Shown: positions 1 to 64,000 of the stretch, one piece after another
How positions within the stretch are numbered: the first letter of the stretch is position 1
How the letters are laid out: each line of letters begins with the position of its first letter
Origin: Halalkalicoccus paucihalophilus
GTDB lineage: Archaea; Halobacteriota; Halobacteria; Halobacteriales; Halalkalicoccaceae
Length of the DNA: 64,000 bases
NCBI RefSeq assembly: GCF_001593955.1
Contig: NZ_LTAZ01000001.1
Location: 62,001-126,000, forward strand
Direction of reading: 5' to 3'
Position numbers and translations under genes: made by a program
Notes under the pieces: generated by a model
Told to the model about the DNA's origin: nothing
Database searches by the model: none
What the model saw: only the letters and a program-made list of their open reading frames with translations

Positions 1-735
1 GAAACGGTACTGGAACTCGATACCGACAAACCGGGCAACACCTGGCCGTACTTCCACGGCTGGATCCACGGTCAGGAAGAGGTCTCCTCGCTGCCGGCGA
101 CAGTGCTCGACCCCCAACCCGGCGAGCGCGTGCTCGATGCGTGTGCCGCACCAGGGGGGAAAACCGCCCAGATCGCCGCACTGATGGACGACACAGGTCT
201 AGTAGTCGCAAACGACAACAACCTCGGACGGCTCTCGGCGCTCCGGTTCAACGCCGAACGCCTCGGGCTGACGGACGTCGCCGTCACCCGCCAGGACGCC
301 CGGAACTTCTCGCTGAAGCCCTTCGGGTTCGAGGCGTTCGACCGGACCCTCGTCGACGCGCCCTGCTCGTGTGAGGGCATCATCCGGAAGCGCCCCGACA
401 CGCTCGACGAGTGGAGCCTCTCGCACGTCGAGGGCGTTTCGGGAGTCCAGAAGGGGATCCTCAAGCGGGCGATCCAGGCCACCCGTTCCGGAGGTACCGT
501 CGTCTACTCGACGTGTACGTTCGCCCCCGAGGAGAACGAGGCCGTGCTGGATCACGTTCTGGAGAGTGAGGACTGCCGGGTCGTCGAGTTCGACACGCCA
601 CTGGAATCCCGGCCGGGAGTGACCGAGTGGAACGGGGAAGAATACGACAGGTCGATCCGAAAGGCGCGACGGTACTACCCACACCACAACGACACGGGCG
701 GGTTCTTCTGTGCGAAACTGGAGGTGACGGGATGA
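1..735 (+). CDS. RsmB/NSUN-family RNA (cytosine-C5)-methyltransferase, 5'-truncated by window edge
   Basis: The frame is open from base 1, so the N-terminus lies outside the window and 244 residues are visible. It is the catalytic Rossmann domain of the NOL1/NOP2/Sun family, which transfers a methyl group from S-adenosylmethionine to C5 of cytosine in tRNA or rRNA. Visible motifs are DACAAPGGKT (about residues 46-55, SAM binding), VDAPCSC (about 118-124, motif IV, including the cysteine of the PCS triad) and STCTFAPEEN (about 171-180, motif VI, with the catalytic TC cysteine). Both cysteines needed by the family are present. The stop overlaps the next gene's start (ATGA), which suggests translational coupling with a PUA-like partner. 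Which RNA is methylated cannot be told from this sequence. Confidence 0.93.
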   Translation, partial: ETVLELDTDKPGNTWPYFHGWIHGQEEVSSLPATVLDPQPGERVLDACAAPGGKTAQIAALMDDTGLVVANDNNLGRLSALRFNAERLGLTDVAVTRQDARNFSLKPFGFEAFDRTLVDAPCSCEGIIRKRPDTLDEWSLSHVEGVSGVQKGILKRAIQATRSGGTVVYSTCTFAPEENEAVLDHVLESEDCRVVEFDTPLESRPGVTEWNGEEYDRSIRKARRYYPHHNDTGGFFCAKLEVTG

Positions 736-1232
736 GCAACGACGGCCAGCGCTTCGACCGCCTGCCCGCCACCGACGACGAGCGCGAACTCGAAAGCCGA
801 GCCACCCTCGAGGAAGTGGTCGGGTGGTGGGACGAGCGCTTCGGGATCGGTTCCGAGGAGTTCGAGGAGCACACCTTCTGGGAGAAAGGCGCGGGCAAGA
901 TCTGGATCGCGTACGGAGAACATCCCTCCCCCACGGAGATCGAGGGGCTGGGAATGAAGTTCCTCAGGACCCGCCAGGAACACTGGAAACCGACGACCAA
1001 CGCCGTCCAGCGTTTCGGTCGGGTGGCAAAAAAGAACGTCATCGACCTCGATCCCGAGCGGGCGATGGCGTTCGTCCGCGGGAAGGATCAAGAAGTCGAG
1101 TGGGACGGCGACTGGGGCTACCTGATCGCGGCCCACGAGATCGCTGGCGAGCGCGAGCCGCTCGGTGTCGGACTGTACCTCCACGGCGAACTCCGCTCGG
1201 TGGTACCGAAGGGCCGGCGGCGCGAGGACTGA
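732..1232 (+). CDS. PUA-like RNA-binding companion of NSUN methylase (DUF7122-like)
   Basis: This is a 166-residue protein that starts in an ATGA overlap with the upstream methyltransferase. The central and C-terminal part (HWKPTTNAVQRFGRVAKK, then GYLIAAHE, then GVGLYLHGELRS) resembles the small PUA-like/RsmF C-terminal domain that is fused to the methylase in many NSUN proteins and binds the RNA substrate. Here it is a separate gene. The inference is that the two proteins act together as a split enzyme and RNA-binding module. There are no membrane segments or signal peptide. Family resemblance is clear, but the exact domain assignment is from memory. Confidence 0.75.
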   Translation: MSNDGQRFDRLPATDDERELESRATLEEVVGWWDERFGIGSEEFEEHTFWEKGAGKIWIAYGEHPSPTEIEGLGMKFLRTRQEHWKPTTNAVQRFGRVAKKNVIDLDPERAMAFVRGKDQEVEWDGDWGYLIAAHEIAGEREPLGVGLYLHGELRSVVPKGRRRED

Positions 1233-1290
1233 CCCGGTCTCGCTGGCCGCTATCCACACGTTTTAGCCGGGGTCGGCACAACCGCCGATA

Positions 1291-2463
1291 GTGCGCTGGG
1301 AGTACCGAAACACCGTCCTCGTCCTCTGTACGCTCGCCTTCTTCGCGACGATGGTCGCCCGCCTCGTCATCAGTCCCGTCGTTCCGGCGATCGTCTCGGA
1401 GTTCGGGACCTCCTCGGGGACCATCGGGCTGGCGTTCTCGGGGATGTGGGCGGCCTACGCGCTCTCGCAGTTCCCCTCGGGACTCCTCGCGGACCGCTAC
1501 GGCGAGCGCCGGGTGATCCTGACCGCCGTCTCGACGACCGCCGTCGCGAGCGCCGCGCTCGCGCTCTCGCCCAGTATGGCCACGTTCGGCCTCTTTGCGG
1601 TGTTGCTCGGGGCGGGTGCGGGGCTTCACTACGTGGTCGCGACGACGCTTCTCACACGACTGTTCTCGAACACGGGCCGGGCAATCGGCCTGCACGTCAC
1701 CGGCAGCCCGCTCGCGGGGCTTTCCGCGCCCGTGCTGGCGGCGGCGATCGGGTCGCGCTACGGCTGGCGGGTCGCGCTTCTGTTGGGGACCGTCGCCGCG
1801 GTTCCGGTCGGGTTGGTGTTCGCCTGGCGGGTCCGCGAGACCGAGCCACAGCACCCCGAGCGCCCGCTACGCGAGGGGTTCGAGCCCCGGACCCTTCTCG
1901 AACTGCTCTCACGACCCGCGATCGCCTACACCACCGTTCTCGCGGTGATCTCGGCGTTCACATGGCAGGCGACCGCCTCCTTTCTACCGACCTTCCTAAT
2001 CGCCCGCCACGGCTACTCGACGGCACTCGCGGGAATGCTCTTCTCGCTGTACTTCGTCGCCCACGGCGTGTTCGCCCCGGCGATCGGCTCGTTCTCCGAT
2101 CGTTTCGGCCGGGACCCGACCCTCGGAGCGACGCTCGCGGTCGGAATCCTCGCTTATCCGGTGCTGGTACTGGGCCCCTCGCTTCCCGTCGTCGTCCTCG
2201 GGGTCGTCCTCGCGGGGATCGCGATGAGTTGGAGCGCACCCCTACAGGACCGCTACATCGTTCGCCTCTCCGAGGGCGAGGAAAACAGGGGGTTCGGACT
2301 CGTCCGTACCGTCTACATGCTGCTGGGGGCGCTCGGAAGCGTCGCTACCGGGACGCTCGCGGATCTGGCGGGCTGGGGCGTCGCCTACGGCGCGCTCGGA
2401 GTGCTGTTGGCGGTCGCAGTCGGGAGCCTCGTGATCGTCCGACTCCGAGGGCTCGCGCTCTGA
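1291..2463 (+). CDS. MFS-family transporter
   Basis: This 390-residue polytopic protein has about twelve hydrophobic segments arranged in two halves, typical of the major facilitator superfamily. The loop after TM2 carries SGLLADRYGERRV, a good match to the MFS signature (G-x-L-a-D-r-x-G-r-r), and the second half has a related GSFSDRFGRDPT loop. It starts with GTG at 1291. A TTTTAGCC TATA-like element at about 1259-1266 lies 28 bp upstream, so a leaderless transcript is likely. The substrate cannot be inferred, because neighbours are RNA modification and DNA repair genes. It ends about 120 bp from the convergent bax1 gene. Confidence 0.88.
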   Translation: MRWEYRNTVLVLCTLAFFATMVARLVISPVVPAIVSEFGTSSGTIGLAFSGMWAAYALSQFPSGLLADRYGERRVILTAVSTTAVASAALALSPSMATFGLFAVLLGAGAGLHYVVATTLLTRLFSNTGRAIGLHVTGSPLAGLSAPVLAAAIGSRYGWRVALLLGTVAAVPVGLVFAWRVRETEPQHPERPLREGFEPRTLLELLSRPAIAYTTVLAVISAFTWQATASFLPTFLIARHGYSTALAGMLFSLYFVAHGVFAPAIGSFSDRFGRDPTLGATLAVGILAYPVLVLGPSLPVVVLGVVLAGIAMSWSAPLQDRYIVRLSEGEENRGFGLVRTVYMLLGALGSVATGTLADLAGWGVAYGALGVLLAVAVGSLVIVRLRGLAL

Positions 2464-2582
2464 GGGGTGGGAAAGGAAAAACTTCCCGAATCCACTGGGG
2501 TGGGGAGGGGATCAGCGGGACCGGGAAGTAATGAAGACTCTATTCCTCTAAATAAAAAGCCTTTCGGTCGAGAATACACCGA

Positions 2583-4088
2583 TCATCCCGCAGTAGGTCG
2601 GAGGGTTCCCCCGGTGAGGCCATCCCACTCGACGCGGTAGCCCAGCCGCGACAGCGCGGCGCTGGTTTCGGAGATCCCTACCTGCTCGAGGACCCCTTCC
2701 GCCGCCGAGAGCGACTGGCCCGTCGAGAGGCGCTCGGAGACGACTTCGAGAACGGCCGGGCGGACGAGCGTGCGCCCGACGAGTTCGTGCTCGGGAAATC
2801 CGATGTCCTCGACGGCCGTCTCGCTGACGCCGTGGCGGGCCGCGAGCGTCGAGAGCGCGACGACGTCCTCCTCGGGCGAGAGCGAATCGGGGAGAGTGGC
2901 GGCGCTTTCGGCGACGAGGCGTTCCTCGTAGCGCCCCAACGCGTTACGGACGTCCTTGATCCGCACGCGCCCGGAGTAGGGCAGGACGCGGTGGTCGTAT
3001 GCCTCGATCTCCTCGCCCACACCGAGGGACTCGTCGACCGCGACGAGCAACTCGACGTCCTCGACGCGCTCCAGTTGTTCGAGTTTCTTCTCGACGTACT
3101 CGGGGGTCCAAAAGCCCATGATCTCGAAGTGGACCCGGAACTCCGAGTGGGCGTAATCGAACGCGAAGTCGGGGATCATCACGCTCGCGCCGACCTCGAG
3201 GGGTTCGGGCTCTCGCAGGAGGTCCCAGTCGAGGTCCAGTGCCCCGAATCGGGTCGCGAAGTCGCGTTCGACGCCGCTGTCGTAACTCACCTCGGCGACC
3301 GGCTCCGCGTCGGGCGGCCGGAGGGAATCGGCGTCCGAGAGGTCGAGGGTCCGCTCGGTACCACGGTCGTCGACGGTCGCGTGAAGTTCCCACTCGTGCG
3401 CCTCGACGACCGCCCGGAGCAGACGGGCAAAGCGGGTGCCGTACCGGCGGGTCGCCCGGAACAGGGCGTCCGGGCCGGTGACGACGAGTTCCCGCCCCGA
3501 ATCGGTCTTCCTGACCTCGTAGAGCAGCCCCAGTCGCTTGGTCGCCGAGACGAGTCGTCGCGGGTCGTCGCTCCTGATTCGGACCTCGCGGGCGTCGAAC
3601 AGCGCCGTCTGAGCCAGCGAGAGGTCGTACTGGGCGAGCAGGCTCTCGGGATCGTAGCGCTCTCCGAGCGCGGCGAGCACTTGGCGGTCCTCGCGGTCGG
3701 CGTAGAGCGCCCCGTCGAGTTCCGCGGGCGCGATTCCGAGCGAGTCGGCCGCCCGCGAGAGCGCACGGTCGCGGTCCTCCCCGTTTGCAACCAGCACGGC
3801 CTCGCCGGCCTCGAACGCCGCCCGGCGGGCGCGCTCGGGGTCGACGGGCGAGCGCGTCTCGAAGGTCGCCCCCCGTCCGACGAGTTTCGCCAGCCCGCGG
3901 ACGAGTTTGAAGTCGTACTCGGCTTCGAGATCCGCGAGCGCGCCATCGAGTTCCGATCGGGGCTCGCCGACGCCCTCCCGAAAGGCGCCGAGCACCTTCG
4001 CGGCCAGCGGGCGGTGTTCGCGCCCGGCGAACTGGAGGTGATACCCCCCGCCCGCACGCGAGACGCGAAGCAGGTCTTTGGTCAGCAC
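2583..4088 (-). CDS. Bax1-type structure-specific nuclease (DUF790), partner of XPB
   Basis: This 501-residue protein starts with GTG. It matches the DUF790 family, whose characterised archaeal member is Bax1 (Binds archaeal XPB), a flap and bubble endonuclease that complexes with the XPB helicase in a nucleotide-excision-like repair reaction. The C-terminal half holds a PD-(D/E)xK-like core: IPDFAFDYA (about 305-313), FEIMGFWTPEYVEKKL (about 321-336, acidic residue plus lysines), then LLVAVDE. The conserved N-terminal element LTKDLLRVSR is also present. The gene lies on the same strand just downstream of xpb, with one tiny opposite-strand ORF between them. The functional link to XPB rests on family knowledge and this linkage. 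Confidence 0.88.
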   Translation of the reverse strand: MLTKDLLRVSRAGGGYHLQFAGREHRPLAAKVLGAFREGVGEPRSELDGALADLEAEYDFKLVRGLAKLVGRGATFETRSPVDPERARRAAFEAGEAVLVANGEDRDRALSRAADSLGIAPAELDGALYADREDRQVLAALGERYDPESLLAQYDLSLAQTALFDAREVRIRSDDPRRLVSATKRLGLLYEVRKTDSGRELVVTGPDALFRATRRYGTRFARLLRAVVEAHEWELHATVDDRGTERTLDLSDADSLRPPDAEPVAEVSYDSGVERDFATRFGALDLDWDLLREPEPLEVGASVMIPDFAFDYAHSEFRVHFEIMGFWTPEYVEKKLEQLERVEDVELLVAVDESLGVGEEIEAYDHRVLPYSGRVRIKDVRNALGRYEERLVAESAATLPDSLSPEEDVVALSTLAARHGVSETAVEDIGFPEHELVGRTLVRPAVLEVVSERLSTGQSLSAAEGVLEQVGISETSAALSRLGYRVEWDGLTGGTLRPTAG

Positions 4089-4197
4089 TGCCGACAGGTA
4101 GGCGTCCGGGGATCAAAAGCATGCCCAAACGCCGGCGATGGCAAGCACGCCGGGGCAAGCCGTCGCGTTATCGAGTCGTGGTGCCAACCCGTGACCG

Positions 4198-4341
4198 ATG
4201 ATCGTCGACAAATGCCGACTGTGCGAATTCTACGTCGTCGTCGGGTCCTCTGTGGATCACCACCGGGTGATGCAGGCCCACGAGCTAAGCGAGCACGGGC
4301 GAATCAACCCCAATCGGCAGGACCACCGCTCGGACGCCTGA
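4198..4341 (+). CDS. Small CxxC protein between bax1 and xpb (47 aa)
   Basis: A short ORF runs from ATG 4198 to TGA 4339-4341 and encodes 47 residues beginning MIVDKCRLCEFYVVV. It contains one C-x2-C pair (C6, C9) followed by several histidines (HH, HE, EH), which could complete a single zinc site. The ORF sits in the roughly 250-bp gap between bax1 and xpb on the opposite strand and ends one base from the xpb stop. Small CxxC proteins are common in haloarchaea. Codon use (GAC, GTC, GCC) looks native. Function is unknown, and it could be a chance ORF. Confidence 0.5.
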   Translation: MIVDKCRLCEFYVVVGSSVDHHRVMQAHELSEHGRINPNRQDHRSDA

Positions 4342-5703
4342 TCAGCGCCGCCGGGCCGCGACGTTCTCCTCTGCGGTGTCCTCGCTGACGAGTTCGTACA
4401 GCAGCGCCCGCTTTCCCTCGCCGGGCCGGAGGATCCGGCCCAACCGCTGGGTGAACTCCCGCTTGGAGCCACTTCCCGAAATGACGACTGCGACGCTGGC
4501 GTCCGGAACGTCGACCCCCTCGTCGAGCACGTTCGAGGCGACGATTCGGGAGTAGGTTCCCTCTCGGAAGCGCTCGAGGATTTCGCGGCGTTCCGTCGTA
4601 CTCGTACGGTGGGTGATCGCCGGGATGAGGAATCGCTCGGAGAGCCGGTAGACCAAGTCGTTGTGCGCGGTGAAGACGATGATCCGCTCGCCGCGATGCC
4701 GGTCGAGGATCCCGCCCAGCGCCTCGACCTTCCGCTCGGCGTTCGAGACGATCTCGCGGGCACGCTGTTTCGCGAGAAGCGCCTCCCTCGCCCGCGGATC
4801 CGACCCGGAACGTTTGACGAGTTCCTGATAGTCGCTGTCCCGGCGCATGTCGATGCCCGACTCCCGGAGGTAGGAGACGAACGTCTCCTGGACCCGCTCG
4901 TACTCGGCGCGCTCCTTGCCCGTGAGCGAGACCTCGATCCGTTTGACGTCGTAGGACGCGAGGTGTTTCCCGGCGAGTTCCTCGGCACTCGTCCGGTAGA
5001 CGACCGGCCCGACCAGCTCCTCGACGACCTCGTGGGCGCCGTCGGGGCGCTCGAAGGTCGCGGTCAGGCCCAGTCGGGCGGGCGCGGCGAGCAGGCGGGC
5101 GATCTCGCGGTAGCCCTCCCCGCCGAGGTGGTGGACCTCGTCGAAGATGACGAATGGAAAGACGTCGCCCACCGAGTCGGCCTTCAGATAGGCGGAGTCG
5201 TAGGTAGAAACGGTGATCGCCTCCCGTGACTGGACGCCCCCACCGAACTGTCCGATAGGGATATCCAACTCCGCGCGGAGTTCCTCACGCCATTGGTTCA
5301 GTAGATCGATCGTGGGGACGACGACGAGCGTCGGAGTGGCGAGCGCCTCGATGGCCTCGATCGCGATCACCGTCTTGCCGCTTCCCGTCGGGAGTTCGAG
5401 CACGCCCCGATCCCCGTTCTCGCGCCACGCGTCGAGGGCTTCGCGTTGGTAGGATCGCAGTTCGTACTCGGAGGTGAGCCCTCGAAGCGTCGGGGTATCG
5501 AACACTCGGTCCTCGTACTCGCTCCCCTCCGCGAGGCGATCACGGAGGTCGGCGTAGCGGAACGCGGGCGCCCTGTAGACCTCGCTACGGGGGTCGTATT
5601 CGAGGATCGGGTCCGATGGCTCCGCTCCCCGAACGGCTTCGAGTTCATCGTCGGGACCGCTCGCACGGATCGTCCCGTCCTCGTAGGTGAGCCGTACCGC
5701 CAC
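4342..5703 (-). CDS. xpb: XPB/Rad25-family superfamily-2 DNA helicase
   Basis: This 453-residue SF2 helicase has the order of motifs typical of archaeal XPB: Walker A ELPTGSGKT (103-111), motif Ia VVVPTIDLL, a DEVH box (188-191), LGLTAT (211-216) and motif VI QRLGRILRP (419-427). A longer frame extends to 5931, but I chose GTG 5703. A TATATA element at 5726-5732 lies 26 bp upstream, and protein-like sequence begins there (VAVRLTYEDG). XPB unwinds or translocates on damaged DNA and with Bax1 forms a helicase-nuclease machine, whose gene follows on the same strand. Confidence 0.93.
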   Translation of the reverse strand: MAVRLTYEDGTIRASGPDDELEAVRGAEPSDPILEYDPRSEVYRAPAFRYADLRDRLAEGSEYEDRVFDTPTLRGLTSEYELRSYQREALDAWRENGDRGVLELPTGSGKTVIAIEAIEALATPTLVVVPTIDLLNQWREELRAELDIPIGQFGGGVQSREAITVSTYDSAYLKADSVGDVFPFVIFDEVHHLGGEGYREIARLLAAPARLGLTATFERPDGAHEVVEELVGPVVYRTSAEELAGKHLASYDVKRIEVSLTGKERAEYERVQETFVSYLRESGIDMRRDSDYQELVKRSGSDPRAREALLAKQRAREIVSNAERKVEALGGILDRHRGERIIVFTAHNDLVYRLSERFLIPAITHRTSTTERREILERFREGTYSRIVASNVLDEGVDVPDASVAVVISGSGSKREFTQRLGRILRPGEGKRALLYELVSEDTAEENVAARRR

Positions 5704-5725
5704 AGCACGGGTTGTCGGCCACGGC

Positions 5726-5732
5726 ATATATA
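5726..5732 (-). promoter_or_regulatory. TATA box of leaderless xpb transcript
   Basis: TATATAT lies centred about 26 bp upstream of GTG 5703 on the minus strand. In haloarchaea, transcription starts about 25 bp downstream of the TATA box, which places the 5' end at the GTG and rejects the longer N-terminal extension. The rest of the 5704-5950 gap shows no other gene and holds the divergent promoters of xpb and the HdeD-like gene. Confidence 0.65.
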
Positions 5733-5950
5733 CCGAACGCGTCGCTCCGTTGGACACACTGTCGTTCGGCGGGCCGCAGACAGGTCGTCGGGCCGGTACA
5801 CCACGCCTCAGTCGTTCGATCGGACGGAGCCCGAACGCGGTCCTGCTATCGGCCGTTCGGTCGTCCCCCTGTAACTTACCGCTCGTCCTTTCGGGAGATA
5901 CGCAGACACGTTCATACTGTTGTCTATCCAACTCTAATCGGGTGAATACG

Positions 5951-6553
5951 ATGGTAACACGGACGACCGAAATGGAGGAGTCGATAGAAATAGACGGCGT
6001 CAGCGAGACGTGGCGACCGCTAATGATCGTCGGGGGAGTACTGGTCGCCCTCGGCGTGCTCGCGGTCGTATTCCCGTTCGCGACGGGGATCGGGATCGAA
6101 CTGCTGCTCGGGGGGTTGCTGGTCGTCGGCGCGGTCGTACAGGTGGTACACGCCTTCAGCGCGCGGCGCTGGACGGGTTTTCTGGGAGAGATCGCCCTCG
6201 GTGCGCTCTACTTGATCACCGGACTGATGGTGCTTGCAAACCCGGTGCTCGGACTGGCGACGCTCACCCTGCTGGTGGGGGCGTTCTTCCTCGTCGATGG
6301 CGTAGTGGAGCTCTACATGGGGTGGCAGGTCCGCCCCGAGACGAACTGGGTAGGATTGGTGGTGAGCGGCGTTCTCTCGCTCGTACTCGCAGGGCTGATC
6401 CTCGCCGGCTGGCCGAGTACGGCCGTCTGGGCCGTCGGCCTCCTGTTCGGGATCAACCTGCTCACGACCGGGTTCGCGATGATTGCGGTCGCGATGGGCG
6501 GCAGGCGGATGGAACGGGCAAGGGCCCAACCCGGAACCGCCCGACCCGAATAG
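5951..6553 (+). CDS. HdeD/DUF308-family integral membrane protein
   Basis: This is a 200-residue protein with six hydrophobic segments in three pairs. Repeated glycine-rich hairpins (GVLVALGVLAVVFP, GALYLITGLMVLANP, GVLSLVLAGLILAGWP) form the internal repeat characteristic of the DUF308/HdeD family. In enteric bacteria HdeD is linked to acid resistance, but the archaeal role is unknown. ATG 5951 is preferred because it is followed by a polar, acidic N-terminus. GTG 5942 is an in-frame alternative. The gene is divergent from xpb and lies upstream of the grpE-dnaK chaperone genes, so a stress role is possible but unproven. Confidence 0.8.
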   Translation: MVTRTTEMEESIEIDGVSETWRPLMIVGGVLVALGVLAVVFPFATGIGIELLLGGLLVVGAVVQVVHAFSARRWTGFLGEIALGALYLITGLMVLANPVLGLATLTLLVGAFFLVDGVVELYMGWQVRPETNWVGLVVSGVLSLVLAGLILAGWPSTAVWAVGLLFGINLLTTGFAMIAVAMGGRRMERARAQPGTARPE

Positions 6554-6631
6554 TGCCTCTTTCGACCACGGGTCGGTCCGCTGCGGGTCGGTTCTGTAAC
6601 CCTTAAACCCGCGCGGACGCACCCTCGATAC

Positions 6632-7231
6632 ATGAGCAACGAGGAGCCGACGGCCCCCGAGGAGCGGACGGACGAGGAGCCATCGGTCGACGAGGCGACG
6701 GAGGCGGCCGACGGGACGACGGAGGACCCGGAGTCGGCGGACGGGGACCTCGACGGACGAGCGGGGCGAATCGAGGAACTCAAGGCCGAACTCGACGAGC
6801 GCGAAGAACGCATCGACGAGCTCGAATCGCGGCTCAAGCGCACGCAGGCGGACTTCCAGAACTACAAGAAGCGTGCGAAAAAGCGCCAAGAACAACTCGA
6901 AAACCGGGCGACCGAGGACCTCGTGACCCGCCTGCTCGACGTCCGGGACAACCTCGTCCGGGCCCTCGATCAGGACGAGGACGCGGCGATCCGCGACGGT
7001 GTCGACGCCACGCTCCGGGAGTTCGATCGCGTGCTCGACGACGAGGCGGTGAGCGAGGTCGCACCCGAACCGGGAAGCGAGGTCGATCCCCAGCGCCACG
7101 AGGTCATGCTGCGTGTCGAGAGCGAGCAACCCGAAGACAGCGTTGCAGAGGTCTACACCCCCGGCTACGAGATGGCGGGCAAGGTGCTCAGGCCGGCGCA
7201 GGTGACGGTCAGCGACGGAACGGAAGAGTAG
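6632..7231 (+). CDS. grpE: GrpE nucleotide-exchange factor
   Basis: This 199-residue GrpE releases ADP from DnaK. A very acidic, low-complexity N-terminus (about residues 1-45) is followed by a long coiled coil (about 45-95: RIEELKAELDEREERIDELESRL), then QADFQNYKKRAKKRQEQ and the beta-domain, ending with the family signature block (about 145-195: HEVMLRVES, VAEVYTPGYEMAGKVLRPAQVTVS). A CCTTAAACC TATA-like element at about 6600 lies some 28 bp upstream of the ATG, so the mRNA is probably leaderless. It precedes dnaK by 139 bp on the same strand. dnaK also has its own TATA element. Confidence 0.96.
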   Translation: MSNEEPTAPEERTDEEPSVDEATEAADGTTEDPESADGDLDGRAGRIEELKAELDEREERIDELESRLKRTQADFQNYKKRAKKRQEQLENRATEDLVTRLLDVRDNLVRALDQDEDAAIRDGVDATLREFDRVLDDEAVSEVAPEPGSEVDPQRHEVMLRVESEQPEDSVAEVYTPGYEMAGKVLRPAQVTVSDGTEE

Positions 7232-7370
7232 TATTGCGGTTCCGGTTTTCGTGTCACAGTCAACACACTGATCGGCGGAATTCACCCGCGAGCGGCCCGT
7301 TGACACGGTTTCACGTGGAGAGTCGAGGTAGCAAGGCTTAAAAGACCGAGCGCGCAAGGATAGGCCAACA

Positions 7371-9284
7371 ATGGCGAGTAACAAGATTCTCGGTATCGAT
7401 CTCGGTACCACGAACAGCGCCTTTGCGGTCATGGAGGGTGGCGACCCCGAGATCATCGTCAACGGCGAGGGCGATCGGACGACGCCGTCGGTGGTAGCCT
7501 TCACCGACGACGGCGAGCGTCTCGTGGGGAAGCCGGCGAAGAACCAGGCGATCCAGAACCCCGACCGGACGATCGCCTCGATCAAGCGCCATATGGGCGA
7601 GGAGGACTACTCCGTCGAAATCGAGGGCGAGGAGTACACCCCCGAACAGCTCTCGGCGATGATCCTCCAGAAGATCAAACGCGACGCAGAGGAGTATCTG
7701 GGCGACGAGGTGCAGAAAGCCGTCATCACGGTGCCCGCGTACTTCAACGACAAGCAGCGCCAGGCGACGAAGGACGCCGGCGAAATCGCCGGCTTCGAGG
7801 TCGAGCGTATCGTCAACGAGCCGACCGCCGCCTCGATGGCCTACGGGCTCGACGACGATTCGGACCAGACGGTGCTCGTTTACGACCTCGGCGGTGGCAC
7901 CTTCGACGTCTCGATCCTCGACCTCGGTGGGGGCGTCTATGAGGTCGTCGCGACCAACGGGGACAACGATCTCGGTGGCGACGACTGGGACCACGCCGTC
8001 ATCGACCACCTCGCCGAGGAGTTCGAAAACGACCACGGGATCGACCTTCGCGAGGACCGACAGGCCCTCCAGCGCCTAAAGGACGCCGCCGAGGAGGCCA
8101 AGATCGAACTGAGTAGCAGAAAGGAGACCGATATCAACCTGCCCTTTATCACGGCGACGGATTCGGGCCCGGTCCACCTCGAAACGTCGATGACCCGCGC
8201 GACGTTCGAGTCGCTGACCTCGGACCTGATCGACCGGACCGTCGCCCCGACCGAGCAGGCGCTCAGCGATGCGGGCTACGACGCCGACGACATCGACGAG
8301 GTCATTCTGGTGGGCGGCTCGACGCGAATGCCCCAGGTCCAGGAGAAAGTCGAGGAGGTCGTCGGTCAGGAGCCCAAGAAGAACGTCAACCCCGATGAAG
8401 CCGTCGCGCTCGGCGCGGCGATCCAGGGCGGTGTTTTGGGTGGTGAGGTCGACGACATCGTCCTGCTCGACGTGACGCCCCTCTCGCTGGGTATCGAGGT
8501 CAAAGGTGGCCTCTTCGAGCGCCTCATCGAGAAGAACACCACCATCCCGACCGAGGAGTCGAAGGTCTTCACCACCGCCGCGGACAACCAGACCTCCGTG
8601 CAGGTCCGGGTGTTCCAGGGCGAGCGCGAGATGGCCGAGGACAACGAGCTCCTGGGCGAGTTCATGCTTTCGGGAATCCCGCCGGCGCCCGCGGGCACGC
8701 CCCAGATCGAGGTGGGCTTCAACATCGACGAGAACGGCATCGTCAACGTCGAAGCCGAGGACCAGGGCTCGGGCAACAAGGAGGAGATCACCATCGAGGG
8801 CGGTGCGGGCCTCTCGGACGAGGAGATCGACCGCATGCAGAGCGAGGCCGAACAGCACGCGGAGGAGGACAAGGAGCGCCGCGAGCGCATCGAAGCGCGT
8901 AACGACGCCGAGAGCGCCGTCCAGCGTGCCCGGAACCTCCTCGAGGAGAACGAGGAGAACGTCGACGAGGAGCTGATCGAGGAGATCGAAGCCGAGATCG
9001 ACGAGGTCGAGGCCGTACTGGAGGACGAGGAGGCCGAGACCGAGGAGATCAAGTCGGCGACGGAAGACCTGAGCAAGGCGCTCCAGGAGATCGGCAAGCA
9101 GATGTACCAGGACGCAGAAGGCACCGCGGGCGCGGGTGCCGGTGGCGCTGGTGCAGCCGGTGCGGGCCCCGGCGGCATGGGTGACATGGGTGGCGCTGGC
9201 GCAGCCGGCGCCGGCGGCGCTGGCGGTCAGGAGGGCGAGTACGTCGACGCGGACTTCGAGGACGTAGACGAAGACGACTCGTAG
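7371..9284 (+). CDS. dnaK: Molecular chaperone DnaK (Hsp70)
   Basis: This 637-residue Hsp70 carries all the expected blocks: the phosphate-1 loop [13 protein letters not shown] at the N-terminus, [14 protein letters not shown], phosphate-2 [16 protein letters not shown], the adenosine motif [12 protein letters not shown], the linker region [13 protein letters not shown], the substrate domain and an alpha-helical lid. The C-terminus is Gly/Ala/Met-rich and ends EDVDEDDS. The TATA element GCTTAAAAG at about 7337-7345 lies 28-30 bp upstream of the ATG. It folds proteins with GrpE and with DnaJ, encoded about 4 kb downstream. The last codons and stop lie in a hairpin that is the first of several tandem copies (see the repeat entry). 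Confidence 0.98.
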
Positions 9285-9463
9285 AGTCGTCTCGTCTGCC
9301 AATCAGAAGCCGCAGGCTTCTGATGACGTTGACGAAAACGAGGACTGACTGTCCTCGTCTCGTCCGCACACGAGAGCTTCGCTCTCGTGAACGTTGACGA
9401 AGAGGATCTACTGGTCCTCTTCGTCCGCCAACCGGAACTGCTACACAGATCTGGTGAACGTTC
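9261..9463 (+). repeat. Tandem ~65-bp hairpin-bearing repeats continuing from the dnaK 3' end
   Basis: ACGTAGACGAAGACGA at 9262, which is the end of dnaK, recurs as ACGTTGACGAAAACGA at 9326 and ACGTTGACGAAGAGGA at 9391. A shortened start (AACGTTCAAAACGACGAGGA) follows at 9458. Spacings are 64, 65 and 68 bp. Copies 1-3 each begin with a hairpin: GACGACTC/GAGTCGTC spanning the dnaK stop, ACGAGGAC/GTCCTCGT, and GACGAAGAGGA/TCCTCTTCGTC. Copies 1 and 2 contain a second stem (ATCAGAAGCC gca GGCTTCTGAT; CACGAGAGC ttc GCTCTCGTG). Stem sequences differ between copies but pairing is kept. Read in the dnaK frame, the copies restate VDEDDS-stop, VDENED-stop and VDEED. It probably acts as a multi-hairpin 3' end or terminator. 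Confidence 0.75.
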
Positions 9464-9526
9464 AAAACGACGAGGAGCCGTCCTAAATCGATCGGAGCTC
9501 CGGTGAGGTCGACGGGAGGTCCTTTT

Positions 9527-9706
9527 TCAGGCAGAACGCGCCCACCAGCCAGCGATACCGAACAGAACGGCGAGACACGCCGCGCTGATGATACCGGCCA
9601 GCAGTATCGGACCGCTGGAACCATTCAGTATTCGTGGCAACCCGGAGAGGATCGGGACCGTAACCAGTATCATCCCAGCAACGAGCGCACGAGGGTCCGA
9701 TTCCAT
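9527..9706 (-). CDS. Small two-TM membrane protein (59 aa)
   Basis: ATG 9706 to TGA 9527 encodes 59 residues. There are two hydrophobic segments, about residues 7-24 (LVAGMILVTVPILSGL) and 34-55 (ILLAGIISAACLAVLFGIAGW), joined by a short polar loop. The acidic start MESDPRA and the ending WWARSA are typical of haloarchaeal mini membrane proteins. It lies between the dnaK 3' repeats and a convergently arranged gene block on the minus strand. No function is recognised. Support comes from the clean hydropathy pattern and native codon use. Confidence 0.55.
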   Translation of the reverse strand: MESDPRALVAGMILVTVPILSGLPRILNGSSGPILLAGIISAACLAVLFGIAGWWARSA

Positions 9707-9768
9707 ATGTGGTCGACAGCGCTCCGCAAAAAGGGATTTTGCCGGTGGGCTCGGTCGAAACGTGGCGA

Positions 9769-10392
9769 TCAGAGCGATTCGAGTGCGCTCTCGATCGGTT
9801 CGTCGCCCTCGATCAGCTCGAAAGTCTCCCCGAGGGTGTTCTCGATATCCAGCGTCGCAATGAGCGTCCGGGCGACGTCCGCGCGGGTGATCTCCCCGCG
9901 CTCGACCCGTCGGGCGGCCTCGATTCGTCCCGTTGTGGGCTCGTCGGTCAGCGCCCCGGGCCGGACGATGGTGTAGGTCAGGTCGCTCCCTTGGAGGTGC
10001 TCGTCCGCGGCGAGTTTGGCTTCGAGATACGGCTGCAGCGCTTCGGGACTCTCCCCGGGCCGGTCGGCGTTGATCGAGCTGAGCATGACGAACCGGTCTG
10101 TCCCTTCCTGCTCGGCTGCGTCGATCAGTCGGATCGCGCCGTCACGGTCGACCCCCTCGACGTCCTCGCCGCTCGACCCCGCCGCGAAGATCACCGCGTC
10201 ACATCCCTCGACGGCGTGCGAAACGTCCTCGGTGAGGTCCGCGACGACCACGTCGACGCCGAACTCCTCTTCCATCTCCGAGACCTGCGACTCCTCGCGG
10301 ACCATCGCGTGTGCGGTGTAGTCGCTTTCGGCGAGCAGTTCCGTGATGTGCTGTCCGACTCCGCCGTACGAGCCCGCAATCAGTACGTCCAT
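9769..10392 (-). CDS. NAD(P)-binding Rossmann protein (NmrA-like / atypical SDR)
   Basis: This 207-residue protein has an N-terminal dinucleotide-binding motif, VLIAGSYGGVGQHI (residues 3-16), followed by strands ending AMVRE, VVVADLTED and AVIFAAGSS, and the VMLSSINAD and YTIVRPGAL blocks found in NAD(P)H-binding atypical SDRs (SDR_a5/NmrA-like). The typical catalytic YxxxK is replaced by YLEAK in the right place (QPYLEAKLAADEHL). A substrate is not known for this group in haloarchaea. It is a stand-alone minus-strand gene, and the roughly 57-bp gap to the next gene upstream holds no other feature. Confidence 0.82.
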   Translation of the reverse strand: MDVLIAGSYGGVGQHITELLAESDYTAHAMVREESQVSEMEEEFGVDVVVADLTEDVSHAVEGCDAVIFAAGSSGEDVEGVDRDGAIRLIDAAEQEGTDRFVMLSSINADRPGESPEALQPYLEAKLAADEHLQGSDLTYTIVRPGALTDEPTTGRIEAARRVERGEITRADVARTLIATLDIENTLGETFELIEGDEPIESALESL

Positions 10393-10449
10393 CCCCTGAA
10401 CGAAGGAGCGACCACGTCAAAAGCGCGTGGTCGGCCACCGAAAGCGCGG

Positions 10450-12180
10450 TCAGGACGTCTCGTGGAGTTTCTCGCCGCGGTGGAGCCGGGTCGCGATCCG
10501 GAAGGTCTGTTCGCGCTCGCGGCGGGTCGGCGTGTGGGCAGCGAGATACCGGGCGGTAGCGATCAGGTGGAGCCGCTCCTTGCCCGTTCGCTCGGCCCGC
10601 TCGAAGGCGGCCTCGACATTCTGGAGCGTGTGGAAGTTCGCGTCCTCGCACAAAAGCGCCCCGCCGAGGGCCCGCTTCAGAGCCTCGGGATCGCCGCCCG
10701 AGTCGAGGTAGTCGGCAACGACCCGCCCGGCCCGATTGACCTCCCCCTCCTCGTCGAACGTTTCGAGAAGGTCGTCGAGCAGGGTTTCGGGGTTGACCTC
10801 AACCTCGCGTGGCTCCGGGATCGGGGTCGGCGGCGTGTTGAGAAATCGATCGAGATAGACGTTCATCGCGCCGTCGTAGACCGCCCTGTAGACCCCCTCG
10901 CCGTCGGCCCTGCGGGCCAGCCCGCAGACCGCGTTCGCGTAGGTGTAGGTGTGATGGACGGTGTTCCAGTCGCGGAACTCGTTGCCCGTTCCGAACTGCG
11001 CGATGCGGGTCGCGGCGGCCTCGGCCACTCGATCGGCCAGTTGGGCCGCGCTCGCGCCGCCCTCTATTTCCTCGTCCAACGCCGAGACGATCCCATGGGG
11101 GTCCGCCGAAAGCAGCGTTTCGAGGAGCCCTTCGGGTGGTGTCCACTCGCTGTCCTCACGCGCCTCGATCCTGTCGGGGAGGTCCTCGAAGGACTCCTCG
11201 AGGAGGCCGGCCAGATCCACGGGTTGGCGCCACGACGATCGCTCCTCGCTTCGCTCGGCGCTCGCGAGACCGGGGACGAGCGCCGGAAGCAGGTCGTCGG
11301 CGCGCTCCCAGTCGACGTGATCCAGCGTCTCGCAGGCTTTGTTGACGAAGTCCATCGTGTGGCCGACGTCGAGATACCGGTGATCCGTGGCCGCCCCCAT
11401 CAGCATCGAGACGACGCGTTTTCGAGAGCCGTCGGCGATCGCACTCCGCAGGACGCGCTCCCCGCCCTGTCGGTCGCGGACCTCGATGCAGTCGCGGAAC
11501 CACCGGTCGAGGCGCTCGGGGTCGTGCTCCCCGCTCAGGGGGTCCTGAACGAATCTGGGGGGATGGCCCGCGGCGTCGTCTGCGACGCTGACCGCACCGG
11601 TGTAGAGCGCCCGGCGGCGATCCTCGGGGTCGAGATCGGACAGGAGGTTCGCCATCGCGCCCATCGTCGTCAGCCCGCGACCCCAGCCCTCGTCCCGATA
11701 GCGCGCGCCGAAGGTCGCGATACGTTCTAGAGGGATCTCGTAGTCGACCCCCGCGTCGTCGAGCCCGACGGCGGATTTGGCGAGCACCAGCCGCAAGTCG
11801 TTCTCCAGACCGTCCTCCAACCGACCGAGCCACCGTTTCTCGGGCGGTTCGTCGCGTTTCGGATGCGGGTCGACCCAGATCTCCTCGCCGCGCACCTCGA
11901 CCGGGAAGGTCGGAACGTCGTCGGCGAAGGGGTCGAACGTGCTCCCGCAGTCGAGTTCGAACCGGGCGTGGTGCCAGTGGCAGGTGAGTACGCCGTCGTC
12001 GACCGTTCCCTGATCGAGCGGGAATCCCATATGCGGACAGCGGTTGTCGACTGCGTGGACCCCTCCATCGTGGCGAAAGATCGCGATGGCCTGTCCGCGC
12101 GTCGTTACGAGGGTGCGGTTCTCGGCGTCGAGGTCGGCGAGGGTCGCGACCTGCACAAATTCCTCGTCAGTCGTTGCCAT
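10450..12180 (-). CDS. Rieske [2Fe-2S] domain fused to large helical domain
   Basis: This is a 576-residue protein. The N-terminus (about 8-110) is a Rieske ferredoxin domain with C48-x-H50 (CPHMGFPLDQG) and C67-x2-H70 (CHWHHARFEL), so all four cluster ligands are present. The remaining ~460 residues are mostly alpha-helical with scattered His, Glu and Asp (GAATDHRYLDVGHTMDFVNKA, and WNTVHHTYTYANAV at about 410). This region may be related to questin-oxidase-like (DUF4243) proteins, an uncertain resemblance from memory. I chose ATG 12180 over an in-frame codon at 12207 because MATTDEEF starts the Rieske homology. It could be a Rieske-fed oxygenase or oxidase. The substrate is unknown. Confidence 0.8.
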   Translation of the reverse strand: MATTDEEFVQVATLADLDAENRTLVTTRGQAIAIFRHDGGVHAVDNRCPHMGFPLDQGTVDDGVLTCHWHHARFELDCGSTFDPFADDVPTFPVEVRGEEIWVDPHPKRDEPPEKRWLGRLEDGLENDLRLVLAKSAVGLDDAGVDYEIPLERIATFGARYRDEGWGRGLTTMGAMANLLSDLDPEDRRRALYTGAVSVADDAAGHPPRFVQDPLSGEHDPERLDRWFRDCIEVRDRQGGERVLRSAIADGSRKRVVSMLMGAATDHRYLDVGHTMDFVNKACETLDHVDWERADDLLPALVPGLASAERSEERSSWRQPVDLAGLLEESFEDLPDRIEAREDSEWTPPEGLLETLLSADPHGIVSALDEEIEGGASAAQLADRVAEAAATRIAQFGTGNEFRDWNTVHHTYTYANAVCGLARRADGEGVYRAVYDGAMNVYLDRFLNTPPTPIPEPREVEVNPETLLDDLLETFDEEGEVNRAGRVVADYLDSGGDPEALKRALGGALLCEDANFHTLQNVEAAFERAERTGKERLHLIATARYLAAHTPTRREREQTFRIATRLHRGEKLHETS

Positions 12181-12227
12181 GCGGTAGTCTATGCGTGAGA
12201 GTGACAAAACGGTTCGCCGGATGCGGG

Positions 12228-13022
12228 TCAGACGAACGATAGCGGGAGCATCAGGATCATACCACAGAGGAGTCCGACTACGAGCTCCGGAATCCCGTCT
12301 CTCGGGAGTCCCCGCCCGATGGAGCGGGCCTCGGGGATCAGTTCAGAGGCGACGAGGTAGATCATCGCGCCGGCAGCGAAGCCGAAGCCGACGGCGAGGA
12401 AATCACGGGCGGTCTGGACGAACAGATAGGCCAGCGCCGCACCGACGGGCTGGGGCAGGCTCGAAAAGACCGCCCACCAGACCATCCGCCAGCGCGGTAC
12501 GCCCAGGCCCTGGAGCGGGATCGCGACGGCGATCCCCTCAGGGACGTTCTGGATCGCGATCGCCCCGGTGATGAACACCGCGAGCACCGGAATCGAGACT
12601 CCGAGTGCCTCGATCCCCTCGTCGAGCGGGAGGTCCGCAAAGGAGACACCGATTGCGACGCCCTCGGGAAAACTGTGAACGGTGAGCACGCCGAGGATGA
12701 GCACGAGCTTCTTGAAGCTCGCCTCCTCGTACTGCCGTGGGTTGATCTCGGTCGTCGAGAGGACGCGGTCGCTCGCGACGACCAGCGCGATTCCGACGGC
12801 GAGCCCGAGCGCGAGGACCGCCGGCCCGCCCGCGGCGAGCCCCTCGGTGACGAGCCCGAAGACGGAGGCAGAAAGCATGATCCCGGAGGCGAATCCCCAG
12901 AGGGCGACGTTGAGCCGGTCGTTGACGTCGTCGACGAAAAAGAAGGGGAGGGCGCCGAGGCCGGTCGCGAGCGCGGTCACGAGCCCCGCGAGAACGACCA
13001 CGGTCAGCTCCCCCACGACCAT
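12228..13022 (-). CDS. ZIP-family divalent metal transporter
   Basis: This 264-residue protein has eight predicted TM helices. TM4 carries the metal-binding HSFPEGVAIG motif, and TM5 carries NVPEGIAVAIP, where an Asn replaces the usual His. ELIPEARS follows in a later helix. These mark the ZIP (Zrt/Irt-like, GufA-type) family, which moves Zn2+, Fe2+ or Mn2+ into the cytoplasm. The long loop typical of eukaryotic ZIPs is absent, as is usual in prokaryotes. The start is ATG 13022, and the gene is divergent from dnaJ with an 88-bp shared upstream region. Metal specificity cannot be read from the sequence. Confidence 0.88.
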   Translation of the reverse strand: MVVGELTVVVLAGLVTALATGLGALPFFFVDDVNDRLNVALWGFASGIMLSASVFGLVTEGLAAGGPAVLALGLAVGIALVVASDRVLSTTEINPRQYEEASFKKLVLILGVLTVHSFPEGVAIGVSFADLPLDEGIEALGVSIPVLAVFITGAIAIQNVPEGIAVAIPLQGLGVPRWRMVWWAVFSSLPQPVGAALAYLFVQTARDFLAVGFGFAAGAMIYLVASELIPEARSIGRGLPRDGIPELVVGLLCGMILMLPLSFV

Positions 13023-13110
13023 GCGGGGTGTTGTCGGGCCAGCGTCGTAAGTACGGAGGTCCCGAGAGCGGTCCGTTCAAGTACGACAATCGAGTAAAGG
13101 ATGACAACTG

Positions 13111-14250
13111 ATGAGCGAGGATTTCTACGACGTCCTCGGCGTGAGTCGAGACGCCGACGAGGACGAGATCAACAAGGCGTTCCGGAAGAAGGCCGCCAAG
13201 TACCACCCGGACGTCAGCGACGAACCGGACGCAGAGGAGAAGTTCAAGGAGGCGAAGAAGGCAAAGGAGGTCCTTTCCGACGAACAGAAACGCTCGGCGT
13301 ACGACCAGATGGGTCACGACCGCTTCGAACAGGCCGAGAAACGCGGCGGATTCGACGGTGGCGGCGCCGGCGGGTTCGGCGGTGCTGGCGCGGGCGGGTT
13401 CGGTGGCGCCGGCGGTGCCGGCGGCGGACTGGGCGACATCTTCGAGCAGTTCTTCGGCGGCGGTAGTGGCGGCGGCCGCCGACAGGGTGCGGACCTCCAG
13501 ACCCGCCTGACGGTAACGCTGGAGGAGGTCTACGAGGGCGTCGAGAAACAGATGACGATCAACCGCCCCGAGGAGTGTCCGTCCTGTGACGGCGCGGGCG
13601 GGACGAACCCCGAGACCTGTCCCGAGTGCAACGGACAGGGACAGGTCACCCAGGTCCAGCAGACCCCCTTCGGCCGGATGCAACAGACCCAGGCCTGTCC
13701 CAACTGCCGGGGCGACGGGCAGGTCTACGAGGAGACCTGCGGGGAGTGTCGCGGCGAGGGGCAGGTCACCCGCGAGGCCACCCTTTCCGTGGGGATCCCC
13801 GAGGGCATTCGAGACGGCCAGACGCTGCGGATGGAACGCGAGGGCGCACCGGGCGAGCGGGGCGGCCCGAAGGGCGACCTGCTGATCGAGATCCGCGTCG
13901 AGGACCACCCCGACTTCGAGCGCGACGGCGACGACCTGAAGTTCAGGAAGGCGATCTCGTTCCCGCAGGCGGTCTTCGGCGACACCGTCGAGGTCCCGAC
14001 GATGGAGGGAACGGTCGAGATGGACGTGCCGTCGGGCACACAGAGCGGCGAGCGCTTCCGGTTGGAGCGCAAGGGCATGCCCCGGCTTCGCCGGCGCGGT
14101 CGGGGCGATCTGTATGTCTCGATCCAGGTGGTCACACCGGAGGAACTGAACGCGGAACAGCGCGAGGCCTTAGAGGCGTTCGCGGAGGCCGGCGGCGAGG
14201 AGATCGAGGTCGAGCAGGGCTTCTTCGAGAAGATCAAGAGCTCGCTGTAG
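13111..14250 (+). CDS. dnaJ: Co-chaperone DnaJ (Hsp40, type I)
   Basis: This is a 379-residue type I J-protein: J domain with HPD at 32-34, a Gly/Phe-rich linker (about 78-120), four CxxCxGxG zinc motifs starting at 156, 170, 196 and 210, and the two C-terminal substrate-binding domains. It stimulates DnaK ATPase and delivers unfolded clients. All cysteines are intact. It is separated from dnaK by a 3.7-kb block of minus-strand genes, so it is not in one operon with dnaK and must use its own promoter in the 13023-13110 gap. ATG 13111 is used; an ATG ten bases upstream is in another frame. Confidence 0.97.
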   Translation: MSEDFYDVLGVSRDADEDEINKAFRKKAAKYHPDVSDEPDAEEKFKEAKKAKEVLSDEQKRSAYDQMGHDRFEQAEKRGGFDGGGAGGFGGAGAGGFGGAGGAGGGLGDIFEQFFGGGSGGGRRQGADLQTRLTVTLEEVYEGVEKQMTINRPEECPSCDGAGGTNPETCPECNGQGQVTQVQQTPFGRMQQTQACPNCRGDGQVYEETCGECRGEGQVTREATLSVGIPEGIRDGQTLRMEREGAPGERGGPKGDLLIEIRVEDHPDFERDGDDLKFRKAISFPQAVFGDTVEVPTMEGTVEMDVPSGTQSGERFRLERKGMPRLRRRGRGDLYVSIQVVTPEELNAEQREALEAFAEAGGEEIEVEQGFFEKIKSSL

Positions 14251-14297
14251 CGGGGCGATCACACAGCGGCTTTCTACCGGCGTCGACAAGGGGCGGT

Positions 14298-15002
14298 ATG
14301 GAGACCATCGGAGAGCTGGTCGCCCGCGACCAGCGGACCCGCGAGCCGGCGTTGCGCGCACGAACGGGCGTTACCCTCCGGTACGACTACTATCAGCTCT
14401 GTACGACCGCCCAGAAGACGGGCAACTTCTTCAGTCATCGTGGGGTACGGACCGGATCGCTCGTCGGGGTCGAGAGCGCCGAGAGCGGCGCGCCGGTCCT
14501 CTCGTTATTCGGGGCGGCGCTGCTGGGCGCGCGGGTGCGCTTCGACCCGCCCCGTAAGACGGACGCCCGATTGCTGGTCGCGCCGAGCGAAGGAATCGAG
14601 GAGTACGCCCTTCCGGCGGGGGCGAGCCGACTCGCCTACGACGGCGAACCGGGGGTGGGAGTCGAGTCGTTCGGCGAGAGCGTCTGGAGCGAGAACCCCG
14701 CGTGTCCCACTCCGTCGGAAGTCGGCCCGGACACCCCGTTTCTCGAAACCGAGGACGAGACCTACACCCACGGGCAACTGCTCGCGGCCACGGAACGGGT
14801 CGTTGACCGCTGGGGAATCGGACCCGGAACGGAAGTGGCGATCCGCACGCCGCTCTCGGAGCCGGAGGCAGTCGTAGCCGGGATCCTCGCACCGCTGTCT
14901 GCGGGCGGAGTGATCGTCTTTCCCGGCCCCGACGAGGCGGTCGATCTCGCCGTGGGCGAGGGGCCCGAATCGACCGTGATACCCCCCGACGGTGTCGTGT
15001 AA
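14298..15002 (+). CDS. Truncated AMP-forming CoA-ligase-like protein (N-terminal subdomain only)
   Basis: The 234-residue protein begins METIGELVARDQRTREPALRAR. The blocks LRYDYYQLCTTAQKTGNFFSHRGV, GSLVGVE and FGAALLGARVRFDPP, and the repeat-like ETEDETYTHGQLLAATERVV, resemble the N-terminal subdomain of ANL-superfamily acyl-CoA synthetases. The phosphate-binding P-loop, the TGE/YGxTE region and the C-terminal lid domain are all absent, so it cannot be a full adenylating enzyme. It follows dnaJ by 47 bp on the same strand. I know of similar stand-alone proteins in haloarchaea, so it is probably a conserved family and not decay. Its function is unknown. Confidence 0.7.
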   Translation: METIGELVARDQRTREPALRARTGVTLRYDYYQLCTTAQKTGNFFSHRGVRTGSLVGVESAESGAPVLSLFGAALLGARVRFDPPRKTDARLLVAPSEGIEEYALPAGASRLAYDGEPGVGVESFGESVWSENPACPTPSEVGPDTPFLETEDETYTHGQLLAATERVVDRWGIGPGTEVAIRTPLSEPEAVVAGILAPLSAGGVIVFPGPDEAVDLAVGEGPESTVIPPDGVV

Positions 15003-15065
15003 CCCCTCCGTATTCCGTCGGTTTCGGGGAAACTGTTTTATCGCGGAGGAGGCTCTGTGAGACAC

Positions 15066-16376
15066 ATGGCAGAGAATGGCATACTCAGGGGGTGGCGTCG
15101 CTACCGGTCGGTGCCGATCATCTACCGGATCGGCGCGGCGTTCGTCCTCGGCTCGCTCGTCGGGTTGATCGTGGGAGAGCCTGCGACCGCGCTCCAGCCG
15201 ATCGGCGACCTGTTCGTGCGGCTGTTGAGCATGATCGTCGTCCCGATCGTGATCTTCACGCTGTTGATGGGCGTGCGCCACCTGACCCCCTCCTCGTTGG
15301 GGCGGGTCGGCGGGCAGGTGGTGGCGCTGTACGCGATCACCTCGGCGATCGCAGTGGCGATCGGACTGGCGGTCGCAAACGCCATCGACCCCGGTCAGGG
15401 CCTGACGCTGGTCGAGGCCGAGATCGATACACAGGAGGCACCGAGCTTCGTCGAGGTGCTGCTGGGAATCGTTCCCCAGAACCCCATCGAGGCGATGGCG
15501 ACCGGCGACATCCTCGCCGTGCTCTTTTTCGTCCTCGTCTTCGGTCTCGCACTCGCGATGCTCCAGGAGGAAAGCGAGAACGCCCGCGTCCAAAACGGCG
15601 TCGAGACGTTCTTCGACCTCGCCGAGGCGGGGTCGGAAGCGCTGTTCAAGATGGTCTGGGGGATCATGGAGTACGGCGTGCTTGGCGTGTTCGCGCTGAT
15701 GGCCTCCATCTTCGCCCAGACGGGTATCGACGCGCTCTCGACGTTCGCGTTGCTCGCGGCGACGCTCGTCCTCGGCGTGGCGCTTCACATCTCGATCGTC
15801 TATCTGGGGACGATCATCGCCCTGCTGACCCAACAGTCCCCGATCTCCTTTCTCGCCGGGATCAAGGAGGCGATGCTGACGGCGGTTTCGATCGCCTCCT
15901 CCAGCGCGACGCTGCCGATCTCGATGTCGAACGCCGAGGACAACCTCCGGATCGACGAGGGGATCTACGGCTTCTCGCTCCCGCTCGGTGCGACCATCAA
16001 CATGGACGGCACCGGGATGTATCAGGGTATCGTCGCCATCTTCGCGGCGAACCTCGTGGGCGTCTCGCTGTCGCTCACCGAACAGGTCACCGTCGTCACC
16101 GTCGCGGTGCTCGCGAGCATCGGCACCGCGGGCGTGCCGAGTGCAGGACTGATCCTCCTGACGCTGGTGCTCACCCAGCTCGGACTCCCCCTCGCAGTCG
16201 TCGGCTTCATCGCGGGCATCGACCCGCTGCTCGACCGGCTTCGCACGATGACGAACGTCACCGGCGATCTCGCGGTGGCGACGCTGGTCGCCCACTGGAA
16301 CGGTGCGATCGATTTCGACGACGGCGTCTGGGCGAGCGGCGAGTCCGGCCCCGCCGGCGTCCCCGGCGACGACTAA
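15066..16376 (+). CDS. Dicarboxylate/amino-acid:cation symporter (DAACS/GltP family)
   Basis: This 436-residue membrane protein carries the transport-core signatures of the glutamate/dicarboxylate symporters: the serine-rich hairpin SIASSSATLPISM, the unwound TM7 motif NMDGTGMYQ (NMDGT in GltPh) and the TM8 motif MTNVTGDLAVATLVA. It couples uptake of acidic substrates to Na+ or H+. The Arg of TM8 that selects acidic amino acids is not obvious, and DRLRTMTNVTGD leaves the substrate open. A TTTTATC element at about 15033-15039 sits roughly 28 bp upstream of the ATG, giving a probable leaderless start. GTG 15057 is an alternative. Confidence 0.92.
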   Translation: MAENGILRGWRRYRSVPIIYRIGAAFVLGSLVGLIVGEPATALQPIGDLFVRLLSMIVVPIVIFTLLMGVRHLTPSSLGRVGGQVVALYAITSAIAVAIGLAVANAIDPGQGLTLVEAEIDTQEAPSFVEVLLGIVPQNPIEAMATGDILAVLFFVLVFGLALAMLQEESENARVQNGVETFFDLAEAGSEALFKMVWGIMEYGVLGVFALMASIFAQTGIDALSTFALLAATLVLGVALHISIVYLGTIIALLTQQSPISFLAGIKEAMLTAVSIASSSATLPISMSNAEDNLRIDEGIYGFSLPLGATINMDGTGMYQGIVAIFAANLVGVSLSLTEQVTVVTVAVLASIGTAGVPSAGLILLTLVLTQLGLPLAVVGFIAGIDPLLDRLRTMTNVTGDLAVATLVAHWNGAIDFDDGVWASGESGPAGVPGDD

Positions 16377-16385
16377 GCCCGCCGA

Positions 16386-18350
16386 CTACCGCGCGTTTTC
16401 CAGCCCGTCAAGGGCCTCGGGGTTCTCGATCGAACTCATATCGCCCAGCTCCTCGCCCGTATAGCTCGCCTGAACGGCCCGGCGGATGATCTTCCCGCTC
16501 TGGGTCTTCGGGAACTCCGAGACGAACAGCACCTCCCGGGGGCGGAACGGTTTTCCCAGCTCTTCGCCGACCTGCGCGCGCAGCTCCTCGCGCAGTTCGT
16601 CGCCCTCCTCGACGCCCTCCTCGAGGATCACGTAGGTGACGACTGCCGTCCCGGTAGTATCGTCGGGGACGCCGACGGCGGCGGCCTGATTCACTGACCG
16701 GTGATCCATGAGCGCGCCCTCGACCTCGGCGGGCCCGACCTTCCGCCCGGCGACGTTCAGCGCGTCGTCGGCCCGGCCGTGGAGGAACCAGAACCCATCG
16801 GAATCCTTCTGGGCCCAGTCGCCGTGGTCCCACATGGGCGGATCCTCGAAGGTCGACCAGTACTCCTCGAGGTAGCGCTCGTCGCCCTCCCAGAGCGATT
16901 TGGTCATCGAGGGACACGAATCACGCGCGACCAGAAAGCCCCGCTCGTGGGTGTCGGCGACCGATTCTCCCCCCGAGTTCACGATATCGATGTCCATCCC
17001 GAGTCCGGGACCGCCGAGCGTGCAGGGTTTCAGCGGCTGGTTCGGCATCGGCATCAGGAAACAGCCACAGATCTCGGTCCCTCCCGAGATGTTGATGATC
17101 GGGGCCTCGCCTCCGCCGATCTTCTCGTAGAACCACTGCCAGGACTCGGGGTCCCACGGCTCGCCCGTCGAGCCCAGAATCCGGATCGAGGACAGGTCGT
17201 GGGCCTCAACGGGGTCGTCGCCGTGTTTCCGGAGCGCGCGGATCGCCGTCGGGCTGATCCCGAACTGCGTGATCGAGTGGCGGTCGATCATCTCCCAGAA
17301 CCGATCAGGTTTGGGATGATCGGGCGCGCCCTCATACATCACCACCGTGCCCCCGAACGTGTGGGTCCCGATCAGGGTCCACGGCCCCATCATCCAGCCG
17401 ATGTCGCTGACCCAGAAGAAGCGGTCGGCGGGTTTCAGGTCCATCCCGAAGTGGACCTCCTTCGGACACTGGACCCCGACCCCGGCGTGGGTGTGGACGA
17501 TCCCCTTCGGTTTACCGGTGGTACCCGACGAGTAGAGCAGCATCGACTCCCCATCGGAGAGCAGGGATTTCGTCTCGTACTCGTCGGACTCGGTTTCGAT
17601 GGCGTCGGCCCACGTCTCGTCGCGCTCGTTGCGGTCGTAGTCGCTTCCGAGGCGTTCGTAGACGATGGTGTGTTCGACGTGACCCGCCTCCTCGATGGCC
17701 TCGTCGGCGGAGTCCTTGAGGTGGATCTCGCTACCGCGTCGATAGAAGCCGTCGCCGGTAAACAGCACCGAGGGCTCCGAGTCGGCGATCCGCGTCGCCG
17801 TCGCGTCGGTGCCGAACCCGGAAAAGATCGGCACCGCGATCGCGCCGACCTTGAAACAACCGTAGAGAATGGAAACGACCTCGGGGACCATCGGCATGTA
17901 CAGGCCGACCGTATCGCCCGTTTCGACGCCCCGCGCTTCTAGTGCGTTCGCGACCTGATTGGCCTGTCGGTGCAGGTCGTGGTACGTGACCTGTCTCACC
18001 TCGCCGGGTTCGCCCTCCCAGATGCAGGCGACTTTGTTCCGGGTCCCGTTTCCGGGGATGGCGTGGCGATCGACCGTGTTGTGGGCGATGTTGAGTCGCC
18101 CGCCGGGATACCAGTCGGTGAACTGTGGCCCCTTCGAGTCGTCCCGAACCGCGTCGTAGTCCTCGTAAAAGTCGATACCCAGATACTCGACGAGTTCGTC
18201 CCAGAACCACTCGATATCGCCCGTCGTTCGCTCGATCAACGCCTCGTAGTCGGGGATGTCGTAGCGATCCATGAACGCCACGACGTTCGTATCCGCGGCG
18301 AACTCCTCCGTTGGCCTGTGAACGATCTCGCCCGTGTCCGGTGAATCCAT
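16386..18350 (-). CDS. AMP-forming acyl-CoA synthetase (acetate--CoA ligase-like)
   Basis: This 654-residue ANL enzyme activates a carboxylic acid as acyl-AMP and transfers it to CoA. It has an Acs-type N-terminal domain (WYPGGRLNIAHNTVDRH), the P-loop YSSGTTGKPKGIVHTH, the hinge/lid region GRADDALNVAGRKVGPAEVE and the C-terminal catalytic lysine motif KTQSGKIIRR. Where true acetyl-CoA synthetases have a Trp that limits the acyl pocket (WWQTETG), this protein has ISGGTEICG. That suggests a larger acyl substrate such as propionate or a branched or medium-chain acid. The start is ATG 18350; the upstream 13 codons are unlikely to be coding. It is divergent from the next gene. Confidence 0.88.
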   Translation of the reverse strand: MDSPDTGEIVHRPTEEFAADTNVVAFMDRYDIPDYEALIERTTGDIEWFWDELVEYLGIDFYEDYDAVRDDSKGPQFTDWYPGGRLNIAHNTVDRHAIPGNGTRNKVACIWEGEPGEVRQVTYHDLHRQANQVANALEARGVETGDTVGLYMPMVPEVVSILYGCFKVGAIAVPIFSGFGTDATATRIADSEPSVLFTGDGFYRRGSEIHLKDSADEAIEEAGHVEHTIVYERLGSDYDRNERDETWADAIETESDEYETKSLLSDGESMLLYSSGTTGKPKGIVHTHAGVGVQCPKEVHFGMDLKPADRFFWVSDIGWMMGPWTLIGTHTFGGTVVMYEGAPDHPKPDRFWEMIDRHSITQFGISPTAIRALRKHGDDPVEAHDLSSIRILGSTGEPWDPESWQWFYEKIGGGEAPIINISGGTEICGCFLMPMPNQPLKPCTLGGPGLGMDIDIVNSGGESVADTHERGFLVARDSCPSMTKSLWEGDERYLEEYWSTFEDPPMWDHGDWAQKDSDGFWFLHGRADDALNVAGRKVGPAEVEGALMDHRSVNQAAAVGVPDDTTGTAVVTYVILEEGVEEGDELREELRAQVGEELGKPFRPREVLFVSEFPKTQSGKIIRRAVQASYTGEELGDMSSIENPEALDGLENAR

Positions 18351-18446
18351 ACGCGGGAATCCCACAGGAACGACAAAGAGGTTTTGCACAAATTATTTCC
18401 TCTATTTCACCATTACAATTTTATACTACTGGAGACAGTATTCGAT

Positions 18447-19196
18447 ATGGACGGTCTCACCGAGGCGTACACGGGCGGCGGTGCTGACGCGAGCGTTCGC
18501 CGCCGTGCCGTCGGCTGTGGGCTGTTTCTCGCGGGGGTCTCGTTCGTGACCCTCGGCGTCCTCTTCGGGACGACCGACCTCCTCTCTGGGTTCGGCTACG
18601 GGCTCTACGAGAGCCGACGGATCGCTGGCGTACTCGCGGGTGGCGGCGTCCCCGCGCTCTTACTCGGCGTCGTCACCGTTCTGCCCGCCGACCGACGCGT
18701 CCGTCTCGTAGCGGCGGCCGGCGGGGTGCTCGCCGCGATAGCTGTGGGCTGGTTCTGGCTCGTCTATCCCACCCACTGGGCGGGCTACGGGTTGGACCGA
18801 ACCCTCCCCGTGAGCGCGCTCTATCTCGTCGGACTTACCGTCACGACCGTCGGATTGTTCGTCGGCGTCGCGCGGTTCAAGACGCGAAACGCCCCCGGTG
18901 GGACCGTCTCGCTGTCGGTGCTTCGACGGGGCGAGACCCGGATCGTCGAGGTCGAACGGCGGGGCCGGGGAAGCGTCGGTCTGCTCGGGTCGGTCGGCTG
19001 GGAGCCGACGACGCGGGGTGACGGCGGAACCGAGGTGTCCGCCGAGCGCCGTCCCGTCGACGCGTACTGCGGAAACTGCCGCTACCTCGAGTACACCACC
19101 GACGAGGACGAACTCCGGCCCTACTGTACGTATCACGACAGCGAAATGGAATCGATGGACGCCTGCGAGTCATGGACGGGGCGCAAGCAGTTGTGA
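18447..19196 (+). CDS. Membrane protein with C-terminal Cys/His domain (haloarchaeal DUF7139-like)
   Basis: This 249-residue protein has four predicted TM helices (about residues 28-48, 60-80, 90-110, 120-140). A soluble tail follows, ending in a cysteine-rich domain: YCGNCRYLEYT, then YCTYHDSEMESMDACESW. This could bind one zinc. The start ATG 18447 lies about 25 bp after a TTTTATACT TATA element at 18419-18427, indicating a leaderless transcript and ruling out the longer frame from 18384. The topology (TM bundle plus C-terminal zinc domain) recalls haloarchaeal DUF7139 proteins, annotated as permease-like. Function unknown. Confidence 0.72.
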   Translation: MDGLTEAYTGGGADASVRRRAVGCGLFLAGVSFVTLGVLFGTTDLLSGFGYGLYESRRIAGVLAGGGVPALLLGVVTVLPADRRVRLVAAAGGVLAAIAVGWFWLVYPTHWAGYGLDRTLPVSALYLVGLTVTTVGLFVGVARFKTRNAPGGTVSLSVLRRGETRIVEVERRGRGSVGLLGSVGWEPTTRGDGGTEVSAERRPVDAYCGNCRYLEYTTDEDELRPYCTYHDSEMESMDACESWTGRKQL

Positions 19197-19529
19197 GCGA
19201 GCGACTGACACCATTACCGTTTCAGCGCCCACGAGCGAGGGAACTATGGTCGAATTTGGGAGAGACTCGTGTCCAATTACCGCAAAACAGCTTTGGGAAC
19301 ATGGGAGAAGGATATAAACGACGGGATTGGTCACCCGTCGGCCGCACGTGACACACCGAAACCGAACCGTCGCGTGTTCGATCCACACGCACACCCCGTC
19401 TCCCGGCGACGTGCCGGCGGGTACGGGGGCTGCGCTCTTCGTAGGAGAACAGAAATCCACTAATAGGTGCCCCGCCGACCACCAGTCGAAATCGGGCGCG
19501 AGTTCGAAACGAGGGTGGGCTACGACTGA
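19197..19529. other. 333-bp non-coding region upstream of the wHTH gene
   Basis: I see no convincing gene here. A TATA-like GGATATAAACG at about 19308-19318 on the plus strand would start transcription near 19340, about 190 bp before the regulator gene. A second weak element (CACTAATAGG, about 19455-19464) is closer. Both strands have short open frames (for example 19222-19482 minus), but their composition is Arg/Pro/Ser-rich shadow sequence. It may hold a long 5' leader or a small RNA. Confidence 0.4.
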
Positions 19530-19808
19530 ATGGAACGGATCTTGTACTATCTACTCACGGGGATGCGCGGGGGAACGAACAGGATCCGCATTATCCGCTC
19601 GTTGCTCGACCGGCCGAAGAACGCCAACAAACTCGCCGAGGAACTCGACCTCAACTACAAGACCGTTCGCCACCACCTCGACACGCTCGAAGAACACGAT
19701 ATCGTCCTGACGTACGGCGAAACCTACGGCGAGATGTACTTCCTCACCGACGAGTTCGAGGCCCACAGGGAGGCGTTCGAACGGATCGCCGAGGGTGAGC
19801 GTCCGTGA
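19530..19808 (+). CDS. Winged-helix (ArsR-like) transcriptional regulator
   Basis: A 92-residue single-domain DNA-binding protein. It has helices LLTGMRGGTNRIRIIRSLLD, the HTH ANKLAEELDLNYKTVRHHLDTLEEHDIV and a wing LTYGETYGEMYFLTDEF. This is the ArsR/wHTH fold used by many small haloarchaeal regulators. No metal-binding cysteines are present. Its GTGA end overlaps the start of a 31-residue membrane peptide, so the two are probably co-translated, a pairing seen in haloarchaea. Targets are unknown; the peptide may tether or sense for the regulator. Confidence 0.85.
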   Translation: MERILYYLLTGMRGGTNRIRIIRSLLDRPKNANKLAEELDLNYKTVRHHLDTLEEHDIVLTYGETYGEMYFLTDEFEAHREAFERIAEGERP

Positions 19809-19900
19809 CCCTCTGGATGCAGGCCGCGGCGCTGTTCGCCGGGCTCAACGTCCTCTTGTTAGCCGTACTGACGTGTCTGTCGTGGGTCATCGTTCGATGA
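19805..19900 (+). CDS. 31-aa single-TM peptide coupled to wHTH regulator
   Basis: GTG 19805 overlaps the stop of the upstream regulator (GTGA). The ORF encodes 31 residues, MTLWMQAAALFAGLNVLLLAVLTCLSWVIVR, almost all one hydrophobic helix with a positively charged C-terminus. It ends 14 bp inside the 3' end of the convergent polX gene. Overlap-coupled pairs of a winged-helix protein and a mini membrane protein are known in haloarchaea (DUF7521-like, from memory). The hydrophobic pattern and the overlap are the evidence for its being real. Confidence 0.6.
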   Translation: MTLWMQAAALFAGLNVLLLAVLTCLSWVIVR

Positions 19901-21635
19901 ACGCTCGGACCGCCTCTGCGTCCCACGTGTTGAGGACGTCTTCGGGTTCCGCCCAGCCCCGACGGGCCGTGTGAACGCCATAGCGGACGTTTTCGAACTC
20001 CGCTGCGCTATGAGCGTCGGTATCGATGGCGATTTTCGCGCCCGCAGAGCGGGCGACCTTCACCGCCCGACCCCAGAGGTCCAGCCGTGCGGGGTTGGCG
20101 TTCACCTCCAGTGCGACGCCGTGATCGGCGGCGGCCTCAGCAATCGCCTGTAGATCGGGATCGAGACCGGGCCGACGGCCCAACATTCGGCCCGTGGGAT
20201 GGCCAAGCACGTCCGTTGCGGGGTGTTCGATGGCCGCAACGAGCCGGTCGGTCGCGCTCTCAGAATCCATGTCGAGGGCGCTGTGGGGCGAGGCGACCAC
20301 GAGATCGAGTTCGTCGAGGACCTCTTCGGAGACGCTCAACCCGCCCGCCTCGTCGACGTTCGCCTCGACGCCGGTGAACACCTCGATACTCGCGTCCTCG
20401 GCGGCCGCCCGCACCGCCGCGGCCTGTTCGAGCAGGTCCTCGTCCGAGAGGCCGACCCCGCCGACCATCCCCGGGCCCGTCGCGTGGTCCGAGATACAGA
20501 GGTACTCGTGGCCGAACGCTTCTGCGGAGCTGATCCACTCCTCGATGGACTCGGTACCGTCCGACCAGTCGGTGTGGGTGTGCAGGTCCCCACGGACCTC
20601 GCCCTCCTCGATCAGGCCGGGGAGTTCGCCCGCGGCGGCGGCGTCGATCTCGCCGGTGTCCTCCCGTAGCTCGGGCGGGATCCACGCGAGATCGAGGACC
20701 TCGTACATGCTCTCCTCGGTCTCGCCGGCGACCCGCTCGCCGGCGCGCTGGTCGCTCGTGTCGTCGAGTCCCGAGATATCGAACACGCCGTACTCGTTGA
20801 CCTTTAGGTCGCGATCCAGTGCCCGGTTGCGAAACCGGATGTTGTGGGCTTTACTGCCCGTGAAGTACTGGAGCGCGCTGCCGAACTCCTCGGGAATCAC
20901 GACTCGAAGGTCGACGCGGATCCCGCCTGCGACGACGCTCGCCTTGTTCTCGCCGGACTCGATGACACGCTCGGCGCGCTCCCAGCCGGTAAACGTCTCG
21001 ATCACGGTTTCGAGGTCGTCGCTCGCGGCGAGGACGTCGATATCACCGCTGGTTTCTCGCCACCGGCGGATCGAACCCGCGACCTCCGCCTTCTCGACCC
21101 CCTCACGGGACCGGAGGTAGTCGAGCAGGTCATCCGCAAGCGGGCGGGTATCGCCCAGTAACTCGCGCTCGCTGGCCTTCCGGGCGAACTCCAGTCCACC
21201 GAGGATGTTCTCCTCCGTTTTCGGTCCGAACCCCTTGATCTCCCGGATTTGTCCGGCGCTCGCGGCTTCCTCGAGATCCGCGAGGTTCTCGACGCCGAGT
21301 TCTTCATAGAGGGTTCCAACGGTCTTGGGACCGACCCCCTCGACGCTCGTGAGTTCGTCCATCGCCACCGGGAGTTTCGACCGTTCCTCTTCGAGTTCCT
21401 CGATCTCGCCCGTCTCGACGTACTCGATGACCTTCGCTGAGATGGCCGCTCCCACGCCGTCGATCTCCTCGACGGCCTCCGTTCCGTCTGCCGCGAGGTC
21501 CTCGATCGCGGTCGGGTGCTCCTGAATGCTTTCTGCGGCCCGACGGTACGTGTTCGGCTTGTACTCGACGTCTCGGGCTTCGAGCAGGTCGGCGTACTCG
21601 TAGAGAAGGGCGGCGATCTCGGCGTTGCGGCTCAT
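19887..21635 (-). CDS. polX: Family X DNA polymerase with PHP domain (PolX)
   Basis: This 582-residue protein has a pol beta-like N-terminal half with helix-hairpin-helix repeats (EIDGVGAAISAKV, SVEGVGPKTVGTLYEEL, EIKGFGPKTEENIL) and the nucleotidyltransferase active site GSIRRWRETSGDIDVL. The C-terminal PHP domain has RGDLHTHTDWSDG, ISDHATG and later Glu/His/Asp ligands (TGVEANVD, DTDAHS). PolX enzymes fill short gaps in base excision repair, and the PHP domain supplies 3'-5' exonuclease or 3'-phosphatase activity. All key residues are visible. It overlaps the convergent mini-gene by 14 bp and is transcribed in the same direction as the upstream DUF5788 gene. Confidence 0.95.
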   Translation of the reverse strand: MSRNAEIAALLYEYADLLEARDVEYKPNTYRRAAESIQEHPTAIEDLAADGTEAVEEIDGVGAAISAKVIEYVETGEIEELEEERSKLPVAMDELTSVEGVGPKTVGTLYEELGVENLADLEEAASAGQIREIKGFGPKTEENILGGLEFARKASERELLGDTRPLADDLLDYLRSREGVEKAEVAGSIRRWRETSGDIDVLAASDDLETVIETFTGWERAERVIESGENKASVVAGGIRVDLRVVIPEEFGSALQYFTGSKAHNIRFRNRALDRDLKVNEYGVFDISGLDDTSDQRAGERVAGETEESMYEVLDLAWIPPELREDTGEIDAAAAGELPGLIEEGEVRGDLHTHTDWSDGTESIEEWISSAEAFGHEYLCISDHATGPGMVGGVGLSDEDLLEQAAAVRAAAEDASIEVFTGVEANVDEAGGLSVSEEVLDELDLVVASPHSALDMDSESATDRLVAAIEHPATDVLGHPTGRMLGRRPGLDPDLQAIAEAAADHGVALEVNANPARLDLWGRAVKVARSAGAKIAIDTDAHSAAEFENVRYGVHTARRGWAEPEDVLNTWDAEAVRAFIER

Positions 21636-21649
21636 GGACCGTCTTGGAG

Positions 21650-22087
21650 CTATCGCCTGTTAGGTGTACTGTCCTCGTCGAGCCCGAGGGCCTGTCGCAT
21701 GAAGCGCGTCCAGCGTTTCTTGTCGGCGATCCGCTGGGCCTCCGCTTCGGCCTCGATGCTCGACGCCCCGAGCTGTTGGAGCCCTTCGAGCGCACGGTCG
21801 ATCCCGATGATCGACTCGGCGAGGCGTTCGCCCTCCGCCCGACTGATCGTTCCGGCCTCGATGGCCTCCAGTCGCTCCAAGCGCTCCTTCCGGAGGTTGC
21901 GTTTCGCCCGCTCGACGCGTTCGCGCTCGCCCTCGGGGACCGTCTCGCGGCGCTTGATCTCGAAGACGAAGTCCCGAAGCTCGACGCGCTCGCCCTGGAT
22001 CTCGATCTCCTCGGGGATCCGTGTGCCGATGGTCGCACCCTCCTTTCCGATCCGTTCGAGCAGCTGTTTTCGCTCGTACTCCTGCAC
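21650..22087 (-). CDS. Haloarchaeal DUF5788 family protein
   Basis: This 145-residue, highly charged, largely helical protein starts VQEYERKQLLERIGKEGATIG and includes the conserved block IPEEIEIQGERVELRDFVFEIKRRETVP followed by a coiled-coil-like Arg/Glu stretch. It matches DUF5788, which is restricted to haloarchaea. I chose GTG 22087 because the family begins there. A CAGTTTTCCC TATA-like element about 25 bp upstream supports a leaderless start. It lies 14 bp upstream of polX and is probably co-transcribed, so a repair-related role is possible. No catalytic motif is visible. Confidence 0.75.
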   Translation of the reverse strand: MQEYERKQLLERIGKEGATIGTRIPEEIEIQGERVELRDFVFEIKRRETVPEGERERVERAKRNLRKERLERLEAIEAGTISRAEGERLAESIIGIDRALEGLQQLGASSIEAEAEAQRIADKKRWTRFMRQALGLDEDSTPNRR

Positions 22088-22208
22088 AGGCGGTCTTGGA
22101 ATCCGATCGGGAAAACTGCTCCTCCCTCGGAGGAGGCCGTCGACCGAAGCGCCGCTCCGTACGCCGTACCCCAACCCCTTTTGTCACCCCGACGCGAAAC
22201 TCCCGGTA

Positions 22209-23144
22209 ATGGCGCAGTGTGATCGGTGTGGCGCACACGAGAACCTCCCCTACCGGTGTGGACGCTGTGGCGGGGTCTACTGTGCGTCCCACCGGCTGCC
22301 GGAGAACCACGACTGTCCCGGCTTACAGGAGTGGCAGGATCCGGACGGGATCTTCGACAGCGGCTTCGACGACAGCGTCGACAACCCCGGCGGACGCGAG
22401 CGGACGGTTCGGGACCGGGTACCGATCAACACCGGCACCGGCGGTCCGCTGGGGTATTTCCGCAACAACATGACCTACGTCTTCTTGCTTCTGATGTGGG
22501 TCACGTTCTCGCTGCAGTTCCTCCTCTTGCCGCTGTTCGGTTTCGGGCCGACCAGCGCCCTCTCGACGTACCTGTTCGTCCTCCAATCGAACGACATCAC
22601 CCACGTCTGGACGTGGGTCACCTCCGTTTTCGCCCACGGCAGCGTCGGCCACATCGTGATGAACAGCATCGTACTGTACTTCTTCGGGCCGATCGTCGAG
22701 CGGAAGGTCGGCAGCCGCAACTTCACGATACTGTTCCTCACGAGCGGCGTGGTCGCCGGCCTCGCACAGGTCGGCGCCTCGCTCCTGTTGGGAGAGTTCA
22801 GCGCCGTCGTCGGGGCCAGCGGGGCAATCATGGCGATCCTGGGCGTGCTCACCGTCCTCAACCCCCAGCTTCGGGTCCTGTTGTTTTTCTTCATCCCGAT
22901 GCCGCTGTGGCTCCTCACGCTGGGATTCGCCGCGATCTCGGTGGGCGTCGTCGGCATCGGCGGCCTCGGCGCGGGCGGGATCGCGCATCTGGCCCACCTC
23001 GCGGGGCTGTTCATCGGGCTCGCCTACGGCGAGAAGCTCCGTCGCGAAGGTGAACGCGCACCCGACCAACTCCGGTTCGGTGGCGGTCCGGGTGGTCCGG
23101 GTGGTCCGGGCGGTCCCGGTGGACCCGGACGAGGGCGCTTTTGA
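22209..23144 (+). CDS. Rhomboid intramembrane serine protease with N-terminal AN1-type zinc finger
   Basis: In this 311-residue protein, residues 1-40 form an AN1-like zinc finger (C4, C7, C17, C20, C25, H28, H34, C36). Residues 85-275 form the six-TM rhomboid core with HIVMNS (H148/N152, oxyanion side), GASG (catalytic Ser204) and HLAHLAGL (catalytic His263). The tail is a (GGP)n Gly/Pro repeat. Rhomboids cleave substrate TM helices in the membrane, and the AN1 fusion is typical of haloarchaeal versions. Its stop overlaps the endonuclease V start (TGATGG), suggesting co-transcription without an obvious functional link. Confidence 0.93.
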   Translation: MAQCDRCGAHENLPYRCGRCGGVYCASHRLPENHDCPGLQEWQDPDGIFDSGFDDSVDNPGGRERTVRDRVPINTGTGGPLGYFRNNMTYVFLLLMWVTFSLQFLLLPLFGFGPTSALSTYLFVLQSNDITHVWTWVTSVFAHGSVGHIVMNSIVLYFFGPIVERKVGSRNFTILFLTSGVVAGLAQVGASLLLGEFSAVVGASGAIMAILGVLTVLNPQLRVLLFFFIPMPLWLLTLGFAAISVGVVGIGGLGAGGIAHLAHLAGLFIGLAYGEKLRREGERAPDQLRFGGGPGGPGGPGGPGGPGRGRF

Positions 23145-23878
23145 TGGAGCCCGTACATCCGGAATTCCGGCCCGACCCCGGCCTCTCACGGGCGGAGATG
23201 GAATCGCTTCAGCGCCAGATCGCGAGCGAGGCGGTCTTCGAGGACGCCGACGAACACCTCCCCGAATCGCCCGTGGTCGTCGGTGTCGATCAGGCCTTTC
23301 CCGATGAGCGGGCCGTCAGCGCGATCGTCGCCATGCACGAGGGCGAGGTCATCGAGCGCGCCTCCGCCGTGACCGACCTTTCCATACCGTATATCCCCGG
23401 CCTGCTCTCCTTTCGTGAGGGCGAGTCGATCCTCGCAGCCTTCGAGACCCTCGAATGCGAGCCGGATCTGGCGCTCTTCGATGGCAGCGGCCGGATCCAC
23501 TTCCGACAGGCCGGGCTAGCGACCCACATGGGCGTTACGCTCGACCTGCCGAGCGTGGGCGTCGCAAAGAGCCTGCTGTGCGGGCGGTTGAGCAACCCGC
23601 CCGAGGAGCCCTTTTCGGAGGGGACCCGGGTGCCGATACTGGCGGACGGCCGGGTCGAAGTCGAGGAGGGAACGGTGCTCGGCTACGCGGTCCAGACCCG
23701 CCAGTACGACGGAGGGTCGCGGTACATCAACCCACTGTATGTGAGTCCGGGTCACCGCGTCGGTGCGGAGACGGCCGCCTCGCTCGCACAGGCCCACTGT
23801 GCGAGCTACAAGCTCCCCGAACCGATCAGGCTGGCGGACTCGTATGCCGGCGAACTCGCCGACGAGGCGCGTCAGTAG
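23144..23878 (+). CDS. nfi: Endonuclease V (deoxyinosine-specific)
   Basis: This 244-residue enzyme nicks DNA near deoxyinosine. Family blocks are VVVGVDQAF (D49), SIPYIPGLLSFREGE (Y83-E92, the wedge), LALFDGSGRIHFRQAGLATHMG (D113) and PSVGVAKSLLCG (K142). The metal-binding acids and the basic residue are in place, and the length is typical of archaeal EndoV. ATG 23144 is preferred over TTG 23141. It overlaps the rhomboid stop. The gene ends with a 7-bp tail-to-tail overlap with the SHOCT protein gene. Confidence 0.93.
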   Translation: MEPVHPEFRPDPGLSRAEMESLQRQIASEAVFEDADEHLPESPVVVGVDQAFPDERAVSAIVAMHEGEVIERASAVTDLSIPYIPGLLSFREGESILAAFETLECEPDLALFDGSGRIHFRQAGLATHMGVTLDLPSVGVAKSLLCGRLSNPPEEPFSEGTRVPILADGRVEVEEGTVLGYAVQTRQYDGGSRYINPLYVSPGHRVGAETAASLAQAHCASYKLPEPIRLADSYAGELADEARQ

Positions 23879-24270
23879 CGCTCGGGCGTGCGTTCGCGCT
23901 CCCGACGACCGCGTTCGGGATCGCTTCCGAGCAGTCGTTCGAGCCGGTGGTCGAACTCCTCATCACTCAACTCCCCGCGGGCGTAGCGCTGTCGGAGCAC
24001 GGTCAGCGCGTCGGCCTCGGGATCGGGATCCTCGAAACAGTCGTCCTCGGTCAGCAGCTTCGTCGGCGAGTTGAGATAGGCGTAGACGGCGTACATGAGG
24101 TTGCCGAGGCCGAAGGTGAACCAAACGGTCGTGAGGGCGATCAGCGCGTGGAGCCACGCCGAGCCGTAGTCCGGGTTCCTCAGTACGACGCGGGTCTCGC
24201 CGTCGCGGGCGATCCGCCAGCCGTCGGCGTATTCCTCGTCAAGTCGCCGCTGGAAGCGCTCGGTTCTCAT
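23872..24270 (-). CDS. SHOCT-domain protein with one or two TM segments
   Basis: This 132-residue protein has a polar N-terminus with an EYADGWRIARDGETRVVLRNPDYGS beta-like module, a hydrophobic stretch WLHALIALTTVWFTFGLGNLMYAVYAY (about 43-69), and a C-terminal SHOCT helix pair, ADALTVLRQRYARGELSDEEFDHRLERLL. SHOCT modules are short oligomerisation segments at the ends of small membrane proteins. Such proteins are common in haloarchaea and have no known biochemical activity. The start ATG 24270 was chosen over an upstream in-frame codon that adds an unlikely Pro/Cys-rich leader. Confidence 0.78.
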   Translation of the reverse strand: MRTERFQRRLDEEYADGWRIARDGETRVVLRNPDYGSAWLHALIALTTVWFTFGLGNLMYAVYAYLNSPTKLLTEDDCFEDPDPEADALTVLRQRYARGELSDEEFDHRLERLLGSDPERGRRERERTPERY

Positions 24271-24365
24271 TCGCTCGGGGTAGGCGGGAGCCGGGCAAAA
24301 GCGTTCCCCGGGGCCGGGCCGAACAGAGTACAACAATTAACTCCCCCGCGTTCGACTGTCGGGGC

Positions 24366-25190
24366 ATGGAGAAGACCGTTTGTATCACGGGTTGTTCGTC
24401 CGGGATCGGCCGCGAGACGGCAAAGCAGTTCGTAGAGGAGGAGTGGACGGTGTATGCGACCGCCCGGGACGTGGGCGACATCGCGGACCTCGCGGAACTC
24501 GGCTGTGAGACGGCCGAACTCGACGTGACCAACGACGCCCGGATACAGGCGGTCGTCGAGCGAATCATCGAGGAGACGGGGCGGCTCGACTGTCTGGTCA
24601 ACAACGCGGGCTACGGCCAACTGGGTCCCGTCGAGGACGTTCCAGTCAGGGACGTCGAGAGACAGTTCGACACCAACGTCTACGGTCCTCATCGCCTGAT
24701 CCGGGAGGTCCTCCCGCACATGCGCGAGCGCGGGGACGGTACAGTCGTCAACGTCTCCAGTCTGGCCGGGCGGGTCGCGTTCCCCGGCGGCGGGGTCTAC
24801 TGCGGGTCGAAAGCCGCCCTCGAATCGATGACCGATTCCCTTCGAGTGGAGGCCGACCGCTTCGGCGTCGACGTGGTGCTGGTCGAACCCGGTCCGGTGA
24901 AGACGGGGTTCTCGAACCGGGCAACCGACTCCGCGGACGACATCCCTCGCTCGGAGGAGTACAGCGATATTTACAGTGTGATCGACGACACGAACGCGAT
25001 CGGCGGGGACGGCCCCGGCGCGATCGAACCCGGCGAGGTCGCAGACTGGATCGTCCACGCCGCGAGCGCGACCCGACCCAACGCCCGATATCCGGTCGGG
25101 AAGGTCGCGAAGTTGGGCTCGCTTGCCCGCGTTCTGCCCGACTCGCTGCGCGATACGGCGTTCAAACTCGCCCTGAAGATCGCCGGATGA
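24366..25190 (+). CDS. Short-chain dehydrogenase/reductase (classical SDR)
   Basis: This 274-residue classical SDR has the cofactor motif TGCSSGIG (8-15), NNAG (79-82), NVSSLAG with catalytic serine (131-132) and YCGSK (Y145, K149), followed by the PGPVKTGF segment. The residue after the second strand (ARD) favours NADP(H). A C-terminal amphipathic tail (LPDSLRDTAFKLALKIAG) may contact membrane. ACAATTAACT at about 24333-24342 gives a leaderless promoter. Its stop overlaps the glycerate kinase start (ATGA), so the pair may act in the same pathway, but the substrate is unknown. Confidence 0.9.
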   Translation: MEKTVCITGCSSGIGRETAKQFVEEEWTVYATARDVGDIADLAELGCETAELDVTNDARIQAVVERIIEETGRLDCLVNNAGYGQLGPVEDVPVRDVERQFDTNVYGPHRLIREVLPHMRERGDGTVVNVSSLAGRVAFPGGGVYCGSKAALESMTDSLRVEADRFGVDVVLVEPGPVKTGFSNRATDSADDIPRSEEYSDIYSVIDDTNAIGGDGPGAIEPGEVADWIVHAASATRPNARYPVGKVAKLGSLARVLPDSLRDTAFKLALKIAG

Positions 25191-26530
25191 TTCACGAGCG
25201 CGAGGCGTTGGGCGGGTCACCCGCCCGCGAACTCGCACTCGACTGTATCGAGGCCGGAATCGAGGCCGCGGACCCCGAGCGGGCGATCGCCGAGAGCGTT
25301 TCACTGGACGGGGATCGACTGACCGTTGGCGAGCGGAGCTACGATCTCGGAGCATACGAGGAGGTAGTGGTCCTCGGCGGGGGCAACGCCGGGGGGCGGA
25401 TGGCGAGCGCGATCGAGGGCGTGCTGGGCGACCGAATCGACCGGGGAGTCGTCGTCACCGACGCGCCCGAGGAAACGGAGAAAATAGAGGTACTGCCGGG
25501 CGATCATCCCGTCCCCTCCGAGCGCGGGGTCGACTCGACGCGACGGATGCTCGACCTTGCGAACGAAACCAGGGAGGAAACGCTCGCGATCGTGTTGATC
25601 TCCGGCGGGGGCAGCGCGCTCATGCCCGCACCAGCGGAAGGGATCTCGCTATCGGACCTTCAGGAGGTGACCGAGGCACTGCTCGCGAGCGGCGCGGAGA
25701 TCGACGAGATCAACGCCGTCCGCAAGCACTGCTCGGCGTTCAAGGGCGGCGGGTTGGCCCGTCGGGCCGCTCCCAGTACTGTGGTCTCGCTGATCGTCAG
25801 CGACGTCATCGGCAACGACCTGAGCACGATCGCGAGCGGGCCGACCGCCCCCGACGCGAGGACCTTCGAGGAGGCACGGGAAATCCTTTCGCGGTATGGG
25901 ATCGACCCACCCGAGGCGATCGCAGAACGCCTCGAACGCGGCGTGAACGGAGAAATAGAGGAAACGCCCGACGCGGGAGATCCCGTTTTCGACCGCGTGG
26001 ACAACCACGTCATCGCAGACGGCTTCACGGCACTCGAAGCTGTGCGCGATCTCGCCGACGAGCGGGGATACGAGCCGCTGATCCTCTCGACGAGCGTACG
26101 CGGGGAGGCCCGCGAGGCCGCGAAAACCCACGTCGCGGTCGCGGAAGAAGTGCGACGGACGGGCCACCCCATCGAGCCGCCGGCGGTGATCTGTTCGGGC
26201 GGTGAGACCACGGTGACGATCCGCGGTGACGGGACGGGCGGGCCCAACCAGGAGTTCGCGCTCTCGGCGGCGATCGAACTCCGGGGGAGCGAGGGAATCG
26301 CGCTCGCGAGCGTCGACACCGACGGGATCGACGGCGCGAGCGACGCCGCGGGCGCGGTGGTCGACGGCGAGAGCGTCTCGGACCGCGAAACGGCACGGGC
26401 CGCGCTGGCCGAGAACGACGTCTACCCGTATCTCGAAGAACGCGATTCGCTCATCGAGACGGGGGCTACTGGAACGAACGTCAACGACCTGCGGGTACTC
26501 GTTATCACCAGCCCCGAGGCGAACCGTTGA
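25187..26530 (+). CDS. Glycerate 2-kinase (DUF4147/MOFRL family)
   Basis: This 447-residue protein has the two domains of the GckA family: an N-terminal DUF4147 kinase domain with VVLGGGNAGGRMA, the ISGGGSALMPAP loop and EINAVRKHCSAFKGGGLAR, and a C-terminal MOFRL domain with CSGGETTVTIRGDGTGGPNQEFAL and DTDGIDGASDAAG. It phosphorylates D-glycerate to 2-phosphoglycerate, feeding lower glycolysis. Translation is coupled to the SDR gene by an ATGA overlap. An SDR acting on hydroxypyruvate or glyceraldehyde would fit but is speculative. The 3' end overlaps the convergent M24 peptidase gene by 26 bp. Confidence 0.9.
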   Translation: MIHEREALGGSPARELALDCIEAGIEAADPERAIAESVSLDGDRLTVGERSYDLGAYEEVVVLGGGNAGGRMASAIEGVLGDRIDRGVVVTDAPEETEKIEVLPGDHPVPSERGVDSTRRMLDLANETREETLAIVLISGGGSALMPAPAEGISLSDLQEVTEALLASGAEIDEINAVRKHCSAFKGGGLARRAAPSTVVSLIVSDVIGNDLSTIASGPTAPDARTFEEAREILSRYGIDPPEAIAERLERGVNGEIEETPDAGDPVFDRVDNHVIADGFTALEAVRDLADERGYEPLILSTSVRGEAREAAKTHVAVAEEVRRTGHPIEPPAVICSGGETTVTIRGDGTGGPNQEFALSAAIELRGSEGIALASVDTDGIDGASDAAGAVVDGESVSDRETARAALAENDVYPYLEERDSLIETGATGTNVNDLRVLVITSPEANR

Positions 26531-27584
26531 GGCGTTCACAGCCCTCGGCGGTGACAACCACCAGGTCCTCGATTCGGACGCCGAACCTCCCTTCGAGATA
26601 GATCCCCGGTTCGACGCTGAAGACCATGCCCGGCTCCAGTTTTCTGCTGTTGCCCGCGACGATATACGGCGGCTCGTGGACCTCGATACCGACACCGTGG
26701 CCCGTCCGGTGGGTGAACCCCTCGCCGTATCCCGCGTCCTCGATGACCTCGCGGGCCGCGCGGTCGACCGCCTGCGCGGGAACCCCGGGTGCGACCGCCC
26801 CAACGGCGGCCTCCTGTGCCTCGCGGACGGCGTCGTGGACTTCCTCGAATCCTTCGGGTGGCTCGCCCCCGAAGACGACGGTCCGGGTCTGGTCGCTCGG
26901 ATAGCCCTCGATTCGGGTTCCGAAATCGAGCACGACGGGATCGCCCGCTTCGATCTCCCGATTCCCGTGGCGGTGGTGCGGGCGCGCGCCGTTGTCCCCC
27001 GCGGCGACGATCGTCTCGAAGGACGTGCCTTCGCCACCGGCGTCGGCCAGTCGGGAGTCGATCTCGCGGGCGAGGTCGCGCTCGGTCATCCCGATCGCGT
27101 CCAGTGCCCTGATCTCCTCGCTCACCCGATCCGTCAACGAGCTGGATCGTCGAATGGCGTCTATTTCGGCCTCGTCCTTTTTCAGTCGGAGGTCCTCAAG
27201 GACCTCGCTCGCCAGCCCGAACTCGGCGTCCGTCACAGCCTGAAGGTCCTGGGTGAAGCGCGCCCACAGGCGGTCGTCGACCAGCAGGCGCTCGGGGCCG
27301 ATTTCCGAGAGGATTACCTCGATCCCCTCGCGCGGGTCCTCGCCGTCGTCCCAGAGCCGGACGTCGGTGACGTGCGTGTCTCCGATCTGTTCGTCGTACA
27401 TCACCGGCGCGAGGAAGACCGGTTCGCCCGCCCGTGGGACGAACAAGAGGAGGTGGCGCTCCATCGGCTCGTCGCGAAATCCGGTGAGATACTGGCAGTT
27501 CGGTCCCGGAAAGAGCACGAGACACTCGCCGGAGGAGAGCGCCCGTTGGCAGGCGCGGGTCCGGCGCTCGTAGTCGAAATCCAT
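26505..27584 (-). CDS. M24-family Xaa-Pro aminopeptidase/dipeptidase
   Basis: This 359-residue pita-bread metallopeptidase has an N-terminal creatinase-like domain (about 1-125) with GPNCQYLTGF. The catalytic domain has the five ligands in VVLDFGTR (Asp), PSDQTRTVV (Asp), HRTGHGVGIEVHE (His), FSVEPGIY (Glu) and GVRIEDLVVV (Glu). It removes residues N-terminal to proline or splits Xaa-Pro dipeptides. A second, more divergent M24 gene is at 53277-54476. It is transcribed towards gckA and shares its last 26 bp with it. Confidence 0.92.
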   Translation of the reverse strand: MDFDYERRTRACQRALSSGECLVLFPGPNCQYLTGFRDEPMERHLLLFVPRAGEPVFLAPVMYDEQIGDTHVTDVRLWDDGEDPREGIEVILSEIGPERLLVDDRLWARFTQDLQAVTDAEFGLASEVLEDLRLKKDEAEIDAIRRSSSLTDRVSEEIRALDAIGMTERDLAREIDSRLADAGGEGTSFETIVAAGDNGARPHHRHGNREIEAGDPVVLDFGTRIEGYPSDQTRTVVFGGEPPEGFEEVHDAVREAQEAAVGAVAPGVPAQAVDRAAREVIEDAGYGEGFTHRTGHGVGIEVHEPPYIVAGNSRKLEPGMVFSVEPGIYLEGRFGVRIEDLVVVTAEGCERLNGSPRGW

Positions 27585-27614
27585 GCCAAGGGATCGGCCG
27601 GGACCGGGATAAAG

Positions 27615-28691
27615 TCAGTCCAGACAGGCCGCGACGAGTTCGAGCATCCGCTCTCCTCGAACCTCGTCGGCAAACAGAGGCACCCGTTTGACGTCGTGGC
27701 CGCGAAAGAGCTCCTGCGAGCGGGAAAGCGCACCCTGTTGGACCTGCCAGCGCCGTTTACAGAACTCGCAGTTCTCGACGTCCGGCGAGACGAAGTCCTC
27801 GGGGTCGCCGCCGGCGACGTCCGCGAAGTCCTCCATCACGCGGTTGACCACGACGGTAGAAACGGGAATCTCGAACTCCGCTAACCTACTGAGCAGGCGT
27901 TTGGACTCGACGACGCTCATCTCCTCGGGAACCATCACGACGCGGAAATCGGTCTTCGTGGGATCGCGCAGTACTGCCCGCAGGTGCTCGATCCGCTCGC
28001 GGAGTTCGTCGAGGTCGGCTCCCGGTTCGGGGGTCTCGCCGCCGAACATCCCCTTCATCCCCTCGACCATCCCCTGCATCCGCTGGCGGAACTGCATCAG
28101 TCGCCCGACCATCGAGTCCATCAGCTCGGGGAGTTCGAGCAGTCGGAGGGTGTGGCCCGTCGGCGCGGTATCGATCACGACCCGGTCGAAGCGGTCGTCG
28201 TCGAGGTACTGGAGCAGCTGGCGCATCGCCGCCGCCTCGTCCGCACCGGGCATCGACCCGCCCGACAGCAGGTCGCCCAATCCGTCCTCCGCTTCCTCCC
28301 CGGCCGGCCCCCCGTCACCTGCTCCGCCCGCACCACCGAACATCCCTTCGAGCCCTCCCAACGGGTTTTCGCCGCCGAACATCCCTTCATCCATCGCCTC
28401 GTCGGGGTCGATCTCGGCGGCAAAGAGCGGGATGTCGTCTCGAATCTGCGTCGGCTCGCCCGGAATGGGTGTTTCGAGCGTGTCGGAAAGCGAGTGGGCG
28501 GGGTCCGTCGAAACCACCAGCGTTCGAGTGCCGTCCCGCGCGCTCGCGAGCGCGGTCGCGGCGGCCATCGTCGTCTTGCCGACGCCGCCTTTCCCCCCGT
28601 ATAGAACGTACTCCGGCGCGTCGACGCCCGACGGAACCGACACCTCGACGTCCTCGATCTCCTCGACGGGTTCGACGTCCAGTTCTGCCAT
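27615..28691 (-). CDS. Get3/TRC40/ArsA-family ATPase
   Basis: This 358-residue deviant-Walker P-loop ATPase has YGGKGGVGKTT (GKGGVGKT at 33-40, with the intra-dimer lysine), STDPAHSLSDTL (switch I), FDRVVIDTAPTGHTLRLLELP (switch II) and a CEFC pair (C308, C311) that matches the Get3 zinc-bridging CxxC. It has one ATPase domain, not the tandem of bacterial ArsA, and no ars genes are nearby. A role in targeting tail-anchored membrane proteins is therefore more likely than arsenite export. A Met/Gly-rich client-binding helix region follows residue 120. ATG 28691 is chosen over an Arg/Pro-rich upstream extension. Confidence 0.9.
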   Translation of the reverse strand: MAELDVEPVEEIEDVEVSVPSGVDAPEYVLYGGKGGVGKTTMAAATALASARDGTRTLVVSTDPAHSLSDTLETPIPGEPTQIRDDIPLFAAEIDPDEAMDEGMFGGENPLGGLEGMFGGAGGAGDGGPAGEEAEDGLGDLLSGGSMPGADEAAAMRQLLQYLDDDRFDRVVIDTAPTGHTLRLLELPELMDSMVGRLMQFRQRMQGMVEGMKGMFGGETPEPGADLDELRERIEHLRAVLRDPTKTDFRVVMVPEEMSVVESKRLLSRLAEFEIPVSTVVVNRVMEDFADVAGGDPEDFVSPDVENCEFCKRRWQVQQGALSRSQELFRGHDVKRVPLFADEVRGERMLELVAACLD

Positions 28692-28746
28692 ACCACCCGT
28701 TTCGGGGCGATCGCCGTGTACCCGTCGGTCTCGCCAGCAGTGCGGT

Positions 28747-29847
28747 TCAGGCGAAAAACCCCGCGAGCCGGTCGGCGGCCTCCTCGGCGCGGGGCGTGAC
28801 GAGGGCGAAGCGGAACCACTCGGATCGCGACTCGCCGAACGCCTCGCCGGGCATTCCGGCGACACCGGCCTCGTCGATCAGGCGCTCGACGTTCACCATC
28901 GTTCCGGGAAAGCCCTCGAAGCGCGCCAGCACGTAAAACGCGCCGTCCGGGCGGGTGTACTGTGCACCCGCCGAATCGAGCGCGTCGGTGAAGGCGTCGA
29001 TGCGCGTGGCGAGCATCTCCCGAGTGCCCTCGTAGTAGTCGGGGCCCGTCTCGCGAAGGGCCTTCAAAACGGCGTACTGGGCGGGTCGCGAGCCGGTGAC
29101 GTTGACGAGCATGTGCCGGGTTCTAGCGGGTTCGGCCAGCGCGGGCGGCAGGACGGTGTAGCCGACCCGGAAACCGGTGATCGCCATCGATTTCGAGAAA
29201 CTGGCCGTGATCGCGCGGTGCTCGGAGTCGACCGACAGCGCGCTCGTAAAGCGTCCGGACTGGTCGAAGTGATCGTAGACCTCGTCGCTTACGAGGATCG
29301 CGTCGTTCTCCTCCGCAATGGCGACGAGTTCCTCGATCGTGTCCTCACCGTACACAGCCCCCGTGGGGTTGTTCGGCGAGTTGACCACGATCGCCGCGGT
29401 TCCGTCGCTCGCGTGCTCACGTACCACCGTGGGATCGAGTCGGCCGTCGGCCTCGACGGGGACGTAGACTGGCTCGCCGCCCAACATCTGGGTCTTGCCG
29501 GGATAGTACGGATAGACGGGGTCGGTGAGAAGGACCTCGTTTCCGGCGTCCCTGTCGAGGGCTTCGGCCATCGCGAGGTAGTTCGCCTCGCCCCCACCGT
29601 TAGTGACGATCACTCGCTCTACAGGGACGTTCCGTCGGGAGGCGATCTCCTCGCGAAGGTCGCGCAGGCCGTCGCTCGGGGGGTACTGAAACTCGGAGAC
29701 GGGGCGGTCGGCGTACTCGCGGAGCCCATCGCGAAGCGTTTCGGGGGGCTCCCAGTCGGGGTTGCCGCTGACCATGTCGATGACGTCCCGCTCGGCCCGC
29801 TCTGCGTACTGCATCACCTGGAAGAAAAGCGGCTTCTCGTAGTCCAT
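28747..29847 (-). CDS. PLP-dependent class I/II aminotransferase
   Basis: This 366-residue fold-type I aminotransferase has VSGNPDW near the N-terminus, the SPNNPTG motif (157-163), the pyridine-contacting Asp in LVSDEVY (D188), Schiff-base Lys219 in ASFSKSMAITGFRVGY and the C-terminal WFRFAL arginine. It interconverts amino and keto acids, probably aspartate or aromatic in this subgroup. Specificity cannot be fixed. ATG 29847 follows an upstream frame with unlikely sequence. It is followed after 55 bp by the Get3-like ATPase gene and is divergent from the NTF2-like gene. Confidence 0.9.
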   Translation of the reverse strand: MDYEKPLFFQVMQYAERAERDVIDMVSGNPDWEPPETLRDGLREYADRPVSEFQYPPSDGLRDLREEIASRRNVPVERVIVTNGGGEANYLAMAEALDRDAGNEVLLTDPVYPYYPGKTQMLGGEPVYVPVEADGRLDPTVVREHASDGTAAIVVNSPNNPTGAVYGEDTIEELVAIAEENDAILVSDEVYDHFDQSGRFTSALSVDSEHRAITASFSKSMAITGFRVGYTVLPPALAEPARTRHMLVNVTGSRPAQYAVLKALRETGPDYYEGTREMLATRIDAFTDALDSAGAQYTRPDGAFYVLARFEGFPGTMVNVERLIDEAGVAGMPGEAFGESRSEWFRFALVTPRAEEAADRLAGFFA

Positions 29848-29923
29848 ACAGCCTCTCGGAAGCGCCCGGTCCTCCCTCTTTCGGACTCCCAAGAGGTATA
29901 TCCCGAGTGTCCGTAGCACGACC

Positions 29924-30277
29924 ATGAGCGCGAACGAGGAGGCGATCCGGGAGTACTACGAGTACGTCGACGATGAGGCCCACGAGGACCTGTTCTCGCT
30001 CTTCTCGGAGGACGTCGTCTACCACCGTCCCGGCCAGGACCCCATCGAGGGGATCGAGGAGTTCGAGGAGTTCTACCGGGAGGTACGGGCGATCGAACGG
30101 GGGACCCACACCGTGATCGACCTCACCGAGGACGACGACACGATCGCGGTTCGGGGACACTTCGCGGGCGTTCTGGAGGGCCAGCAGGTCGAGTTCGGCT
30201 TCGTGGATATCCACCGGTTCGACGACGAAGGACTGATCGAGGAGCGCTGGACCTACACGGACACCGGTCGGGTATGA
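29924..30277 (+). CDS. NTF2/SnoaL-like small protein
   Basis: The 117-residue protein has the cone-shaped alpha+beta pattern of the NTF2-like/SnoaL fold: an N-terminal helix EEAIREYYEYVDDE, VVYHRPGQDPIEGIEEFEEFYREV, and three strands ending EFGFVDIHRFDDEGLIEERW. Family members are ester-bond isomerases, hydrolases or ligand binders, and no catalytic pair can be assigned here. A GGTATATCC TATA box at about 29895 gives a leaderless ATG. Its stop overlaps the cinA-like gene (ATGA), indicating a two-gene operon. Confidence 0.82.
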   Translation: MSANEEAIREYYEYVDDEAHEDLFSLFSEDVVYHRPGQDPIEGIEEFEEFYREVRAIERGTHTVIDLTEDDDTIAVRGHFAGVLEGQQVEFGFVDIHRFDDEGLIEERWTYTDTGRV

Positions 30278-30768
30278 GCGACCCGATCGAGAGGCGCGTC
30301 GGCGAAGCCCTGCGCGAGGACGGGGCGACCGTCGCGACTGCCGAATCCTGCACGGGCGGGCTAATCGGCTCGCTGCTGACCGATATCCCAGGATCGAGTG
30401 ATTACTTCGACCGAGGGTTTATCACCTACGCCTACGACGCGAAACGGGAGATGCTGGGCGTCTCCCGGGAGGCTCTCGACGAGTACGGCGCGGTGAGCGA
30501 ACCCGTCGCCCGCGAGATGGCCCGCAGTGCACGCGACGTCGCCAACACCACGTGGGGCGTTTCGACTACTGGAATCGCCGGACCCTCCGGCGGCAGCGAG
30601 GAAAACCCCGTGGGAACGGTGTACATCGGTGTCGCCTACGCCGCGCCGTGGGGCTCCGGGGGCTCCTATGCGACCGTTTCGCGCTACGAGTTCGACGGGG
30701 GCCGACGGGGGATCAAGGGGAAGATCGCCCGACAGGCCCTCTCGGATCTCCTCCACGAGATCGTCTGA
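30274..30768 (+). CDS. CinA C-terminal-domain protein (nicotinamide-nucleotide amidohydrolase, PncC-like)
   Basis: This 164-residue stand-alone CinA domain has the family signatures TAESCTGGLIGSLLTDIPGSSDYF, FITYAYDAKREMLGV, YGAVSEPVAREMA and TTGIAGPSGGSEENPVGTVYIG. This class deamidates NMN to nicotinate mononucleotide, recycling the pyridine product released by DNA ligase and NAD-consuming enzymes. The length matches PncC. It is translationally coupled to the NTF2-like gene and followed 38 bp later by a separate promoter. Confidence 0.92.
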   Translation: MSDPIERRVGEALREDGATVATAESCTGGLIGSLLTDIPGSSDYFDRGFITYAYDAKREMLGVSREALDEYGAVSEPVAREMARSARDVANTTWGVSTTGIAGPSGGSEENPVGTVYIGVAYAAPWGSGGSYATVSRYEFDGGRRGIKGKIARQALSDLLHEIV

Positions 30769-30806
30769 CGCAATCGTTATTTGCATTCCCAACATATATC
30801 AGATAG

Positions 30807-31295
30807 ATGGATAAACGTGGGCACGTGCTGAACGCGGCGGTGCTGGCGGTCGGTCTGGGGGTGTTGGTTCGGCCCGCCGCGGAGGTCGAGACGGCCGTGA
30901 CGGTCGCCGAACTGTTCGTCCCGATCGTTCTGGGTGCGCTCTTTCCGGACGTGGATACGGCGTTCGGAACGCATCGAAAGACGCTGCACAACCTGCCCGT
31001 CCTCTTCGTGTTCTTGGCCTACCCGATCTACTTCGCCAACCTACAGTGGGTCTGGGTCGGGGTCCTGAGTCACTACCTCCTCGACGTGCTGGGGAGCAAA
31101 CGCGGGATCGCGCTGTTTTACCCGCTCTGGAGCCGGGAGTTCGGCTTTCCGTTCGGGGTGCCCGTCAGAAGCCGGTGGTCCCCGGTCGTAACGGTCGTCG
31201 TGACAGCCCTCGAACTGGCGCTGGCCGCGGCCGTGATCCACTGGTTGCCCCCGACGATGGCGGAGGGCGCGCTCACGCTGCTTGGCGTCCGGTAG
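30807..31295 (+). CDS. YdjM-type membrane-bound metal-dependent hydrolase
   Basis: This 162-residue protein has about four TM helices. Conserved polar residues fit the membrane-bound metal-dependent hydrolase family (DUF457/YdjM): an N-terminal KRGHVLN histidine, LGALFPDVDTAFG, THRKTLHNLPV and GVLSHYLLDVLG. These His/Asp residues would hold a metal at the membrane face. A TTATTTGC element about 28 bp upstream supports a leaderless start at ATG 30807. The substrate is not known for this family. It ends 6 bp before the convergent PHP-domain gene. Confidence 0.85.
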   Translation: MDKRGHVLNAAVLAVGLGVLVRPAAEVETAVTVAELFVPIVLGALFPDVDTAFGTHRKTLHNLPVLFVFLAYPIYFANLQWVWVGVLSHYLLDVLGSKRGIALFYPLWSREFGFPFGVPVRSRWSPVVTVVVTALELALAAAVIHWLPPTMAEGALTLLGVR

Positions 31296-31301
31296 CCCGC
31301 A

Positions 31302-32054
31302 TCAGTAGACCGCGCCCTCGTCGAACCGGCCCTCGTAGGCGGGGTGACGCGGATGGGTCGCCTCCATCCCCGAGAGGACCAGTCGGTCGACCTTCTCCCA
31401 GGAGTTCTCCCACGCGAGGTGGGCGAACTCCGCCCGACGCCGGAGTTCGTGACCCCGTCCCGATCGGTGGAACACCCTACGAGGCGCGCCCGAACGCAGG
31501 AGGTGGTGCAGGTCGGCGGGCGCTTCGATCTCGGCGTCGAACTCGGTCCAGACCTCGCCAATAGTGGGCGTGAGATGTGCGTACGACGAGCCGAAGGATG
31601 GGAGACCGGTCTCGCGGACGATCTCTTGTGCACGGCGATTGTGTTTCTCGAGATGTTTCGGGTTGTAGATCTCGACACCGGAAAACAGGTCGGGGTGCCG
31701 GTTCAGGTCGACGATATCGAGACTCACGGTGGCGAACTCGGGGTGAGGGGCGAGCGCCACGGCGTCCTGTCGATCGAGTTCGCGAAGGGTGGCTTCGAGG
31801 GTGAGGAAGTCCGGGACTGGAGTGTCGAGATCGAGCGCGAGGACGTGCTTTCGCTTCCGGAAGCTCCCCGTAAACAGCTCGCGGGCCGGAACCACGAGCA
31901 GGTCGTCGTCGCTGAAGCGCTCCGCGCGCGCTCTGATCTCCGGCAGGCGAGTGAAGTGTGGAGCGTAGACGAGGACATCTATATTGCGGGCTTTCGCCCG
32001 GTGGGCGACCTGTTCGTCGAGGGTCTTCACGTGCGGGTCGACACGAGTCGGCAT
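31302..32054 (-). CDS. PHP-domain metal-dependent phosphoesterase (haloarchaeal type)
   Basis: This 250-residue protein has PHP-type motifs RVDPHVKTLDE (motif I, with DPH where HxH is usual), LVYAPHFTRL, a central Glu in VPARELFTG, and ALAPHPEFATVS. The C-terminal half carries the conserved FGSSYAHLTPTIGEVWTEF and ends EGRFDEGAVY, a pattern I recognise from haloarchaeal PHP proteins. The variant first motif may alter metal binding. It lies downstream of secE-spt5 on the same strand with a 122-bp gap that contains a copy of the spt5 3' end (see findings). Confidence 0.78.
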   Translation of the reverse strand: MPTRVDPHVKTLDEQVAHRAKARNIDVLVYAPHFTRLPEIRARAERFSDDDLLVVPARELFTGSFRKRKHVLALDLDTPVPDFLTLEATLRELDRQDAVALAPHPEFATVSLDIVDLNRHPDLFSGVEIYNPKHLEKHNRRAQEIVRETGLPSFGSSYAHLTPTIGEVWTEFDAEIEAPADLHHLLRSGAPRRVFHRSGRGHELRRRAEFAHLAWENSWEKVDRLVLSGMEATHPRHPAYEGRFDEGAVY

Positions 32055-32177
32055 ACTGGAGGGTCGCGGAGGGCAGGTTTGCGAGTTGTGGTTCGCGTGG
32101 ACGGTTCCGGATGCGGTCTCGTAGCTACGTCACTCGTGCGTTCTTCGGAGTCGCCGTTCCGGTGTTCGAGGAACGCG

Positions 32178-32615
32178 CTAGCGTTCTTCGGAGTCGAGCA
32201 CGCGGATCTGATCGCCCCGCACCGTCACCGGAATCGGAACCGTCGCCTCGTAGAGTTCGACGGTGACCTGGTCCTTGCCCTCGTCGATGCGCTGGACCTG
32301 GGCCTTCTCGCCCTTGAACGGCCCGGCGATGAGTTCGACGATGTCGCCCTCGGCGATCCCCTCGACGTCCGGTTTCGGACTGAGGAAGTGTTCGACCTCG
32401 GTGATCGAACTCTGGCCGGGGACGATCGAGCGGGCGTGGGGGATCTCATCGAGGACCCGCTCGATGATGGCGTGGTCGTCGGATTCGACCATTACGTAAG
32501 AGGTCAGCGAGTCGGGAGCCAGCGCCGCGTGGATCTCGGGCTCCTCGCGGTTCATGATCATGTCCGCGACGGTTCGCTCCTGACTCGCCGTGGTTTTGAC
32601 GGCGTAGATCGGCAT
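32178..32615 (-). CDS. spt5: Transcription elongation factor Spt5 (NusG)
   Basis: This 145-residue protein has an N-terminal NGN domain (about 1-85, with PIYAVKTTASQERTVADMI and IPHARSIVPG) and a C-terminal KOW domain (about 88-140, GDIVELIAGPFKGEKAQVQRID). It clamps RNA polymerase and promotes processive elongation. It follows secE with a one-base gap, the classical archaeal secE-spt5 pair. The last codons and stop (GAAGAACGCTAG) form one arm of a hairpin with the downstream GCGTTCCTC. Confidence 0.96.
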   Translation of the reverse strand: MPIYAVKTTASQERTVADMIMNREEPEIHAALAPDSLTSYVMVESDDHAIIERVLDEIPHARSIVPGQSSITEVEHFLSPKPDVEGIAEGDIVELIAGPFKGEKAQVQRIDEGKDQVTVELYEATVPIPVTVRGDQIRVLDSEER

Positions 32616-32616
32616 T

Positions 32617-32790
32617 TCAGAGGCCTCCTGGGAGGAAGCTCATGATGACGAACATGAGAAAGCCGATCATTCCGACGAGGGCGATCCCCGCACCGGCGAT
32701 GAGGGCGACACGCGAGAATTCCTCCCACTCGGGGGTGGTGGCGAACTTCAAGACACGGACGTAGGAGTTGATATCGGTCGGTACGTTCAT
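32617..32790 (-). CDS. secE: SecE/Sss1-type preprotein translocase subunit
   Basis: ATG 32790 to TGA 32617 encodes 57 residues: a polar N-terminal helix NVPTDINSYVRVLKFATTPEWEEFSRVA (FATTPEWEEF is the archaeal SecE signature) followed by one TM helix, about residues 29-52, and a short SFLPGGL tail. SecE stabilises the SecY protein-conducting channel. It is directly upstream of spt5, as in most archaea. On the minus strand, ATAGAAAACC about 25-28 bp upstream is the likely TATA element, giving a leaderless secE-spt5 mRNA. Confidence 0.93.
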   Translation of the reverse strand: MNVPTDINSYVRVLKFATTPEWEEFSRVALIAGAGIALVGMIGFLMFVIMSFLPGGL

Positions 32791-32881
32791 ACTGGCCGGC
32801 GATAGGAGAGCGGGGGTTTTCTATCTATTGATGAGGGGCGCCAGCGACAGGTAGAGAACCCTCCGGTCCCGAGGGCCAACG

Positions 32882-34273
32882 ATGGGTAGACGGACTCGCA
32901 GGCTCGTACTCGGGGCGCTCGCGCTGTGGTTTCTGTTGCTCGCGACCGACACCGTCGCCGCGAGCAACGTCGCGACCGGCCTCCAGGGCGAGGGCCGCGA
33001 CCTGCAGGTGCCGACGTGGCTCTACCTCTTCACCGGCGGTGCCGCCGTCGGCGCTTCTGGCCTGCTCGCGATGTTCGTCACCGACCGCCGGCTGATCGAC
33101 TCGCTCCACACGTGGGCGCGACCCGTGAGTGCGGGCGACGGACCGCTTCGACCGCTCCGATATCTCGCCGGTGCGGTCGCCGTCGTCGGCCTCGCACTCG
33201 TCGTCTACGTCGGCTTTACCGGACCGAGCGTTGCGAACGCCAACCTCGCCGTGCTCGTCGTCTTCGTCGGGGCACGCGCGGGGCTGGTGATGGTCGCCTA
33301 CCTGCTCGTGAACCCGTGGCCCGCGCTGAACCCGTGGCGAGCGCTCTCGCGGACGCTTCCGAGCGGGTTCATCGAGTACCCCGAGCGTTGGGGCGTCTGG
33401 CCCGCCGTCATCGGATTGCTCGCGATCCTCTGGGTCGAGATCGTGGTCCCGATCAACACCGTCCCCGAAACGCTGACGATCGCGGTGCTTTGCTACAGCG
33501 TCTACACGCTCGCGGGCGCGGTCCTGTTCTCGCCCGCCGACTGGTTTCGCTACGGCGACCCCCTCGGCGTGCTCTTTCGGTACTACGGCGCGGTCGCGCC
33601 GATCCAGCGCACCCCTGATGGGGTGCGGCTCGTCCTACCGGGTGCGACGCTCCGCGAATCGGAGGGGATCGACGGCCTCAGCGGGGTCGCGTTCGTCCTC
33701 CTGCTCGTCTGGGAACTCACCTACAGCGCCTTCGTCGTCGTCCCGGCGGGGATCGCGAGCGTCGAGTTTCTCGTCGGTCTCGGCGTGCCGCCGCTCGTCA
33801 CCTACGCGATCTATCTCATCGCAGGCTACGGCCTCTTTCTCGGGAGCTACTGGCTCGCGACTCGGTATGCGAAACGCCTCGCCGAGACCTACGTCACCGC
33901 CGAGCACCTGGCGATCCGCTTCGCGCCGGCGCTTTTGGCGATCGCCGCGGGCTATCACCTCGCGCACTACTTTACCTTCTTCGTCTCGCTGTCGCCGTCG
34001 CTCGCGCTCGCCCTCGGCTCCCCGCTCTCGCCGCCGCTCCCCCCCCTGACGCTCGTCCTGCCGGGCTGGTTCGGACTGCTCGACGTCGCGTTCGTTCTGG
34101 CGGGCCACCTGCTCGCGATCTGGGCGGCCCACGCCGCCTCGTTTTCGGTGTTCCCGAGCCGCTTGCAGGCGATCCGCAGCCAGTATCCGTTCGTGATCGT
34201 GATGATCTGCTATACGATGGTCAGCCTCTGGCTGATCTCGCTTCCAACCGCCGACCCCGCGTTCGTCGGGTGA
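32882..34273 (+). CDS. Polytopic membrane protein of unknown function (~11-12 TM)
   Basis: This 463-residue, very hydrophobic protein has about eleven or twelve TM helices. Conserved-looking polar spots are VNPWPALNPWRALSRTL (about 141-157), YPERWGVWPA, FSPADWFRYGDPLGVLFRYYG and GYHLAHYFTFF. The double NPW motif recalls large bacterial membrane proteins sometimes labelled fenitrothion hydrolase-like, a weak resemblance from memory. It is followed 38 bp later by a Tat lipoprotein with duplicated domains. The pair lies between secE-spt5 and ftsZ1 on the opposite strand and may form one functional unit, such as transport. Confidence 0.7.
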   Translation: MGRRTRRLVLGALALWFLLLATDTVAASNVATGLQGEGRDLQVPTWLYLFTGGAAVGASGLLAMFVTDRRLIDSLHTWARPVSAGDGPLRPLRYLAGAVAVVGLALVVYVGFTGPSVANANLAVLVVFVGARAGLVMVAYLLVNPWPALNPWRALSRTLPSGFIEYPERWGVWPAVIGLLAILWVEIVVPINTVPETLTIAVLCYSVYTLAGAVLFSPADWFRYGDPLGVLFRYYGAVAPIQRTPDGVRLVLPGATLRESEGIDGLSGVAFVLLLVWELTYSAFVVVPAGIASVEFLVGLGVPPLVTYAIYLIAGYGLFLGSYWLATRYAKRLAETYVTAEHLAIRFAPALLAIAAGYHLAHYFTFFVSLSPSLALALGSPLSPPLPPLTLVLPGWFGLLDVAFVLAGHLLAIWAAHAASFSVFPSRLQAIRSQYPFVIVMICYTMVSLWLISLPTADPAFVG

Positions 34274-34311
34274 AGCGCAACCCGTAAGACCGCGACACCC
34301 CGAGTGTCGAT

Positions 34312-35355
34312 ATGGACCGCCGTGGCTTCCTCCGGGCCGGTGCCCTCCTCGGTTCGATCGGATTGACCGGCTGTCTCGGCGTCTTCGAGACCCAGTCGGC
34401 CTGGCGCGACCCGCCGCTCGTCGAGGACCGTCCCGACGCCGTCTACGTTCCCGCCTCGAGCGAGGAGATGGGGAGCTACGGGACGACGGAGGCCGGGGAG
34501 TACACCGTCGCGTTGACCTACACCTTCCCCCACCGGTTCTGGACGATCACCGGAGCAGAGACCAACATGGTCGACATCGGGGACGAGGACTCGCTGCATC
34601 TCATGACCAGCGTCTGGGAGACGGAGTCGAAAACGGTCGTCCCGGCGGACATCCGGCTCAGCGTCGAGGGCGAAGGGGAGAGACCCTATTCGGGGCAACT
34701 CTGGCCGATGCTCTCCCAGCGCATGGGGTTTCACTACGGCGACAACCTCGCGATCGAGGAGGGTGAGTACACCGCGACGCTCAGGATCAACCCCGCCGAC
34801 GCCCGCGGAGTGGGCGATCTCGCCGGGCGATTCGAGGAGCCCCGAACGGCCGAGATCGACTTCGAGTTCGTCCCCGACGACGTCTACGATCTCGACTTCA
34901 CGCTCGTCGAGGAGAGCCGGCGGGGTGAACGCGGCGCACTCCCTCTGATGGAACACGCCGACAGGCCCCAGTCGACAGTGCCCCCCGGCGAGGAGTTCCC
35001 CGGCGAGATCGTCGGGACCGGGGAAAGCGGCGACGCGGCGTTCGTCGTCGCCCGCCTCGAGGCCGAACGCTTCGGCGGGGAGTACCTCGCCGTCTCGCCG
35101 TGGACGCCCCACAACCGCGTGATGCTCCCGCTGATGTCGCTGTCGACGAGGATCGAACGGGCGGGAGAAACCGTCTTCGAGGACGCGCTAGCGGGGATGC
35201 TCGATCCGGAACTGGGGTTTCACTACGGCACGCAGGTCGCGATTGAGGAGGGCGACGACCTTCGAATCGAGGTCGGATCGGTCCCACAGATCGCACGCCA
35301 CGACGGCTACGAGACCGCATTCCTGGAGATGCCCGCGATCGAGCTCTCGTACTGA
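34312..35355 (+). CDS. Tat-exported lipoprotein with two P19/Tp34-like repeats (putative iron-related)
   Basis: This 347-residue protein has a Tat signal DRRGFLRAGALLGSIGLTGC with a lipobox, so C21 would be lipidated and the protein anchored outside the cell. The mature part has two related beta-domains, each ending in a GFHYG motif: GFHYGDNLAIEEGEYTATL at 139-157 and GFHYGTQVAIEEGDDLRIE at 302-320. The motif recalls the HYG segment of periplasmic iron-transport-associated P19/Tp34 (pfam10634-like) domains. Iron or copper binding is an inference. It ends 1 bp before the convergent ftsZ1 stop and probably works with the upstream polytopic protein. Confidence 0.72.
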   Translation: MDRRGFLRAGALLGSIGLTGCLGVFETQSAWRDPPLVEDRPDAVYVPASSEEMGSYGTTEAGEYTVALTYTFPHRFWTITGAETNMVDIGDEDSLHLMTSVWETESKTVVPADIRLSVEGEGERPYSGQLWPMLSQRMGFHYGDNLAIEEGEYTATLRINPADARGVGDLAGRFEEPRTAEIDFEFVPDDVYDLDFTLVEESRRGERGALPLMEHADRPQSTVPPGEEFPGEIVGTGESGDAAFVVARLEAERFGGEYLAVSPWTPHNRVMLPLMSLSTRIERAGETVFEDALAGMLDPELGFHYGTQVAIEEGDDLRIEVGSVPQIARHDGYETAFLEMPAIELSY

Positions 35356-35356
35356 G

Positions 35357-36502
35357 CTATTCGACGTAGTCGATGTCCTGGAGCTGGCCGCTCGATTGCT
35401 GTTCTTTCTCCTCGTCCCCCCGGCCGTAGATCTGCGGGGAGTCGACACCCGTGACGACGATCATGGTGCGCATCGCGCCGTCGAGCTCCTCGTCGACGGA
35501 GGTGCCCCAGATGATGCGGGCGTCAGGGTCGATTCGCTCGTAGATCTCCTCGACGACGCCTTCCGCCTCCTCGATACTCATGTCGTTGCCGCCGGTGACG
35601 TTCACGAGCGCGGAGTTCGCCCCCGAGATGTCGACGTCGAGCAGGGGAGAGCGAAGCGCCGATTTGACCGAGTCCTTGGCCTTCGATTCGGAATCGCTCT
35701 CGCCGAGTCCGATCATGGCGACGCCGCCCTTCTCCATGACGGTTCGAACGTCGGCAAAGTCGAGGTTCACCAGCCCGGGCTTGGTGATGAGTTCGGTGAT
35801 GCCCTTCACCGATCGCATGAGCACCTCGTCGGCGACCTTGAACGCCTGTCGGACGGGGAGTTTGCCGACGGCGTCGAGCAGGCGGTCGTTGGGGACGACG
35901 ATCACGGTGTCGGCGACGTCACGCAGCCGCTCGAGGCCGGCCTCGGCGTTCGTCCGCCGGACCTCGCCCTCCGCAGTGAAGGGCGTGGTGACGATGGCGA
36001 TGGTGAGCGCGCCCGACTCGCGGGCGGCCTTCGCGACGACCGGCGCGGAGCCGGTGCCGGTCCCGCCGCCCAGCCCGGCGGTGACGAACACCATGTCCGA
36101 TCCCTGAATCGCGTCGTTGACCTCGTCCTGACTCTCGAGGGCCGCCTCCTCGCCGACCTGTGGGAGCGAGCCAGCGCCCCGGCCCCTGGTCTTTTGCTCG
36201 CCGAGCAGGATCTTGGTGTCGGCCTCGATCTCCACGAGGTGCTGGACGTCGGTGTTGGCCGCGACGAGTTTCGCGCCGTGGATACCCTCCTCTTCCATCC
36301 GGTTGACGGTGTTGCCGCCGGCACCGCCACAGCCGACGACGGTGATGTTGGTCTGGAGGTCCTCGAGGACGTCGCGCAACTCCTCGTCGGTCATCTGCCC
36401 CGACTCGCTGACCTCGGGGGTGACGCCGTCCTCGGCGTCGTCTCCTACCGCCGCCTGCTCCGCCTCGTCGCTCTCGACGGCGTCCTGAATGATCGAGTCC
36501 AT
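35357..36502 (-). CDS. ftsZ1: Cell division protein FtsZ1
   Basis: This 381-residue tubulin-like GTPase has a glycine-rich start to the GTPase domain, [17 protein letters not shown], the tubulin signature [19 protein letters not shown], the T7 loop region [11 protein letters not shown] and the C-terminal tail ending DIDYVE. The tail and an acidic N-terminal extension ending with [13 protein letters not shown] match haloarchaeal FtsZ1, which organises the division site and helps place FtsZ2. It lies near secE-spt5, as in other haloarchaea. The upstream region has a direct repeat TCGTAATG (see findings). Confidence 0.96.
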
Positions 36503-36569
36503 GTCTTGCGCGCTCGTAATGTACCCATCGTAATGATTGTTCCCGTTTACGTCCGACGCGCGTCGGACC

Positions 36570-37892
36570 TCAGGCCGAATACGACAGTTCTTTGACCCGC
36601 TCGCTGAAGACCGCCTCGGGTTCGATCGTTCGGCCCTCTACCTCGACGGCCCGACCCGAGGCGAGCTTTCCGAACGCCGGTCCCTCGGGGATTCCGAGGG
36701 TCGCCGCCTTCTCGGGATCGAACGCCCGCTCGCGGACGAGAATGCTCTCGGACTCCCGTTCGACATCGTACTCGCGTTCGAGAACGGAGACGAGGTCCTC
36801 GACCAGCGCCGCTCGATCGTCCTCGCTCGCGAACGCCGCCCGCTCGCCGATCGCGGTCCCGTTCTCGGTGGTCCCGAAGGCGACGGTGTGGCGCTCGACC
36901 GCCTCGCGAACCGCCTCGGAGTCGACCGCGCGGGCCGCCTCGATCAGTTCGGCCGGCAGCGAGTGGGTCTCGAACTCCGCTCCCTCGCGCTCGCCGAACC
37001 GAAGCCCCTCCTCGACGCTCCCGAGTTCGGACTCGAGCCGTCCCACGAGGTCGAGGTCCCGCTCGCCGACCTCCCGGAGCCACGTCTCGCTCACGACGCG
37101 GTAGCCCAACTCCCCGATGGTCGATTCGAGTTCGGGTCGCTCGCCGTCGATGACCGCCAGATCGGCTCCGCTCTTCTCGAAGGCCTGCTCGATCACGTCG
37201 GGGTCGATCGGCCCCATCGACTCCAGACACCAGTCCGCGCCGATATGTCCCACGGCCCACGGCGTTTCGGTGACTATCCGTGTGGGCCGCGGGACGTAGT
37301 GACCCCCGCCGAAGGCGATGACCTGTTTCTCCTGATGAACCGTGTCGGAAAGCCCGAGGATCGACTGTGCAACCGCGCGGGCGCCCGCGTCGTCTTCCCA
37401 CTGGGCCTCGTCGCTTCCGAGTTCCGCAAAGAGCGAGGGCGCGCCCACGGAGGTCGGTCCGTGGTGCGTACACTCCATGCCGACCTCGTAGCCCGGAGGG
37501 GCGTGCTCGCGGAAGTTCTCCAACAGCTGCTTGTGCGCCGCCGGGCAGGCCGCCGCGAGTTCACCCTCCTGTCCGCCGAACTCCGCCTCGCCGAAGTTCC
37601 CCGTGAAATGAGCGGTCAAAAGAGGGCCGGTCTCGCCCGAATGGCGCGAGGCGAAGACGACCATCGAGGGATCCGAAAAGGCCGAGGCAACCCCCTCGAG
37701 TTCGAGGTGCCACTCCTCGAAGGTGCGAAGTTCGAAGTTCGTCCCGTCGAGGTCGAGCGTGTGGTAGGTCCCGCCGCCCTCCCCCTCGAGCCGGCCCGGG
37801 TCCTCGCGTTCGCGCCAGTCGGCGAGTTCGAGCATCTGCTCGCCGATCGATTCGGACGCGAAATCGGCGCGGCTGACGACGATTCCGATCAC
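36570..37892 (-). CDS. dtdA: D-aminoacyl-tRNA deacylase (DtdA/DTD2)
   Basis: This 440-residue protein has the archaeal/plant DTD2 fold, hydrolysing D-amino acids mischarged on tRNA. Motifs are the N-terminal [43 protein letters not shown], the metal/catalytic region [25 protein letters not shown] and [16 protein letters not shown] 37892 is chosen: the strand V-I-G-I-V-V-S-R starts the fold, and a GCTTTTACTC TATA-like element lies about 25 bp upstream, giving a leaderless start. The region after residue ~260 ([18 protein letters not shown] onward) is a haloarchaeal C-terminal extension. Confidence 0.9.
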
Positions 37893-37932
37893 GCTCGGTG
37901 ATAGGTGGTCCGGGAGTAAAAGCCGGTCGGGA

Positions 37933-39321
37933 TCAGTCGGCCCCTTCGGGACGAGCGTCGCGCGACCCGATGGCGTCTCGGACCGTCGTTCCTGTCCGGG
38001 CGAACAGGCCCCGGAGCTCCTCACGACGGGTGACCAGCAGGTATCCCCCGATCACGAGGTAGACGGCGGTGTACGCGTAGAGGACGTCGAGGCTGAGCGC
38101 CGCGGCGACGCCCTCCGGGTAGAGCCGGATGATCGCGAACTCGATCGCGACCTGCGAGACGAACAGGACGAGCAGGACGACCGCCTCGCGCATGGTTATC
38201 TCGAAGTTCGAGAGGATGGCCAGCGCGAAGAGGCTCTGGGCTGCGGTGATCCAGATCTCGGCGACCTGTTTCTCGTCGAACGGGAGCGCACCGAAATGGC
38301 CCGCGGCAATGGAGTAGACCACCGCGAGCGTCCCGATCAGCAGTGTCCACTGGTTGAGCTTCGAGGAGATCAGCGCGTTGAACCCCGCCGTCGAGCGCGC
38401 CTTGTTGACGAGGTAGGCGACGACGATGAGTTCCGGCGATTCGCTCGCGAGGGGCGCGATCCACTGGATCATGAAGAACTCGGGGATGCCGTACTGGATG
38501 CCGATGGTCTCCAGTCCCATCGCGAAGGGGTGGACGGCGGTGTAGATCATCGCCCCCGAGTACGCAAACAGCGTGAGGACGACGACGATCCGGGCCGGTT
38601 TCGGGAACGACTGGAAGTACGCGGGGACGCCGACCTGTTCTTCGTGTTCCTCGACGTCGCCGCGGACGATGATCGCGATGTAGAGGACGTACATCCCCAC
38701 GAGGACGGCGGTGTCGAAGAGGCCGATCCCGCCGGCGGAGCCGCCGCCGTTCAGGCTCGCCATACTGAAGGGGACGACGAAGGCGAACACCGTGGCCGCA
38801 AAGAGGAACGTGATCTCGAGGCTGAGGTCGCGATCGATCGTGACGGCGTTGCGCAGGAAGCCCTCTCGGTGTTCGACGGCGGGATCACGCGAGGCTCCCG
38901 CCCGATAGACGGTAAAGAGCGCGATGGCCGACCAGCCGATGCCGATGAGGATGCGGTTCGCGCCCGTCATGTTGGCGACCGCAAGGTTCGCGGCGTCGGC
39001 CCCGCGCTGGGTCCCCTCCATCGATCCGGCCTGCCAGGCGTACAGCGCGTCGACGGCGTACTCCGGGGCGACCGCGAGCACCGCCAGCACCGCGATGGCG
39101 AAGGCACGCGGAACGTCCTTCTCTGCGGTTTCGGCGCCCCACGCCAGCAGGAACGCCGCCCCGAGGACCGCGATCCCGGAGACGGCGACGGTGAGTCCCG
39201 CGGAGTAGGGCGCACCGGGTTCGACGTGCCCGCCGTGTGAGACCCAGGTGTAGAGCCACGGTAGAGTGAGGAAGAGGGTCAGGGCGACCGCGGTAAGCGG
39301 ATGGCGAAGACGCTGTAGCAT
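37933..39321 (-). CDS. Sodium/calcium exchanger (CaCA) family membrane protein
   Basis: This 462-residue protein has 11-12 TM helices. Two inverted alpha-repeats are visible: [16 protein letters not shown] with [19 protein letters not shown] in the first half, and [41 protein letters not shown] in the second. The acidic residues E in PEYAVD and SESPELI are the cation sites of the CaCA superfamily. It exports Ca2+ or exchanges other cations against Na+ or H+. The charged loop [18 protein letters not shown] is cytoplasmic. It is divergent from aroE. Confidence 0.87.
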
Positions 39322-39403
39322 CGTGCTGAGAGGGGGGAGACACGCACCTATCTCTTTTGTTCCGTTCCGGTCCGTTTATCGGTCGAGGCGACGACGCCCA
39401 CGC

Positions 39404-40231
39404 ATGGACGTGTACGGACTGCTCGGCAACCCCGTCTCTCACTCGCTGTCACCGCCGATGCACGAGGCGGCCTACCGGGAACTCGGGATCGACGCCCGGT
39501 ACGTCACCTTCGAGCCCGACCCCGAGGCGCTCGAAGCGGCGATCACCGGGGCCGGCGCGCTCGGCATCGAGGGGTTGAACGTGACGATCCCGTTCAAGCA
39601 GGACGTCCTCAGAATAGTCGAACTCGACGATCTGGCGGATCGGATCGGGGCGGTCAACACGATCGATTTCTCCGCCGACGGCCGGCCAACGGGCCACAAC
39701 ACCGACGCCGCCGGCGCGCGCCGAGCGCTCGAACACCACGACGTGGACGTCGACGGCGCGCGGGCAGTGTTGGTCGGCGCGGGCGGGGCGGGGCGGGCGA
39801 TCGCCTTCGCGCTCGCGGACGCCGGCGCGACGGTTCACATCGCGAACCGAACCGAGGAGCGCGCCGAGGACGTAGCGACGGCGGTCGCGGGAGCGACCGG
39901 CCACGGCCTCGAGGACCTGCCCAGCCTGCTCGAAAACGCCGACGTGCTCGTTAACGCCACCAGCGTCGGGATGGAGGAGGACGCCTCGCCCGTCCCAGCC
40001 GACGCACTCGACCGGCATCTGACAGTCATGGACGTCGTCTACCGTCCCCTCGAAACGCGCCTCCTCCGGGACGCGCGGGAGGCGGGGGCCGAGACGATCG
40101 ACGGGGCGTGGATGTTGCTCTTTCAGGGTGTCGAGTCGTTCGAGCGCTGGACGGGGCGGGAGGCTCCGGTCGAGACGATGAACGACGCCCTGCGGGCGGA
40201 ACTGTCCGATGAGTCGGGCGCTTTTAAGTAG
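39404..40231 (+). CDS. aroE: Shikimate dehydrogenase
   Basis: The 275-residue AroE reduces 3-dehydroshikimate with NADPH in aromatic amino acid synthesis. Substrate-domain motifs are [17 protein letters not shown] and [13 protein letters not shown] (catalytic Lys); DRIGAVNTI and [13 protein letters not shown] (catalytic Asp) follow. The Rossmann domain has [14 protein letters not shown] and the NADP-specific NRTEERAED. The end, [16 protein letters not shown], has the conserved Gln. A CGTTTATCG TATA-like element lies about 28 bp upstream of ATG 39404. It is followed 21 bp later by the HhH protein gene. Confidence 0.95.
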
Positions 40232-40252
40232 GTCGGCACGTATATCCCCCCA

Positions 40253-40882
40253 ATGGCACTGCTGAACAAGCTGAAATCGTTGTTCGGACTCGACGACGGG
40301 CGCTCGGGCAGCGATCGGCAGAGCACCGACGACGTCGGCGTCACGGTCGAACGCGAGCCCGGCGCGACCGAACCGGCCGACGAGGAGGCCCCGCCAGCGA
40401 CGCCCGCCCCCGGAACCGAGGCCGCCGACCCCGAACCGGCCAACGAGAGCGAGCCCGAACCCGAGCCGGATATCGACCCGGAGTCGGCACCCGACCGAGA
40501 ACCGGACTCCGAGCCCTCGACCGAATCCGGAGTCGATCCCGAAGTCGACACCCCGCCGGCCGAAACGGAAGACGATGGGCCGCTCGTCGACTCGGAGTCA
40601 GAGCCGATCGAGACGGTCGAGCCCGAACAGGAGATCGGGGACGGGGCCGACGAGACCGAACCGGACGCCACCGACTCGCCGACCGATGACGCCGAACCGT
40701 CCGACGAGGGGGCGCTCCGAGAGATCAAGGGGATCGGCCCCTCGTACGCGACGAAGCTCTCGGAGGCGGGCGTCGACTCCCCAGGGGATCTCGCCGCGGC
40801 CGACGCAGAGGAGCTCTCGGCGACGACTGGTCTCTCCGAAAAGCGCATCCAGGGCTGGATCGACCGCGCGCAGGACCGATAA
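40253..40882 (+). CDS. Acidic protein with C-terminal helix-hairpin-helix domain
   Basis: In this 209-residue protein, a short basic/hydrophobic N-terminus, MALLNKLKSLFGL, is followed by a very acidic, Pro-rich low-complexity linker (about 15-148, EPEPEPD-type repeats). The C-terminal HhH module is LREIKGIGPSYATKLSEAGVDSPGDLAAADAEELSATTGLSEKRIQGWIDRA (about 150-205). The HhH recalls the RecA/Rad51 N-terminal or radC-type nonspecific DNA-binding domain. The N-terminal amphipathic helix may bind membrane. TTTTAAGT at 40222-40229 gives its own leaderless promoter inside the aroE end. Function unknown. Confidence 0.8.
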   Translation: MALLNKLKSLFGLDDGRSGSDRQSTDDVGVTVEREPGATEPADEEAPPATPAPGTEAADPEPANESEPEPEPDIDPESAPDREPDSEPSTESGVDPEVDTPPAETEDDGPLVDSESEPIETVEPEQEIGDGADETEPDATDSPTDDAEPSDEGALREIKGIGPSYATKLSEAGVDSPGDLAAADAEELSATTGLSEKRIQGWIDRAQDR

Positions 40883-40888
40883 CGCGCG

Positions 40889-41182
40889 CTACTCGATGAG
40901 GAACGCGGGTTCCTCGACCGACTCGGCCTTACAGGAGGGGCACCGCGAGGGGACGTTCAGCGGGTCGTCGAACCCCGAAAAGCCGCACTCGCGACACTCG
41001 GGCGGAGAGACGAGCAGCCGTTCGCCGTCGGCGCGCTCGACCGACCGGGAGACGTGTTCGACGTGCGAGAGCGCGCTCGCGGTCGTGATCGCGAACTCGC
41101 GGGCGAGCGCGCTCGGCGTCGCGGGGCCCTCACGGAGGCGGGCGGCGATCCGTTCGCGGGTGGTAGCGCTCGATTCGTGCAT
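40889..41182 (-). CDS. HTH regulator fused to C-terminal zinc ribbon (COG3357-like)
   Basis: The 97-residue protein has a winged helix (about 5-55: TTRERIAARLREGPATPSALAREFAITTASALSHVEHVSRSV) followed by a two-CxxC zinc ribbon, CRECGFSG and CPSCKAE (about 63-87). This architecture matches archaeal predicted regulators with an HTH fused to a zinc ribbon. ATG 41182 is chosen over an in-frame upstream codon. It is divergent from the nucleotidyltransferase gene with a 102-bp shared region and converges on the HhH protein gene with a 6-bp gap. Confidence 0.87.
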   Translation of the reverse strand: MHESSATTRERIAARLREGPATPSALAREFAITTASALSHVEHVSRSVERADGERLLVSPPECRECGFSGFDDPLNVPSRCPSCKAESVEEPAFLIE

Positions 41183-41284
41183 GGGCGTTCGAGACGGTAC
41201 GGGCACAAAACGGTTGTCGCGGCCCGGTTCTGGTACCCGGTGTCACGGGAAAGCGACTTAATCCCGGACGGTGAGTATGGGGAT

Positions 41285-42256
41285 ATGGACGCCATCGTGC
41301 TGGCGGGTGGGTATGCGACGCGGTTGTGGCCGATCACGAAACACAGACCGAAGATGTTTCTCCCGATCGGTGACGAGACCGTCATCGACCAGGTGTTCGC
41401 CGGGTTCGAGGACGACGACCGGATCGAGGACGTCTACGTCAGCACCAACGAGCGCTTCGAGGAGGAGTTCGAGGAACACATCGCCGCGAGCCGGTTCGAG
41501 AAACCGCGGGTCTCGGTCGAGGACACGAGCGCGGAAGACGAGAAGTTCGGGGTCGTCGGCGCGCTCGCCCAGTTGGTAGAGCGCGAGGGGCTCGACGACG
41601 ACACGGTGGTAATCGCCGGCGACAATCTGATCAGCTTCGACGTGAGCGAGTTCATCGACTTCTTCGAGGCCAACGACGCACCGGTGCTCGCCGCCTACGA
41701 CGTCGGCTCGTACGACCGGGCGAGCCAGTACGGCATCGTCGATATCGACGGGGATCGGGTCGTCAGCTTCGAGGAGAAGCCCGACGAGCCCGCGAGCACG
41801 CTCGCCTCGATCGCCTGTTACGGCTTCCCGTCCGAGACGCTCCCGAAACTGGGCGAGTACCTCGAGAACGGCAACAATCCCGACGAGCCGGGCTGGTTCA
41901 TCCAGTGGCTCGTCGAGCGCGGGGACGTCTACGGGTTCGTCTTCGACGAGGCGTGGTACGACATCGGCACCCCCGAGAGCTACCTCGACGCCGTCGAGTG
42001 GTTTCTCGACGGCGATTCGCACATCCACCCCGAGGCGACGGTCGAGAACAGCGAGATCGGCGAGAACGTCCACGTCATGGCCGGCGCACGTCTCGATGGC
42101 GTGACCGCCGAACGCTCGGTGATCTTCCCCGACGTGACCGTCAAGGACTGTGAGTTGCGGGGAACGATCATCGACGAGGGCACGCACGTCGAGGACATTA
42201 ACCTCGCAGGCGCGCTCATCGGCGCTCACACCCTGATCAACGGCGACGAGGAGTAG
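41285..42256 (+). CDS. Sugar-phosphate nucleotidyltransferase
   Basis: This 323-residue protein has an N-terminal nucleotidyltransferase (GT-A-like) domain with VLAGGYATRLWPITKHRPKMFLPIG, VVIAGDNLISFD and the metal-binding EAWYDIGTPESYLDA. It ends in a left-handed beta-helix hexapeptide tail (about 240-320: IHPEATVENSEIGENVHVMAGARL). It makes NDP-sugars (glucose-1-phosphate thymidylyl- or uridylyltransferase type) for glycoconjugates or protein glycosylation. A GCGACTTAATCC element lies about 27 bp upstream of ATG 41285, giving a leaderless start. No glycosylation cluster is next to it. Confidence 0.9.
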   Translation: MDAIVLAGGYATRLWPITKHRPKMFLPIGDETVIDQVFAGFEDDDRIEDVYVSTNERFEEEFEEHIAASRFEKPRVSVEDTSAEDEKFGVVGALAQLVEREGLDDDTVVIAGDNLISFDVSEFIDFFEANDAPVLAAYDVGSYDRASQYGIVDIDGDRVVSFEEKPDEPASTLASIACYGFPSETLPKLGEYLENGNNPDEPGWFIQWLVERGDVYGFVFDEAWYDIGTPESYLDAVEWFLDGDSHIHPEATVENSEIGENVHVMAGARLDGVTAERSVIFPDVTVKDCELRGTIIDEGTHVEDINLAGALIGAHTLINGDEE

Positions 42257-42286
42257 CGACTCCGCCGAGCGCCGTCACCGACGTAA

Positions 42287-42994
42287 TCAACGATCCAGCC
42301 ACGCGTCGGTGATTCGGAGCGTTCCGCGGGTACCGTCCCACTCGGTTTCGTACTCGAGTCCGATAGGGCGATCCATGTGTGGCCCGTCCGTGACGAGCGT
42401 CTCGAACTCGCCGCCCTCGCCCAGTACGTGGACCCCATAGCGCTCGTTGAGATCGATCAGTTCGTCGAGGGCGTCCCGATCCAGCGTTCGGCCGAGCCAC
42501 GACTCGTCGAGCCCGGCGGCGGCGACCTGCACGATCCGGATCGTAAAGCCCGCCTCGAGCATCGCCTCCGCGAGGGAGACGGGATCGCGCTCCCACAGCG
42601 GGGTGTACGTCTCCGCGCCGAGTCGTTCCGCCATCGCCGCGATCCGAGTCGTCTGAAACTCGCTTTCGACCGCGCCGGCGATCAGCCCGTCGACGCCGAT
42701 CTCCCGGTCGAGATCCGAGAGGGCGCGTTCGAGCGGTTCGAGTTCCGCGTCGCCCTGTGCGCCCGAGTCCGTGACATCTCCAGTTCCGACCGCGGAATCG
42801 ACCTCCACGAGTTCGATGCCGATGCTCTCGGCCGCGAGCGAAGCGAGATCGGTCGCGGGGACGTGGTACATGTACGAATCGGCGGCGGGGTGGACGGTGA
42901 GCAGCCGCGAAACCGAGAGCCCGTTCTCGAGCGCCCGATACAGCGCCCACGAGGAGTCCTTCCCGCCCGAAAAGAGCGCGATCCAGTTCGTCAT
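42287..42994 (-). CDS. dph6: Diphthine--ammonia ligase (Dph6)
   Basis: The 235-residue PP-loop ATPase begins WIALFSGGKDSSWALYRAL (SGGKDS pyrophosphate loop). Family motifs are GAVESEFQTTRIAAMAERLG, TPLWERDPVSL, IVQVAAAGLDESWLGR and LGEGGEFETLVTDGP, all matching the ATP-dependent diphthamide synthetase family. It catalyses the last amidation in making diphthamide on elongation factor 2. Length and motifs are complete. It lies on the minus strand, followed by nothing co-directional for 30 bp. Confidence 0.92.
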   Translation of the reverse strand: MTNWIALFSGGKDSSWALYRALENGLSVSRLLTVHPAADSYMYHVPATDLASLAAESIGIELVEVDSAVGTGDVTDSGAQGDAELEPLERALSDLDREIGVDGLIAGAVESEFQTTRIAAMAERLGAETYTPLWERDPVSLAEAMLEAGFTIRIVQVAAAGLDESWLGRTLDRDALDELIDLNERYGVHVLGEGGEFETLVTDGPHMDRPIGLEYETEWDGTRGTLRITDAWLDR

Positions 42995-43023
42995 ACCCGT
43001 GGTTTCGGTCTGAGCGACAAAGG

Positions 43024-44157
43024 TCAGTCGGTCGGTTCCGCCTCGGGCGTGCCGGCGAAGTGGGTCGCCGCCCGGACCCCGACGAGGCTCACGACGACCG
43101 CGGCGACGACGAACACCGCGAGGCGCTGGAGCGGCGAGAGGACGAACCCCTCGACGGAGACGACCCCTACGTCGATCGGCGGGACGCCGGTCCGGTCGAT
43201 GACGTCGCTTCGCTGGAGGAAGTACGCCGAGAACCCGCGGGTCACGATCCCCAGCGCGACCGCGCCGAACGGGAGGTTGAGCGAGGTGGTCGGGACCGAC
43301 TCGTCACGGATCGTCTCGTCGAGCAGTCGGCCGGTGCTCGCCGCGAGCGCGGCCATCGCGAGCCAGGGCACGCTGTCGAAGGCGAACTGCATCGCGGGGA
43401 CGAAGACGCCGCCGCGGGAATCGAGCCCCGAGACGCCGAGCAGGCCGACGAAGACGCCGATCAGCGCGAGACCGGCGCCGACGGCGTAGGTCACGACCGA
43501 GACCTGTCCCGAATAGAGGGCGTCGCGTATCGTGGCCGGAAGCGCCGAGAGGTAGGTATCGACGCCGAGACCCTTATACAGCAGGAACAGCCCGAAGACC
43601 GCCGTCAGCGAGGCGACGGCGATCACCGGCCCCATCGAGGTCAACAGAAGGGGAAAGACGATCAGCGCGATCCCGATGGGGACGAGCGTCGTCTGGCGGA
43701 GCTCCTCGTCGCCGAGGAACTGTTTGAGCAGGTAGTACGTCGACTCGATGTCCCGGGCCTGCCGGACCACCACGCGGTCGACCGAGTCGACCGACAGGCG
43801 GCTCTCGATGACGGGAACGAACCGCTCGTCTTGGGCGCTGTCGATGACGATGATCGCGGAATCGACCGCGTAGCTGTCACGAAGCTCCTCGATCTGGGTG
43901 GCGATCGAGCGGCCCGTATCGACCGCGTCGCGCCCGCCCGTGACGAGCGCGACCGTCGTCTCCTCGTCGTCGTCGCGGAGTTCGCGGGCCACGCGAAGCG
44001 TCTCGAGCAGACAGTTGACCCGGGAGTCCTCGGGATCCGCGAGACCGACGTCGATCACCAACGAACGGACCGCCTCCCAGCCGACGACCGGCGGGGAGAC
44101 ACCGACCGTCCCTGCGATCTCGTCCGACCGGTCGAGACACACCACCAACGTACTCAC
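43024..44157 (-). CDS. DUF373 family membrane protein
   Basis: In this 377-residue protein, the N-terminal ~150 residues form a soluble alpha/beta domain (TLVVCLDRSDEIA, VALVTGGRDAVDTG, VDSAIIVIDSAQDE, VVVRQARDIESTYYLLKQ) and the rest forms about six TM helices. The architecture is DUF373, a widespread archaeal family of unknown function. The start GTG 44157 is supported by a TTTTTATCC TATA box about 28 bp upstream on the minus strand; the longer TTG start is not. The N-terminal domain resembles nucleotide-binding folds, but no catalytic motif is evident. Confidence 0.85.
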   Translation of the reverse strand: MSTLVVCLDRSDEIAGTVGVSPPVVGWEAVRSLVIDVGLADPEDSRVNCLLETLRVARELRDDDEETTVALVTGGRDAVDTGRSIATQIEELRDSYAVDSAIIVIDSAQDERFVPVIESRLSVDSVDRVVVRQARDIESTYYLLKQFLGDEELRQTTLVPIGIALIVFPLLLTSMGPVIAVASLTAVFGLFLLYKGLGVDTYLSALPATIRDALYSGQVSVVTYAVGAGLALIGVFVGLLGVSGLDSRGGVFVPAMQFAFDSVPWLAMAALAASTGRLLDETIRDESVPTTSLNLPFGAVALGIVTRGFSAYFLQRSDVIDRTGVPPIDVGVVSVEGFVLSPLQRLAVFVVAAVVVSLVGVRAATHFAGTPEAEPTD

Positions 44158-44191
44158 GGTGTGCGGACACAAACGCCGACCGGATAAAAAC

Positions 44192-45187
44192 CTACAGGCG
44201 AACCTCGATCTCCCGATCCGAGTCGCCGAGTACGCTCGCGATCCCCGCCCCGAAGGCGTAGGCGACCGACGCGCTCCCGATCGAGAGCCGGGCCATCATA
44301 CCCCGTTCGGGCGTGAACTCCCGAACGTCGGGTTCGATATCGAGGCGTTGGGCCAGACGGTCCTCGGCATCCTCGCGGGTTCCCAGCGCATCGACCAACC
44401 CCAGTTCGAGGGCCTCCTCGCCGACGAAGACGCGGGCCTCGGTCGCGCGGACCTCCTCTTCGGAGAGGTCGCGGCCCTCGGCGACGCGCTCGACGAACTG
44501 GCCGTAGAAGTCGTCGATCAGCCCCTGGAGATAGGCCCGTTCGTGCTCGTCCATATCGCGAAGCGGCACGCCCGCGTCCTTGTACCGGCCGGCGGCGAAG
44601 CGCTCGTAGGAGAGGCCGACCCGTTCGGCGAGATCCGAGGCGTTCACCCGCGAGCCGATCACGCCAATGGACCCGACGAGACTCGCCTCGCGGGCCAGCA
44701 ACTCGTCACAGCCGCTCGCGATCCAGTAGCCCCCGCTGCCACAGACATCAGTTGTATAGGCGATCGTCGGCCCCTCGAACTCGACGATCGCTCTCCGGAT
44801 GTCGTCGCTCGGGACGACCTCGCCGCCGGGGGTGTTCAGCTTCACCAGCAGTCCCTCGACGTTCCCGTCCTCGTCTGCGGCCTCGATCCGTTCGACGATG
44901 TCGTCGGTAGGGGTGGCGTTCGGCCCGCTCGGAACGCGACCGCCACCGCCGTCACGTTTGATCGGTCCCTCGACGGCGACCTCCGCGACGTTGTAGGTCG
45001 CAAAGACCCTCCCGGCGAGCCGGCCCGCGATCCGCAGGCCGATCATCCCCACTGCGATCACGAGCAGGATTCCGACGAGTTCCGTTCCCGTCGTAGGGAG
45101 TGCAACGAACAGCACGTAGCCGGCGGCGGCGGCGAGCACCGCGCCCAACAGCGTCACGGCCAATCGTCCGATCGTCGCCGTCTTCAT
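44192..45187 (-). CDS. sppA: Signal peptide peptidase SppA (S49 family)
   Basis: This 331-residue protein has two N-terminal TM segments (about 7-30, 37-58). The S49 serine protease domain follows: VAEVAVEGPI, LLVKLNTPGGEV, the catalytic serine motif DVCGSGGYWIASGCDELLA and catalytic lysine in RFAAGRYKDAG. Archaeal SppA is half the size of E. coli SppA and degrades signal-peptide remnants in the membrane. Translation probably starts at ATG 45187, which has GGAGG five bases upstream, an internal Shine-Dalgarno. A leaderless mini-ORF ends at this ATG (see uORF entry). Confidence 0.93.
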   Translation of the reverse strand: MKTATIGRLAVTLLGAVLAAAAGYVLFVALPTTGTELVGILLVIAVGMIGLRIAGRLAGRVFATYNVAEVAVEGPIKRDGGGGRVPSGPNATPTDDIVERIEAADEDGNVEGLLVKLNTPGGEVVPSDDIRRAIVEFEGPTIAYTTDVCGSGGYWIASGCDELLAREASLVGSIGVIGSRVNASDLAERVGLSYERFAAGRYKDAGVPLRDMDEHERAYLQGLIDDFYGQFVERVAEGRDLSEEEVRATEARVFVGEEALELGLVDALGTREDAEDRLAQRLDIEPDVREFTPERGMMARLSIGSASVAYAFGAGIASVLGDSDREIEVRL

Positions 45188-45210
45188 GGGAACCTCCGAA
45201 CTGCGCTCAT
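45184..45210 (-). CDS. Eight-codon leader ORF overlapping the sppA start
   Basis: ATG 45210 opens the peptide MSAVRRFP and its TGA (45186-45184) overlaps the sppA ATG (ATGA). A TTTAATC TATA-like element at 45234-45240 is 27 bp upstream, so the mRNA 5' end should fall at this ATG. The sppA start would then be reached by coupled re-initiation, aided by GGAGG inside the mini-ORF. Codon number and overlap are exact, but expression is inferred. Confidence 0.4.
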   Translation of the reverse strand: MSAVRRFP

Positions 45211-45324
45211 GGTCAGTCCTTTCGGCGGCGCGTGATTAAAGGTTGAGAACGGGAACGGCGGTCCGTCGGCACTGATGCCACTAAGAGGTGAGAAACGAAC
45301 CGTAGACGAACTGAATTGCGGCGT

Positions 45325-46206
45325 CTAGAGCAGGCCGGTCTTCTGGAGTTTCATCAGGTCCTCGGTGTCGAGGGTCTCGCCCTCTTTGAACTTCTGATAG
45401 ATCTCCTCGGCCTCCTCTTTGGCCTCCTCGCGTTCCTGCTCGCGGTTGGACTTGCGGGCCTTCTCCTCTTTCTTGTCGAGTTCACGCAGACGCTTCTGGA
45501 CGCGCACGAAGTCCTCGTGGTGCTGGTCTGCAGCCTCTTGGACCTCGACGAACTTCTCGTGCATGTCGTCGGCGTCGTCGCGGATGTCGTCGGCCTCCCG
45601 ATAGGCCTCGATCATCTGGTTGTGGTGCTCTTGGGCCTGATCGGCGAGCTCCGTGACCTTCTGGTGGTGCTGTGAGGCCTCCGAGCGGACCTCCTCTGCC
45701 TCCTCGACGAGCTCCTCGAGGTCGTCGTTGCCCTCGAGTTTCTCCTGACGAGTGCGGTACTCCTCACGTTTGTTCTCGATCTTCTCGATGAGTTCGCGCT
45801 CGTCCTCCGTCGAGAGGACCTCGGTCTGTTGTTTGAACTCGAGCTGCTCGATCTCCTCTTCGAGCTCCTCTAAGCCCTTGCCGTCGTCGAGTTCGAGGTC
45901 CGATTTGCGGCCCTCGACCTCGTCGAACAGCTCGTTGGCCTTCGCGTTGAGTTCGTTTCGTTTCTGTTTGTGCTCTTGGACCTGCTCGTTCAACTCGTCG
46001 CGTTTCTCCCGGTGTTCCTGGGCTTCGTCGACCTTCTCGCGGGTGGCCGCGTTGAGTTCGTCGCGCTTTCCGGCGCGCTTCGAGGCCATCTGGTTGAGAT
46101 CGTTCCGTCGGTCCCGAAGCTTGCCGGCGAGTTTGATGAGCTGTCCTTTCGAGTCACTTTCGAGGTCGGAGTCGCTGACCTCGATGTTCTTGCTTTCGTC
46201 TACCAT
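45325..46206 (-). CDS. Long coiled-coil protein (haloarchaeal, DUF7121-like)
   Basis: The 293-residue protein is almost wholly helical with Glu/Lys/Arg heptads, starting MVDESKNIEVSDSDLESDSKGQL. The repeats NDLNQMASKRAGKRDELNA, EHREKRDELNEQVQEHKQKRNELNAKANEL and SEASQHHQKVTELADQAQEHHNQMIEAYREADDI predict a long, possibly antiparallel, rod, ending EGETLDTEDLMKLQK. There is no catalytic motif or TM helix. Some relatives are labelled phosphoserine phosphatase, without support here. An upstream in-frame ATG at 46227 would add seven residues. Its role may be structural or cytoskeletal. Confidence 0.82.
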   Translation of the reverse strand: MVDESKNIEVSDSDLESDSKGQLIKLAGKLRDRRNDLNQMASKRAGKRDELNAATREKVDEAQEHREKRDELNEQVQEHKQKRNELNAKANELFDEVEGRKSDLELDDGKGLEELEEEIEQLEFKQQTEVLSTEDERELIEKIENKREEYRTRQEKLEGNDDLEELVEEAEEVRSEASQHHQKVTELADQAQEHHNQMIEAYREADDIRDDADDMHEKFVEVQEAADQHHEDFVRVQKRLRELDKKEEKARKSNREQEREEAKEEAEEIYQKFKEGETLDTEDLMKLQKTGLL

Positions 46207-46341
46207 GCGTAGTTGATCCGTGTCCATCCCTCCACCGAAATCCGGCAGTGTACACTCGTCATCGCAACCAGCCGTGTACAAGGATGCCCTCTCATTTTTC
46301 GAGCGATACTGCCGCCACGCCGGTGGCGTTCTGGTACCCGT

Positions 46342-46355
46342 TAGTACAGGTACTA
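46342..46355. promoter_or_regulatory. Palindrome TAGTAC-AG-GTACTA near TATA element
   Basis: A perfect 6+6 inverted repeat lies next to CAATTTAACTG (46357-46367), which can act as TATA on the minus strand (AGTTAAATTG). In that case the repeat would fall between TATA and the transcription start of the coiled-coil gene, a repressor position. GGTACC also occurs twice nearby (about 46333 and 46393). The 295-bp gap 46207-46501 has no other evident gene. Confidence 0.4.
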
Positions 46356-46501
46356 TCAATTTAACTGTTGCGGTCGTGAAACCCTGTAAACTGGTACCAA
46401 GACACCTGTTTAGCGGCGTTCCGCCCTCCACGGTCCGACCAGTTTCACTTTCGGTTCGCCCGTGGCGGAGGGTAATACGGACTGAGCGCCTCGATGAAAG
46501 T

Positions 46502-46651
46502 ATGCTCGAACGGCTCGGCTGCACTTGTGAGGGCTGTGATCGGCAGCTAGACGCGAACACACCGGAACTCAGCTTCGAGCGGGACGGCTATCTCCGTCAC
46601 GCCTACGAGTGTCCCTGTAGGACGGTGACGATCACGGTCGCTCGCAGGTGA
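46502..46651 (+). CDS. Small four-Cys zinc-finger protein (49 aa)
   Basis: The ORF from ATG 46502 encodes 49 residues beginning [17 protein letters not shown], with CTCEGC near the start and [14 protein letters not shown] at the end. The cysteine pairs could form one compact zinc ribbon. GGTAATACGG at about 46468-46478 sits some 28 bp upstream as a TATA element, giving a leaderless start. Small zinc-finger proteins of this size are abundant in haloarchaea and some affect biofilm, swarming or metabolism. No specific function can be assigned. It is 38 bp upstream of nfo. Confidence 0.65.
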
Positions 46652-46689
46652 TTCGAAGCTCCTATCCTCCCCCGATGGCTCCCCCCTGC

Positions 46690-47517
46690 ATGCACGTCGG
46701 AGCACACGTCTCGATCGCCGGCGGCGTCGACAACGCCGTCCCGCGCCAACTCGATGTGGGCGGTAACTGCGGGCAGATCTTCACCACCTCCCCACAGGTC
46801 TGGGCCCAGCCCGAGATCGGCGAGGAGGAGGCTGCTCGATTCCGAGAGGGAACGAAAGAGGAGCTCGACGGCCCGTGGGTCATCCATTCCTCCTATCTCG
46901 TGAACCTCTGTACGCCCAAAGAGGACCTGCGCGAGAAGTCGGTCGCGAGCATGCAGGCCGAACTCGACGCCGCCAAACGGTTGGACATCGAGTTCGTCAA
47001 CGTCCACCTCGGAGCACACACCGGCGCGGGCGTCGAGGGCGGGCTCGAAAACGCCGCAAGCGCACTCGACGCGCTCGACGTCCCCGAGGGCGTGACAATC
47101 CTAATCGAGAGCGACGCGGGAAGCGGAACGAAGCTCGGCGGCGAGTTCGAACACCTCGCGCGCGTGCTCGAAGCCAGCGAGCAGGGACTCGACGTCTGTG
47201 TCGACACCGCCCACGCCTTCGCCGCGGGCTACGACCTTTCTACCACTGAGGGTGTCGAGGAGACCGTCGCGGAGTTCGACGACGTCGTGGGACTCGAACA
47301 CCTACGGTGTATCCACCTCAACGACTCGAAGCACGCCTGCGGGACGAACAAGGACGAACACGCCCACGTCGGCGAGGGGCTGATCGGCGTCGAGGGGATG
47401 GAGGCGATCATCAACCACCCCGACCTCGAAGGTGTCCCGCTGGTGCTCGAAACGCCCACGGAGAACGGCAAGAGCTACGAGTGGAACATCGCCCGCGTGA
47501 GAGAGCTCCGGGAGTAG
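46690..47517 (+). CDS. nfo: Endonuclease IV (AP endonuclease)
   Basis: This 275-residue TIM-barrel AP endonuclease carries three-zinc motifs: [81 protein letters not shown] and [12 protein letters not shown]. It cleaves 5' to abasic sites in base excision repair. Three near starts exist; ATG 46690 is chosen because MHVGAHVS begins the fold, and ATG 46675 would add five residues. It is immediately followed by a methyltransferase gene (stop-start TAGATG). Confidence 0.95.
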
Positions 47518-48312
47518 ATGCGCCGGTTCGACGCGGAGTATCTCGAATCGACCCGCCGGGGGATGTGGGAGGAAGTCGGGGCGCTCGCGGACCTCGAGCT
47601 AGGAAGCAGAGAGCGGATCGCGGACGTCGGCTGCGGGACGGGCGAGCTGACGCGCGTGCTCGCCCGCGAGAGCCCCGCCGACGTGGTCGGGGTCGACGCC
47701 GATCGCGATCTCCTGAAGGCGGCCTGCGAGCACGTCCCGGTTCTCGCGGGTGACGCGGCCCGCCTGCCCCTCCGGGACGACGCGGTCGACCTCGTGACCT
47801 GCCAGGCCCTGCTGATCAACCTCCCCGAGCCCCGCCGGGCCGTCGAGGAGTTAACCCGTGTTTCCGCCGACCTCGTCTGTGCGATCGAGCCCGACAACGG
47901 TGAGGTGGAAGTCGAGTCGACGGTGGACGACGAACCGGGGCTCGCGCGCCGTGCGCGCCGCCACTACATCGAGGGCGTCGGGACGGACGTCACCCTCGGG
48001 GCCGATAGTAAGGAACTGTTCGAGGAGGTTGGACTATCGGACGTACGAACGCGGCGGTACGACCACGAGACGGTGGTGAAACCACCCTACGGCGAGGTAG
48101 CGCTCGAAAGCGCGAAGCGAAAGGCCACCGGGGCGGGAATCGAGAGCGACCGGGGGACGCTCGCCGAGGCGCTCACTGCGGCGGAGATCGACTCGCTCAG
48201 GGCGGAATGGCGCGAGATGGGGCGCGAAGCCATCTCACAGATGCAGGCCGACGAGTACGAACGGGTCGAACGTGTCCCGTTCTACGTGACCGTCGGCCGG
48301 GTCGAGGCGTAG
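47518..48312 (+). CDS. Class I SAM-dependent methyltransferase
   Basis: This 264-residue Rossmann methyltransferase has motif I IADVGCGTGELTRVLA, VVGVDADRDLLKAACE, LAGDAARLPLRDDAVDLVTCQALLINLPEP (motif IV/V) and a C-terminal helical extension rich in Glu/Arg. It belongs to the broad Methyltransf_11/25 group acting on small molecules or lipids. The substrate is not identifiable. It starts directly after the nfo stop with no gap, so it is co-transcribed with the repair nuclease. It ends 6 bp before the convergent DUF4442 gene. Confidence 0.85.
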   Translation: MRRFDAEYLESTRRGMWEEVGALADLELGSRERIADVGCGTGELTRVLARESPADVVGVDADRDLLKAACEHVPVLAGDAARLPLRDDAVDLVTCQALLINLPEPRRAVEELTRVSADLVCAIEPDNGEVEVESTVDDEPGLARRARRHYIEGVGTDVTLGADSKELFEEVGLSDVRTRRYDHETVVKPPYGEVALESAKRKATGAGIESDRGTLAEALTAAEIDSLRAEWREMGREAISQMQADEYERVERVPFYVTVGRVEA

Positions 48313-48318
48313 GTCCGA

Positions 48319-48786
48319 CTAAGCCGCCTTCCCCTGATCGGTCGTGACGTGGAGCGTCTTTTTCACCGTGGCGTGGGTGACGCCCTCCTCGTCGACAAGG
48401 TCGACAGTGTAGACGCGGTCGGTCGAGTCGGTCCGCTCGAGCTCCGCGCGGATGGCGTCGAGCTCCTCGTCGGACAGCCGGAAGGTCGCGTACAGCGTGT
48501 CCCGCCCCGGCTTCTTGAACCGGATCTCGGCCTCCTTGTCCCAGAGGACGTACGCCTCGCCGAGGGTTCGGATCAGCATCATCATGTAGACCGGGTCGAC
48601 CGCGCCGTAGATGCTGCCGCCGCAGGTGGTGCCGACGTAGTTGCGCGTCCGCCAGTTCAACGGGAGCTCGATCCGGACCTCCTGCCAGTCGGGCGCGATG
48701 TGGGTGATCCGGCCGCCGGTGCCCCGATAGGCCGGAAACAGGTTGAAAACGTGCCGGGAGAGCCGCGCGCGGAGAGCGTCGAACAT
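48319..48786 (-). CDS. DUF4442 hotdog-fold putative thioesterase
   Basis: The 155-residue protein has the hotdog-fold layout of DUF4442/PaaI-like proteins: YRGTGGRITHIAPDWQEVRIELPLNWRTRNYVGTTCGGSIYGAVDPVYMMMLI, then YVLWDKEAEIRFKKPGRDTLYATFRLSDEEL. The TTCGGSIYGAVDP segment sits where the thioesterase active-site helix begins. It may hydrolyse acyl-CoA, although DUF4442 members generally lack tested activity. It is a single minus-strand gene with no operon partner. Confidence 0.83.
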   Translation of the reverse strand: MFDALRARLSRHVFNLFPAYRGTGGRITHIAPDWQEVRIELPLNWRTRNYVGTTCGGSIYGAVDPVYMMMLIRTLGEAYVLWDKEAEIRFKKPGRDTLYATFRLSDEELDAIRAELERTDSTDRVYTVDLVDEEGVTHATVKKTLHVTTDQGKAA

Positions 48787-48855
48787 GCCGAGAGATGGCG
48801 GGAATCTACGAAAGGGATTGTGAAACGGCGAGCGAGCGAGGAGGAGTTTCCGGCG

Positions 48856-49506
48856 TCAGACCACGTCTCCTCGAACGGTCGCGCCCTCCTGGCGCTCGCG
48901 GTAGGCCTGGAGGGTCTCGGCGGCCTCGCTCGCCTCGTCCTCGTCCATGCCGAGCATTTCGAGGGCCTCCGGTAGGGTGGGGAGGACGAGTTCGCCCGAC
49001 CGGAGCTTCCCGAACGCCTCCTCGCTACGCCTGCCGTCGACCCACAGACAGACCCCGCGGGGGTCGAGGATCTGCTCGTAGTCGTTTCGCATCCTTGCGC
49101 CCTGCAGGCGCTGGGTGACGTTGTCCTCGAAGCTCGCGTTACAGACCTCGAGGTGGATCGGCTCGTCGCGCTCGGTGAGGTGGGCCGCGAGACACTTCTC
49201 GGGGGCGGCGTAGCCGTTGTCGTTGGCTCGAACGAACTCGGGGAACTCGGCCGCCCACTCGCTTCTGATCGTTTGTCCGATCCCCTTCACGCCGTATCGC
49301 TTCTCGAACTCCCCGCTCCGGTCGCCCCCGTTGTCATCGCCCAACAGGATGTCCTTCGTGAGGTAGACGTCGAGGCGTTCGATCGGGTCGAGTCCCAGGG
49401 AGACCTCGCCGTAGACCCATATCTCGCGAACGGGGACGGGCATGGGATCGGATTCGACCGTCTCGACCAGCCGTTCGACCCGCTCGACCGCCGCGCTACG
49501 ATCCAT
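48856..49506 (-). CDS. Haloarchaeal conserved protein of unknown function (DUF7095-like)
   Basis: This 216-residue soluble acidic protein begins MDRSAAVERVERLVETVES and has the block VPVREIWVYGEVSLGLDPIERLDVYLTKDIL, where the GEVSLGLDPIERLDVYLT pattern recalls a degenerate nucleotidyltransferase (GS-x-D-x-D-like) fold. A C-terminal helical region includes EALEMLGMDEDEASEAAETLQAYRERQ. I recognise it as a haloarchaea-specific family but not its activity. ATG 49506 is preferred to the upstream in-frame MASREQERT. It is divergent from ncsA. Confidence 0.68.
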   Translation of the reverse strand: MDRSAAVERVERLVETVESDPMPVPVREIWVYGEVSLGLDPIERLDVYLTKDILLGDDNGGDRSGEFEKRYGVKGIGQTIRSEWAAEFPEFVRANDNGYAAPEKCLAAHLTERDEPIHLEVCNASFEDNVTQRLQGARMRNDYEQILDPRGVCLWVDGRRSEEAFGKLRSGELVLPTLPEALEMLGMDEDEASEAAETLQAYRERQEGATVRGDVV

Positions 49507-49584
49507 TGTCCTCTCTTGCTCGCGGGAGGCCAAAACCCTCTCGGAGCGAAACCGTCATACGCGGAGGTAGGCAAGGGTCGGCCG

Positions 49585-50592
49585 ATGGACTGTACGAAGT
49601 GCGACCGCGAGGCAGTTATGCACGCGGCGTACTCCGGGGCCCACCTCTGTGAGGCCCACTTCCTCGAGTCGGTCGACCGCCGGGTCAGAAAACGGGTCCG
49701 CGAGGACTCACTGCTCTCCGAGGGGGCGACACCCGAGGATCCCGAGACGTGGGTGATCGGCCTTTCGGGAGGGAAAGACAGCGTCGTCCTGACTCACGTC
49801 CTCCACGAGACGTTCGAGGAGGACCCCCGCGTCGAGTTGGTCGGCCTGACGATCCACGAGGGGATCGAGGGCTATCGCGATAGGAGTCTGGACGCCTGTG
49901 TAGAACTCGCCGAAGAGATCGGGATCCGCCACGAGGTCGTCAGCTATGGCGAGGAGTTCGGCGTGCGGATGGACGATGTCGTCGAGGACGACCCCGAGAA
50001 CATGGCCGCGTGTGCGTACTGCGGTGTGTTCCGCCGGGACCTCCTCTCGAAATACGCCGAAAAGCTGGGCGCCGATAAGCTGCTGACGGGCCACAACCTC
50101 GACGACGAGGCCCAGACCGCCCTGATGAACTTCCTGGAAGGTGATGTCGCCCAGATCGCGAAACACTTCGACGCCTCGCTAGGTGGGTTCGAGGAGCGCG
50201 AGGAACTCCGTTCCTCGAACGAGAGCGGACGGAGTCCGCGAACGCGAAAAGAAGGAGAGGCGTTCGTCCCCCGGGCCAAACCCCTGCGGGACGTCCCCGA
50301 AAAGGAGGTCGCACTCTACGCCCACCTTCTCGATCTTCCGGCCCACATCACCGAGTGTCCACATTCGAGCGAGGCCTACCGTGGAGAGATCCAGCGCCTG
50401 CTCTACGGGTTGGAGGAAAATCACCCGGGAACGCGCCACTCGATCATGGCCGGCTACGAAGAATTGGGGGGGATCGTTTCGGAGGAACTCGACGACCGGA
50501 GCGCCGATCTGAAAGAGTGCGAGCGGTGTGGCTCGACCACGACACGCGATGTCTGTCGGAAGTGTTCCCTGCTCGAATCGCTTTCGGCCTAA
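49585..50592 (+). CDS. ncsA: tRNA 2-thiolation protein NcsA (TtuA/Ncs6 family)
   Basis: This 335-residue PP-loop enzyme thiolates U34 of tRNAs, using SAMP-type sulfur carriers in haloarchaea. It has an N-terminal zinc finger (C3, C6, C22, H25), SGGKDS (61-66), the CAYC pair (C143, C146) with C258 as cluster ligand, TGHNLDDEAQ and a C-terminal zinc finger CERCGS...CRKC. Residues about 204-226 (EREELRSSNESGRSPRTRKEG) are an Arg/Ser-rich insertion encoded by two DNA hairpins, in the middle of an otherwise conserved domain (see findings). It is next to ftsZ2, as in Haloferax. Confidence 0.93.
   Translation: MDCTKCDREAVMHAAYSGAHLCEAHFLESVDRRVRKRVREDSLLSEGATPEDPETWVIGLSGGKDSVVLTHVLHETFEEDPRVELVGLTIHEGIEGYRDRSLDACVELAEEIGIRHEVVSYGEEFGVRMDDVVEDDPENMAACAYCGVFRRDLLSKYAEKLGADKLLTGHNLDDEAQTALMNFLEGDVAQIAKHFDASLGGFEEREELRSSNESGRSPRTRKEGEAFVPRAKPLRDVPEKEVALYAHLLDLPAHITECPHSSEAYRGEIQRLLYGLEENHPGTRHSIMAGYEELGGIVSEELDDRSADLKECERCGSTTTRDVCRKCSLLESLSA
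50198..50245 (+). repeat. Twin-hairpin insertion inside ncsA
   Basis: GAGGAAC (50200-50206) TCC GTTCCTC (50210-50216) is followed, after GAACGAGA, by GCGGAC (50225-50230) GGA GTCCGC (50234-50239). Both stems are perfect with three-base loops. The element is in frame and encodes the Ser/Arg-rich insertion in NcsA. Similar twin stems occur at the dnaK 3' end. Confidence 0.6.
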
Positions 50593-50611
50593 AAGGAGGA
50601 GAGCCGTCGCG

Positions 50612-51757
<1,146 letters not shown>

Positions 51758-51759
51758 CG

Positions 51760-51939
51760 TTACACCTTCGCCCACGGACGATCGGTTCCCTGGGCGTCCT
51801 GGCTCACGCCCCGTTCGTCGAGCATCTCCCGAACCGCGGCGCGAATCGCCTCGCTGCGGTTGGGGAACTGCCCCGTTTCGACCATCCGTTCGACCTCTTC
51901 TATCTGTTGTTCTGGAATTCGAAGTGTCACACGTTCCAT
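51760..51939 (-). CDS. cdrS: CdrS-like ribbon-helix-helix cell division regulator
   Basis: This 59-residue RHH protein has an N-terminal strand [12 protein letters not shown], helices [29 protein letters not shown] (the FPNRSEAIR turn is classic RHH/CopG) and the tail [17 protein letters not shown]. Size and location match CdrS of Halobacterium and Haloferax, which is co-transcribed with ftsZ2 and regulates division genes. The 2-bp junction to ftsZ2 indicates one transcript. Palindromic sites lie just upstream, suggesting autoregulation or control by the RHH protein encoded further upstream. Confidence 0.93.
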
Positions 51940-51955
51940 GGTATCTTCCCCTGGC

Positions 51956-51993
51956 GTAAGACGAAGGTCGTAGTTGCGACCTTCGTGTCTTAC
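51956..51993. promoter_or_regulatory. Inverted repeat upstream of cdrS-ftsZ2
   Basis: GTAAGACGAAGGTCG (51956-51970), a TAGTTG loop, then CGACCTTCGTGTCTTAC (51977-51993) form a long inverted repeat with a two-base bulge. Its outer ends are GTAAGAC and GTCTTAC, the same half-sites as the second palindrome 50 bp upstream. On the minus strand TATGTAAG (about 51991-51998) could be a TATA element. The repeat is a candidate RHH operator or an mRNA hairpin in the leader. Confidence 0.6.
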
Positions 51994-52039
51994 ATAGCAG
52001 CCAGACCCGCCCCATCCGTGACGAGTCGATGGCTAGCAC

Positions 52040-52055
52040 GTAAGACGTGTCTTAC
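52040..52055. promoter_or_regulatory. Palindrome GTAAGAC-GT-GTCTTAC upstream of cdrS
   Basis: Perfect 7+7 half-sites are separated by two bases. A TTTTAATA TATA-like element lies at about 52081-52089 on the minus strand, so the expected start of transcription (about 52058) abuts this palindrome. This is a natural position for a regulator controlling the cdrS-ftsZ2 promoter. It shares GTGTCTTAC with the inverted repeat at 51956-51993. Confidence 0.65.
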
Positions 52056-52108
52056 ATGACCATAGCGTGCTCCCACGAACTATTAAAACTACCGGCCGAT
52101 GTAGGACA

Positions 52109-52603
52109 TCAGCGGTCGAGGACGTCGGCAGCGGGGGTTCGGCGGCCACAGTTCGGGCAGAACGCCCAGTCGGTACGGAGTTCGTCGCCACACTCACAGA
52201 CCGCGGGGGTGTCGGCCTTCTCACCGCAGTTCGGACAGTAAACGTGGTCCGAATCGACGGTTTCGCCACACTGGACGCAGTGACGGACGTGCGAATGTTC
52301 GTATCCGACGTGTTCGTCCGTTTGCACCGCCCGCTCCGACCCGTCGGAATGGCGTATACGGTCGTCCTCGACCGTGACGGTGACGTTTACGTCGGGAGCG
52401 AGCCGGTCGTCGAGGTGCTCGGCGATGCGCCGGTCGATCCGGTCGGTGATGAGCGTATCGAGCGAGTCCGATTCGGGAGGGGACGGTGGGGCGACTCCGA
52501 GGTACGCACGGAGCGCCTCGCGCATGACCTCGCTCTTCGAGGCGTCCATCGCCTCGATCCGCGCGACGAGGTCGTCGTCCGCGCGGAAGGTTATCTTGCT
52601 CAT
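52109..52603 (-). CDS. CdrL-like regulator: ribbon-helix-helix plus double zinc ribbon
   Basis: This 164-residue protein has an N-terminal RHH domain (SKITFRADDDLVARIEAMDASKSEVMREALRAYLG, residues 2-36), an acidic/helical middle and two C-terminal zinc ribbons: CVQCGETVDSDHVYCPNCG and CECGDELRTDWAFCPNCG. It lies upstream of cdrS-ftsZ2 on the same strand, the position of the long RHH regulator (CdrL) described for haloarchaeal division control; the name is from memory. GTTAAAATACC about 28 bp upstream of ATG 52603 is a clear TATA box for a leaderless mRNA. It is a candidate ligand of the GTAAGAC palindromes. Confidence 0.88.
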   Translation of the reverse strand: MSKITFRADDDLVARIEAMDASKSEVMREALRAYLGVAPPSPPESDSLDTLITDRIDRRIAEHLDDRLAPDVNVTVTVEDDRIRHSDGSERAVQTDEHVGYEHSHVRHCVQCGETVDSDHVYCPNCGEKADTPAVCECGDELRTDWAFCPNCGRRTPAADVLDR

Positions 52604-52738
52604 CGGCTAACGCGTCATACCCAGCCCGGGTATTTTAACGTTTAGGCTCGTGTCGGACGCCCGTCTTCCGCCGAGGGAGGCCACGGGTCGGGCGAATAAC
52701 AATGCTTAAGTCCGAAAACGCACGACCGATAGGTGACG

Positions 52739-52812
52739 CCGCTCTTAGCTCAGCCTGGTAGAGCAGCCGACTGTAGATCGGCTTGTCCCCCGTTCGAATC
52801 GGGGAGAGCGGA
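52739..52812 (+). tRNA. tRNA-Tyr (GUA)
   Basis: The cloverleaf has acceptor CCGCTCT pairing with AGAGCGG, D arm AGCTCAGCCTGGTAGAGC, anticodon stem CCGAC/GTAGATCGG context with ACTGTAGA giving anticodon GTA, and T arm CCCCGTTCGAATCGGGG. Discriminator A is at 52812. No CCA is encoded and no intron is visible. CTTAAG at about 52705 is the likely TATA element, and TTTTCTC follows as a possible terminator. Confidence 0.96.
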
Positions 52813-52878
52813 CTCGTTTTCTCGCAACTACCGAGTCCCCGGTCGGTTTCGACGCGCCGTATCACTCTAGTACCCGGC

Positions 52879-53190
52879 TCAGTTCCCGTCGGCGGCCAGT
52901 TCATCGGCCCCGATCTCCTCGGCGAGATAGGCCGCGCCGCGCTCGGCCAACCGATACTCGTCGGGCCCACCCGCGAGCAGGTCACGGATCGCGAGCTGCC
53001 GGCAGCGATCGGCGACGTACTCCTCGCTCTTTTCGAGGTTGGCAGCGATCTCGGCGGGCGTCGCCGCCCCGCCTCCCTCGAGCAGGGCCATGATCCGCTC
53101 GTCGGTGTGGGTCATCCAGTCGATCCGCAGGCGAGCCTCCTGTTCCCTGAACCCGCCGCGCAACAGCCGCGAGAGGAGTCCGTCGCTCAT
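52879..53190 (-). CDS. Winged-helix DNA-binding protein (PhiH1 repressor-like)
   Basis: This 103-residue wHTH protein has WMTHTDERIMALLEGGGAATPAEIAANLEKSEEYVADRCRQLAIRDLLAGGPDEYRLAERGAAYL, with a clear helix-turn-helix (ATPAEIAANLEKSEEYVADRC) and wing. It resembles the phage PhiH1 repressor-like/MarR-like proteins common in haloarchaeal genomes. There is no metal-binding or effector domain. It is a single gene between tRNA-Tyr and an M24 peptidase gene. No other phage genes or att-like repeats are visible, so a prophage origin is not supported here. Confidence 0.8.
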   Translation of the reverse strand: MSDGLLSRLLRGGFREQEARLRIDWMTHTDERIMALLEGGGAATPAEIAANLEKSEEYVADRCRQLAIRDLLAGGPDEYRLAERGAAYLAEEIGADELAADGN

Positions 53191-53276
53191 ACCCGCCCTT
53201 CGGGCGCGTCGGTATTAGTCCCGCCGCTCCGAGCGGTTCGGGACGCTTAAGCGACGACCCACCGTCAGCCAGTGGC

Positions 53277-54476
53277 ATGGCGACACGCCTTCCCGACGAG
53301 GAATTCGACGCGCGACTCGAAACCGTCCGCGAGCGGATCGCCGACGGCGAACACGACGCAGGCGTCTGGTTCGACGCGACCAGCATCGAGTATCTCACCG
53401 GTTTCGCCCATATCCAGACCGAACGCCCGGTGGTCCTCGGCGTGACCGCCGAGCGCTGTGAACTGGTCGTGCCCCGACTGGAGGTCGAGCGGGTCGAGGG
53501 AAACCCGCGGATCGACCGTCTCCACAGCTACTTCGACTACCCCGGCGGGAAGCCGATCGAAACCGCAGCGGAGATGCTACAGGGGATGGGAGCCGAGTCG
53601 GTACTGGCGGACGCAGACGGCGCGCCCGGCGTCATGGGCTACGAGGGCCCTTCGCTCTCGAAGTTCGTGGAGGTCGAACGCCAGTCGTGGGTCCCGCGGA
53701 TGCGCTGGGAGAAGTCGGCGGCCGAGATCGAGCTGATCCGTGAGTCCGCGAAATGGGCGACCCTCGGACACCGGTACCTCGCGGACTTCACCGAGCCCGG
53801 TTCCCACCCCGCAACCGTGAGTCAGCGCGCCTCGATGGAGGCCTCTAGAGCCATGCTCGACACCCTCGGGGACCGGTTCGTCGAACGGGTGCGCGCGAGC
53901 GGGCCCGTCCATGCAGGCTACATCAGCGCCCACGAGACCGCCCTACCCCACGGCCACACGCCCAACCAACGCCTGCGGGAGGGCGACGTCCTCATCACGG
54001 GCGCGAGCGCGAACGTCGACGGGTATCACTCCGAACTCGAACGGACGATGTTCGTCGGGGACTATACGGACGAACAAGCCCACTACTTCGAGTTGATGCT
54101 CGAAGCTCAGACCATCGCCATCGAGGCGCTCGGGCCGGGCGTCCCCCTCGCCGACGTGGACGAAACAGTCCACAGCTACTTCGAAGAACAGGGGATCGCC
54201 GACCTCGCCCGACACCACGTCGGACACAACATCGGCCTCGGAGGACACGAGCCGCCGTACATCGACCGCGGGTGGTCGGAACACTGCGAGGACGAGAGAA
54301 CGAAGAATGACGAAGCGGATGCCGTGATGCGACCGGGACACGTCTATACGATCGAGCCGGGGATCTACACCGAGACGGAAGGATATCGCCACTCGGATAC
54401 GATCGCGATCACCGACGAAGGCGTCGAACCCCTCACCTACTTCCCGCGCGAGCTGGAGGCGAACGTGATCCGCTGA
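53277..54476 (+). CDS. M24-family Xaa-Pro peptidase
   Basis: This 399-residue member of the M24 family has a creatinase-like N-domain (about 1-140, with VWFDATSIEYLTGFAH). The catalytic domain shows substitutions relative to 26505-27584: LITGASANVDGYHSELERTMFVG (Asp/Glu ligand region), HHVGHNIGLGGHEPPYID (His), YTIEPGIYTE (Glu), but YRHSDTIAIT replaces the second Glu-bearing RIED with HSDT. That suggests altered metal chemistry or a different substrate. It precedes the cobalamin operon by 38 bp and could be read through. Confidence 0.87.
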   Translation: MATRLPDEEFDARLETVRERIADGEHDAGVWFDATSIEYLTGFAHIQTERPVVLGVTAERCELVVPRLEVERVEGNPRIDRLHSYFDYPGGKPIETAAEMLQGMGAESVLADADGAPGVMGYEGPSLSKFVEVERQSWVPRMRWEKSAAEIELIRESAKWATLGHRYLADFTEPGSHPATVSQRASMEASRAMLDTLGDRFVERVRASGPVHAGYISAHETALPHGHTPNQRLREGDVLITGASANVDGYHSELERTMFVGDYTDEQAHYFELMLEAQTIAIEALGPGVPLADVDETVHSYFEEQGIADLARHHVGHNIGLGGHEPPYIDRGWSEHCEDERTKNDEADAVMRPGHVYTIEPGIYTETEGYRHSDTIAITDEGVEPLTYFPRELEANVIR

Positions 54477-54514
54477 CCGAGCGATTCAAGTCCACTTTCC
54501 TCGATCACACCTAC

Positions 54515-55129
54515 GTGGCAGTCTCGTTCGACCTCTTCGGTACGCTCGTCCGTGTGACGAACCCCACGGATCCACCACGAGCGATCGCGACGGAGCTCGA
54601 AGCCCGCGGCGTGGCCGTTCCCGAGGACTGGGACGACGCCTACCGCACACCCCATATCGACGCGCCCGAGGGCGCCGAGGTGCCGCTTCCCGCCCACGTC
54701 GCGCGGGCGCTGTCCTCGTGTGGGGTCGCGGTCCCGGAGAACGCGGCCCGGAGAGCCGTGATCGCGGCGTTCGATCCCGACGTCGAGCGCCGGGAGGGCG
54801 CTGGTGAGGCGATCGCGGCGGCCCGTGAGTCAGGTCCCGTCGGTCTCCTCTCGAACTGCAGCGTGCCCGAACTCGTTTCCCGAACCCTGATCCGTGCGGA
54901 CCTGCGCGGGGAGTTCGACGCGGTCGTGACGAGCGTGGGCTGTGGCTGGCGAAAACCACACCCGAAGGCGTTCGAGGCGATCGCCGCCGATCTGGGAGTC
55001 CCGGTCGGGGAGCTCACACACGTCGGGGATTCGCCGGAAGACGGCGGGATCGACACCTGTGGCGGACGCGCGCTCGTTCTCGACGGGATAACGCTCGACG
55101 AGGTGCCCGAACTCCTCGGGAGGCGATGA
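54515..55129 (+). CDS. HAD-superfamily phosphatase at the head of the cobalamin operon
   Basis: This 204-residue HAD hydrolase has motif I SFDLFGTLV (nucleophile Asp; Asp+2 is Phe, as in many FGTL-type HADs), motif II GLLSNCSVPEL and motifs III/IV GWRKPHPKAFEAIA and HVGDSPEDGGIDTCGG. It starts with GTG 54515; GATTCAAGTC about 25-30 bp upstream is a possible TATA element. Its stop overlaps cbiB (ATGA), so it is coupled to the corrinoid genes. The operon lacks a recognisable CobC or CobZ, so this protein is a candidate for the missing alpha-ribazole(-phosphate) or cobalamin-5'-phosphate phosphatase. That role is an inference. Confidence 0.82.
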   Translation: MAVSFDLFGTLVRVTNPTDPPRAIATELEARGVAVPEDWDDAYRTPHIDAPEGAEVPLPAHVARALSSCGVAVPENAARRAVIAAFDPDVERREGAGEAIAAARESGPVGLLSNCSVPELVSRTLIRADLRGEFDAVVTSVGCGWRKPHPKAFEAIAADLGVPVGELTHVGDSPEDGGIDTCGGRALVLDGITLDEVPELLGRR

Positions 55130-56025
55130 GCCTCACGCTCGCGACGCTCGCGCTCGCGGTGGGCCTCGAACTAGCATGGGGGGAGCCGCCCGCGAGGGCC
55201 CACCCGGTGGCGTGGTTCGGAAGGGCGATCGAGCGAGTCGACCGCGAGTGGGCCCACCCCCGAGCAGTGGGGCTAGCCAGCGCCCTCGTTCTCCCCGCGC
55301 TCGCGGCGGGCGCGGTCGTGGGAGTCGTTTCGCTCGCCGCCCCCCTCGATCCCTTCCTGGGGGTCGTCGCCGCCGGGCTCGCGCTGTTCGTCTCGACGAG
55401 CCTGCGGATGTTACTGGATGTCGCCCGCGACGTGATCGCCGAGAGCGAGCGCGACCTCGCGGAGGCACGCGAGTCAGTGCGGGCGCTCGCCGGGCGCAGC
55501 GCTGCGGAGCTCTCGGCGGGCGAACTCCGCAGCGCCGCCACGGAAAGCGCCGCGGAAAACCTCGCCGACGGACTGGTGGCACCCCTTTCCGCGTTCGCCC
55601 TTCTTTCGCCGTTCTCGCTGTCGCTCGCGGCTGGCGGGGCGGCGTGGGTCAAGGCGGTCAACACGCTCGATTCGATGCTCGGCTACCCGGAGAAATCGCA
55701 TGGAACCGCGAGCGCCCGCCTCGACGACTGCGTCATGTGGCTTCCTGCACGGGCGAGTGCCGTCCTGATCGCGCTCGCCGGAGCGAACCCGGGTGCACTC
55801 CTCCGAGCACGCGAGTGGGCGCGCGCGCCGCCCTCGCCGAACTCCGGATGGCCGATGGCGACGCTCGCGGCGGTGCTTGGCGTGCGTCTCGAAAAACCCG
55901 GCGTCTACGTCCTGAACCCTGCTCGGGAGCTCCCAACTGTAAGCGAAGCCCGGCGAGGAGTCAGGGTCGTCGCGCTCGCGGGGGCGCTCGCCTACCTGCT
56001 TTCGGGGGTGTTCGTGTGGTCGTAG
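55126..56025 (+). CDS. cbiB: Adenosylcobinamide-phosphate synthase CbiB
   Basis: This 299-residue membrane protein condenses adenosylcobyric acid with (R)-1-amino-2-propanol phosphate. The family motifs are GEPPARAHPVAWFGRAIER, the ATES-AAENLADGLVAPL block (here AATESAAENLADGLVAP), AWVKAVNTLDSMLGYPEKSHGTASARLDD and WPMATLAAVLGVRLEK, with four to five TM helices. It overlaps the HAD stop by 4 bp and the cobS start by 10 bp, so the genes are translated as a chain. It needs aminopropanol phosphate from CobD, encoded four genes downstream. Confidence 0.94.
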   Translation: MSLTLATLALAVGLELAWGEPPARAHPVAWFGRAIERVDREWAHPRAVGLASALVLPALAAGAVVGVVSLAAPLDPFLGVVAAGLALFVSTSLRMLLDVARDVIAESERDLAEARESVRALAGRSAAELSAGELRSAATESAAENLADGLVAPLSAFALLSPFSLSLAAGGAAWVKAVNTLDSMLGYPEKSHGTASARLDDCVMWLPARASAVLIALAGANPGALLRAREWARAPPSPNSGWPMATLAAVLGVRLEKPGVYVLNPARELPTVSEARRGVRVVALAGALAYLLSGVFVWS

Positions 56026-56750
56026 CCGCACTGCGGGGAGCGCTTGGCTTCCTCACTCGCTTGCCAATCGGCCACGAGAAGGGGGCGTGGGAGGCCTTTC
56101 GCCGGACGCCGGCGGCCTTCCCGCTCGCGGGCTACTCCATCGGAGCGCTGCTCGCGGTCCCGTTCGTGCTCCCGATTCCGGAGCCGACCACAACGTTCGC
56201 CTTCATCCTCACGGTATACCTCCTCACCGGGGTCAACCACGCCGACGGCGTCGCGGATCTGGGCGATGCGGCGGTCGTCCACGGCGACCGGGAAAAACGC
56301 CGCGAGGTCATGCGCGATACCACCACCGGCGTCGGCGCAACCCTCGCGCTCGGCGTCGTCCTCGCGGGACTGGCGCTTGCGGGACTGGCGCTCGCGGCGC
56401 TACCGGTCGTCGCGGCCGCCGGGATCGTGATCGCCGCCGAGGTCGGCGCGAAGTTCGGGATGGCCCTCCTGATCTGTCTCGGCGACCCCGCCCACGAGGG
56501 GATGGGTTCACAGTTCGTCGGTCAAGGGCAGCGGGCGCTCGCCGGTCCCCTCGCCGCGATCCTGCCCGTGGCGGTCCTCTCGACCCCGGCGCTCGTGGCC
56601 GTCGCGGGCGCGGCGCTGTCGGCCGCGGTGGTGGGTCGGTGGGCGACCCGCCGACTGGGCGGGGTAAGCGGCGACGTGCTGGGTACGGCGAACGAACTCG
56701 GGCGCGTCCTCGCGCTGCATGCGGGGGTGGTCGTGTGGACGCTCTCCTGA
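56016..56750 (+). CDS. cobS: Adenosylcobinamide-GDP ribazoletransferase CobS
   Basis: This 244-residue, largely membrane-embedded enzyme joins adenosylcobinamide-GDP to alpha-ribazole or its phosphate, closing the nucleotide loop. Signature blocks are ALRGALGFLTRLPIG, TGVNHADGVADLGDAAVVHGDREKRREVMRDTTTGVGATL (DGxxD metal site), and VGRWATRRLGGVSGDVLGTANELGRVLAL near the end. It starts with GTG 56016, overlapping cbiB by 10 bp, and its 3' end overlaps cobY by 16 bp. Archaea use CobS with CobY in place of bacterial CobU. Confidence 0.94.
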   Translation: MVVAALRGALGFLTRLPIGHEKGAWEAFRRTPAAFPLAGYSIGALLAVPFVLPIPEPTTTFAFILTVYLLTGVNHADGVADLGDAAVVHGDREKRREVMRDTTTGVGATLALGVVLAGLALAGLALAALPVVAAAGIVIAAEVGAKFGMALLICLGDPAHEGMGSQFVGQGQRALAGPLAAILPVAVLSTPALVAVAGAALSAAVVGRWATRRLGGVSGDVLGTANELGRVLALHAGVVVWTLS

Positions 56751-57295
56751 TGTGTGGCGGACGGGGCACTCGTCTCGGTATGGGCGAGAAACCGCTGGTC
56801 GAAGTCGGCGGGGAACCGATGGTCGATCGGGTATTGGCGGCGATTTCGCCCGTCGCCGACACCGTCCACGCCACCCCCTCACCGCACACCCCCGAAACGC
56901 GGGCGCATCTCGAAGGACGGGTTCCGATCGTCGAGACGCCCGGAGAGGGCTACGTTTCCGACCTCTCGGTGGCGCTCTCCCGTGTAGAACGACCCGTCTT
57001 GACTGTGACCGCGGATCTCCCGCTCGTCCGGGCGGCGGACGTTCGGGCCGCACTCGAAGGAGACGAGAACGGATCGCTCACGGTCTGTGTCCCCGTCGAT
57101 CGAAAACGGGAACTCGGGCTCAGCGTCGGGACGCGTTTCGAGCACGACGGTCGGCAGGTCGCGCCGACGGGCCTGAACGTCGTCGGGGACGGCCCGGATT
57201 CGGTTCGGGTGCTCGATCGGATCGGGCTCGCGGTCAACGTCAACACGTACGAGGACTTGGAAGTCGCTTCGTCTGTCATTTCCGAACGCTTCTAA
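56735..57295 (+). CDS. cobY: GTP:adenosylcobinamide-phosphate guanylyltransferase CobY
   Basis: The 186-residue archaeal non-orthologous replacement of CobU activates adenosylcobinamide phosphate with GTP. It has the nucleotidyltransferase start DALLMCGGRGTRLGMGEKPLVEVGGEPMV, VLTVTADLPLVRAADV and a C-terminal LAVNVNTYEDLEVA region typical of CobY. GTG 56735 is the start and overlaps cobS by 16 bp. The product is consumed by CobS, encoded just upstream. There is no kinase motif, as expected, because archaea use CbiZ-dependent salvage to the phosphate level. Confidence 0.93.
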   Translation: MDALLMCGGRGTRLGMGEKPLVEVGGEPMVDRVLAAISPVADTVHATPSPHTPETRAHLEGRVPIVETPGEGYVSDLSVALSRVERPVLTVTADLPLVRAADVRAALEGDENGSLTVCVPVDRKRELGLSVGTRFEHDGRQVAPTGLNVVGDGPDSVRVLDRIGLAVNVNTYEDLEVASSVISERF

Positions 57296-57317
57296 CGCTC
57301 CTCGATCATGGGAAGGT

Positions 57318-58328
57318 ATGAAGCCAGACGCGACGGAGAGGGTCGGACGCGTTCCACACGGGGGGTGTTCCGACCCGGGGATAACGGACTTCAGCGCGAA
57401 CGTCAACCCGCAGACGCCGCCGGGGATCGCTGGCGTCTACGAGGGGGCGCTCATGCAGTCGAAACGCTACCCGGCAGACGACTACTGCGAGTACCGGACC
57501 GCCGCGGGCGAGTACGTCGGCTGTCCACCCGAGGAGATCCTGCCGACACCGGGCGGGCTGGCCGGACTCCGACTCGCGCTCGCGACGACCGTCTCCTGTG
57601 GGGACTCGGTGCTCGTGCCGTCGCCGAGTTTCGGCGAGTACGCCCGCGAGGTCGAACTCCAGGGCGCGGAGGTCGAATACGTCCCCCACGACGAGATCTG
57701 TGAGAGCGACCCGACCGACCACGCGGTGGCGATCGTCTGCAACCCGAACAACCCCACCGGGACGGTCTACGAGTCGGGCGATATGCTCGAGTTCCTCGAC
57801 CGGTGTCGGGAGGGTGACACCGCGTTGCTCGTCGACGAGGCCTTCTTCGGCTTTACCGACCGGCCCTCGATGGCGGGCCAGCGTGGGGTGATCGTCGTCC
57901 GGTCGCTCACGAAACTCTTCGGGCTACCGGGCCTCCGTGCGGGGTTTCTGGTCGCGAACGGCGAGCACCGCGAGCGCCTCGAAAACGCCCGGCGGGCGTG
58001 GAACCTCTCGACGCCGGCGGCGGCGGTCGGGTCCCACTGCATGGGTCAACGCGAGTTCGTCCGAGAGACCCGCCGGCGGGTGCGGACCGAACGCGAGCGG
58101 ATGGTCGCGGCCCTCGACGGCGAGTACGAGGTCGCCCCCTCCGAGGCCCCGTTCCTCCTGCTCGACGTGGGCGAGCGCCCGGTCGACCGGGTGATCGACC
58201 GCGTCGAACTGGAGGACCTGACGGTCCGGGACGCCCGAACCTTCCGGGGACTCGATTCGCACGTCAGGGTCGCGATCCGCCGGCCCAGGGAGAACAACCG
58301 GCTGCTCGACGCGCTGTTGGATGTTTGA
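57318..58328 (+). CDS. cobD: L-threonine-phosphate decarboxylase CobD (PLP-dependent)
   Basis: This 336-residue fold-type I PLP enzyme of the HisC-like group has ITDFSANVNPQTPPG, PTPGGLAGLRLAL, VCNPNNPTGTVYE, LVDEAFFGFTD, Schiff-base lysine in VVRSLTKLFGLPGLRAGFL and a C-terminal HVRVAIRRPREN arginine. In cobalamin operons this subgroup decarboxylates threonine-3-phosphate to (R)-1-amino-2-propanol phosphate, the CbiB substrate. Histidinol-phosphate aminotransferase is the look-alike alternative, but operon context decides. It overlaps cbiZ by 8 bp. Confidence 0.9.
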   Translation: MKPDATERVGRVPHGGCSDPGITDFSANVNPQTPPGIAGVYEGALMQSKRYPADDYCEYRTAAGEYVGCPPEEILPTPGGLAGLRLALATTVSCGDSVLVPSPSFGEYAREVELQGAEVEYVPHDEICESDPTDHAVAIVCNPNNPTGTVYESGDMLEFLDRCREGDTALLVDEAFFGFTDRPSMAGQRGVIVVRSLTKLFGLPGLRAGFLVANGEHRERLENARRAWNLSTPAAAVGSHCMGQREFVRETRRRVRTERERMVAALDGEYEVAPSEAPFLLLDVGERPVDRVIDRVELEDLTVRDARTFRGLDSHVRVAIRRPRENNRLLDALLDV

Positions 58329-59058
58329 GACGCAGGTTCGTGAGGATGTCCTGCGGGTCGAACGCGAGGGGACCCGGTGGCTGAGTACGGGCTGGAACGG
58401 CGGTCCCTCCGAGGGCGCGGTGGCGTACAACGTCTCGGTGCCCGAAGGGTGGGGCGAAACCGACCTCACGAGCTACGTCGCCGCCCGATGCGAGCGCGCT
58501 GATTTCGAGCGATCGGGTCCGACGCTGCTGACCGGCGTCGACCTCGAACACGCCCGCCGCGCGCGCTACGGGCCCGTCGAGGCGATCGCCACTGCGGGCG
58601 TCTCGAACCCGGCGGCTTTGCCGATGGATCCCTCCGGAGAGGCGAGCGTGCCCGCCGGACGAGGGGTGCACGCGGGCACGGTCAACGTGATCGTCGGGAC
58701 GACCCGCGCCTGCGAGGTGGGCGCACTCGCGAACCTGCTTGCCGTGGTTGCGGAGGCCAAAGCCGCGACGCTACTGGCGAAAACGGGCGTGCCGGGGACG
58801 ACCACCGACGCGGTGATCGCCGCCTGCGATCCGACGGGCGATCCCGTGGAATTCACCGGCAGCGCCACGCCGGTGGGCGCCGCGGCCCGCGCCTGCGTGC
58901 GCGAGGCGGTGGCCGCGAGCCTCGACTCGCGGTATTCCGACGGGGAGCCGCCCACCCTCACCGAGGCCGAGTACGGGATCGAGACGACCGAACGCGCCGC
59001 GGTCAGTCGGATCGACCCCGAGCGCACGGACCGAACCGGAGAAGTGGACTCGCGATAA
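58321..59058 (+). CDS. cbiZ: Adenosylcobinamide amidohydrolase CbiZ
   Basis: This 245-residue protein of the archaeal salvage family hydrolyses adenosylcobinamide to adenosylcobyric acid and aminopropanol, so that CbiB can rebuild it. Motifs are RWLSTGWNGG, YNVSVPEGWGE, TGVDLEHARRARYG, IATAGVSNPAALP, GTVNVIVGTTRACEVGALANLLAVVAEAKAATL and GTTTDAVIAAC. Length and blocks agree with archaeal CbiZ. It shows that the organism salvages external cobinamide. The gene is coupled to cobD by an 8-bp overlap and followed after 9 bp by the adenosyltransferase gene. Confidence 0.93.
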   Translation: MFETQVREDVLRVEREGTRWLSTGWNGGPSEGAVAYNVSVPEGWGETDLTSYVAARCERADFERSGPTLLTGVDLEHARRARYGPVEAIATAGVSNPAALPMDPSGEASVPAGRGVHAGTVNVIVGTTRACEVGALANLLAVVAEAKAATLLAKTGVPGTTTDAVIAACDPTGDPVEFTGSATPVGAAARACVREAVAASLDSRYSDGEPPTLTEAEYGIETTERAAVSRIDPERTDRTGEVDSR

Positions 59059-59067
59059 CACGCGGGT

Positions 59068-59739
59068 ATGAGCGAACCCCACGAGAACACGCCCGGCAGA
59101 GGAAAGACACCGAAAGCCCGCGAGATCGAGCCGAGCGCACCCGACGAGTTCGGGCGCGTGCAGTGTTGGTGGGGCGACGGCAAGGGTAAAACGACGGCGG
59201 CGATGGGGATGGGCTTTCGTGCCGCCGGCCACGGCTTTCGCGTGCATATGCTCCAGTTCATGAAGGGCGGGGCCGCGAGCGTTGAGGACGTCCGCGGGGA
59301 GTACAACGCGATCCGGGCGATGCCGGGATTCAGCTACGAGAACGCGGGCCACTACGGCTGGCACGGTATGCGCGACGGCAGCGAGGACACGGATCACGAG
59401 AGCGAGGCCGACGCCGGGTTCGAGCGGGCCCGCGAACTCGTCGAGGCGGCGCGGGCGGTCGACCTCACGGAGCCGCTCGACCTCGACGGTGACCCCGAGG
59501 CGGGAATGCACATGCTGCTCCTCGACGAGGTCGTCTACGCCGCCAACAGGGAGCTGGTCGATCCCGACGAGCTCGTCAAGTTGATCGAAACCAAACCGGA
59601 CAACCTCGAACTCGTTCTGACGGGAGGTCACGAGAAGCCCGAGTACCTCTACGACGGTGCGGACCTCGTGACGCACGTCCGCAAGGAGAAACACCAGTTC
59701 GAGGAGGGACAGCGCGCCCGGAAGGGCACCGAGTACTGA
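59068..59739 (+). CDS. cobA: Cob(I)alamin/cob(I)yrinate adenosyltransferase (CobA/CobO)
   Basis: This 223-residue protein has the P-loop CWWGDGKGKTTAAMGMGFRAAGHG, VHMLQFMKGG and LLLDEVVYAANRELVDPDELV, typical of the CobA/CobO/BtuR family, which attaches the 5'-deoxyadenosyl group from ATP to the corrinoid cobalt. The ~35-residue N-terminal extension is usual for these enzymes. It has a VLTGGHEKPEYLYDGADLVTHVRKEKH C-terminus. It directly precedes cbiP with no gap, so it belongs to the operon's upper part, where corrinoids are adenosylated before salvage. Confidence 0.93.
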   Translation: MSEPHENTPGRGKTPKAREIEPSAPDEFGRVQCWWGDGKGKTTAAMGMGFRAAGHGFRVHMLQFMKGGAASVEDVRGEYNAIRAMPGFSYENAGHYGWHGMRDGSEDTDHESEADAGFERARELVEAARAVDLTEPLDLDGDPEAGMHMLLLDEVVYAANRELVDPDELVKLIETKPDNLELVLTGGHEKPEYLYDGADLVTHVRKEKHQFEEGQRARKGTEY

Positions 59740-61284
59740 ATGGCCCGAACCCTGCTGGTCGCGGGTACGGCGAGCCACGTCGGCAAGAGCACGGTCGCGG
59801 CGGGGCTGTGTCGGGCGCTCTGGGACCGTGGGGTCCGGGTCGCGCCGTTCAAGGCCCAGAACATGTCGAACAACGCGCGGGCGGTCCCGCGGGCGACCGA
59901 GCCCACCGAGTTCGGCGAGATCGGCGTCTCCCAGTACGTCCAGGCGCGGGCCGCTCGTGTGGAGGCCACCACGGACATGAACCCCGTACTCCTCAAACCA
60001 CGGGGCGACGGCGAGAGCCAGTTGGTGATCGACGGCGAGGCGGTGGAAAACGTCGGGGCAGGGGAGTACTACGAGAACGGCTGGGAGCGCGCCCGCGAGG
60101 CCGCCCGCGCCGCCCACGCACGCCTCGCCGCCGAATACGACGTGATAATCGCCGAGGGCGCGGGCTCCATCGCGGAGATCAACTTCTCGGATCGGGATCT
60201 GGCGAACGTCGAGACCGCCCGCTTTGCCGACCGGGTCGCGCCGGAAGGACGACCGGACGACCGAGCGACCGAGTCGCGAGACGCGGAGGTCCTGCTCCTC
60301 TGTGACATCGAGCGCGGCGGGGCCTTTGCGAGCCTCTACGGTACCCTCGAACTCATGCCCGAAGACTGTCGTGAACGGGTGGTCGGCGCGCTGATCACGA
60401 AGTTCCGCGGCGATCCCTCGCTCCTAGAGCCGGGGATCGACGAGATAGAGGAGCGAACGGGCGTCCCGATACTGGGGGTACTGCCCTACAACGACCCCGG
60501 TCTGCCTGCTGAAGACAGCGTCTCGCTTCCGGCAAGCGGGGAGACGGCTGTCTACGGCGACCCCTCAGGGGTGCGGATCGCCGTCCCCCACCTCTCGCGG
60601 ATCTCCAATTTCACCGACCTCGAACCGCTGGCGCGCGAACCGAGGGTCGGCGTCGCCTACGGCCCGCCCGAGACGGTCCTGAATGGAGCGGACGCGGTCG
60701 TCCTCCCCGGAACCAAAAACACCGTCGACGACCTCCGAGAACTCCACGAGGCGGACTTCGGCGACCGGCTCAACGAGTTCTCGGGGCCGGTCGTCGGCCT
60801 GTGTGGGGGCTATCAGATGCTCGGCGAGCGGATCACGAACGCCGCGATCGAGGGGACCGGCGACGAGGACGTGATCGAGGGGTTCGGCCTCCTGCCGGTC
60901 GAGACGCGTTTTTCCACGGAGAAACGCGTCGAGCGCGTCGAACGCGCCCTTCGGGGGGTCGGTCCGCTCGCGGGCGCGAGCGGTCGGGTAACCGGCTACG
61001 AGATCCACATGGGCGAGAGCCGACTCACTGGCCCCACGGAGCGACCGTTCGAGGGGGAGGGGGCCGCGGCCAACGGGGTGGTGGGAACCTACCTCCACGG
61101 TCTCTTCGAGAACCGGGTCGCGAGGGATGCGTTTCTGGATGGGACCTTCGAGGGCGCTGGACGCGAACGACCCGACTCCTCCGAACGGGCGACCCCCTTC
61201 GACCGGGCTGCGACGCTGGTGACCGATCACGTTTCCCTCGACGCGCTCGGGTTCGACCGACGGAACGTTCCGGATACGGGATGA
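59740..61284 (+). CDS. cbiP: Cobyric acid synthase CbiP (glutamine-hydrolysing)
   Basis: This 514-residue enzyme amidates the b, d, e and g side chains of adenosylcobyrinate a,c-diamide. The N-terminal dethiobiotin-synthetase-like ATPase has [35 protein letters not shown] and [16 protein letters not shown]. The C-terminal triad glutamine amidotransferase has [26 protein letters not shown] (nucleophilic Cys) and the YEIHMGE and [13 protein letters not shown] (His) blocks. It is the last gene of the HAD-cbiB-cobS-cobY-cobD-cbiZ-cobA-cbiP run, which links adenosylation and amidation to nucleotide-loop assembly. Confidence 0.96.
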
Positions 61285-61367
61285 TTCGGAGGCGCATTCC
61301 GTGTGTCAACGAATGGCACTAATGAAAACGAAACAACTAAAATACAGCCCGGTGTAAGAGGAGACGA

Positions 61368-61452
61368 GCCGAGGTAGCCTAGCCCGGCCAAGGCGGCAGA
61401 TTCGAAATCTGCTGTCCTTACGGACTCGAGAGTTCAAATCTCTCCCTCGGCG
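61368..61452 (+). tRNA. tRNA-Ser (CGA)
   Basis: This class II tRNA has acceptor GCCGAGG pairing with CCTCGGC, D arm AGCCTAGCCCGGCCAAGGC, anticodon arm GCAGATTCGAAATCTGC with anticodon CGA, a long variable arm TGTCCTTACGGACTC (stem TCC/GGA region) and T arm GAGAGTTCAAATCTCTC. Discriminator G is at 61452, typical of Ser. It reads UCG codons. CTAAAATACA at about 61338 is the TATA element. No intron. Confidence 0.95.
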
Positions 61453-61467
61453 TCATCCTTCGTCCGA

Positions 61468-61587
61468 TTATACACGGAGTCGCGACTCAGCGATCTCACG
61501 CCGAACAACGGTCCCGAACGGGATATCGGCGACGCCGGGAACCGTCACGTCCCTGAACCGTTTGGGACCGTTCCCTACTCCACTCAT
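61468..61587 (-). CDS. Possible 39-aa protein convergent with tRNA-Ser
   Basis: ATG 61587 to TAA 61468 on the minus strand encodes MSGVGNGPKRFRDVTVPGVADIPFGTVVRREIAESRLRV. The composition is protein-like (VTVPGVADIPFGTVV suggests beta strands) with native codon use. There is no TM, cysteine or known motif, and no clear TATA box 25-30 bp upstream. It occupies the otherwise empty 61453-61780 stretch; the remaining part holds the AT-rich promoter of the HalOD1 gene. Confidence 0.35.
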   Translation of the reverse strand: MSGVGNGPKRFRDVTVPGVADIPFGTVVRREIAESRLRV

Positions 61588-61710
61588 CGCTCGCCCGAAC
61601 AGCACGTCTAGACGGAGCTGCGGCTATTCGTACATGAATAGAAGTATCGACAGCTCCCGTCAAACACCCGAATACGGTCACTCTCGTCAGATCGGCACTC
61701 GGATGAAAGC

Positions 61711-61730
61711 GATAATATATTTATATATGA
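61711..61730 (+). promoter_or_regulatory. AT-rich promoter (TATATTTATATAT) upstream of HalOD1 gene
   Basis: GATAATATATTTATATATGA stands out in GC-rich surroundings. The downstream TATATAT (about 61722-61728) would set the transcription start near 61750-61754, where an in-frame GTG (61754) could serve as a leaderless start nine codons before ATG 61781. Confidence 0.55.
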
Positions 61731-61780
61731 AGGATAATGGTCGAACTGATTATGTGCAGGTCGGCGGGGTCCGAACGAAG

Positions 61781-62098
61781 ATGACTGACGACGGTGACCG
61801 TCAGAACGGTCTCGTCGGCGAGGACGAGCCGCGAGTCTATCAGACGACCCACGACTTCGAGAGCCGACGCGCACTCAGTACGACCGTCATCGAGGCCATC
61901 GAGGAGGCCGTCGACGTCGAGGGACCGTCCTCGCGGGTGCTGGCGGACGTGATCGATCCGGACTGCCTCGACGGGCTCTTTCGACCCGTCCGCCACCGGA
62001 CGGACCGCGACAACGGGGTCGTCCAGTTCCCCCTCGAAGAACACCGGATCACCGTCTACGCCACCGGCGAGATAGAACTCCGGCGGATCGAGGACTAG
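61781..62098 (+). CDS. HalOD1 output-domain protein
   Basis: This 105-residue protein carries the haloarchaeal output domain HalOD1 pattern: STTVIEAIEEAVDVEGPSSRVLADVIDPDCLDGLF, then NGVVQFPLEEHRITVYATGEIELRRI. HalOD1 is found alone or fused to receiver and PAS domains in haloarchaeal signalling, and its molecular action is not known. ATG 61781 is used; GTG 61754 in the same frame matches the TATA spacing better and may be the true start. It overlaps the end of the convergent synthase gene by 4 bp. Confidence 0.8.
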   Translation: MTDDGDRQNGLVGEDEPRVYQTTHDFESRRALSTTVIEAIEEAVDVEGPSSRVLADVIDPDCLDGLFRPVRHRTDRDNGVVQFPLEEHRITVYATGEIELRRIED

Positions 62099-63600
62099 TC
62101 GTCGGCGGGCACCGGCTCCGAACCGGCGACGAGCAGGCGATCCAGCGCGTCGACCATCGCCACGACGCTCGCGCGCGTGATGTCGGCGTCGCTGCGCGCG
62201 ACCGTCACCGTTCGATCCCCGCGCGACATCGTGACCTCGACGGTCACCACGGCGTCCGTGCCGCCGGTGATCGCGTCGACGTGATAGGAATCGAGCTGGG
62301 CGTCGGCCGCCGACCCGAGCGCCTCCCGGACCGCCGAGACCGCCGCATCGACGGGACCGCTGCCGACGCCGCTTGCGACCCGCTCGTCGTCGTCGACGCG
62401 GAGCCGAACGCTCGCGGTGGGCGTCGCGCCGCCGCTCGCCGCGGTGAGGTCGAGCAGTTCGACCCGGCGTTCGCGTTCGGTTCCCCTGACGTCCTCGGTG
62501 ATCGCAAGCAGGTCCGCGTCCGTGACGCGCTTACCGCGGTCCGCGAGTTCCTTGACCCGGGAGACGACCTCCTCGAGGTTCGCCCCGCTCACCTCGACGT
62601 CGTGTTCTGCGAGCGCGGCGCGCGCACCCGCCCGTCCGGTGTGTTTTCCGAGGACGAGCCGGCGTTCCCGACCCACTTTCTCCGGGGAGTAGGGCTCGTA
62701 CATCCGCTCGTCCTTGAGCGTGCCGTCCGTGTGGATCCCGCTTTCGTGTGCGAAGGCGTTCTCGCCGATCACGGCCTTGTTCGGGGGCAAGGGAACGCCG
62801 GTATAGCGCGAGACGAGCCCCGCCAGATCGTATAACTGGGTGGTGTCGACCGTTTCGACCCCGTAGGAGTGATCGAACGCGATCGCCACCTCCTCTAAGG
62901 CGACGTTGCCCGCGCGCTCGCCGACGCCGTTGACGGTCGTGTGGACCAGATCCGCGCCCGCGGCGACGCTCGCAAGCGTGTTCGCCATCCCGAGCCCGAG
63001 GTCGTCGTGGGTGTGGGTACTGGTCGGCCCCAGTTCGGCCAACCGCGAGACGGCCTCTGCGGCTTCATCGGGGCCCGCGTGGCCGACGGTGTCGGCGTAA
63101 CAGACCCGGTCGGCACCAGCCTCTAGTGCCCCGCCGAGCAGTTCGACGAGGAAGTCGAGGTCCGCACGCGAGCCGTCCTCGCCGATGACCTCGACCCAGA
63201 GGCCGTGGTCCGTGGCGTAGTCGACCAGTTCGACCGTGCGCTCGACGACCCCGTCGCGGGTGGTGCCGACCTTGCCCTCGATGTGCCGGTCGCTCGCGGG
63301 GACAACGAGGTTGACGCCGTCGACGCCACACTCGAGCGCGAGGTCGACGTCGCTTTGCACGCCGCGGGCGAAGCTCGTGATCGTCGCGTCCAGCCCGAGG
63401 TCGGTCACACGCGAGATGGTGCGGCGCTCGCCCTCGCCAGTGCAGGCGCTGCCGGCCTCGATGTAGGGCACGGCAGCGGCATCGAGCGCGCGGGCGATAT
63501 CGGCCTTCTGTTCGGGCGACAGCGAGATACCCGGCGCTTGCTCGCCGTCGCGAAGCGTCGTGTCGAGAACGTCTACCGAGTCGAGCGATTCGAGCCGTTC
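62095..63600 (-). CDS. Isopropylmalate/citramalate synthase-family enzyme with anomalous 5' end
   Basis: The frame encodes a DRE-TIM synthase (2-isopropylmalate or (R)-citramalate synthase): VLDTTLRDGEQAPG (about 63570-63529), PYIEAGSACTG, GVNLVVPASDRHIEGKVG, STHTHDDLGLGMAN (HxH metal ligands), GERAGNVALEE, NKAVIGENAFAHESGIHTDG and a C-terminal regulatory domain. The first ATG/GTG/TTG in this frame is GTG 63471, which would remove the essential TTLRDGEQ motif. The frame stays open upstream to TGA 63729 with no start codon. A leaderless-looking ATG at 63697 is in another frame, suggesting a one-base frameshift. The right boundary given here is approximate. Confidence 0.82.
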   Translation of the reverse strand, partial: ERLESLDSVDVLDTTLRDGEQAPGISLSPEQKADIARALDAAAVPYIEAGSACTGEGERRTISRVTDLGLDATITSFARGVQSDVDLALECGVDGVNLVVPASDRHIEGKVGTTRDGVVERTVELVDYATDHGLWVEVIGEDGSRADLDFLVELLGGALEAGADRVCYADTVGHAGPDEAAEAVSRLAELGPTSTHTHDDLGLGMANTLASVAAGADLVHTTVNGVGERAGNVALEEVAIAFDHSYGVETVDTTQLYDLAGLVSRYTGVPLPPNKAVIGENAFAHESGIHTDGTLKDERMYEPYSPEKVGRERRLVLGKHTGRAGARAALAEHDVEVSGANLEEVVSRVKELADRGKRVTDADLLAITEDVRGTERERRVELLDLTAASGGATPTASVRLRVDDDERVASGVGSGPVDAAVSAVREALGSAADAQLDSYHVDAITGGTDAVVTVEVTMSRGDRTVTVARSDADITRASVVAMVDALDRLLVAGSEPVPADD

Positions 63601-63721
63601 GAAAAGTGGGTTATATTCGGGGGAGAATTTCGCATCCAGCCGGGTCGCCCCGACTTCCTCTATCCTCCGTAACCGAATGGTGAGGGTTGCTCTCCATTGT
63701 ACCCTGACGATGGGGCAGGTC

Positions 63722-63728
63722 CTATATC
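63722..63728 (-). promoter_or_regulatory. TATA box 27 bp upstream of ATG 63697
   Basis: On the minus strand GTTGATATAGG (TATA core about 63722-63727) lies 27 bp before ATG 63697, which opens a 28-codon ORF that ends at TAA near 63611. The spacing is ideal for a leaderless mRNA of the synthase gene. A second TATA-like element, GAATATAACC, lies at about 63610-63619. Confidence 0.5.
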
Positions 63729-63763
63729 AACGTGGTGGTCCCGTCAGATAACCGGGGTTCGTA

Positions 63764-64000
63764 TCACTCTACTATCTCGATCCGGTCGCCGACGCGGACG
63801 CCTTCGACGGTTCCCGCCGGGAGTTCGAGGATCCTATCGGCCCGCCCGCGCCCGACGCCGGTCCGGGCGTCCAAACGGTCGACGTGGGTGACCTCGTGGT
63901 CGACGAGCCAGACCGCGTCGATCGGAAACGGGACGAACAGCATGTGCAGCGATCGGGTAACGGGCTTGCCGAACTCGAAGACCAGTGCGTAATCGTCGGG
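63764..64000 (-). CDS. DUF192 family protein, 5' part outside the window
   Basis: The last 78 residues are visible, reading from the window edge: DDYALVFEFGKPVTRSLHMLFVPFPIDAVWLVD, then HEVTHVDRLDARTGVGRGRADRILELPAGTVEGVRVGDRIEIVE. The order (a LHMLFVPFPIDAVWLD-type strand-turn, then a RILELPAG segment and GDRI at the end) matches DUF192, a small beta-barrel family of unknown function; members in other organisms are exported or associated with metal sites. It ends about 35 bp downstream of the synthase promoter region and is co-directional with it. Confidence 0.82.
   Translation of the reverse strand, partial: PDDYALVFEFGKPVTRSLHMLFVPFPIDAVWLVDHEVTHVDRLDARTGVGRGRADRILELPAGTVEGVRVGDRIEIVE

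What the first reader, a model, noticed from the sequence alone, without database searches (positions are those of the whole stretch)
51940..52108. GTAAGAC/GTCTTAC palindromes in the cdrS-ftsZ2 promoter
A perfect GTAAGAC-N2-GTCTTAC site abuts the expected start of a TTTTAATA promoter, and a longer inverted repeat with the same ends lies 50 bp downstream. The genes on both sides encode RHH proteins (CdrS-like and CdrL-like). RHH dimers bind short inverted or direct repeats, so these are probable operators of the division regulon. The shared half-site gives a concrete motif for a genome-wide search.
Basis: partly seen in the sequence, partly recalled or inferred. Interest (0 to 1): 0.7.

Follow-up and report, generated by a model that had tools for sequence, protein, structure and literature searches.

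The report
Division-gene operator conserved across haloarchaea
Short mirror-image DNA sites in front of the archaeal cell-division genes cdrS and ftsZ2 occur essentially once per genome in nearly every salt-loving archaeon sampled, and are very probably the switch through which a dedicated regulator (CdrL, perhaps sharing with CdrS) controls division; related methanogens carry a one-letter variant of the same site.

Summary
GTAAGAC-GT-GTCTTAC lies at 52040-52055, and a 38-bp inverted repeat with the same ends at 51956-51993, between cdrL and the cdrS-ftsZ2 operon (all on the minus strand). A degenerate third box (GTCCTAC, 52101-52107) sits 52 bp upstream of the palindrome, at a spacing conserved across the class.

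The palindrome is an operator, not chance. It occurs in 377 of 392 Halobacteria genomes, almost always exactly once; all 29 sampled hits lie in front of cdrS. So it marks one locus, not a "division regulon". The wider regulon uses a sister box, GTCNGAC-N4-GTCNGAC, found at ftsZ1 in 15 of 15 genomes and at hisB, both published CdrS ChIP targets. In methanogens, where I found no CdrL, cdrS itself carries GTCNGAC boxes on an exact 11-bp lattice.

Best reading: an ancestral CdrS autoregulatory operator that diverged by one letter per box in haloarchaea, where CdrL now occupies it. Published ChIP-seq places CdrL only there. Complication: one genus seems to have lost CdrL (none in 96% of one genome) yet keeps the palindrome, so CdrS may bind it too. 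Binding and the direction of regulation are not shown here.

The parts
52101..52107 (-). Site 1 box, degenerate (GTCCTAC on the minus strand), upstream of the TATA box
   Evidence: Centre exactly 52 bp from the site 2 upstream box; a box with <=1 mismatch at the conserved offsets (51-54 or 61-66 bp) in 113/121 loci versus 1/121 at control offsets.
52081..52088 (-). TATA box TTTTAATA of the cdrS-ftsZ2 promoter
   Evidence: Sequence; TATA starts 32-36 bp before the centre of the site 2 upstream box in 112 loci where one was called.
52040..52055 (.). Site 2: GTAAGAC-N2-GTCTTAC palindrome at the expected transcription start
   Evidence: exact in 121/130 distinct haloarchaeal loci with N2-N6 spacer; one per genome in nearly all of 392 genomes.
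51956..51993 (.). Site 3: GTAAGAC-N24-GTCTTAC in the 5' leader next to the ribosome-binding region
   Evidence: start-codon-proximal box exact in 125/130 loci, other box exact in 81 of 121.
51961..51986 (-). Hairpin inside site 3 (10-bp perfect stem, 6-nt loop)
   Evidence: interior structure only weakly above chance across loci, so lineage-specific.
52109..52603 (-). cdrL: RHH plus double zinc ribbon, 164 aa; predicted main occupant of the boxes
   Evidence: Pfam RHH_1, DZR, zinc ribbons; DNA-facing strand K3-T5-R7 invariant in 141/141 orthologs.
51760..51939 (-). cdrS: RHH, 59 aa
   Evidence: Pfam RHH_1; R3-T5-R7 invariant in 147/147 haloarchaeal and in the aligned methanogen orthologs.
50612..51757 (-). 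ftsZ2, directly behind cdrS
   Evidence: 86-90% identical to FtsZ2 of other haloarchaea.
36551..36568 (.). Sister box pair GTCCGAC-N4-GTCGGAC upstream of ftsZ1: inferred CdrS operator
   Evidence: equivalent pair at <=1 mismatch upstream of ftsZ1 in 15/15 genomes.

Best explanation
The palindromes are a three-site operator of an RHH repressor or homeostat controlling the cdrS-ftsZ2 promoter. The unit is a 7-bp box, YGTAAGACR with its flanks, which one RHH dimer is expected to read with its beta-ribbon. Site 1 lies upstream of the TATA box, site 2 (two boxes about one helical turn apart) covers the expected transcription start, and site 3 lies in the leader beside the ribosome-binding region. 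In haloarchaea the main occupant is CdrL, encoded directly upstream; occupancy would block initiation and early elongation and so set the level of CdrS and FtsZ2. The site descends from a CdrS autoregulatory operator with the sister box GTCNGAC, still present in methanogens. In haloarchaea CdrS keeps GTCNGAC at ftsZ1 and other targets, while the cdrS promoter diverged. Shown here: sequence, conservation, single-copy occurrence, geometry and the sister-box distribution. Inferred: which protein binds, that binding represses, and the evolutionary direction.
For: 377/392 Halobacteria genomes carry GTAAGAC-N2..5-GTCTTAC, nearly always one copy; all 29 sampled hit loci have cdrS directly downstream. 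Published CdrL ChIP-seq in Hbt. salinarum finds the cdrS-ftsZ2 upstream region as the only reproducible site (PMC7439475), matching one site per genome. CdrS ChIP-seq in Hfx. volcanii lists 18 sites without its own promoter (PMC8406309); of those targets, ftsZ1 carries GTCNGAC pairs in 15/15 genomes, dacZ in 9/20 at <=2 mismatches, psmB only in Haloferax, and an exact-pair scan of a Haloferax genome recovers ftsZ1 and hisB among 5 hits with 0 reversed-control hits. Box density is 21/kb in the 200 bp before haloarchaeal cdrS against 0.23/kb elsewhere in the loci. In 24 distinct methanogen loci GTCNGAC is 100-fold enriched before cdrS with spacings 11, 22, 33, 44, 55, and the CdrL_M family was not found in 30 such genomes. 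Recognition-strand residues are fixed and differ: K3-T5-R7 in CdrL, R3-T5-R7 in CdrS. Site 1 has the same box outside the transcribed region at fixed spacing, which favours DNA-level recognition.
Against: No binding data for this motif were found. One complete genome (G016) appears to lack CdrL (none in 2.0 of 2.086 Mb) yet keeps the dyad; G010 and G011 have the same locus without adjacent cdrL. Those three lack site 1, against 5 of 118 others, but they represent only two lineages. Spacers of 2-6 bp are a wide range for two dimers meeting on DNA. CdrL_M also misses the window's own CdrL, so its absence in methanogens rests partly on the literature. The direction of regulation is not shown: cdrL is co-expressed with the operon under stress, and the published cdrL deletion carried second-site mutations.
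Confidence: 0.65

Rival explanations
1. CdrS is the main occupant everywhere: a negative autoregulatory operator of cdrS-ftsZ2, with CdrL a haloarchaeal accessory that joins or competes.
For: Methanogens, where no CdrL was found, have boxes at the same place; G016, which appears CdrL-less, and two more loci without adjacent cdrL keep the exact dyad; CdrS is the only RHH gene always next to the site.
Against: CdrS ChIP-seq in Hfx. volcanii does not list its own promoter, although that experiment used plasmid-expressed tagged CdrS; the other haloarchaeal CdrS targets examined use GTCNGAC, which is absent from the 200 bp before cdrS in 129/147 loci; CdrL ChIP finds the site.
Confidence: 0.25
2. 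The repeats act as RNA: leader hairpins at sites 2 and 3 control translation or stability of the cdrS-ftsZ2 message.
For: Both sites lie in the predicted leader; the window's site 3 folds into a strong hairpin; the published H. salinarum data suggest post-transcriptional control of the operon (PMC8303175); spacers of 2-6 nt could be hairpin loops.
Against: Box sequence is invariant rather than compensated; the site 3 interior is only weakly structured (32% of loci at p<0.1 against 15% in a control window); site 1 has the same box upstream of the TATA box; sister boxes at ftsZ1 sit near the promoter at a CdrS ChIP target.
Confidence: 0.06
3. Another conserved DNA-binding factor, not an RHH protein of this locus, uses the sites.
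For: No binding experiment on the motif exists in the papers searched.
Against: CdrL ChIP-seq result; relatedness of the box to GTCNGAC found at CdrS ChIP targets.
Confidence: 0.04

Closest known systems
CdrSL regulatory circuit of Halobacterium salinarum (PMC7439475)
   Same: Same genes in the same order; CdrL binds the region upstream of cdrS-ftsZ2 as its only reproducible genomic site.
   Different: The main text names no motif (0 occurrences of 'motif' or 'palindrom'). This work supplies a specific box, three-site geometry, class-wide conservation and lineages that seem to lack CdrL; [quoted passage not shown]
CdrS regulon of Haloferax volcanii (PMC8406309)
   Same: RHH regulator with a symmetric motif upstream of ftsZ1, dacZ, psmB, hisB; sister-box pairs are found at ftsZ1 and hisB, and partly at dacZ and psmB.
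   Different: The motif is shown only as a figure logo, which I could not read, so GTCNGAC-N4-GTCNGAC is inferred; the cdrS promoter box differs by one letter (GTAAGAC).
Arrayed operators of RHH proteins (pSM19035 ParB/omega heptads, PMC9499535; AvtR and SvtR of archaeal viruses, PMC5569661)
   Same: Short boxes repeated along DNA, with cooperative oligomers; AvtR represses its own gene.
   Different: omega heptads are contiguous 7-bp repeats; here boxes are on an 11-bp lattice (methanogens) or in three spaced sites (haloarchaea).
NikR (RHH, PDB 1q5v, 2bj1)
   Same: Among the closest solved sequences to CdrS (E 0.02-0.04) and among the fold hits.
   Different: CdrS is only the RHH domain plus a short tail, without NikR's metal-binding domain; its sites and setting are unrelated to nickel.

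Membership tests
RHH_1 / CopG-Arc-MetJ regulators (CdrS, CdrL) | N-terminal ribbon-helix-helix domain | tested here: met
   PF01402 above cut-off for both: E=1.1e-9 (CdrS), 7e-5 (CdrL); top fold hits for CdrS are RHH proteins but weak (best E=0.06).
CdrL-cdrS-ftsZ2 circuit | Gene order cdrL-cdrS-ftsZ2, with CdrL carrying RHH plus double zinc ribbon | tested here: met
   CdrL recognised upstream of cdrS in 141/147 haloarchaeal loci.
CdrL-cdrS-ftsZ2 circuit | CdrL bound to the cdrS-ftsZ2 upstream region | not testable with these tools
   Published for Hbt. salinarum only (PMC7439475).
CdrL operator (proposed here) | Single genomic site, at cdrS | tested here: met
   377/392 genomes with the dyad, nearly all exactly one; all 29 sampled hits at cdrS.
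CdrL operator (proposed here) | Absent where CdrL is absent | tested here: inconclusive
   Not seen in methanogen cdrS upstream regions, but retained in G016, which appears CdrL-less.
CdrS regulon box (GTCNGAC pair) | GTCNGAC boxes 11 bp apart at the cdrS promoter | tested here: not met
   0 GTCNGAC in 200 bp before cdrS in 129/147 haloarchaeal loci; met in methanogens.
Structured RNA leader | Compensatory changes in stems | tested here: not met
   Box stems invariant in the 121 loci with an exact site 2 (by construction of that set; exceptions mostly break pairing); interior of site 3 only weakly structured. No formal covariation model was built.

The most novel reading that the evidence does not exclude
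A division-gene operator changed hands: an ancestral CdrS autoregulatory array (GTCNGAC, 11-bp lattice) became, in the haloarchaeal ancestor, a one-letter-different box read by a new RHH protein, CdrL (strand residue K3 where CdrS has R3), freeing CdrS to run a separate regulon with the old box. This would be a natural case of paired repressor-operator divergence at the core of archaeal cell division.
Probability: 0.45. Interest if true: 0.78.

Novelty: new variant of a known kind. Interest (0 to 1): 0.62.

Why it matters
Control of archaeal cell division is poorly understood, and the CdrS-CdrL circuit was known without a CdrL operator sequence in the papers I could search. The finding gives exact boxes to mutate in model strains, predicts one CdrL site per genome, separates the CdrL site from the CdrS regulon by one letter, and points to natural lineages that seem to lack CdrL in which to test who binds. 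If the handover reading holds, it is a clean example of how paralogous regulators acquire separate operators.

Tried and rejected
'Division regulon operator' was rejected, since the dyad is single-copy and sits only at cdrS. Chance palindrome was rejected on conservation. Second dyad copies in G243 and G367 (L145, L148) lie away from cdrS, and one sits inside a longer unrelated palindrome. Correlation of spacer length with the CdrL recognition strand: none, the strand is invariant. Conserved RNA hairpin in site 3: weak signal only. CdrL_M Pfam as a marker is insensitive: it misses the window's own CdrL. AlphaFold models are monomers and do not form the dimeric ribbon; the CdrL model has low confidence (pTM 0.30). 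Papers searched gave no published GTAAGAC motif; subscription journals and bioRxiv are not held. Two haloarchaeal genomes (G192, G173) entered the methanogen pattern search by mistake and were ignored.

Full report
Observation. The palindrome GTAAGACGTGTCTTAC is at 52040-52055 and the 38-bp inverted repeat at 51956-51993. All genes read on the minus strand: cdrL (52603-52109), the 169-bp gap, cdrS (51939-51760), ftsZ2 (51757-50612). Pfam gives RHH_1 for both regulators and a double zinc ribbon for CdrL. On the coding strand both sites share the 12-mer ATGTAAGACACG. In the window genome the dyad is unique at up to 1 mismatch. Other single boxes occur in the window only at 14554 and 34284.

Conservation. 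Eighty cdrS loci from named haloarchaea all carry GTAAGAC/GTCTTAC boxes before cdrS. In 147 loci (130 distinct upstream regions) the exact dyad with a 2-6 bp spacer is present in 121 of 130. Of the nine others, those I read keep one exact and one altered half, such as GTAAGAC-N5-GTCATAC or GTGAGAC-N4-GTCTTAC. No other 7-bp dyad recurs in more than 5 loci, apart from a frame-shifted reading of the same one. Across 392 genomes of the class, 377 have the dyad with a 2-5 bp spacer, two genomes have two copies and the rest one; the reversed pattern hits in two genomes. Of the 15 genomes without it, 12 gave a cdrS locus and all of these carry boxes or the N6 form. All 29 loci returned by the pattern search have cdrS directly behind the dyad.

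Architecture. Box centres of site 2 are 11 bp apart in 95 loci, 12 in 13, 9 in 7 (as in the window), 13 in 4 and 10 in 2. The TATA box starts 32-36 bp before the first box centre, so site 2 overlaps the expected start of transcription (inference from typical archaeal TATA-to-start spacing; not mapped here). Site 1 (up to 1 mismatch) lies 51-54 or 61-66 bp upstream in 113 of 121 loci, against 1 of 121 at control offsets; in the window it is GTCCTAC at exactly 52 bp. Site 3 has a start-codon-proximal box, exact in 125 of 130 loci, and a second box, exact in 81 of 121. The interior hairpin of site 3, striking in the window, is only weakly supported elsewhere. The extended box is YGTAAGACR.

Sister box. 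CdrS ChIP-seq in Hfx. volcanii reported 18 sites, including ftsZ1, dacZ, psmB and hisB, but not cdrS itself (PMC8406309). Upstream of ftsZ1, 15 of 15 haloarchaeal genomes carry GTCNGAC-N4-GTCNGAC with at most 1 mismatch, 14 of them 54-58 bp before the ATG taken as the start; dacZ has it in 9 of 20 at up to 2 mismatches and psmB only in Haloferax. An exact scan gives 3 hits in the window genome (ftsZ1 at window 36551 among them), 5 in one Haloferax genome and 7 in another, with 0 control hits; ftsZ1 and hisB are among the Haloferax hits. I therefore infer that GTCNGAC pairs are the CdrS operator. The published logo was not readable here.

Outside Halobacteria. In 24 distinct methanogen loci GTCNGAC occurs at 11.0/kb in the 200 bp before cdrS against 0.11/kb elsewhere; pair spacings fall on 11, 22, 33, 44 and 55 bp with almost nothing between. 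Genome-wide the near-exact pair is at cdrS in 1/1, 1/1, 1/1, 3/3 and 3/4 of the hits in five methanogens and 0/4 in a sixth; four others had no hit. The CdrL_M family was found in 0 of 30 such genomes, although this model also misses the window's CdrL; the literature likewise restricts CdrL to Halobacteria.

Who binds. CdrL ChIP-seq in Hbt. salinarum has a single reproducible site, upstream of cdrS-ftsZ2 (PMC7439475), which fits one dyad per genome. The strands expected to face DNA are K3-T5-R7 in 141/141 CdrL and R3-T5-R7 in 147/147 CdrS and in the aligned methanogen CdrS; that these residues contact DNA is knowledge of the RHH family, not tested here. Against CdrL as sole binder: G016 has cdrS-ftsZ2 beside tRNA-Tyr with no cdrL between, no CdrL ortholog in 2.0 of 2.086 Mb, and still one dyad; G010 and G011 show the same locus. 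These three loci lack site 1, against 5 of 118 others, which fits partial decay after CdrL loss, but only two lineages are involved. I give CdrL as main binder 0.65 and CdrS 0.25.

Mechanism. Inferred: RHH dimers on adjacent boxes, with site 2 over the transcription start and site 1 upstream of the TATA box, most simply repress or buffer cdrS-ftsZ2. RHH proteins of archaeal viruses act by such cooperative arrays, and AvtR represses its own gene (PMC5569661). Activation from site 1 is not excluded. Direction, affinity and signal remain unknown.

Verdict. A real, class-wide operator in a known circuit. The motif, the three-site geometry, the single-copy rule and the relation to a sister box in methanogens and at ftsZ1 were not found in the papers searched.

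Noticed in passing
window 36551-36568: GTCCGAC-N4-GTCGGAC immediately upstream of ftsZ1, conserved in 15/15 haloarchaeal genomes at a nearly fixed distance from the start codon: inferred CdrS operator.
   Followed up: yes
L162, L163, L157 (G016, G010, G011): Haloarchaeal cdrS-ftsZ2 loci without adjacent cdrL (tRNA-Tyr lies upstream instead); no CdrL found in 96% of G016, contrary to the published statement that CdrL is in all sequenced Halobacteria.
   Followed up: partly
L165-L194 (methanogen cdrS upstream regions): GTCNGAC boxes on an exact 11-bp lattice along the cdrS leader, suggesting CdrS coats its own leader DNA.
   Followed up: partly
L281 (G000:C1:11793) and L287 (G000:C4:400918): Two further exact GTCNGAC pairs in the window genome; L281 lies just before an uncharacterised ORF (MGLGGFLPGMTTISIDDEG...). 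Possible further CdrS targets.
   Followed up: no
window 52879-53190: 103-aa ORF upstream of the tRNA-Tyr gene with a weak winged-helix match (HTH_AsnC-type, below cut-off).
   Followed up: no
L031 and L040: The Haloferacaceae archaeon XH8 chromosome record carries the cdrS locus twice, near both ends, with cdrL in two frames in one copy; likely an assembly overlap.
   Followed up: no
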